DNA of 27,514 bases from a virus (IMGVR_UViG_3300021963_000534:1-27514); one strand, 5' to 3'; counted from the stretch's first letter, positions 1 through 27,514 are shown. The notes: generated by a model from the sequence alone, not told the origin. Translations and numbers: made by a program.

Positions 1-2
1 TA

Positions 3-110
3 GTCCCTTCTCAGTTCCTTTTAGTTGAGGACGAGCAAGCGTTGGAAACCTACCTTCTCACCCAACTTGAGGAGATAGAAAAAAAGAAAAAAAATAAGGT
101 GGGGGTATAG
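3..110 (+). CDS. C-terminal end of a truncated gene, unknown function
   Basis: An open frame runs in from the left edge and stops at TAG 108-110, giving 35 residues. The sequence looks like real coding: an acidic amphipathic helix (VEDEQALETYLLTQLEEIE) followed by a lysine-rich tail. The start lies outside the window. The helical acidic-then-basic end would fit many small phage proteins, so no function is proposed. It points the same way as the following small genes, which suggests that the + strand cluster continues to the left. Confidence 0.5.
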   Translation, partial: VPSQFLLVEDEQALETYLLTQLEEIEKKKKNKVGV

Positions 111-158
111 GATATCTCAAATATCCTTCCTACCTTCGTAGTGTTAAACTAAAAAACG

Positions 159-443
159 ATGACCGATATGAAAAAGAAAACACTGACACCACAAGACCAC
201 GAGTTCTTGAACGAAATTGACGAATACACCTTGTACGACTTTTTATCCAACAAGATGTTGATGTTGGGTGGGTATAAGTTTGAACACATCTACCATACTT
301 TGGATATTGATGTAATGGATGAACAAGAGTTCACAAACAAACTCCGTAACAACATTGACACCTTCAACACAATGTTCAACGATAGTGATGAGTTAAAGTG
401 GGAACACAAACAACTCCTTGAAAAAGTTATCAACGACCTCTAA
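159..443 (+). CDS. Small hypothetical phage protein (94 aa)
   Basis: I do not recognise this family. The product is an acidic, probably all-helical protein of 94 residues with no signal peptide, membrane segment or cysteine motif. The ATG at 159 is preceded by an A-rich stretch (taaactaaaaaacg), typical of Bacteroidota genes that lack a Shine-Dalgarno site. It is followed 18 nt later by another small gene, and both lie upstream of a strong terminator at 678-719. Its place among very small genes outside the structural block suggests an early or accessory host-interaction protein. That is inference from position only. Confidence 0.6.
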   Translation: MTDMKKKTLTPQDHEFLNEIDEYTLYDFLSNKMLMLGGYKFEHIYHTLDIDVMDEQEFTNKLRNNIDTFNTMFNDSDELKWEHKQLLEKVINDL

Positions 444-461
444 CCTCTAAAAACAACAGAT

Positions 462-656
462 ATGAGAACTCAAAACAAACCCCTTATGACGATGGAAGAA
501 AAAAAGAAGTTGAACCCCGATGAGATTATGGAAAACGGACTCACACGGGCTCAGAACGAAAAGATTGAACAGACCGGTGACTCCATTAGTGGAGTGATGG
601 GGATTGTAAGTATCCTATTAGGGATATACGCAATCTACCTTGTCTTCAGTATCTAA
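462..656 (+). CDS. Small membrane protein (64 aa), unknown function
   Basis: Residues 1-40 are charged and helical. Residues about 43-63 form one clear transmembrane segment (SGVMGIVSILLGIYAIYLVF) that runs to the C-terminus. This is a tail-anchored single-pass layout with the polar part probably in the cytoplasm. It is the last gene before the terminator at 678-719. Single-pass proteins of this size in phages can be lysis accessory factors or superinfection or host-membrane factors, but nothing here decides between them. The spacing to the gene before it (18 nt) suggests co-transcription. Confidence 0.6.
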   Translation: MRTQNKPLMTMEEKKKLNPDEIMENGLTRAQNEKIEQTGDSISGVMGIVSILLGIYAIYLVFSI

Positions 657-677
657 AGTAGAACCATTCTAAATTAT

Positions 678-719
678 GGGGGTCGGGATAAAAAAGTCCT
701 TGACCCCCTTTTCTTTTTT
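678..719 (+). terminator. Rho-independent terminator
   Basis: A 7-bp stem GGGGGTC / GACCCCC (678-684 and 702-708), with an inner GGGA/TCCT pairing, is followed by TTTTCTTTTTT. It lies 21 nt after the stop of the small membrane protein gene and ends the first small-gene unit. Confidence 0.85.
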
Positions 720-730
720 GGGGGTGTTAC

Positions 731-738
731 TATATTTA
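731..738 (+). promoter_or_regulatory. Candidate promoter -7 box (TATATTTA)
   Basis: ACTATATTTATAGA lies directly after a terminator and 21 nt before the next start codon. It resembles the Bacteroidota -7 element TAnnTTTG but has A in the last place. A very similar ACTATATTTATTGA lies before the gene at 1273. No convincing -33 box is seen at normal spacing. Confidence 0.45.
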
Positions 739-759
739 TAGAGAAAAAAATAGGAACTT

Positions 760-990
760 ATGGAAAACAAAACAAAACCAACAGAAAAGGATTTACAAAT
801 AATCCGTCAATCTCAACTCAAACTAACTATGGACTACTTTACTGCTTGCGGTACTTGTCCCTCAATGACTGACTTATTAAAGGTTACAACAATGTTAGAG
901 AACTTTGTTGTGAATGGATATAAAGCAGCAGATTTACCGAAATACGAAGCACTTGACAAGTATATCAACGAACACTACAAAAACGCATAA
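760..990 (+). CDS. Small hypothetical phage protein (76 aa)
   Basis: This 76-residue product is unknown to me. It is soluble and helical. It has one CGTC motif (Cys residues about 30 and 33) flanked by hydrophobic helices, which could be a redox or metal pair but lacks the second pair expected of a zinc ribbon. The ATG follows an A-rich leader with TAGGAACTT and sits 21 nt after a candidate promoter box. The next gene begins 4 nt after its stop, so the two are probably co-transcribed and end at the terminator at 1168. Confidence 0.6.
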   Translation: MENKTKPTEKDLQIIRQSQLKLTMDYFTACGTCPSMTDLLKVTTMLENFVVNGYKAADLPKYEALDKYINEHYKNA

Positions 991-994
991 GACG

Positions 995-1108
995 ATGAGA
1001 AACGATGAGATTTTGGACTATTCTTTACCCGTATATTACGGAGAACGAAAACAACTACAAGAGGAGTTAGACCTTATGGTGTTTTTAATAGATGAAGGAT
1101 ATTTATAG
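995..1108 (+). CDS. Very small hypothetical protein (37 aa)
   Basis: I chose ATG 995, preceded by a purine-rich GACG, rather than a start further upstream. The upstream part would overlap most of the end of the previous gene in another frame and reads as threonine/lysine-rich noise. From 995 the product is a compact acidic 37-residue peptide (starts MRNDEILDYSLPVYYGERK) ending in hydrophobic residues. Function is unknown. It is the last gene before a terminator. Confidence 0.5.
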   Translation: MRNDEILDYSLPVYYGERKQLQEELDLMVFLIDEGYL

Positions 1109-1167
1109 GTGAGAGGTTAAACACTAACAACCAGTAAAAACGGGTTCTACTCCCATCCCATTTTTAG

Positions 1168-1202
1168 TCCCCCTTCCATATCGGTCGGGGGATTTTTTAT
1201 TT
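1168..1202 (+). terminator. Rho-independent terminator
   Basis: TCCCCC (1168-1173) pairs with GGGGGA (1187-1192) around a 13-nt loop and is followed by TTTTTTATTT. It closes the second small-gene unit, immediately before the promoter of the long operon. Confidence 0.8.
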
Positions 1203-1206
1203 ACAC

Positions 1207-1236
1207 TTTGTCTTTTTTCAAGTGTGACTATATTTA
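1207..1236 (+). promoter_or_regulatory. Candidate Bacteroidota-type promoter for the 1273-7563 operon
   Basis: TTTG at 1207-1210 is followed after 18 nt by TATATTTA at 1229-1236. This matches the layout of Bacteroidota promoters (-33 TTTG and -7 TAnnTTTG) except for the last base. It is the only promoter-like site ahead of a block of overlapping genes that runs to 7563. Confidence 0.55.
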
Positions 1237-1272
1237 TTGATAAACCCATAAATTAAACACTTTTAGGATATA

Positions 1273-1776
1273 GTGGTGGAAATTGGAGATTGGATTACTA
1301 AAAACTACTCAGAACTCGTCAAGATTACGGATAAAGTCTGTAATGACCCCCACGACGCTCCCGATTTATTACACTGCGTATTAGAGCAAGTCCTCAAGAA
1401 TAATAAGATGAGGGATATGAACGACAAGGAAAGGTTCTACTTCTTTGTTAGAATGCTCAAGAACAACTACCACTCCAAGACGAGTCCGTATTATTACCAA
1501 CACAAAAAAGTTACAACAAAAGAAACCACGAAGGATATAGAGACCTTTGAGGAAGTCCCCGATACCGAATATGAGGAGGAGTTACCCGATATGGAGTGGG
1601 TATATTCTCAACTTGAACACCTCAACTGGTTTGATAGGGACTTATTTGTTATGTGGTTAGAATTGGGGAGTTTAACCGCAGTCTCAAGAAAAACTACCAT
1701 ACCCCTAAACTCAGTTGGTAGATACATAAACATAACAAAACAAAATCTAATAAAACTATGGCAAAACAGAAACTAA
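1273..1776 (+). CDS. Sigma-70-like transcription factor (phage-encoded)
   Basis: This 167-residue protein has the layout of small sigma factors. Residues about 10-70 resemble region 2, with a DLLHCVLEQVL helix and then an aromatic FYFFVRMLKNNYHS. An acidic linker (about 90-108) follows. A region 4-like helix-turn-helix is at about 118-162, where FDRDLFVMWLELGSLTAVSRKT leads into a recognition helix, SVGRYINITKQNL. It probably binds host RNA polymerase and redirects it to phage promoters, perhaps the late TATATTTG class. The start is GTG at 1273 (a second GTG is at 1276), and no ATG fits. It is the first gene of a long overlapping operon, which suits a middle-stage regulator. The family call is from pattern recognition. 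A non-sigma DNA-binding protein is possible. Confidence 0.65.
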   Translation: MVEIGDWITKNYSELVKITDKVCNDPHDAPDLLHCVLEQVLKNNKMRDMNDKERFYFFVRMLKNNYHSKTSPYYYQHKKVTTKETTKDIETFEEVPDTEYEEELPDMEWVYSQLEHLNWFDRDLFVMWLELGSLTAVSRKTTIPLNSVGRYINITKQNLIKLWQNRN

Positions 1777-1976
1777 AAGACGAGCAAGTTGAGATGGTGA
1801 AGTACCTTATCCACCATAAAAAGATGAAACACCAACGCATAGCAGATATGGTCGGGTGTTCAAGAGTCAATATTGTTAAAATCGGTAAAGGAACCCGATG
1901 GAAAGAAGTAACGACCCCCGATTTAATGAGAGGTGAATACCTATACCTAAAATACCTAAACGGAGAAATGAAATGA
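1758..1976 (+). CDS. Small helix-turn-helix DNA-binding protein
   Basis: This is a basic 72-residue protein. A helix-turn-helix is visible at about residues 9-42: LKDEQVEMVKYLIHH, then HQRIADMVGCSRVNIVKIGKG, the usual 'IA.M.G.S...V..I' pattern of invertase- or NUMOD-like HTH segments. It overlaps the end of the sigma-like gene by 19 nt and shares ATGA with the ParB-like gene, so translation is probably coupled. It may be an auxiliary repressor or activator of this operon. A DNA-targeting helper for the modification enzymes is an alternative that cannot be excluded. Confidence 0.65.
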   Translation: MAKQKLKDEQVEMVKYLIHHKKMKHQRIADMVGCSRVNIVKIGKGTRWKEVTTPDLMRGEYLYLKYLNGEMK

Positions 1977-2596
1977 AAGAAAGCACATTGTATAACGGAA
2001 TGATGAAAGTGGGGGATATTAAACCTAACCCTACTAACCCCCGAACTATTAAAAAGGAACAATTAGACAAACTTAAACGAAGTATTCAAGGGTTCCCTGA
2101 GATGTTATACCTTCGTCCTATTATTATCAACGAGGACAAGGTTATATTGGGGGGTAATATGAGATTGAGAGCCCTAAAGGAGTTAGGTATTACGGAGGTT
2201 CCGTATATCCAGGTAACAGACCTAACCCCCGAACAACAAAATGAGTTCATTGTAAAGGACAACCTCAACTACGGGGACTGGAATTGGGACTTGATAAGTC
2301 AAGATTGGAACCTTGACCACCTAAACGATTGGGGTTTAGATATACCGAAGTGGTTAAACGATGACGAAGTAGAACCCGAGTTTGACGAGGATATCAACCA
2401 CAAATACCTCCATACCTATATCAACTCAAAAGTTAAACAGATTGTAATGTTCCTATCAGCAGAACAATACGAGTCAGCCATTAAAGATATGGAAAGAATA
2501 ATGGAGAACGAGGGGTTAGAGTCCAACACTGAGGTTATCCTATTCCTATTAGAAAAATACTATGAAAAAGTTAGAACTTACACTAAAGAAGATTGA
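1973..2596 (+). CDS. ParB N-terminal-domain protein
   Basis: Residues 8-100 form a ParB/Srx-like domain. VGDIKPNPTNPR is the usual opening, LRPIIINEDKVILGGNMRLRALKELG carries the GGNxR signature (residues 60-64), and the EFIVKDNLNYGDWNWD stretch is common in phage and methyltransferase-linked ParB domains. The C-terminal part (about 150-200, KQIVMFLSAEQYESAIKDMERIM) is the helical tail seen in many phage members. Such domains bind nucleotides and nucleic acid, and some are nucleases. They are frequent neighbours of DNA-modifying enzymes. Here the gene overlaps the dioxygenase gene by 35 nt and opens the modification cassette. A role in guiding or licensing modification is inference. True plasmid-type partitioning is unlikely because no ParA is present. 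Confidence 0.8.
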   Translation: MKESTLYNGMMKVGDIKPNPTNPRTIKKEQLDKLKRSIQGFPEMLYLRPIIINEDKVILGGNMRLRALKELGITEVPYIQVTDLTPEQQNEFIVKDNLNYGDWNWDLISQDWNLDHLNDWGLDIPKWLNDDEVEPEFDEDINHKYLHTYINSKVKQIVMFLSAEQYESAIKDMERIMENEGLESNTEVILFLLEKYYEKVRTYTKED

Positions 2597-3467
2597 TAGA
2601 AACGACTATAAAAAGAGGACTGCGTTATTGACCGATGTAAAGGAGTTTGTAACGGAGGATACCCTTATTACTATAGACGGACAACCTGCGTTATTATACC
2701 TCAATCTAAAGGACGATACGAGTGCTTTGAGGTGGGCGGTAAAGAACCAAAAGTATCAAGCACACCGACGCTCCAACGGACTTAAACAAGAGTCCAACTT
2801 ATTTGGTTACACCCCCCGTATTACCTTCCGTCAAGATTATTGTACCATTACTGCGATGGCGGAGAAGTACCCGAAACAACACACCATTATCAGTTCCTTT
2901 ATTGAGAACATACACGGGTATTACCAAACCTACTTCCCCGATACCTACGAGAAACATAAGGATATCGTGGAGGAAAAGGTAATGACGGATTGGAAGATGG
3001 GGGACACTCCCTTTACCAGTGGTATCGTCAATAAGAATAATGCGTTGAAATACCATACCGACACCGGTAACTTTAAGGGTGTATTGAGTAATATGGTGGT
3101 ATTAAAGAAGGGGGTTAAAGGGGGTCATTTAGTAGTCCCCGAACTTGATAGAGCGTTTGAGTGTGCGGACAATACCCTTGTTATATTCAACGGACAAGAC
3201 CTTATTCACGGGGTTAGTCCTATAGAATATGAAGATGAAGGGTCATACCGATATAGTGTTGTTTATTATTCCCTTGAGAGTATGTGGAGATGCGAACCTT
3301 TAGGTGAGGAGATTAAACGAATACAGAAGGTAAAGACCAAAAGAGAACAGAAAAGGTTAGACCCCGAACACCTTGCTAAACTACAACAAGACGCAAATAA
3401 ACAAACCAAGGAAGCATTAGATGAACTTATAGGGTTTAAGGAAAAGATAGGAGTTAAAAATGTGTAG
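2562..3467 (+). CDS. TET/JBP-like 2-oxoglutarate Fe(II) dioxygenase
   Basis: This 301-residue protein carries a double-stranded beta-helix dioxygenase core. The metal triad is visible as H165-x-D167 (in KYHTDTGN) and H216 (in DLIHGVSPI). R230 (in SYRYSVVYY) is placed to bind 2-oxoglutarate. The strand GGHLVVPELDRAF and the N-terminal FGYTPRITFRQD segment fit the TET/JBP family, which hydroxylates the methyl group of 5-methylcytosine or thymine in DNA. The last 50 residues are a basic/acidic helix that may bind DNA. It overlaps its neighbours on both sides (35 nt and 8 nt). The gene order with an amino acid:DNA transferase and a DNA-base kinase supports base oxidation as the first step of hypermodification. 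The substrate base is not decided by the sequence. A generic prolyl-hydroxylase-like enzyme is the main alternative. Confidence 0.78.
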   Translation: MKKLELTLKKIDRNDYKKRTALLTDVKEFVTEDTLITIDGQPALLYLNLKDDTSALRWAVKNQKYQAHRRSNGLKQESNLFGYTPRITFRQDYCTITAMAEKYPKQHTIISSFIENIHGYYQTYFPDTYEKHKDIVEEKVMTDWKMGDTPFTSGIVNKNNALKYHTDTGNFKGVLSNMVVLKKGVKGGHLVVPELDRAFECADNTLVIFNGQDLIHGVSPIEYEDEGSYRYSVVYYSLESMWRCEPLGEEIKRIQKVKTKREQKRLDPEHLAKLQQDANKQTKEALDELIGFKEKIGVKNV

Positions 3468-4035
3468 TATTATAGGATATCATAGTAATACCCCCACTGA
3501 TGAACACCGATATATCATTAAAAAACTAATGAAAGAGTCGGTTATTAGGGGACAACACGCATACGGACTAACCTATAGGGATAGAAAACAATACCGACTC
3601 AAAAAATACTTCCAAGATGAGTATGAGAATATTGACTTCCCTATTACATCTCAACTGATATTCCATAGTAGATATTCTACAAGTGGGGATTTTAGGATAC
3701 ACGAAAACAACCAACCCCTTCAACACGGGGAAACTCACCTTGTATTCAACGGGGTTATTGATATGGGTGTTGAGTTTAATGATGGTATATTGGTTCTCAA
3801 TAACGGAACCCCCGATAAAATGTTGGAGTTCATCACCGGTAATAAGTGTTCATTCGCAGGATTGTTATTACACGGGGGTAAGTTATACGGATTTAGGAAC
3901 CCGAATAGACCTGCTTGGGTACTCAAGTATGAGGACGCAACCTTTATCGCATCAACCAAGGACATTTTCCATAGGGCTTTAGGTAATGTAGAACCCGTAG
4001 AAATGACCCCTAATGAACTTTATGTATGGCACTGA
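3460..4035 (+). CDS. Class II glutamine amidotransferase (Ntn hydrolase)
   Basis: The protein starts MCSIIGYHS, so Cys2 becomes the N-terminal nucleophile after Met removal. The other GATase II signatures follow in order: VIRGQHAYGLTY (R30-G31), FHSRYSTSGD (69-77), NNQP (83-86) and LVFNGVID (NG at 97-98), then ATFIASTKD near residue 160. At 191 residues it is only the glutaminase domain, with no synthetase or sugar-isomerase domain attached. It should release ammonia from glutamine for a partner enzyme. It overlaps the dioxygenase gene by 8 nt and the amino acid:DNA transferase gene by 10 nt, so those are the likely partners. Which acceptor receives the ammonia is inference. Confidence 0.85.
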   Translation: MCSIIGYHSNTPTDEHRYIIKKLMKESVIRGQHAYGLTYRDRKQYRLKKYFQDEYENIDFPITSQLIFHSRYSTSGDFRIHENNQPLQHGETHLVFNGVIDMGVEFNDGILVLNNGTPDKMLEFITGNKCSFAGLLLHGGKLYGFRNPNRPAWVLKYEDATFIASTKDIFHRALGNVEPVEMTPNELYVWH

Positions 4036-4901
4036 TAGATTACCTCAACTACCATAGGGATAGTTCCATAGCAAGGGATATAGACCCTGCTAACGACGCA
4101 CTAAAATATATCAGTGATAGGTTTGAGTTAAACCTACAACAGAGGTACTGGCTTGCGTGGATATACTCAATGACCTATTCACCGGTTACAACCTACTATA
4201 TCTACAATGAGTTCCCCGATTATGAGAATGTAGATGTCCCCCGATTACAGAGATGGTGGGATAAGAACCGAAACAACCTTATTTTTCAGACCGATAGACT
4301 GAGGGTAAAGTCAAATAACCAGTTCGTATCCGCATTTACTTCATATCGGGATATAGTAGGGGGGTCTCAATCTACCTACTTCCGTAGTTTAGTTCAACCT
4401 TCCCCCGATATTACCTATGAAAATGTAATGAAACACACCGGTAAGTTCTACACCTTCGGGAGATTTACACAATTTATCTACCTTGAGATGTTGAATGTAT
4501 TGACGGGGTTACCTTTAGAACCTACCACCCTCAAGTTGAAAGATGCGGAGAGTTGTAGAAACGGGTTAGTATATGCGTATGAACTGGATGAATACGATAC
4601 TCACCGAAAGGATAAGAAACTAACCCCCACTCAATTAAACTACTTACAAGGGTTATTCTTGGAGGTCAAGGATAAGGTACAAGAATTAGGGGTTCCTCAC
4701 TCCAACATATGGAATATAGAAACGACCCTATGTGCGTTTAAGAAACACCGATTAGGTAAAAGATATGTCGGGTATTACATAGAACGGAACCGACTTGAGT
4801 TAGAAAAGATGAGTGGGTCTGTTACCGAAGGTATAAATTGGAGTCCGTTATGGGACTTCCGTAAAGAAACATACGATAAGAAATGGTTAAACGAGTTGTA
4901 G
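4026..4901 (+). CDS. Amino acid:DNA transferase (aGPT-PPlase family)
   Basis: This 291-residue helical protein matches the alpha-glutamyl/putrescinyl thymine pyrophosphorylase family, also called amino acid:DNA transferases. Recognisable motifs are QQRYWLAWIYSMTYSPVTTYYIYNEFPD cut across residues 38-65, FGR at 144-146, Glu154, SCRNG at 176-180, IETTLCAFKK at 231-240 and RYVGYYIER at 246-254. Known members, from phages such as SP10 and phiW-14, replace the activated phosphate on 5-hydroxymethyl-dU in DNA with an amine or amino acid. The gene starts inside the end of the amidotransferase gene (10-nt overlap) and runs 19 nt into the kinase gene, an arrangement typical of a single pathway. The amine donor is not predictable from the sequence. 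Confidence 0.78.
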   Translation: MALIDYLNYHRDSSIARDIDPANDALKYISDRFELNLQQRYWLAWIYSMTYSPVTTYYIYNEFPDYENVDVPRLQRWWDKNRNNLIFQTDRLRVKSNNQFVSAFTSYRDIVGGSQSTYFRSLVQPSPDITYENVMKHTGKFYTFGRFTQFIYLEMLNVLTGLPLEPTTLKLKDAESCRNGLVYAYELDEYDTHRKDKKLTPTQLNYLQGLFLEVKDKVQELGVPHSNIWNIETTLCAFKKHRLGKRYVGYYIERNRLELEKMSGSVTEGINWSPLWDFRKETYDKKWLNEL

Positions 4902-5398
4902 CAGTCGGGGGAGAACCCGCAACTGGTAAAACGACCCTTATGAGAGAGTTTAAGAACCTTCATACGACAACCCCCTTCAAGTACGGACAAGTTAGGGGTG
5001 AGTATAATAAGGATTTGAACCTATATTTTATAGGGGTATTTGATGGTTCCACTTTTGAGGGGACGGATAGATTGAGTATGTCGGTTCAACCCGACTTTAT
5101 CAAGTTCCTAAACTGGTGTGAAGGTGTTGTAATATACGAAGGTGATAGATTATTCAACCAATCGTTATTCACTTTAGGGTTCCCCTTCGTTAAAGTTGTT
5201 CTAAAGGGAGATAAAAACCTTCTTGATATAAGACACAAAACAAGGGGGGATAGTCAAACTGAGACCTTCCTAAAGAGTAAGAGAACAAAAATAAACAATA
5301 TATTAGATAAGAACCCCGATGTGATAGTTCTAAATTGTGATACCCCTACGATTGAACTACTTGAGGTCTTAAAAAGATTAGTTAGAGATGTTGAATAA
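4883..5398 (+). CDS. P-loop DNA-base kinase (5-hydroxymethyl-dU kinase type)
   Basis: This 171-residue P-loop kinase has Walker A GGEPATGKTT at residues 9-18. It also shows the features I associate with phage 5-hydroxymethyl-dU DNA kinases: GVFDGSTFEGTDRLSM (51-66, with GTDRLSM) and VVIYEGDRLFN (82-92, with EGDRL as the Walker-B-like strand end). A lid-like basic stretch, IRHKTRGDSQTETF, follows. The enzyme should phosphorylate the hydroxymethyl group of the base in DNA, making the leaving group needed by the transferase encoded just before it. It overlaps that gene by 19 nt and the next by 11 nt. A nucleotide or polynucleotide kinase is the alternative, less likely given the neighbours. Confidence 0.78.
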   Translation: MVKRVVAVGGEPATGKTTLMREFKNLHTTTPFKYGQVRGEYNKDLNLYFIGVFDGSTFEGTDRLSMSVQPDFIKFLNWCEGVVIYEGDRLFNQSLFTLGFPFVKVVLKGDKNLLDIRHKTRGDSQTETFLKSKRTKINNILDKNPDVIVLNCDTPTIELLEVLKRLVRDVE

Positions 5399-5651
5399 AG
5401 AACAAACCGATTACATAAACCTTTTATCCCAAGTGATGGGGGTTGAGAGCATCGCAGTGGAACGCTCGGGTGTAAAAAAAGAAACCCTTGAGGAGTGGAA
5501 AGAGAATATCTTTTTCCTTCAGGCATTGAAGGGTGTTGAGGAACGACAACTTGACTATGTTGAGAATGCGTTGTTCCGTTTAATAAACGAAGGTAACATC
5601 AATGCCATTACCTTCTACTTAAAAACTAAAGGTAAAGATAGAGGATACTAA
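5388..5651 (+). CDS. Small HTH protein, terminase-small-subunit-like (phBC6A51 type)
   Basis: This 87-residue protein is mostly helical. Residues 12-40 form a homeodomain-like HTH (SQVMGVESIAVERSGVKKET). The C-terminal part, FRLINEGNINAITFYLKTKGKDRGY, matches the end of phage 'homeodomain phBC6A51' proteins, which occur just ahead of terminase genes. It overlaps the kinase gene by 11 nt. It may be a DNA-recognition partner of packaging, or the actual pac/cos binder alongside the protein at 5898. The assignment rests on the C-terminal pattern and location. Confidence 0.6.
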   Translation: MLNKEQTDYINLLSQVMGVESIAVERSGVKKETLEEWKENIFFLQALKGVEERQLDYVENALFRLINEGNINAITFYLKTKGKDRGY

Positions 5652-5652
5652 T

Positions 5653-5898
5653 ATGGGATGTAATACTTGTAAAAATAAAGAACAAGAGGTGTCATTAAAT
5701 AACTCCCCCAACTACACTATAGGTGAGTTAGAAAGGGCATACTCAATGATGGACAGACCGAGTTATACCGGTGATGAAACTGCGTGGTTGTATAACCTAT
5801 ACAATCGTGTCTTTAGAACGAATAAACAACCAGGGTGCGGTAAGTGTTTTGTGAATGTTAGGAACGCACTTAAAAGTAGATACGAAGCAGAACGATAA
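5653..5898 (+). CDS. Small Cys-rich protein (81 aa)
   Basis: The protein begins MGCNTCKNKEQE and has a second pair at about residues 58-61 (GCGKC), so two CxxC pairs could bind one zinc ion. The middle, YTIGELERAYSMMDRPSYTGDETAWLYNLYNRVF, is helical. Similar small proteins with an N-terminal CxxCK sit beside terminase genes in Bacteroidota phages, but I know no function. It starts 1 nt after the previous stop and ends in a TAATG overlap with the next gene, so it is in the same operon. A structural zinc-binding adaptor is the cautious reading. Confidence 0.6.
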   Translation: MGCNTCKNKEQEVSLNNSPNYTIGELERAYSMMDRPSYTGDETAWLYNLYNRVFRTNKQPGCGKCFVNVRNALKSRYEAER

Positions 5899-6335
5899 TG
5901 CCACAGAAAGCAGGACCTGGAAGACCTAAAGGGTCGGGTAAAGACAACGGATTTAAGTTATCCAAGATGACTAACGCAGAAGTGGAGGTATTTTTGAGGG
6001 AGAGTTCTAAAATAATCTTCAATAAACATTTATCCTTTACTGAATATATTGAGTGGTGTAGGAAACAAGACATCTCAAGGGAGCAAGCCATTCAATATTG
6101 GAAACGGGTATGGGACTCCGTGAAGGAAAGGTTCCGTATGGATAGGGATAAATTGATAGATAAACACCTTCAATCGTATTGGGACATTCACGGACAAGCA
6201 ATGATGAACGGGGACTTGACTAACGCAAGACAGACCTTGGATGCGATAGCAAAGTTGATGGGTCTAAATGAACCCGAAAAGATTGATATGAAGAGTTCAA
6301 CAACTATAGAGTTTAAGTTTGGAGACGAAGAATAA
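5898..6335 (+). CDS. Terminase small subunit-like protein
   Basis: This 145-residue protein directly precedes the terminase large subunit gene and overlaps it by 17 nt. Its N-terminus has an AT-hook-like basic patch (GPGRPKGSGK). Residues 25-100 are helical with an HTH-like part (ISREQAIQYWKRVWDSVKERF). The end (about 120-145) holds NEPEKIDMKSSTTIEFKFGDEE, a tail common in small terminase subunits ('..PEKiei......i.f'). The small subunit recognises the packaging site and hands DNA to the large subunit. Confidence comes mostly from position, size and this C-terminal pattern. Confidence 0.7.
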   Translation: MPQKAGPGRPKGSGKDNGFKLSKMTNAEVEVFLRESSKIIFNKHLSFTEYIEWCRKQDISREQAIQYWKRVWDSVKERFRMDRDKLIDKHLQSYWDIHGQAMMNGDLTNARQTLDAIAKLMGLNEPEKIDMKSSTTIEFKFGDEE

Positions 6336-7563
6336 CATCAAGGTTAAAGGATTTACCCCCCACGCTGACCAACGAGTCAAGATAGATGCGATAGAGCAAG
6401 GAAACGCAAAGTATATCGTTCTAACAACGGGTCGTCAGTGGGGGAAAACTATGCTTGCTCAGAACCTTATATTAAAGTGGGCAATAGAAACCCCGAACCA
6501 AACCTTGATGTGGGTCAGTCCGGTATATTCTCAAGCAAAGAAGGTATTTGATGCGTTGGATAAAGCAACGGCAGAGTCGGGGTTAGTAGTCAATTCTCAC
6601 AAGTCCAACTTCACCATCAAGTTTGTAAATGGTAGTATCATCTACTTTAAGTCGGGGGAAAGACCCGACAGCATTCGTGGTTTCACTTTAGATTACCTTA
6701 TTGTTGATGAGGCTGCGTTCCTAAAAGATGAGGTATGGAACCAAGTACTCAAACCTACGATTTTAGTGAAGGGTAAAAAGGTTCTGTTCATCTCAACACC
6801 GAAGGGTAAGAACTATTTGTATTCGTTATCAGTTAGGGGGAGTGATGATGAACAAGGACAATACCTATTCCTCAAGGGTAGTTCCTACGATACCCCCTTT
6901 ATTAGTGAGGACGAACTAAATGAAGCAAAGAGGTCATTACCGGAGGATATATTCCGTCAAGAGATTTTAGGTGAGTTTATAGATAGTGGGGGTGAGGTGT
7001 TTGTTGATATAGACCGATATTGTATTTTACCTTCCTACTCCCCCCGTGATATGAAAAAGAAGTATTGGGCAGGGGTAGATTTTGGACGACAAAATGACTA
7101 TTCGGTATTGACGATATTTGATGAGACCGGTAACCTCGTTTATTTTTATCGTGAGAGACAAAAACCTTGGGGTGAGATTATCAATACCATAGCAACAAAA
7201 CTCCGTGAATACGATGCTCAAGCACAAGTGGAAGTGAATAGTATTGGGGATGTCCTTTACGAGCAGTTAAAACAAAAGTATAGTAAGGTAGAACCCTTCG
7301 TAACAACCAACGCATCTAAACAAAATATCGTTGAGGATTTTATCTACGCAACTAATGAGGGGTTAGTCAAACTCCCGACTCAAGACCTAAACCCCCAACT
7401 TTATAGTGAGTTAAAAACCTTCACCTACGATTACTCACTCAAGACCCGTAAGATTACCTATGGTGCGATTGAAGGAGCCCACGATGATATTATTATGTCC
7501 CTTTGTATCGGGTATAATACCCTCAAGGAACGAAAGACGAAGGGGGTATATCACATATATTAA
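6319..7563 (+). CDS. terL: Terminase large subunit
   Basis: This is the ATP-driven DNA packaging motor with headful or site-specific nuclease. Walker A is TTGRQWGKT (36-44), Walker B LIVDEAAF (127-134), and the coupling motif STPKG (159-163). The RNase H-like nuclease domain begins at GVDFGRQNDYS (D254, D260) and closes with HDDIIMSL (388-395). At 414 residues it is at the short end of normal and looks complete. The start is TTG at 6319, overlapping the small subunit by 17 nt. No in-frame ATG precedes Walker A by a sensible distance, so translational coupling from the upstream gene is likely. It is the last gene of the operon that begins at 1273. Confidence 0.95.
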   Translation: METKNNIKVKGFTPHADQRVKIDAIEQGNAKYIVLTTGRQWGKTMLAQNLILKWAIETPNQTLMWVSPVYSQAKKVFDALDKATAESGLVVNSHKSNFTIKFVNGSIIYFKSGERPDSIRGFTLDYLIVDEAAFLKDEVWNQVLKPTILVKGKKVLFISTPKGKNYLYSLSVRGSDDEQGQYLFLKGSSYDTPFISEDELNEAKRSLPEDIFRQEILGEFIDSGGEVFVDIDRYCILPSYSPRDMKKKYWAGVDFGRQNDYSVLTIFDETGNLVYFYRERQKPWGEIINTIATKLREYDAQAQVEVNSIGDVLYEQLKQKYSKVEPFVTTNASKQNIVEDFIYATNEGLVKLPTQDLNPQLYSELKTFTYDYSLKTRKITYGAIEGAHDDIIMSLCIGYNTLKERKTKGVYHIY

Positions 7564-7577
7564 AAAACGGGGAAACT

Positions 7578-7585
7578 TATATTTG
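7578..7585 (+). promoter_or_regulatory. TATATTTG box, 5 nt before a start codon
   Basis: TATATTTG followed by ATAGT and then ATG 7591. It matches the Bacteroidota -7 element TAnnTTTG and is repeated with the same 5-nt spacing before the genes starting at 18834 and 27284 (minus strand). If it is a promoter, the mRNA would be nearly leaderless. No clear -33 box is seen. Confidence 0.5.
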
Positions 7586-7590
7586 ATAGT

Positions 7591-8360
7591 ATGGAGAAAC
7601 ACTACATCGTATATGATGGTAATGAATATGAGATTACAGAACCTACGATTGAGTTTTGGAACCGACTTGTGTTGTTAAAAGATTTGTATGAGGATAAGGA
7701 CTTTTCCCTTATGATAATCTCAATGGCAACGGGGTTGGATATTGATGAGATTAAAAAAGCAGATTGGGAAGGGGTGTATGAAACCTCAAACTATCTTGCG
7801 GACTACTTCCTAAACATCAGTGATAAGTTCTACAACACCTTTGAGTTCAAGGGTAAGAAGTATCAATTCATTGACCTTGAGAACCTAACCTTCGGGGAGT
7901 TCATAGATTTGGAGGAGTTTTTCAGCAGACCAGTAAGTAAAAAACAGACCGAACTAAACTATCTAATGGCACTCCTATATCGTGAGGTAGATGAGGACGG
8001 GAAACTAACCCCCTATGATGCGACGAAGGTAATGGAGAGAGCAACTTTGTTTAGAGCATTACCGATTAGATATATGAGGGGTGCGCAGCGTTTTTTTTTT
8101 CATTTAAGACGCATATTACAAGCAAGTACCCGCTCTTATTTTCACAAGAAGATGTACCAGATGAAGTGGAAACTACAAAAACTTTTGAGGGTTTTTGGGG
8201 TTGGTATGGAACACTTATATTTTTATCTGGTGAGGATATACTTAAAGTTCAAGAAGTGGCACGCAAAAACCTTCTTGAAGTCCTCAACTTTTTGACCTAT
8301 ATCAAGGACTTAAACCTAATGAAAGAAAGAGAACTTAAAAAACAACTACTAAAGGGATGA
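7591..8360 (+). CDS. Tail assembly chaperone-like protein, -1 frameshift at a T10 run
   Basis: Frame one runs from ATG 7591 and reads well up to RGAQRFFF (about residue 170), with segments such as KYQFIDLENLTFGEFIDLEEFF that I know from tail-chaperone-like proteins of Bacteroidota phages. After the run of ten T (8091-8100) this frame turns into basic, biased sequence ending at 8295. The -1 frame instead continues sensibly: SFKTHITSKYPLLFSQED, then FEGFWGWYGTLIFLSGED, and a helical end closing at 8360. Joined, they give a 256-residue protein. The -1 frame stop overlaps the next ATG (ATGA), which supports it being translated. The cause may be programmed slippage as in gpG/gpGT, a real mutation, or a homopolymer miscall. 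The position, right after the terminase and far from the tape measure gene, is unusual. Confidence 0.65.
8091..8100 (+). other. T10 slippery run (frameshift site)
   Basis: Ten consecutive T in the frame cgT TTT TTT TTT cat. A -1 slip on T TTT TTT keeps all pairing and moves the ribosome into the frame that is clearly coding downstream. Eleven or eight T would also restore a single frame, so a length error in the assembly is equally possible. Confidence 0.6.
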
Positions 8361-9658
8361 ACTATGTAAGTTTTAAGAATATTATTGAGGACTTAAAAAC
8401 CCTTGAACTCAAACATAAGCAGTTAAACTCCTTTGGTATCGGGGATATCAAACAACTGATATACCTAACTCAACAGAGGGACAAGCAGAATAACACGACT
8501 GCGTGGAAACCCCCGATTTATCCGTTGATGTATGTTATCCCTCAGAATGTTCAACAAGATGACAACTTTGTAACCTATCGTTTTAATGTCCTAATATTGG
8601 ATATTATGAACGCAAATAACTACGACATTGAAGTAGATTTATGGAGTTCAACCCTACAAATCGCACAAGATATCCTTGCTCAGTTCAAATATTCCGTAAC
8701 AATACAACAAGGGGACTACGAAGCAAGATACGATTTGGTATTACCGACTAATATAACTCCGTTTAGTGAGTCGTATGATGACATTTTAGTTGGTTGGAAC
8801 CTTGAACTACAACTCCAAGTTGATATGCCACTTGATAGATGTATCGCACCATTTGAACCTTTTGTTGAAATATCACCCACACCTACACCTTCGGTTACCG
8901 CTACACCAACAATGACCCCAAGTATTACACCTACGAATACTTCAACTCCAACTATGACCCCCACTACTACTCCAAGTACGACTCCTTCAGCGGTATGTCC
9001 TCAGAGTTTAATAGTAGGGGATTACTCAGTTGTTCCCGAACTAAACGGAACCTATGATAGAGTTTATCCCGGTGGATTTAGTTATGGTGTTATTGGATTC
9101 AACGGAACAACTTTTGAGTTTCAACAAGGTCAATACGGGGGTAGTTATTACCCGTTATTCGTCAATACAAGTCCCGGTGCTCCTTATTCCGCAACTACAC
9201 TTGCGTATGATACTTTAGAAGGTGCTTGGAATATATTTGAAGGGTCACCAGTTGATGGAACTTTAGGGACAAGTAGTTTCATTCCTTGGTCAACAAGTGT
9301 AATACCATTTACAGAAGGGGTAATAACCGCATCGTTCCCAAGTACTGGTTGGAAGGAAGAACTACTAAATCCAGGAACGGATTTATTTTATTTGACATAT
9401 CCTTCGGTTTGTCCTTCGGTAACCCCGACTACAACACCAACCAAGACCCCGACTCAAACACCAACGGGAACTCCTACGAATACCCCTACTCAAACTCAGA
9501 CTCAGACTCCAACTAATACTCCTACGGGAACTCCAACTAACACTCCTACACCAACTTTAACGCCAACACCTACGACCCCCGAAACATTCCATATTTTAAG
9601 TGAGGGAAGTGATGCTTTGACTACTGAAGGTGATGACAATATTGACTATCAAAACTAA
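8357..9658 (+). CDS. Tail protein with two Thr-Pro linkers and an added domain
   Basis: Residues 1-170 form a compact domain (YPLMYVIPQNV, FNVLILDIMNANNYDIEVDLWSS cut at about 85-107, ITPFSESYDDILVGWNLELQL) of a type common in Bacteroidota phage tails, possibly a tail terminator or completion protein. Then comes a Thr-Pro-rich linker (about 173-211), a beta-rich domain of about 140 residues with aromatic and Gly/Thr-rich strands (212-355), a second, longer Thr-Pro linker (about 354-408) and a short acidic end. The extra domain looks like a surface display module, and its two flanking linkers suggest it was inserted as a unit. The start shares ATGA with the frameshifted gene. The tail-terminator label is tentative. 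Confidence 0.6.
   Translation: MNYVSFKNIIEDLKTLELKHKQLNSFGIGDIKQLIYLTQQRDKQNNTTAWKPPIYPLMYVIPQNVQQDDNFVTYRFNVLILDIMNANNYDIEVDLWSSTLQIAQDILAQFKYSVTIQQGDYEARYDLVLPTNITPFSESYDDILVGWNLELQLQVDMPLDRCIAPFEPFVEISPTPTPSVTATPTMTPSITPTNTSTPTMTPTTTPSTTPSAVCPQSLIVGDYSVVPELNGTYDRVYPGGFSYGVIGFNGTTFEFQQGQYGGSYYPLFVNTSPGAPYSATTLAYDTLEGAWNIFEGSPVDGTLGTSSFIPWSTSVIPFTEGVITASFPSTGWKEELLNPGTDLFYLTYPSVCPSVTPTTTPTKTPTQTPTGTPTNTPTQTQTQTPTNTPTGTPTNTPTPTLTPTPTTPETFHILSEGSDALTTEGDDNIDYQN
8874..8990 (+). repeat. Thr-Pro linker repeat DNA, copy 1
   Basis: Imperfect 6-nt units based on ACN-CCN (Thr-Pro with Ser/Thr/Met variants) encode the first linker of the tail protein starting at 8357. The pattern is shared with 9415-9581, 16030-16083, 16269-16430 and 23468-23758. 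Confidence 0.8.
9415..9581 (+). repeat. Thr-Pro linker repeat DNA, copy 2
   Basis: A longer run of the same unit (TPT, TQT, TNT, TGT variants), including near-identical DNA stretches such as ACTCCTACGGGAACTCC. It encodes the second linker of the same protein. Confidence 0.85.
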
Positions 9659-9672
9659 AAAATAATACATAT

Positions 9673-10566
9673 ATGGCAAACTTAAAAATATCTCAATTAC
9701 CAAGTACCACCACTACAACAACGGATGACTACTTTGTAAAAAATAACTCAACTGAGACAACCACTAATAAGGTAAAAGTTGTTGATACTATAGGACTAAC
9801 TAAAGGTTCCGGTGCTAATAGTATAAAGTCCGCATCGTTCCTTTCAAGTACCCCCGCTACATCAACGGGTAATGGTTCAGTTGCTATCGGTAATGACGCA
9901 GAAGCAAACGCCGACTATACTACTGCGATAGGGGAAAGAGCAGAATGTTTTGACTCAGTTAGGGTCAATTCAACTGCGTTAGGTGCGTTTAACCGAGTTG
10001 CTCAATACTCAACTGCGGTCGGGAATAGTAACATAGGGGTTGGTGCGGCTTCAACAGCGGTCGGTAAAAGTAACCAAGCATCGGGAGGTAGTGATGTTGC
10101 TATCGGGGACTCTAACCAAACTCAAGGTACTGGTTCCATTGCTATCGGTAAAGGTAATATTGTAACTCACAACTATGCTGCTTGTATCGGGGAGGCTGTG
10201 AATAGTGTTTATGCTAACACCACCCATTTAGAGAGTTTATGGATTGATGACAACTTGAGTTTTTCACAAGCATCTCAGCAGAACCTTTCAACTTTCACGG
10301 TGGATTTATCTCAAAGCACCTACTGGTCAATTACCCTAAACCAAGACGCAGTACTCAACTTCATCAACCACAGACAAGGTGCTATCTACTACATTTATAT
10401 TCTCAATACGGGAACCTATAACTTTACTTCAGTATCAACTGCTGTAGGAAACTTATTTTTTGATGGTGGAGGTAGAAGTGCTATAACACATAACTCAAAA
10501 GATTTGTGGGTTATCAACGCATATGGTAATACTCAATTAGTTACGCAACATAAAAACTTTGTATAA
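9673..10566 (+). CDS. Tail fibre-like protein with YadA-head-like repeats
   Basis: The first 45 residues (MANLKISQLPSTTTTTTDDY) are a typical start of phage fibre and appendage proteins in Bacteroidota. Residues about 65-175 hold repeated SVAIG, TTAIG, STALG, STAVG, DVAIG, SIAIG units spaced 14-20 residues apart. This is the repeat of YadA/Hia trimeric adhesin heads, which fold as a left-handed beta-roll trimer. The C-terminal 100 residues form beta strands ending in YGNTQLVTQHKNFV, probably a capping or receptor-binding tip. It should act as a surface fibre on the virion, probably trimeric. Borrowing the adhesin fold from bacteria is plausible but not shown. Confidence 0.75.
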   Translation: MANLKISQLPSTTTTTTDDYFVKNNSTETTTNKVKVVDTIGLTKGSGANSIKSASFLSSTPATSTGNGSVAIGNDAEANADYTTAIGERAECFDSVRVNSTALGAFNRVAQYSTAVGNSNIGVGAASTAVGKSNQASGGSDVAIGDSNQTQGTGSIAIGKGNIVTHNYAACIGEAVNSVYANTTHLESLWIDDNLSFSQASQQNLSTFTVDLSQSTYWSITLNQDAVLNFINHRQGAIYYIYILNTGTYNFTSVSTAVGNLFFDGGGRSAITHNSKDLWVINAYGNTQLVTQHKNFV

Positions 10567-10583
10567 TAAAAAAAACAACAACT

Positions 10584-10814
10584 ATGAAAATACAGATTAA
10601 ACCAGCACCAAGATTTTTAACTTATGTTGAAATCGCAGCAGTCAATGTATCATTAGATAACTCAGCACTTGTAAATGGTTGGGTATCTAACCCCGAACTA
10701 CTAACGGAAAACTTCAGTCTTTATATGGACCCAGAAACCTACTCTCAATGGGGTGATGATGACGCATTCGTTATTGACTGGACATTAGAACAACTTGGAT
10801 TAGAAAGACCCTAA
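10584..10814 (+). CDS. Small hypothetical structural protein (76 aa)
   Basis: I do not recognise this product. It is acidic (many Asp/Glu, WGDDDAFVIDWTLEQLGLE near the end), with a beta-like first half (FLTYVEIAAVNVSLD) and no membrane segment. It sits between the fibre gene (17 nt before) and an HK97-gp10-like gene (3 nt after), so it belongs to the structural unit. Size and location would fit a small fibre-associated or tail-completion factor. Confidence 0.6.
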   Translation: MKIQIKPAPRFLTYVEIAAVNVSLDNSALVNGWVSNPELLTENFSLYMDPETYSQWGDDDAFVIDWTLEQLGLERP

Positions 10815-10817
10815 TAT

Positions 10818-11348
10818 ATGGACGCAGAGTTACAAGCATTTATGACCCGTTGGGGTGAGTTGTTTGTCCTTGAACTCAAGGCAAGACTGAATAGTGCTTA
10901 TGACTCCGCACCGGGTTACAACGGGGACGCATACACCTCAGCAGTAGATGGTAAGGTAAGAAACTCTGACTACAGAGCAATGCGTATCAAGTCAGACCCT
11001 AATTCAGACCTATACAAAAGTATTCAATATCAACTCACCCCCGATGGATTTGAGTTGTTGATGAATGACTATTGGGAGTATGTCAATTACGGAAGATTAC
11101 CTGGTAACTATGTCCCGATAAGTCCTTTAGTAGATTGGGCAAGCACTAAAGGGTTCCCTAACCCCGTGAGTGCTGCGTTCGGTATCAGTACCAACATCAA
11201 AAAGTTCGGTATCAGTCCAACTTATTTTTACGATAATGCTATCCAAGCGTTGGAGGAACAATTCGCAACATCACTTGACGCACAAGTCGGTAAAAGTATA
11301 GGTGAGTTTTTTGACCGATTATTACAAACAAACATAGAAACAAAATAA
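10818..11348 (+). CDS. HK97 gp10-like head-tail/tail completion protein
   Basis: This 176-residue protein has the pattern of the HK97 gp10-like family: an N-terminal helix (FMTRWGELFVLELKARLNSAY), a middle strand pair, then YWEYVNYGRLPGNYVPISPLVDW at about 93-115 with the 'Y.n.GR.PG..p' signature, and a C-terminal helix (FYDNAIQALEEQFATSL). Such proteins join head and tail or finish the tail tube. It shares TAATG with the next gene, so the tail genes are translated as one string. The exact joint it serves cannot be told from sequence. Confidence 0.65.
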   Translation: MDAELQAFMTRWGELFVLELKARLNSAYDSAPGYNGDAYTSAVDGKVRNSDYRAMRIKSDPNSDLYKSIQYQLTPDGFELLMNDYWEYVNYGRLPGNYVPISPLVDWASTKGFPNPVSAAFGISTNIKKFGISPTYFYDNAIQALEEQFATSLDAQVGKSIGEFFDRLLQTNIETK

Positions 11349-13237
11349 TGAGTATTACATTTTATCAATCTCCTCTGTATTATACCCCCACTAATGCTCA
11401 ACACGCATACACGGTGGGTTCAACTTTATCTGGTAATACCGACTTTAGATATGTGGTTGATATTTGGATGAACCCAAGAGAAACCAACGCAGAAAAGATT
11501 GGTAGAATAAAGATTGCTCCCAACACCTTCGGGTATGGTATTTTTGATATCGGGGACATCGTTAAAAACTATATTAAACCTAACCCCCGTAGTGAAGCGG
11601 GTCAGAGGAGTCGTAATGCGACCCCCAATTCAGTTACCGGTGTTCCTGGTGCGATTATTACAAACTCTAATATCATATCTGCGGTGTCCCCTATAGGAAC
11701 GAACGCAGTTGCTTATGTTCCGTCTAACGCATTCAATACAAACAATACCTACGAGTATCTACCCCACATCGCAGAATATAGGATTATTGTAGGTGAGGAA
11801 TGGACTACAGCAACGGGTACTACAACGAATATTTGTACCGACCCTTCAGTTCCTTATTCCACGGTGGAGTTCGTAGCAACTACGGAACCCGTAGAATATC
11901 CGGGAGAACCTAATACGATTGAATGGACTAACCTTGCTGAGAACCCCGCTTGGGCTGTAACAAATAACCCCGGTTGGAGTTATCAACATATCAGTTATGG
12001 TGGAACAATAATATCAAGTGGAAGTGGGGATACTTCTAATGGTTCATTTTATACCTCAAGTGAAAGTCCCGTTCCTGGTGACTATCTTTATATTACCGAA
12101 CTCGCAACGGGTTGTATTACGACTTATCAGTGGGAATATGAGGTATCGGGTTGGGGTTTTGTAAGCACTTATTGTCCCCCTTGTTATACAAGTTTAGGGG
12201 ACTTCATAACGATTTGGCCTGGAGTTCAAGAAAACAAAACGAACTTCAACTATAACAACATCTACTGGTCGGGTAATACTAACGGGGACGAGAACTTCAA
12301 GTATTGGGAACTTTACAAATATAAGTTCTATCCCTTTACTGGTATTACGGAGTCGCAACCCGCTCAGTTTTTAACGACATTCGGTGATGAGTTATTTACC
12401 ACTACGATTGACCGATTTGGAACAAGTCAAACGACTGATAGGGCGAGACGCAGATGGCATCACCCCGAGTGTCCTATCGTGTTATCTAACTTTTTTAAGG
12501 ACTTTAACGACCAGTATGTAACCGGTAATGTCAATTCATTAGGGTTTAACTATTCTACAACTCAAGACGGGTCGTATCAAGTCCAAGCAATATCTGCGTT
12601 GTACCCCTACGGGAACTATGATACATCACCTAAAAATAGGATTGTATATTCGGTTCCGTTTAATAATACTTGGGCAGGGGGTAAAGCAGCATTTTGGAAC
12701 CAAACTCAAGGTAACATCGGTGACCCTACGCTCAGAATAAGTGAGGTGGTTGAATACTACTTTTGGGACGCAGATTGTTTAAGTGACCCGCAACACTTCC
12801 TTTTCCTCAACAGAAACGGGGTTTGGGACACATATACATTTGATAGGAAGAACATAAAAACCTTCGGTAAGGAAATATCCACCTATGGGCAAGGACTCAT
12901 TAGAAACAACCCTATTTACAACCCGTTCTTTTACGATAAAAGGGATGTAATCTACGACCAACAAGTCGTTGAGGAAGTGGAAGCACAGAGTAACTTTATG
13001 GTTGAGAATGACCGAAAAATTGTTGAGGATTTATTCTTATCTACTTCGGTATATCTTATCAAGGACAACTACTATTTTGGAGACCCCGCACCTCAATATA
13101 GTAAGACCCCGTATTTGATACCGGTGGTTATTGTATCTAACTCCCTTCAAGAGTATAAACAGAGGTATAATAAGTTGTTCCAATACACTCTGACCTATAG
13201 GTATAACCCGAACCAACTATTCCGTAGTAATCTGTAA
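11348..13237 (+). CDS. Large tail/baseplate protein (629 aa), unknown fold
   Basis: This is a beta-rich 629-residue structural protein with no catalytic motif. The N-terminal 110 residues (FYQSPLYYTPTNAQHAYTVGS, FGYGIFDIGDIVKNYIKPNP) are a type common in phages of Bacteroidota. Residues about 155-280 look like an insert of Ig-like strands rich in Thr/Ser/Gly, with several Cys. The C-terminal part has aromatic-rich beta segments and a helix near 540 (QQVVEEVEAQSNFMVEND). It sits between tail-completion and the 1141-residue protein, upstream of the tape measure gene, and is probably part of the tail tip. It shares TAATG with both neighbours. Confidence 0.65.
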   Translation: MSITFYQSPLYYTPTNAQHAYTVGSTLSGNTDFRYVVDIWMNPRETNAEKIGRIKIAPNTFGYGIFDIGDIVKNYIKPNPRSEAGQRSRNATPNSVTGVPGAIITNSNIISAVSPIGTNAVAYVPSNAFNTNNTYEYLPHIAEYRIIVGEEWTTATGTTTNICTDPSVPYSTVEFVATTEPVEYPGEPNTIEWTNLAENPAWAVTNNPGWSYQHISYGGTIISSGSGDTSNGSFYTSSESPVPGDYLYITELATGCITTYQWEYEVSGWGFVSTYCPPCYTSLGDFITIWPGVQENKTNFNYNNIYWSGNTNGDENFKYWELYKYKFYPFTGITESQPAQFLTTFGDELFTTTIDRFGTSQTTDRARRRWHHPECPIVLSNFFKDFNDQYVTGNVNSLGFNYSTTQDGSYQVQAISALYPYGNYDTSPKNRIVYSVPFNNTWAGGKAAFWNQTQGNIGDPTLRISEVVEYYFWDADCLSDPQHFLFLNRNGVWDTYTFDRKNIKTFGKEISTYGQGLIRNNPIYNPFFYDKRDVIYDQQVVEEVEAQSNFMVENDRKIVEDLFLSTSVYLIKDNYYFGDPAPQYSKTPYLIPVVIVSNSLQEYKQRYNKLFQYTLTYRYNPNQLFRSNL

Positions 13238-16200
13238 TGCTGTATTTAAGATGTGAAATAAATGGTGAGAAAAGGTATATTGACCTTTACCCTGACCAAA
13301 GTATATTCGCAGACTATTCGTTTGCGGAGATTGAGGATATTACCACTAAAAACTCCCCCTATACGAAGTCATTTAGTATCCCTGGTAGTAAGACCAACAA
13401 CGATATATTCCAACACTTCTACAACTTTAATATCGCACTGACGGATTATGATATTAGAAATGCGTTTGAAGCATCGTTTGAAGTAGATGGGTATGAGATT
13501 TTAACGGGGTATATTCGTCTTGAGAATGCGAATATCACTGTGACTGAGGTTGAATACAATGTAACCTTCTATTCTCAAGTCGGGTTATTGTCTGCTAACA
13601 TAGGGGACAAGGTGCTTCGGGATTTAAGTTTTTCGGGATTGTCCTACGGGTATAATCCAAGCATCGTATCCTCAACTTTATACGACCAAGATTTTCAGAG
13701 CACTCAAACTTCATTAGGAACAGAACTTATTTATATGCTTGCGAACTACGGATACGATTATGATGATGAGTTGAATATCATATCGGGTTCAACTCCTATC
13801 CTTGACTTTAGGAGTGCGAGCGTTCCGGGTTATTTTGACTACATTGGTAGTCCCGTTAGATATTACTATCTCAAGCCAGCGGTACAAGTAAAATGGATAT
13901 ATGAAAGAATATTCCGTGAAGCAGGTTATACCATCAACTCTGACTTCTTTAACACCGCATATTTTAAGAGGTTCTTTTTACCTTTTACCTTCTCAAGTGA
14001 TAGTTTATACCTAAACCAATCTTTAGTTCCGTTTTTCCATTGGAAAAATGACGAACGATTGACGAATAATATCAACACTCAAACAATTAACTGGACTAAC
14101 CTACCAACCGCAGTAACGACTCAGTTTGAAAGGGTACTTCAATTACCCGTTATTGTTGATAACATCAATGCTCATTTTTATTCTAACTATACCTTTGTTG
14201 TACCAGCAGAAGGGAACTATCAAATAAGGGTTACATTCGGTGGATTTAACCCCGAACCCTATGACCCCCCGTATTCAAACGGATTCAATGTTTCAGCAAG
14301 TATTCACTTCCACCAAGTTGAGCAAGGGGGACATAACGGAACTACGGGAACCACCGTGTTCTATTCGGGTGAAGTAGTAGTCCCTGCTGACCAAGCGTGG
14401 TTGCGTTCTTATACCTTCAATGCGTATTTAGCAACCAACTACGATTATGCCTTTGATGTTAAGGTCAATTCTGGTACCGTGGATGGTATCTTAAACTACG
14501 CAGAACTTGAAATACTTGACGGACCCAGATATGTTATTGGAGATGTAGATTTATCTAAAGAGTTACCCGAAACTGAAGGGTTACAGATTGACTTTATTAC
14601 GGGTATCAACAAGAGATTTAACCTTGTAGTTGTCCCCGAACCTGGTGAGAAAAATGTATTGAGGGTTGAACCCGTAGTAGATTTTATCGGGAAGGGTGAT
14701 GTATTGGATTGGAGTAGAAAAATTGACTACAATTCAACTATCAATATCCAACCTACAACCTCACTTATCAACGGAACCTACTATTTTTCCGGTGAGAAAG
14801 ATGAGGACTATGGTAATACGGAGTTTAATAAGACAACCAACAATATCTACGGGACTCAATATGTTCAGTTAAACACGGACTATAAGAGTTCTCAAACTGA
14901 GTTCAACGATGGATTTGCGAATGCTGTTGATGATATCCTACAAAATATCAGTAGTCCTAACATCACTATACCGATTTACTATATCACTCGTGAGGAGAAT
15001 AATGAGGGAACCCCCGAACTTTACTATAACGCAAGAAAAACGATACCCCGTATTGTCTTTAGGGGACTGAACCTACCCGCATTTAATGTCGGTTATTTTA
15101 GTTCATCGGGAAGTACCTATGTGAATTCATTTTATCTTGAGACCACGAATGTGGATATGTTCCCTATCTTCAACCGATTTACAACATACCCCTTCGGTCT
15201 AACTGGATTCACCCACGCAGTCAATTTTAACAAGCGTCAGAGGTTCAATAACTATGAATACGACTTTAGTTGTTATGAGGATTTATACGATGTCTATTAT
15301 GAGGACTATATCCAAGACCTAACCAACTCAGATAACCGAATATTGACGGGTATGTTCTACCTATTACCAGAGGAAATAGCAGCACTAAAAGGTAATGAAA
15401 GGATTTTTATATCGGGTAACTATTACCGAATAAATAAAATCGCAGCATTTGACCTAACCAGACCTGCTTTAGTGGAGGTGGAACTGGTCAAACTAACTAA
15501 AGAATATGAACCTCACCGAACCCGTTATTTTAAGTTAGTGAATTGTGCGAACCCCCTTGATGTTAAGTATGGTAATACGGACTTAAACTTTACCCTATGG
15601 GCATATGTCGGTAAAAGGTTCCGTATAGGTGCTGAATGTTATACGATTTTAAGGGACGATTATAGGGATAATGTTACCTACGAAAGATTTACAACCACCT
15701 TCCAATCGGGGTCGTTCCTACCTATGATATTCAACGATTGTACTTGTATATCCCCTATTATTGATGTTCAAGTTTATGATGAGTTAGGGTGTTCAGTTCC
15801 GTCTTCAACTCCTGCGGCGAGTCCTGGTGGAGAAGGATTTATCTATTATATCCTTGATAAGTGTGGTGAGCCTCAGCAGTTCTTGGGTCGTTCTACGATT
15901 TTATACCCTATCGGCACTGTGGTTAGATTGAGTAATGGATTCTGTTATGTTGTGACCTCTTATACAACGATTGTAAATACGAACGATATTGTTGCGTCTT
16001 ATGAAACTTGTGAAGAATGTCAAACGATAACTCCTACACCGACCCAAACCCCCACTGTGACCCCGACTTCAACACCACCTCCGTGTGAGTGTCTTGAATT
16101 CACCTTCTTTAATACTAACGATTACCAAGGCACTGTGGCGTTCGTAGATTGTTATGGAGTACAACAAATTAGGTATATCGGTGGTCGTCAATACCTCATT

Positions 16201-16662
16201 GAGTGTTTGTGTAGCGGAACTGAGGAACCAAGTGATGGTGTTGAGGTTATATCGGTAACTACTTGTACTCCTATCCCATCACAGACTCAAACACCTACCA
16301 ATACCAAGACCCCGACAACGACCCCAACGAAGACACCTACACCTTCGGTAACAAGAACACCAGGTCTATCACCAACGCAGACCCCAACTAATACCAAGAC
16401 CCCTACGCCCACACCTACGATATCACCGGGACAATACATTTACAATGTTAGAGAGGTGACGAATTGTACTACGGGAGCGGCTACGGGAGCAACTATTCGT
16501 GTGTCTTCCACTGTTCCACTTACAATAGGAACCTTCGTCAATCTTGACCTAACTCCTTCGGTATATTGTGCTTGGAAAGTCATTGCGGCGACCACGGGAA
16601 CTCCGTTTGATGAGGTGACTTACAACTGCGGAACATCACTACCAGTAAGTTGTTGTTGTTGA
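13237..16662 (+). CDS. Very large tail tip/baseplate protein with Thr-Pro linkers (1141 aa)
   Basis: The N-terminal 120 residues (LYLRCEINGEKRYIDLYPDQS, NSPYTKSFSIPGSKTNNDIF) are a conserved opening of Bacteroidota phage tail proteins and may form the hub. A long beta-rich body follows to about residue 925. The last 215 residues carry two Cys-rich small domains separated by Thr-Pro linkers (about 932-949 and 1011-1064). The protein ends in a striking cluster, PVSCCC, with further Cys in each domain, suggesting disulfide- or metal-stabilised surface knobs. It is the largest protein here and lies just upstream of the tape measure gene. Receptor contact by the C-terminal knobs is inference. Confidence 0.7.
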   Translation: MLYLRCEINGEKRYIDLYPDQSIFADYSFAEIEDITTKNSPYTKSFSIPGSKTNNDIFQHFYNFNIALTDYDIRNAFEASFEVDGYEILTGYIRLENANITVTEVEYNVTFYSQVGLLSANIGDKVLRDLSFSGLSYGYNPSIVSSTLYDQDFQSTQTSLGTELIYMLANYGYDYDDELNIISGSTPILDFRSASVPGYFDYIGSPVRYYYLKPAVQVKWIYERIFREAGYTINSDFFNTAYFKRFFLPFTFSSDSLYLNQSLVPFFHWKNDERLTNNINTQTINWTNLPTAVTTQFERVLQLPVIVDNINAHFYSNYTFVVPAEGNYQIRVTFGGFNPEPYDPPYSNGFNVSASIHFHQVEQGGHNGTTGTTVFYSGEVVVPADQAWLRSYTFNAYLATNYDYAFDVKVNSGTVDGILNYAELEILDGPRYVIGDVDLSKELPETEGLQIDFITGINKRFNLVVVPEPGEKNVLRVEPVVDFIGKGDVLDWSRKIDYNSTINIQPTTSLINGTYYFSGEKDEDYGNTEFNKTTNNIYGTQYVQLNTDYKSSQTEFNDGFANAVDDILQNISSPNITIPIYYITREENNEGTPELYYNARKTIPRIVFRGLNLPAFNVGYFSSSGSTYVNSFYLETTNVDMFPIFNRFTTYPFGLTGFTHAVNFNKRQRFNNYEYDFSCYEDLYDVYYEDYIQDLTNSDNRILTGMFYLLPEEIAALKGNERIFISGNYYRINKIAAFDLTRPALVEVELVKLTKEYEPHRTRYFKLVNCANPLDVKYGNTDLNFTLWAYVGKRFRIGAECYTILRDDYRDNVTYERFTTTFQSGSFLPMIFNDCTCISPIIDVQVYDELGCSVPSSTPAASPGGEGFIYYILDKCGEPQQFLGRSTILYPIGTVVRLSNGFCYVVTSYTTIVNTNDIVASYETCEECQTITPTPTQTPTVTPTSTPPPCECLEFTFFNTNDYQGTVAFVDCYGVQQIRYIGGRQYLIECLCSGTEEPSDGVEVISVTTCTPIPSQTQTPTNTKTPTTTPTKTPTPSVTRTPGLSPTQTPTNTKTPTPTPTISPGQYIYNVREVTNCTTGAATGATIRVSSTVPLTIGTFVNLDLTPSVYCAWKVIAATTGTPFDEVTYNCGTSLPVSCCC
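16030..16083 (+). repeat. Thr-Pro linker repeat DNA, copy 3
   Basis: A short run of ACN-CCN units joins the body of the 1141-residue protein to its first Cys-rich C-terminal domain. Confidence 0.75.
16269..16430 (+). repeat. Thr-Pro linker repeat DNA, copy 4
   Basis: A longer Thr-Pro run with Lys and Arg variants (TNTKTPT twice) lies before the terminal Cys-rich domain of the 1141-residue protein. It shares the unit ACNCCN with the other copies. Confidence 0.8.
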
Positions 16663-16690
16663 TAAACTATATTTTAAGTAATAACCCCCT

Positions 16691-18808
16691 ATGGCAGAAA
16701 AAATAATATCCTATAAAGTAAAAGTAGTCAATGAGTCCGGTGAGATTGTTGACCAGTTAGCAACCAATTTTACGGAGTTAAATAAGTCGGTATCAGATTT
16801 ACAGAAGGAGATTGATAATACGGACTTTGGAAGTGAGCATTTTAAGGACTTACAGAAAGAACTTAAAAAATCTCAAGGTGCTCTAAAGGATGCTCAAGAG
16901 AGCACGATGTCGTTAGGGGAAAAGTTCAGAGCAATTCCGGGTCCAATCGGTGCCGCAGCACAGAGCGTTCAAGGTTTAGGTACTGCGTTCAAAGCACTTG
17001 TAATGAACCCCGTTGGTGCTGTCATTGCGGGTATCGCAGTTGTATTTGGAACTCTGTATAAAGCACTCACCTCAACTGAGAAAGGGGTGTTCGCACTCAA
17101 CCAAGTTATGGGTGCGTTATCGGGTATTTTATCCCCCGTTATTACTTTATTACAAGATGTCGCACTTGTCCTTGTTGATGGGATAATGAAAGGTATTGAA
17201 GGTGTACAATCCGTATTAGAGTTTTTAGGGTTTGACCAGTTCGCACAAGCAAGTAGAGATGCTGGTGCTCTTGCGAAGTCAATAAATGAGGTTGAGGAAG
17301 CAGAAGGAGACCTTGCTGTTGAGAGAGCAAAACAGAACAAACAACTCACGGAAGCAAGGGAGATACTTGCGGATACGAACTTGACTTTAGGGGAACGAAA
17401 GAAAGCACTTGCTGAGGTAAAGAAAAGTGAGGAAGCACTTGCTGCGAAGGAGGTTCAACTGGCAGAGAAAAAGTTAGCAAATATCCGTGCTGAAATAAAA
17501 CTCAAGGGTGCTTCAACCGCACTATTAGATGCGGAGGAACAAGCACTTATCTCACTATACAATACTCAACAATCTCAAGCAGGAGTCCGTAGGAAAAACC
17601 TAAAGTTAGAACAAGGGTTAGAAAGGGAAGCGGAACAGAAACGAAAGGAGTATGCGGATAAACAAAAACAGAGGGAAAAAGACCGACTTGCTGCGATTGA
17701 GGAAAAGAAAAAGAAACAAGAGGAAGCACGCAAGTTTGAGGAGGACTTAAACCTTGCGATTATTCGTGATGAAGAACAAAAAAGTAGGGAACAAATCCGT
17801 ATCCAAAAAGAGACCCTACTTAAACAGATTGATACCCTTGCGGTGACCGAAGAAAAGAAAAAGGAACTGAGGTTAAAAGCAGAGGAAGATGCCAATATTA
17901 AACTTGAAAAGTTAGAGAAGGACAAACAAGAAAAGAAGGAAAAAACTGATACTGAAAATGCTCAGAAGGAGTATGACAGACAAAACGCACTCACGGACGC
18001 ATTACTTCAACTTGACCAGATGAAATATGAGAAGCAAGAGAGTTTAACCGAGCAAGATTTACAGATGACGATTGACCTTATGATGAAAAAGAAGGACTTG
18101 ATGTTACAAAACGATAAATTGACCGCAGAGGAAAGATTACTTATTGAAACTCAGTTTCAGAACGCAGTATTCAAGTTGAAAAAAGACCAAACCGAAAGGG
18201 AAGCACTACTTGAAAAACAACAACTAACTGCCATAGCAGACGGGTTCGGTAACATTGCTACCCTTGCGGGTGAAACATCAATCGTAGGGAAACTTGCTGC
18301 GGTGTCTCAAGCATCGGTGAATACCTATTTATCCGCATCAGAAGCATACAAATCCACCGTGGGGATACCCGTAGTTGGTCCAGCATTAGCACCAATCGCA
18401 GCAGCAGCGGCAGTCGCAGCAGGTATTGCTACCGTGAATAAGATTTTATCGGTTCAACCCCCCGATACCACCGTGTCTAAACCTACTTTCGCAGACGGGG
18501 GTATCGTTTATGGACAAGGTGGTATGAGCACGGACTCCGTTAGTGCGTACTTGTCCCCTGGTGAAGCAGTCATCAACGCTCGTTCAACTGCGATGTTCAA
18601 ACCTTTATTGAGTAGTATAAACCAGTTAGGAGGGGGTAAAAGATTCACCGGTGGGGTCGTATCCAACGGAGTAGATATGGGACAAGTAGAGATGTTAAAT
18701 ACCCTCCGTAATAACGGAAAACAACCGATTAAAGCATATGTAGTTTCAAGTGAAATGACTAACCAACTGATGTTAGACCGAGCAACTAAAAGTCGTTCCT
18801 TGATATAA
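16691..18808 (+). CDS. Tape measure protein
   Basis: This is a 705-residue protein with the usual plan. A helical N-terminus (DLQKEIDNTDFGSEHFKDLQKEL) is followed by a hydrophobic Gly/Ala-rich section at about 85-175 (NPVGAVIAGIAVVFGTLYKAL). A very long charged coiled coil rich in Lys/Glu/Gln runs from about 190 to 520. A second hydrophobic Ala/Gly section is at about 545-590 (VVGPALAPIAAAAAVAAG). The end is a Gly-rich C-terminus with FADGGIVYGQGGMSTDSVSAYLSPGEAVI cut at about 605-635, the common phage tape measure ending. It sets tail length and is ejected into the host envelope. By the usual 0.15 nm per residue, a tail near 105 nm would be expected. No lysozyme or peptidase motif is seen. 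Confidence 0.9.
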   Translation: MAEKIISYKVKVVNESGEIVDQLATNFTELNKSVSDLQKEIDNTDFGSEHFKDLQKELKKSQGALKDAQESTMSLGEKFRAIPGPIGAAAQSVQGLGTAFKALVMNPVGAVIAGIAVVFGTLYKALTSTEKGVFALNQVMGALSGILSPVITLLQDVALVLVDGIMKGIEGVQSVLEFLGFDQFAQASRDAGALAKSINEVEEAEGDLAVERAKQNKQLTEAREILADTNLTLGERKKALAEVKKSEEALAAKEVQLAEKKLANIRAEIKLKGASTALLDAEEQALISLYNTQQSQAGVRRKNLKLEQGLEREAEQKRKEYADKQKQREKDRLAAIEEKKKKQEEARKFEEDLNLAIIRDEEQKSREQIRIQKETLLKQIDTLAVTEEKKKELRLKAEEDANIKLEKLEKDKQEKKEKTDTENAQKEYDRQNALTDALLQLDQMKYEKQESLTEQDLQMTIDLMMKKKDLMLQNDKLTAEERLLIETQFQNAVFKLKKDQTEREALLEKQQLTAIADGFGNIATLAGETSIVGKLAAVSQASVNTYLSASEAYKSTVGIPVVGPALAPIAAAAAVAAGIATVNKILSVQPPDTTVSKPTFADGGIVYGQGGMSTDSVSAYLSPGEAVINARSTAMFKPLLSSINQLGGGKRFTGGVVSNGVDMGQVEMLNTLRNNGKQPIKAYVVSSEMTNQLMLDRATKSRSLI

Positions 18809-18828
18809 TACCCCCGTAGTTATATTTG
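18800..18828 (+). promoter_or_regulatory. Candidate promoter with TTG and TATATTTG boxes
   Basis: TTG at 18800-18802, an 18-nt spacer, then TATATTTG at 18821-18828. ATATT and the ATG at 18834 follow. This is the best match in the window to a complete Bacteroidota promoter, and it stands in the gap between the tape measure and protease genes. Transcription would start at or next to the ATG. Confidence 0.6.
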
Positions 18829-18833
18829 ATATT

Positions 18834-20609
18834 ATGAAGATTATTGAACTTTTCCTTGACCCCGAAGCATTAGAAGGTGGTGTAGATGCGGTCTCAATCG
18901 TAGATAAACCAGCACACGAGTCAAACTTTTTGACCTTTAGTGCTGATGACCCCGATTTACCCGATAACGACTTTATTTATGTTGGGGAATTGTTTGATGC
19001 TGAAGAACAATATAAACTCGCAAAAACCATTAACCAGTTAGGAGAACCTGCGGGTTGGTTAGAGAGTCAAGGTTGGGAAATATTTAGTGTTGAACCTATC
19101 CATATTCACGAGATGAAGAAGGAGGAGTTTGACATTGTAGCAAGTCCTAACTCACCTCAAACCGCTGGTCCAAACCCCGATATACCGGGAGAGGTTAGGG
19201 TCAGATACAAATACGCACTTGCTCCCAACGCAAGTGGAACCCCGATTATACCTACTTCAAGAGATTTTTGTAAAGAAATGTTGAGATATAATAGGGTCTT
19301 TAGATACGAAGATATCCAAACAATGACTCAGAACGAAGCAAACGCAGAGTTCGGGAACTACGATTTGTTTAGATGGAGGGGTTCGTATAATTGTCGTCAT
19401 TATTGGTATAAGGTAACCTACAGACCCGTAGGTGCTATCACGGGTGCTCAAAGACCGATATCAGAACCTCAAGAAGCAGATTGGGAACAACCATCAACTA
19501 AAGTTCAATTTAAGGAGGAGTTTGGGGTACTTGCTGTTGTAGATGGTGTCCCGTTATTTAGTGATGTTGAAGATGCTATCAAGATGGCAGAGATTTTAGG
19601 TTGTGAGGGATACCACGAATATAAGGTTGGTGATATGGTGGGTTATATGCCGTGCGAGCAACACGAATTCGCAAGTTATGACGATTACCCCCAAGCAGCC
19701 TCAGATAATGCGTGTAGGGTGTTAAAATGGATTGATGAAAAAGGTCGTGATGAAGTAGAAGGTATGGAACTAACGGGTCTTGCTCGTGCTAACCAACTAT
19801 GTAAAAGGGAACCTATCAGTCAAGACACCATTGCTCGTATGGCATCGTTCGCAAGACACAGAAAGAATAGTGAGATAAACCCCGAGTTTGAGGGGACACC
19901 TTGGAAAGATAAAGGATATGTTGCGTGGTTAGGTTGGGGGGGAACTGAAGGTATTGACTGGGCAGAACGAAAGTTAGAACAAATAAAGACCGAAATGGGA
20001 CTTGAGGACGCTTGTTGGCCCGGATATGTTGCCTACGGAACAAAAGAAGTAGATGGTAGAGAGGTTCCTAACTGCGTACCAGAGGAGGAAATGGATAGTA
20101 TCAGTGGTATTGTAAACGGAGGGGGATGCTGTTATGGTATTGATGTTCAGACCGCTCCCTATGTTGACCAAGGAACGACTGGTAAAACAAACTTTATGTC
20201 ATATGGTTTTTCCTATGACGATGAAAAAATGGAGATTACGGGTGCTGCGATTATCCCGAACAAAATGATAATCCGTAGAAACCCTATTACTGAAGAACTA
20301 TATTATGTATTTTTTTCAACAGAAACCACCAAATTACTTGCTGAAAGGTTTATGAAGGAAGGTAACACAGACGCCACGAACTTAAACCATACGAGCAAGC
20401 AACCGAAAAACACTTTTATTAGTGAGAGTTGGTTGGTGAAAGACCCCACGATTGATAAGACATATGCGATGGGACTTGAATATCCCGAAGGTACTTGGGT
20501 TGTTACTATGAAAGTAGGGGACTCTGACCTATGGGAAAAGATTAAAGCAGGTCAATATAACGGATATTCTATTGAGGGGTACTTCAATGAGAGGGTGGTA
20601 TTTAATTGA
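18834..20609 (+). CDS. XkdF-type prohead protease with long N-terminal modules
   Basis: The first residues (FLDPEALEGGVDAVSIVDKPAHE) are the usual opening of XkdF-like proteins. The C-terminal 150 residues carry the protease core: ITGAAIIPNKMIIRRNP, then NLNHT (His about 519), ESWLV (Ser about 532) and GYSIEGYF (about 577-584). Between them lie two conserved phage modules. One, at about 125-215, has SRDFCKEML and SYNCRHYWYKVTY. The other, at about 290-385, has ARANQLCKREPISQDTIARMASFARHR and PWKDKGYVAWLGWGG. At 591 residues it is much longer than a plain XkdF (about 200-300). It probably matures the capsid by cutting scaffold. The added modules may anchor the protease inside the prohead. Catalytic residues are inferred from pattern. 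Confidence 0.75.
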   Translation: MKIIELFLDPEALEGGVDAVSIVDKPAHESNFLTFSADDPDLPDNDFIYVGELFDAEEQYKLAKTINQLGEPAGWLESQGWEIFSVEPIHIHEMKKEEFDIVASPNSPQTAGPNPDIPGEVRVRYKYALAPNASGTPIIPTSRDFCKEMLRYNRVFRYEDIQTMTQNEANAEFGNYDLFRWRGSYNCRHYWYKVTYRPVGAITGAQRPISEPQEADWEQPSTKVQFKEEFGVLAVVDGVPLFSDVEDAIKMAEILGCEGYHEYKVGDMVGYMPCEQHEFASYDDYPQAASDNACRVLKWIDEKGRDEVEGMELTGLARANQLCKREPISQDTIARMASFARHRKNSEINPEFEGTPWKDKGYVAWLGWGGTEGIDWAERKLEQIKTEMGLEDACWPGYVAYGTKEVDGREVPNCVPEEEMDSISGIVNGGGCCYGIDVQTAPYVDQGTTGKTNFMSYGFSYDDEKMEITGAAIIPNKMIIRRNPITEELYYVFFSTETTKLLAERFMKEGNTDATNLNHTSKQPKNTFISESWLVKDPTIDKTYAMGLEYPEGTWVVTMKVGDSDLWEKIKAGQYNGYSIEGYFNERVVFN

Positions 20610-20615
20610 GGAACT

Positions 20616-20623
20616 TATATTTG
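20616..20623 (+). promoter_or_regulatory. TATATTTG box upstream of the scaffold/capsid genes
   Basis: TATATTTG lies just after the protease stop codon and 33 nt before ATG 20657, leaving an A-rich leader (TAAACAAAATAAACAATAC). It would give strong separate expression of scaffold-like and major capsid genes. No -33 box is seen at standard spacing. Confidence 0.5.
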
Positions 20624-20656
20624 TAGATATAAACAAAATAAACAATACAATATCTT

Positions 20657-21433
20657 ATGACAAGAAGTGAAATTAAACGCAAGATTGCTCAACTAATCGG
20701 TGGTTCGTTTTTCTCATTCAGTTCATACAAGACCAAAGAAGGTTCTGAGTTCAAGGTAACGGGTGAAAAGATGGAAATAGGAAGTCCTATTTATGTTATT
20801 ACTCCCGAAGGAGAACTACCAGTAACTGATGGTGACTATGAATTGGAGAACGGAATGAAACTAAAGATTAAAGCAGGTGTCATTGCGAACATTGAAGACG
20901 GACTCAATCCCGAAGGAACCCCTATTGATGAAACAGCGGGTGACTCTGTTGATGATGGGACTGATGAAATGGGAAAACAAAAGATGGATGAAGCAACTTT
21001 AGTAGATGGGACTATTGTAGGAACGGACGGAGATTTTGAGATTGGTAAGAAACTATATGTTAAAGACCAAGAAGGAAATTGGGTACCAGCACCTACGGGA
21101 GAACACACTACTGAAAGTGGTATTGTTTTAGTTGTTGATGAAGAAGGAACTATCACCGGTCTAAAGAAACCCGAAGGGGAACCTCAAGGGTCTTTAGAAA
21201 TGTCCGCAGAGGACTTATTGGTGGCATTTACGGACGCTATGAGACAACTAACAACAGAACTGACATCCCTAAAACAAGAACACTCTATCCTCAAGGAAAA
21301 GTTTGAGAAAATCGCATCTCAACCCGCAGGTGAGAGAGTGTTTGATAGGAAAGGATACTTCCAACATTTGGAAGTTGAGAAAAACTCAAAAGTAGAAGCA
21401 CTTGCTTCCCTTAAAAATAAACACAAAAACTAA
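20657..21433 (+). CDS. Scaffold-like protein with an internal beta duplication
   Basis: The gene sits between the maturation protease and the major capsid protein, where scaffold genes lie. Residues about 27-80 (EFKVTGEKMEIGSPIYVITPEG, then DGDYELENGMKLKIKAG) and about 110-165 (DEATLVDG, FEIGKKLYVKDQEGNWVPAP) look like two copies of one small beta module. An acidic linker lies between them. Residues about 185-225 form a coiled coil (MRQLTTELTSLKQEHSILKEKFEKI), and the last 20 residues are basic, as expected for a capsid-binding scaffold tail. At 258 residues it is of typical size. It could instead be a head-fibre or decoration protein, since beta modules are unusual in scaffolds. Confidence 0.6.
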   Translation: MTRSEIKRKIAQLIGGSFFSFSSYKTKEGSEFKVTGEKMEIGSPIYVITPEGELPVTDGDYELENGMKLKIKAGVIANIEDGLNPEGTPIDETAGDSVDDGTDEMGKQKMDEATLVDGTIVGTDGDFEIGKKLYVKDQEGNWVPAPTGEHTTESGIVLVVDEEGTITGLKKPEGEPQGSLEMSAEDLLVAFTDAMRQLTTELTSLKQEHSILKEKFEKIASQPAGERVFDRKGYFQHLEVEKNSKVEALASLKNKHKN

Positions 21434-21444
21434 AAACTACAAAA

Positions 21445-22401
21445 ATGAATAACAACGGATTAAAGAAACACGCATTTGACTTTAACCTTGCTGGTCTATC
21501 TACCTACACTGATGAAACCGGTGGATTGTTGCTTATGGAAGCAATTACTATGGCAAAGACCGCAAAGTTGGGTTATGTCCAAAGTGGTATTAAAGGCACT
21601 CAAGCCATAAACCTTTTAAGTTCTACATTGAATGTTCAAGATGGCGGATGTGGTTGGTCTCCAAGCGGAACAACTACTTTCACTCAAAGAGACATCACTG
21701 TATGTAACTATAAAGTCAATGAAAGTTTATGTCCAGCATCATTGAATGACTACTGGGCAGGTCAGTTCTTAAACGCAGGTTCTTACAATGAGAGCGTGCC
21801 ATTTGAACAAGAAATCGCAAAATTGAAGCAAGAGCAAATCGCAAAGTTCGTTGAGGACAAGTTGTGGAAAGCATTACCTTCAGCGTCGGGAGGAACCGAT
21901 TGTTTCACTGGATTCTACTACTTGTTGAATAACTCGGGTATGACTGGTGTAAATATCGTTGCTTCAGCAACAACTCCAGCAGTTGGAGCGATGTTGAGTG
22001 TTGTTGACCAAGTTATCATCGCATTACCAGACAAAGTTCAACAAGATAACGACCTTATCGTGATGATGTCAATGGCAAACTACAGAAAGTATGTTATTGA
22101 CTTGAGAACAGCAAACTACTACAACTTCGGTGCTGAGACAAGAGAAGCAGGAACTGAGTTCATTACCTTCCACCCTGGCACTAACATTCAAGTTGTTGGT
22201 ATCCCTGGTATGTTCGGTACAGACCAAGTTGTATGTGGTAAAAAATCTCAACTTATCATCGGTACTGACTTGATGAGTGACTCTGAGAGATTGGACATTT
22301 GGTACGACAAAAATGATGACGAAGTAAGAGTTCGTTCAAACTTTAAGATTGGTGCTCAAATCCCATTCCCATCAAACTGGTCTTCAAACGGATTAAACTA
22401 A
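21445..22401 (+). CDS. Major capsid protein (HK97-like fold expected)
   Basis: This 318-residue protein has the expected place after the scaffold-like gene. Its late segments resemble Bacteroidota phage capsid proteins: ITFHPGTNIQVVGIPGMFGTDQVVCGKKSQLIIGTDLMSD split across about 231-275, then VRVRSNFKIGAQIPFPSNW at the end. The helix at about 120-145 (EQEIAKLKQEQIAKFVEDKLWKAL) suits the spine helix of the HK97 fold. Codon choice differs from neighbours. Leucine is mostly TTG here, whereas the flanking genes favour TTA, CTA and CTT, which fits a very highly expressed gene. The start ATG 21445 follows the A-rich stretch AAACTACAAAA. The first residues may be trimmed by the protease. Confidence 0.85.
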   Translation: MNNNGLKKHAFDFNLAGLSTYTDETGGLLLMEAITMAKTAKLGYVQSGIKGTQAINLLSSTLNVQDGGCGWSPSGTTTFTQRDITVCNYKVNESLCPASLNDYWAGQFLNAGSYNESVPFEQEIAKLKQEQIAKFVEDKLWKALPSASGGTDCFTGFYYLLNNSGMTGVNIVASATTPAVGAMLSVVDQVIIALPDKVQQDNDLIVMMSMANYRKYVIDLRTANYYNFGAETREAGTEFITFHPGTNIQVVGIPGMFGTDQVVCGKKSQLIIGTDLMSDSERLDIWYDKNDDEVRVRSNFKIGAQIPFPSNWSSNGLN

Positions 22402-22428
22402 TAAACTAACTATTAAAAATAAAGAACT

Positions 22429-22965
22429 ATGAGTTACGCAGCGTGTTTACAAACAGCATCAATAAACCTTGGTTGTGCTTCTAATGTAGGAGGTATCAAA
22501 GTGGCATACTTGGTTGCTGGAGACATCACTGGCGTTACATATAACGCAATCGGTGAGATTACAGGCATCACTGGAACGGGGGATATATTTACCTACGAAG
22601 TCCAGAAGCAAACCAGTTCTTTGACGGAAACCTTTAATAGTAGTTTAGAAAACGGAACCTTATTTTATACCCAAGATTTACTCTTGAACTTCCACAAGAT
22701 GGATGCGGACAAACGCAACCAAGTGAAGTTGATGGCACAAAACAGAGGTCTAAAGGCATTCGCAGAGGACAACAACGGCACCATTTGGTACCTTGGTGCT
22801 GACTTTGACGGAGGTTATTTACAAGCAGGTTCGGGAGTAACTGGTGTTGCGTTCGGTGACGCAAACCAATACTCTGTAACCCTACAATTTTTCTCAAGAG
22901 AACCTATGGCATTGCTTGACGGGTCATTGAGTAGTGTAGTATCGGGACTTGTAATAAACCCGTAA
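22429..22965 (+). CDS. Tail tube-like (major tail) protein
   Basis: This 178-residue beta-rich protein follows the capsid gene. The segments [23 protein letters not shown] (about 46-68), [40 protein letters not shown] (cut at about 85-123), a Gly-rich turn and [13 protein letters not shown] (about 147-159) match the plan of tube proteins: strands, one amphipathic helix, then strands. A strong terminator follows at 22988, consistent with an abundant transcript. Leader AAAAATAAAGAACT is A-rich. The call is by fold pattern and position. A head decoration protein is the main alternative. Confidence 0.65.
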
Positions 22966-22987
22966 TAAAGTTATATTTAATAACGAA

Positions 22988-23017
22988 GGGGAGGGTTAAA
23001 CCCCTCCCTTTTTTTTT
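22988..23017 (+). terminator. Rho-independent terminator after the tail tube gene
   Basis: GGGAGGG (22989-22995) pairs with CCCTCCC (23002-23008) around a 6-nt loop and is followed by nine T. It lies 23 nt after the tail tube stop and 14 nt before the next ATG, so it should separate the capsid/tube transcript from the receptor-binding gene. Confidence 0.85.
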
Positions 23018-23030
23018 AAGAACGACCACT

Positions 23031-24827
23031 ATGTTTTTAGTTAAAAAAGGACAAACAAATACAATCTCAGTCTCAGTATCTTTAGATGCTACAATACCTA
23101 ACCCGTATTACTTATTTTCATTCGTTAATATTCTATCTAAAGAAACTATCAATTTTGTCCCTAAAAACATTACGAACGGAACCGAAGAACGATATGATGA
23201 GTTTGAGTTCGTTGAAGGGTCACCTACTAACTTATCTTTAGACCCACCTCAAGTCAATTTTACCTACGAAGGTCAATATTGGGTCTATATCTACGAACAA
23301 ACTGGTTCTACTAACACTCACATATCGGGTACAACGAGTATGTTGTATGACGGACGAGCACAAGTGGAAGACGATTGTCCAGCAACCGAACAATATTACG
23401 AATACATCAGTGATAATGAAGACAACCATAACTTCATTTTCCTTGCCTCAGACGAGGTTTGTGGTATCACGCCAACACCGAGTATCACCCCGTCAATTAC
23501 CCCGTCTATAACACCAACTAATACCCCTTCGGTAACCCCGACAAATACCCCCACGCAGACTCAAACCCCGACGCAAACATCAACACCGACTCCGTCTGTA
23601 ACAACAACGATGACCCCTACGGGAAGTCCTACACAAACTCCTACGGAAACCCCAACACAAACTCCTTCACACACACCAACGCAGACCCCAACTATAACCC
23701 CTACTAACACCTCAACACCAACTCCCACCTTGACCCCGACTCCCACCTCAAGTCCGGTCAATTTTGATGTTGGATATGGTTTTGGCGGTATTAATGTTCA
23801 GGCTGTGATGAACGATGCTGACGATATGTATTTTGGTGGTGCTTTTGACTATTTTAACGGATATGTTCAAGAAGCATTAGTAAAAACTGACTTGGTGGGT
23901 AATATTGATACATCATTTAATGCCCTTGTCCCTAATGGTACCGCAGTTTTCACCATCATAAATTATGATGCGAATAATCTTATTATTGGGGGTACATTTT
24001 CAACCTTAAACGGACTCAGTTGTGGTAGGATTGGTAAGGTGAGTAAGAGCACGGGAACTTTAGACCCTGTTTGGCAAAACTCAAATGCTCAAAGCACTAT
24101 TCAAGGTATATTGAAAGATGGGACAAATTTAATAATCGTAGGTAACTTTACTTCCTATAACGGAACATCAAGGGGTCGTATTGCTAAAGTCAGTGGTAAT
24201 AATGTTTTGGATACTACTATTTTTACGGGTGCTGGTTTTAATGCCAGTCCGTATGGTGTGATAAAGAACCTCGCAGGTAACTATATTGTATGGGGGGCTT
24301 TTACAACCTATAACGGAGCAACAGCAAACAGAATATGTGAATTAGACGGAACTACGGGAGCAAAAACCGCATTATTCGGTACTGGTGCTAACTCCAATGT
24401 ATCTCAAGTATTTCAAGATAGTTTAGGAAACTATTACCTAATAGGTAACCAGAGTTCATTAAATGGAGTAGGTGCTCAAAAATATATGAAAACCGATAGT
24501 TCGGGAACTATTTTATGGTCTTTGAGTACTGGTCCCGGTGTCGTACCTGCTGGTGGATTTTTAGACCAAACTAACGGATATCTGTATTGTAGTCCCCCAA
24601 ATGATGGTTGGTTTAGAATAAACATAACTACGGGACTCAGAGACACGACTTGGGATACTCAACAAGCACTTATTATAGCACCTGGAGGTGGTACTTTTAA
24701 TGTTCAAACAACCTACGACACTCAAGGTAAGTTATATCTACCAGGAACTTGTAACTACTTCCGTAACCAACCATTTAACCGATTGGTTGTGTTAGATAGT
24801 AGTGGAAACTTGAAGAGTTATGTATAA
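23031..24827 (+). CDS. Putative receptor-binding protein with Thr-Pro stalk and delta-60/propeller repeats
   Basis: The 598 residues fall into three parts. Residues 1-145 form a beta domain ([16 protein letters not shown] at the start) that probably attaches to the virion. Residues about 146-242 are a long Thr-Pro stalk. Residues about 245-598 hold six or seven repeats of about 45-50 residues with the core GG-x-F-x-x-(Y/L)-N-G followed by R-I-x-K-V and D-x-x-G, for example [20 protein letters not shown] and [19 protein letters not shown]. This is the delta-60 repeat pattern of beta-propeller-like domains. The plan (base, stalk, propeller) suits a receptor- or glycan-binding spike. It has its own terminator-bounded unit between tube and portal. 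The repeats are clear in the sequence, but the receptor function is inferred. Confidence 0.7.
23468..23758 (+). repeat. Thr-Pro linker repeat DNA, copy 5 (longest)
   Basis: About 290 nt of imperfect ACN-CCN repeats encode an almost 100-residue Thr-Pro stalk. The reverse strand reads as Val/Gly repeats with no stop, which is a by-product of the repeat and not a gene. Confidence 0.9.
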
Positions 24828-24840
24828 CCCGTATATTTTT

Positions 24841-24848
24841 TATATTTG
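24841..24848 (+). promoter_or_regulatory. TATATTTG box upstream of the portal gene
   Basis: TATATTTG is followed by 9 nt (ATATTAGAT) and ATG 24858. The preceding stretch is AT-rich (GTATATTTTT). It matches the boxes at 7578, 18821, 20616 and 27297 (minus). Confidence 0.5.
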
Positions 24849-24857
24849 ATATTAGAT

Positions 24858-25961
24858 ATGTTAGAAAGATTTGAGTTTGAGACCGTGGCATTACCTACCT
24901 TTGAGGAGGTATTAAACAACAAGGATTATGTATATTGGGGTGGGGATAACCTATGGCCAAGACACTCAATTGAACTATACAACTTTTCGTCAATAAATCG
25001 TGCGTGTCTAAACGCAAAACGAGACGGAGTATGGGGTAAGACCCTATTAGTTGATGGTAAAGATGCCAATACAATAATGGTCAATTCCAACGAGTCACTC
25101 CGTTCGTTGTATAAAAAGACCGCAATGGACTTCGTTATTCATAACGGGTTCGCAATGAATGTCATTAAAAGAAGGGACGGGGAAGGTATCGCAGAAATGT
25201 ACCATATGGATATATCTAAACTGCGTTCGGGAAAAGTAGATTATAGGGACTTCGTTCAAAAATACTACTATTCTGCGGATTGGAGAGACACCCGTAAGTA
25301 TAAAGTTATTGAGTTACCAGCATTTGACCTCACCGGTGAAGACCCGAGTCAAGTATGGTGGTATATGGGATACGCACCTAACCAAACTTATTACCCGATG
25401 CCTGAGTGGATTGGTGGAAGGGTTGCTGTTGAAATTGATATCAACATAAAGAACTTTCACCTACAGAACCTACAGAACGGATTTTTCCCGTCAATCTTCA
25501 TATCGTTGAATAACGGGGTTCCAAGTGAGGAGGAACGCTCGCAGGTGTATCGTCACTTATACGACAAATATAGTTCAACAAACAACGCAGGGGGTATGTT
25601 CCTCAACTTTAGTGATGATAAGGAACACGAACCAACCATCACCCCGTTGAGTCCTAACGCAAGCGACCAGTTCTACGCAAATATGGATGAGATTGTTAGA
25701 AACACGATTTTAACATCTCATCGTATCACATCACCGAAACTACTTGGTATTGAGACACCGGGTTCGTTAGGGTCAAAAGATGAGGTCGTAGAAGGGTATG
25801 AACACTTCCTACGAACTGTGATAGTTCCGTTACAAGACCAACTACTTGCTGAGTTTGAGAAACTACTATTCTTGAGGGACAAGAAAATGTATAAACTTGA
25901 GATTGTTCAGAACGAGATTTTTGACTCTGAACCTACTGAAAGTGTAACCCCCGTAATATAA
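24858..25961 (+). CDS. Portal protein
   Basis: The portal is the ring through which DNA enters and leaves the head. I use ATG 24858 (367 aa). A TTG at 24846 is possible but would fall inside the TATATTTG box. Portal-like features are the opening YVYWGGDNLWPRHSIELYNFSSINRACLNAKRDGVWG split across about 24-65, the middle VEIDINIKNFHLQNLQNGFFPSIF, the SEEERSQVYRHLYDKYSSTNNAGGMFL crown-helix region and the late SPKLLGIETPGSLGSKDEV, which resembles the portal signature '..lg.....g.g.....e...'. It is shorter than many portals (400-500 aa) but typical of Bacteroidota phages. It shares TAATG with the connector gene. It lies 17 kb away from the terminase, which is unusual. Confidence 0.8.
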   Translation: MLERFEFETVALPTFEEVLNNKDYVYWGGDNLWPRHSIELYNFSSINRACLNAKRDGVWGKTLLVDGKDANTIMVNSNESLRSLYKKTAMDFVIHNGFAMNVIKRRDGEGIAEMYHMDISKLRSGKVDYRDFVQKYYYSADWRDTRKYKVIELPAFDLTGEDPSQVWWYMGYAPNQTYYPMPEWIGGRVAVEIDINIKNFHLQNLQNGFFPSIFISLNNGVPSEEERSQVYRHLYDKYSSTNNAGGMFLNFSDDKEHEPTITPLSPNASDQFYANMDEIVRNTILTSHRITSPKLLGIETPGSLGSKDEVVEGYEHFLRTVIVPLQDQLLAEFEKLLFLRDKKMYKLEIVQNEIFDSEPTESVTPVI

Positions 25962-26569
25962 TGGCATCGGTATTATTAGTATCATCAAAGAAGATTAAAG
26001 CATTCACGGAGGTCAATGACAATGTGGATGAGGTATTACTTTTATCCAACATTCAAATCGCACAAGACCTTGGACTTCAAGGGTTACTTGGTACAAAGTT
26101 CTACAACCAAATACTAAACAACGCACAGAACAACACCCTAACTAACCCCCAACGAACTTTACTTGAGGATTATATCCAACCTTATTTGTTGTGGAGAGCA
26201 ACTTGGGAAGCATTACCGACTCTATGGATGCGTGTAATGAATAAATCGGTTATCGTTGGTAATACCGAACAAGGTTCAGCAGTTGGAAGTAAGGACTTAA
26301 ACTACCTCCGTAATATACACGAAAATCGTTTTTCGTTCTACGCACAACGCCTTATGGACTATATCAAAAATAATCCATCAGACTTCCCCGAATACTTCCA
26401 ATTCACTTCAACGGACGGAATGCCACCTGCGAAGGAAAACTACTATTCGGGACTTTATATTGACACTGGTCGTAGGAAACTACCTAAAGTTGGAACCGCA
26501 GGTACTTGGGGTGGAATGCCGACCTATACCGACCCGACTGACCCCGATTATTGTTGTTACGATTACTAA
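25961..26569 (+). CDS. Head-tail connector-like protein
   Basis: This 202-residue helical protein directly follows the portal gene with a stop-start overlap. Its N-terminal 100 residues (IQIAQDLGLQGLLGTKFYNQIL, LLEDYIQPYLLWRATWEALP) match the helical core of connector or adaptor proteins in Bacteroidota phages. The rest is less regular and ends in YCCYDY. Connectors seat below the portal and receive the tail. The call rests on position and helix pattern. No motif gives function directly. Confidence 0.65.
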   Translation: MASVLLVSSKKIKAFTEVNDNVDEVLLLSNIQIAQDLGLQGLLGTKFYNQILNNAQNNTLTNPQRTLLEDYIQPYLLWRATWEALPTLWMRVMNKSVIVGNTEQGSAVGSKDLNYLRNIHENRFSFYAQRLMDYIKNNPSDFPEYFQFTSTDGMPPAKENYYSGLYIDTGRRKLPKVGTAGTWGGMPTYTDPTDPDYCCYDY

Positions 26570-26570
26570 T

Positions 26571-26858
26571 ATGACAGAGACGATTTTTACATTATTGGTC
26601 TCGTCCGTGACTGGTATTTTTACCTACCTTGTTGGACGAAACAGAAAACAAAAAGAAGTTGATAGTTTGACCCTTATCAACTTGGAGAAAGCAGTTGAGG
26701 TCTATAACCTCATCATAGGGGACTTGCGTGAGGAAGTTGAAAAACTCAATAAAAAGATTGATGAACTTGAGCACAAGGTGGATACCCTTTTACTTGAGAA
26801 TATCCAACTAAAGAAAATGTTGAACGGAGATGCCAATACCAGCACCAAGAGGAAGTGA
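26571..26858 (+). CDS. Membrane-anchored coiled-coil protein (95 aa)
   Basis: The ATG at 26571 follows the connector stop by 1 nt. A longer frame from 26460 would overlap the connector gene heavily and is not used. Residues 4-22 (TIFTLLVSSVTGIFTYLVG) form one membrane segment, then RNRKQK. Residues 32-88 form a coiled coil with heptads (LREEVEKLNKKIDELEHKVDTL cut at about 52-73). The layout (N-terminal anchor, coiled coil in the periplasm or cytoplasm) is common in a small protein beside phage head or lysis genes and could be a holin-like or spanin-like factor. Function is undetermined. Confidence 0.7.
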   Translation: MTETIFTLLVSSVTGIFTYLVGRNRKQKEVDSLTLINLEKAVEVYNLIIGDLREEVEKLNKKIDELEHKVDTLLLENIQLKKMLNGDANTSTKRK

Positions 26859-27000
26859 GCAACAGAAGGACTATGTAAGTCGTTGCTACACCGAGATTAA
26901 AGACGAATATGACAAAGCACAAGCATTCGCAATCTGCTACTCCAAGTGGAGAGAAAAGAAGATGTCTCAAATCGCAAAATTAAAGAGGAAAAAACCTTAA
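26830..27000 (+). CDS. Small conserved phage protein with MPxP...RC...AxAICYxxW motif (56 aa)
   Basis: ATG 26830 overlaps the previous gene by 29 nt and ends at TAA 27000. The 56-residue product begins MPIPAPRGSEQQKDYVSRC and continues to a DKAQAFAICYSKWREKK motif. This is the pattern 'MPxPkxxEs..dFi.RC.......AiAiC...W' that I know from phage head operons, often near prohead proteases or portals. The rest is a basic tail. Function is not known to me. Its presence supports the idea that 24858-27000 is a head operon. Confidence 0.75.
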   Translation: MPIPAPRGSEQQKDYVSRCYTEIKDEYDKAQAFAICYSKWREKKMSQIAKLKRKKP

Positions 27001-27284
27001 AACATATCTTTACCATACTTCAACCTCATTCGTTGCTTAAATTGAGGATAAACGGGTAAATCGGTGTCATATCCCATAGCGGTTAAAATCTCCTTCGCAC
27101 CTGTGATAAAAAACTTTTGTTGAGCACTTTGTTCTTCAACGGGTAAGTTGATACCGAACTCATCATAACGGGTTATACGGGTCTTTAGACATTCTTTACA
27201 ATAATCTACCCGTTCCCCTAATCTAAAGTTGAAATCGTCAATATTTTTTTCGGTCTCACAAATTCTACATATTTTTTTCTCCAT
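26997..27284 (-). CDS. Zinc-finger protein, lone minus-strand gene (95 aa)
   Basis: This is the only supported gene on the minus strand. The product starts MEKKICRICETEKNIDDFNF and has Cys6, Cys9, Cys29 and Cys32 (two CxxC pairs) as a zinc ribbon of the type that opens many phage HNH endonucleases. No HNH residues follow. The rest is helical and ends KQRMRLKYGKDMF. A TATATTTG box lies 5 nt upstream of the ATG. Its stop overlaps the + strand gene stop by 4 nt, so transcripts converge without a visible terminator. It may be a small DNA-binding regulator or a remnant of a homing-type gene. Confidence 0.75.
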   Translation of the reverse strand: MEKKICRICETEKNIDDFNFRLGERVDYCKECLKTRITRYDEFGINLPVEEQSAQQKFFITGAKEILTAMGYDTDLPVYPQFKQRMRLKYGKDMF

Positions 27285-27289
27285 ATCTA

Positions 27290-27297
27290 CAAATATA
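27290..27297 (-). promoter_or_regulatory. TATATTTG box before the minus-strand gene
   Basis: On the minus strand TATATTTG is followed by TAGAT and the ATG at 27284. Spacing is exactly 5 nt, as for the genes at 7591 and 18834. Because it is on the other strand, it shows that the motif follows gene direction. Confidence 0.55.
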
Positions 27298-27322
27298 AGA
27301 TTTTTTTTATATTTTACTATAC

Positions 27323-27401
27323 GGGGAGGGTGTTTTCCATTCAGAATATCCTATTTTTTGTCGGTCATTTATTTTTTTTTCCACCCTCCCCTTTTTTTTT
27401 T
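27323..27401 (+). terminator. Perfect 10-bp inverted repeat with 49-nt loop and T tail
   Basis: GGGGAGGGTG (27323-27332) and CACCCTCCCC (27382-27391) are perfect complements, followed by ten T. It reads as a + strand intrinsic terminator with an unusually long T-rich loop. It lies between two divergent genes, so it may stop read-through from the left or act as a leader element of the next gene. Confidence 0.55.
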
Positions 27402-27423
27402 CGTTTCCTTTTCCGGTTTTCAT

Positions 27424-27436
27424 ACTATTTATTAAG
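27424..27436 (+). promoter_or_regulatory. Weak candidate promoter box (ACTATTTATTAAG)
   Basis: ACTATTTATTAAG lies 13 nt before ATG 27450 and resembles the boxes at 731 and 1229 (ACTATATTTAT) with a two-base gap. No -33 element is clear. Confidence 0.3.
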
Positions 27437-27449
27437 AAAAATAAATGTT

Positions 27450-27514
27450 ATGAAAAAAAATATGGTATTCTACGACCCTGAGGAAGCACGCATCCTTGGA
27501 TTGACTCAAGCAGT
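27450..27514 (+). CDS. Start of a truncated gene at the right edge
   Basis: ATG 27450 (or ATG 27462) opens a frame with no stop to the end of the window. The first residues are MKKNMVFYDPEEARILGLTQ. The leader AAGAAAAATAAATGTT is A-rich, like other gene starts here. Too little is visible to name it. The direction is the same as the main gene block. Confidence 0.6.
   Translation, partial: MKKNMVFYDPEEARILGLTQA

Follow-up and report, generated by a model that had tools for sequence, protein, structure and literature searches.

The question raised by this locus is what chemistry a phage would carry out with five proteins encoded side by side: a ParB-domain protein, a TET/JBP-family dioxygenase, a class II glutamine amidotransferase (GAT), an amino acid:DNA transferase family protein (ADDT, PF18724), and a P-loop kinase. 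The window, that is, the whole stretch of 27,514 bases that was analysed, is an IMG/VR virus record most of whose genes are structural and of tailed-phage type (terminase, tape measure, portal, and protease). The cassette occupies positions 1973-5398 on the (+) strand in the order given above, with the terminase genes next. All five ORFs were found where the initial annotation had placed a run of overlapping genes, and neighbours overlap by 8-35 bp. The HTH protein encoded at 5388..5651 (+), a probable terminase small subunit (PHROG terminase small subunit, 3.6e-6), is a context marker outside the chemistry and is kept 3' of the cassette in relatives; the terminase large subunit lies at 6319..7563 (+) (Terminase_6N 2.1e-20; phrog_2 2.4e-52). 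In most relatives the cassette is directly 5' of packaging genes. Dozens of other virus contigs carry the same gene set, so the cassette is not a product of chance. Identity ranges from 30 to 93% across these contigs, and every catalytic motif is intact in the window proteins.

The first gene (1973..2596, +) encodes a ParB/Srx-domain protein of 207 aa with a GGNMR motif (Pfam ParB_N 8.9e-7, above the curated cut-off). Its PHROG matches were ParB-like families and phrog_498, which is named DNA methyltransferase, with E down to 5e-26. It is the conserved first gene of the cassette, found in nearly all relatives having room upstream, and its role is possibly DNA targeting. The second gene (2562..3467, +) encodes a 301-aa 2-oxoglutarate/Fe(II) dioxygenase of the TET/JBP family (Tet_JBP 4.9e-12), scoring 45.8 bits against PF12851, whose cut-off is 34.9. 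The HxD...H iron ligands (H165xD167 and H216) and the 2-oxoglutarate-binding R230 are invariant in 22/22 relatives, and there is a weak match to CMD1 (structure 7cy4). Judged by its sequence, the enzyme is predicted to turn the 5-methyl group of thymine (or of 5-methylcytosine, 5mC) in DNA into a hydroxymethyl by oxidation. The 22 loci found by searching with the TET protein are of two kinds. L001-L004 retain the GAT, the ADDT, and the kinase, whereas L005-L022 keep the TET, and the ParB where the contig reaches that far, without those three genes. In L020-L022, which were read in detail, the space between ParB and TET is taken by other genes, most of them of glycosyltransferase type; two of these, in L022 and L020, match the Pfam TET-associated glycosyltransferase (TAGT) family. 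The TET is therefore a hub with an exchangeable tailoring module. These TAGT cassettes resemble that of the window in having a TET (56-62% identical to the window TET) after ParB and before the terminase, but the genes that replace GAT-ADDT-kinase point to tailoring with a sugar and not with an amine.

The P-loop kinase (4883..5398, +; 171 aa) was assigned by fold model and by family, Ploopntkinase3 (PF18751). The window protein alone matches weakly (PF18751 0.1; PHROG 2.7e-8); PF18751 is matched by 17/30 members of the kinase family alignment, at best with 8.2e-73. The top Foldseek matches of its AF2 model (pLDDT 93.6) are P-loop kinases, namely, the hCINAP/Fap7 adenylate kinases and NRK1 (probability 1.00, E 1.3e-5), so the P-loop kinase fold is indeed encoded beside the ADDT. 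Conserved motifs are G10/G15/K16 of the Walker A GGEPATGKTT, G60TD, and EGDR. The Pfam HMUDK families gave no match to the window kinase up to E 1. Although outside these families, the enzyme may have the same function as a 5-hmdU DNA kinase; it is predicted to act on a 5-hydroxymethyl base in DNA, adding a phosphate or pyrophosphate.

The transferase (4026..4901, +; 291 aa) belongs to the ADDT/aGPT-Pplase family (PF18724 3.2e-16, 60.2 bits with a cut-off of 26.2; aGPT-Pplase3 7e-6), and PF18724 is matched by 38/38 ADDT relatives. Its motifs IETTLC..KK and R.VGYYIER are real and conserved. The profile gave only weak matches to solved transferases (AADT 25qc and glycinyltransferase 8z2m); the protein is homologous across 96% of its length to one of a ViI-like phage, in which, as in the window, the ADDT homologue is encoded near a P-loop kinase. 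The ADDT is predicted to displace the phosphate of a phosphorylated hydroxymethyl base by an amine, with ammonia rather than an amino acid as the predicted nucleophile.

The free-standing GAT (3460..4035, +; 191 aa) was recognized as class II (N-terminal Cys) by family profile and fold model. GATase_6 matched the window protein alone weakly and under the cut-off (0.0059); it matched 32/33 members of the family, the best with 2.5e-12. Against PDB, a 4-sequence GAT profile found no match, whereas a 33-sequence profile found the glutaminase domains of PurF (1ao0, 1.8e-9) and GlmS (1xff, 3.8e-7), which are also the best Foldseek matches (2.4e-9) of the AF2 model (pLDDT 95.9). The family model was built on domain envelopes, given the fused ORF of L072 described below. 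The protein has the Ntn fold, the Cys after Met1, the Arg, the Asn-Gly oxyanion hole, and the Asp of class II amidotransferases: in the alignment C2 is present in 32/33 sequences, and R71, N97-G98, and D108 are conserved. About 15 residues are missing in the window GAT before the conserved Asn-Asp, the motif itself being retained. The window GAT thus has in common with PurF and GlmS the N-terminal Cys, the Arg, the Asn-Gly, and the Asp of a class II glutaminase domain, but it is a separate protein and its predicted acceptor is a DNA base. The GAT is predicted to be a glutaminase giving NH3 to the transferase. The logic may be likened to that of PurF, in which NH3 from the class II glutaminase domain is used by another domain to displace pyrophosphate. 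The gene identities proposed in the initial annotation held throughout, ParB, TET, and ADDT passing curated cut-offs and GAT and kinase being firm once relatives and models are included; the motifs it named (HxD...H...R in the dioxygenase, those of the kinase and transferase, and Cys2/NG in the GATase) are conserved in relatives; and the profile searches and structure predictions it had suggested gave GAT and kinase models (pLDDT 96 and 94, rounded) whose folds agree with those of solved glutaminases and P-loop kinases.

It is the GAT that stands out, by its neighbourhood. Searching with the ADDT gave 56 loci; searching with the GAT alone, we kept the best 80 of at least 561 relatives, so that the set covers the top-scoring members of a larger family. 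After removal of duplicates there were at least 95 distinct GAT genes, 90 of which had more than 1.2 kb downstream, and among the matches listed an ADDT gene follows closely on the same strand in 90/90. The adjacency holds also in the set found by searching with the GAT alone, and it is unaffected by changes in gene order, kinase type, TET, and GNAT acetyltransferase (ParB-TET-GAT-GNAT-ADDT-KIN; ParB-kinase-GAT-ADDT-TET; ParB-GAT-ADDT-KIN-TET). At some loci the apparent absence of a GAT was due to the non-overlap ORF filter. In L072 a 485-aa ORF (2-1459) holds GAT and ADDT in one frame, the 5' end of the GAT being cut by the contig start. A search with this fused ORF returned no second fusion, the other match (L083) having separate genes; the fusion speaks for our best explanation, but that it is a single and truncated case counts against it. 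The GAT is obligately paired with the ADDT, as seen in the 90/90 genes and in the single-frame ORF; by analogy, the GAT would pass ammonia to the ADDT. The GAT-ADDT pairs among the matches listed (n = 93) comprise 48 without a recognised gene between and 45 with a GNAT between, and the latter supports an amine product. The window and its neighbour L001 have no GNAT gene there. The cassette stretch of the window is 87% identical to that of L002, and the alignment breaks exactly at the GNAT gene of L002 (about 400 bp), indicating a clean gene gain or loss. Neither the obligate pairing nor the acetyltransferase between the two genes in close relatives figures in the initial annotation.

Taking together the family identities, catalytic residues, GAT and kinase folds, conserved order, and obligate pairing observed here, we favour, somewhat above even chances, a post-replicative hypermodification of phage DNA, most likely on thymine, leading to 5-aminomethyl-U with ammonia supplied by the GAT. 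The TET would oxidise the 5-methyl group of T in DNA, giving 5-hydroxymethyl (5-hmU), and the P-loop kinase would add a phosphate or pyrophosphate to that hydroxymethyl. The GAT would hydrolyse glutamine and hand ammonia to its partner ADDT, which would replace the phosphate with it to give 5-aminomethyl-U in DNA. In relatives with a GNAT between GAT and ADDT the amine would then be acylated to an N-acyl form, while in the window and L001 the pathway would end at the free amine. It is plausible that polymerised DNA is modified shortly before packaging, the cassette lying beside the terminase. The oxidise, phosphorylate, and displace-by-amine logic of the initial annotation is supported by homology, structure models, and the conserved neighbourhood, and from these we infer the base, the order of reactions, ammonia as nucleophile, the product, and a protective role. 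Put more generally, we give an even chance to a glutamine-dependent amidotransferase complex of glutaminase and ADDT that channels ammonia to 5-hydroxymethylpyrimidines carrying phosphate in DNA and makes 5-aminomethyl bases in a single step; an exchangeable GNAT would turn these into N-acyl forms.

The GAT could act on something else, which tells against this explanation. The ADDT might transfer an intact amino acid, as happens in phages ViI and M6, with the GAT an Ntn hydrolase working afterwards or aside, EgtC-like, and trimming a Gln- or Glu-derived adduct with no ammonia feed. EgtC cleaves a gamma-glutamyl amide; the GAT model does resemble it (Foldseek E 2.1e-7), and both are stand-alone domains. 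The Pfam name of the transferase family is itself one of amino acid transfer, and characterised ADDT homologues act without a GATase and are known to take whole amino acids or putrescine; we know of no GATase in the thymidine hypermodification of M6, ViI, and phiW-14. ADDTs without an adjacent GAT also occur in Hangman, Tonitrus, the ViI-like phage, and L157 and L158, where a radical SAM enzyme and a GNAT accompany the ADDT; these too we count against our explanation, although a split between ammonia-using forms with a GAT and amino-acid-using forms without one would fit. In the ADDT tree the GAT-bearing sequences form large clades, yet three changes are needed and the outgroup branches are very long, so we claim no single origin of the partnership. 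What makes the amino acid route unlikely in our view is that PurF and GlmS, the best structure and sequence matches of the GAT, are ammonia-feeding glutaminase domains, and that GAT and ADDT are always adjacent among the matches listed and once in one frame, which suits substrate channelling. That the genes are an inactive remnant, or nucleotide metabolism of a different purpose, with virion DNA unmodified, we regard as very improbable: in one relative (L075) the catalytic Cys, Arg, and Asn of the GAT are gone, but the window motifs are all intact and conservation is strong across the dozens of contigs.

As for the base, thymine is likelier than cytosine. The alternative substrate is 5mC, which the TET would oxidise to 5hmC; phosphorylation and amination would then lead to a 5-aminomethylcytosine-type base. 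Phage TET enzymes reportedly have as their substrate the 5mC that phage methyltransferases produce (Burke et al. 2021). The nearest TET homologues with another module adjoin TAGT glycosyltransferases, a family that we take to be linked to 5mC/5hmC chemistry and that counts against our reading; these TET relatives may act on 5mC. However, a C5-cytosine methyltransferase domain was found in none of 30 records with cassette genes (11-51 kb, possibly incomplete), the control being positive in 10/14 genomes. In L072-L074, moreover, the same GAT-ADDT pair is accompanied by Pfam 5-hmdU DNA kinase families (2e-24, 5e-33) and, in place of TET, by a thymidylate-synthase-family enzyme, assigned at family level, where dUMP and dCMP are not distinguished. 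The thymidylate synthase family search matched only L074 among 31 fragment records and missed the L072 gene, which was seen with hmmscan. Together these enzymes point to 5-hmU as the common intermediate, and with the methyltransferase result they make thymine likelier. The ADDT homology to the ViI-like protein likewise favours thymine, since phage ViI bears a hypermodified thymine (PMC6449724), and the Tonitrus system, which has a shared core, was described as thymine hypermodification in a 2025 paper (PMC11955845). We therefore consider the 5mC route improbable. Instead of the undescribed base suggested in the initial annotation, the window may make one that is already known, 5-aminomethyl-dU, by another route; a 2024 paper abbreviates this base as 5-NmdU in its title.

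Much of the cassette has precedents. The five-gene system of the Rhodococcus phage Tonitrus (PP978825, PMC11955845) has ParB-like, TET/J-binding-like, aGPT-Pplase2 (ADDT family), and kinase genes in a row 5' of the terminase, but with other small genes, no GAT detected beside the transferase, and a transferase only 20% identical to the window ADDT. Mycobacteriophage Hangman and other Coopervirus phages have ParB-TET-ADDT-kinase in the same order directly 5' of the terminase, but their transferase has no adjoining GAT or GNAT, and their TET and ADDT are 33% and 27% identical to those of the window. In phages M6, ViI, and phiW-14 (5-NedU, 5-NeOmdU, putrescinyl-T) the route is believed to run from 5hmdU through a 5hmdU DNA kinase to amine or amino acid transferases (Flodman 2019, PMC6449724). 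Their 5-hmdU, however, is believed to be synthesised at the nucleotide level and to enter DNA through the polymerase, with no TET acting on DNA. ParB-TET-ADDT-kinase is thus already known, and from cultured actinophages; of the combination named in the initial annotation, only the GATase remains as the unusual part. No ADDT-linked GAT was found among 50,697 phage records at the sensitivity used, although the computational survey of Iyer et al. 2013, which reportedly founded these families, may mention an amidotransferase. The best GAT matches in those records (LUZ24/tf/Zobellviridae) belong to a different system, amidotransferases of ~475-530 aa beside amidoligase and ATP-grasp genes, as judged from four records opened; going by their names, the remaining matches come from that same group of Pseudomonas phages.

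If this explanation is right, a two-protein amidotransferase aminates DNA bases directly from glutamine, which to our knowledge is known for sugars and nucleotides and not for polymeric DNA. It would give a shorter route to an aminomethyl base able to bear further groups, useful to phages as a defence against restriction and as a DNA labelling tool. The family is large in uncultivated phages (at least 561 matching stretches), and GNAT, glycosyltransferase, and radical SAM modules swap around the core, which suggests a fast-changing set of DNA disguises.

The GNAT acetyltransferase gene, which some relatives carry between the amidotransferase (GAT) and the amino acid:DNA transferase (ADDT), is present in the related phage locus L002 (3063-3473) and absent from the corresponding site of the window (4026-4036). 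This difference is exact while the two phages share 87% DNA identity, which argues that the final base is changeable among near relatives. At another related locus, L059, a low-molecular-weight phosphatase-like gene (4565-5086; LMWPc, 6e-6) is flanked by GNAT and GAT in a single cassette.

In three loci whose TET proteins are 56-62% identical to that of the window, glycosyltransferase-type genes stand beside TET in place of GAT, ADDT and kinase (L020, 7769-9988; L021, 6691-7596; L022, 9288-10004). Genes in L020 and L022 matched the Pfam TET-associated glycosyltransferase family; two further genes in L020 had no clear Pfam family and the L021 gene had no Pfam match. The tailoring module beside TET thus seems to switch from amine to sugar.

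ParB, ADDT, kinase and GNAT occur with a radical SAM protein in MAG contigs of Bacteroidota and Selenomonadaceae (L153, 5505-11156; L157, 2949-7261; L158, 6257-10650). L153 additionally encodes GAT and an S-adenosylmethionine synthetase, perhaps the supplier for the radical SAM step. The GAT relative of L075 (9196-9981) has other residues in place of Cys2, the Arg of its motif and the NG asparagine (MSG, HYSTSG and FDG); judged from these substitutions it is probably inactive, and ADDT and kinase still adjoin it.

Several database names for these families appear to be wrong (phrog_6059, phrog_800 and Coopervirus phage annotations): the TET family is labeled queuine tRNA-ribosyltransferase, the family matched by the kinase terminase small subunit, and ADDT DNA glycosylase. 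Three genes of the window's structural region (8357-9658, 13237-16662 and 23031-24827) contain long Thr-Pro repeats (TPTPT...).
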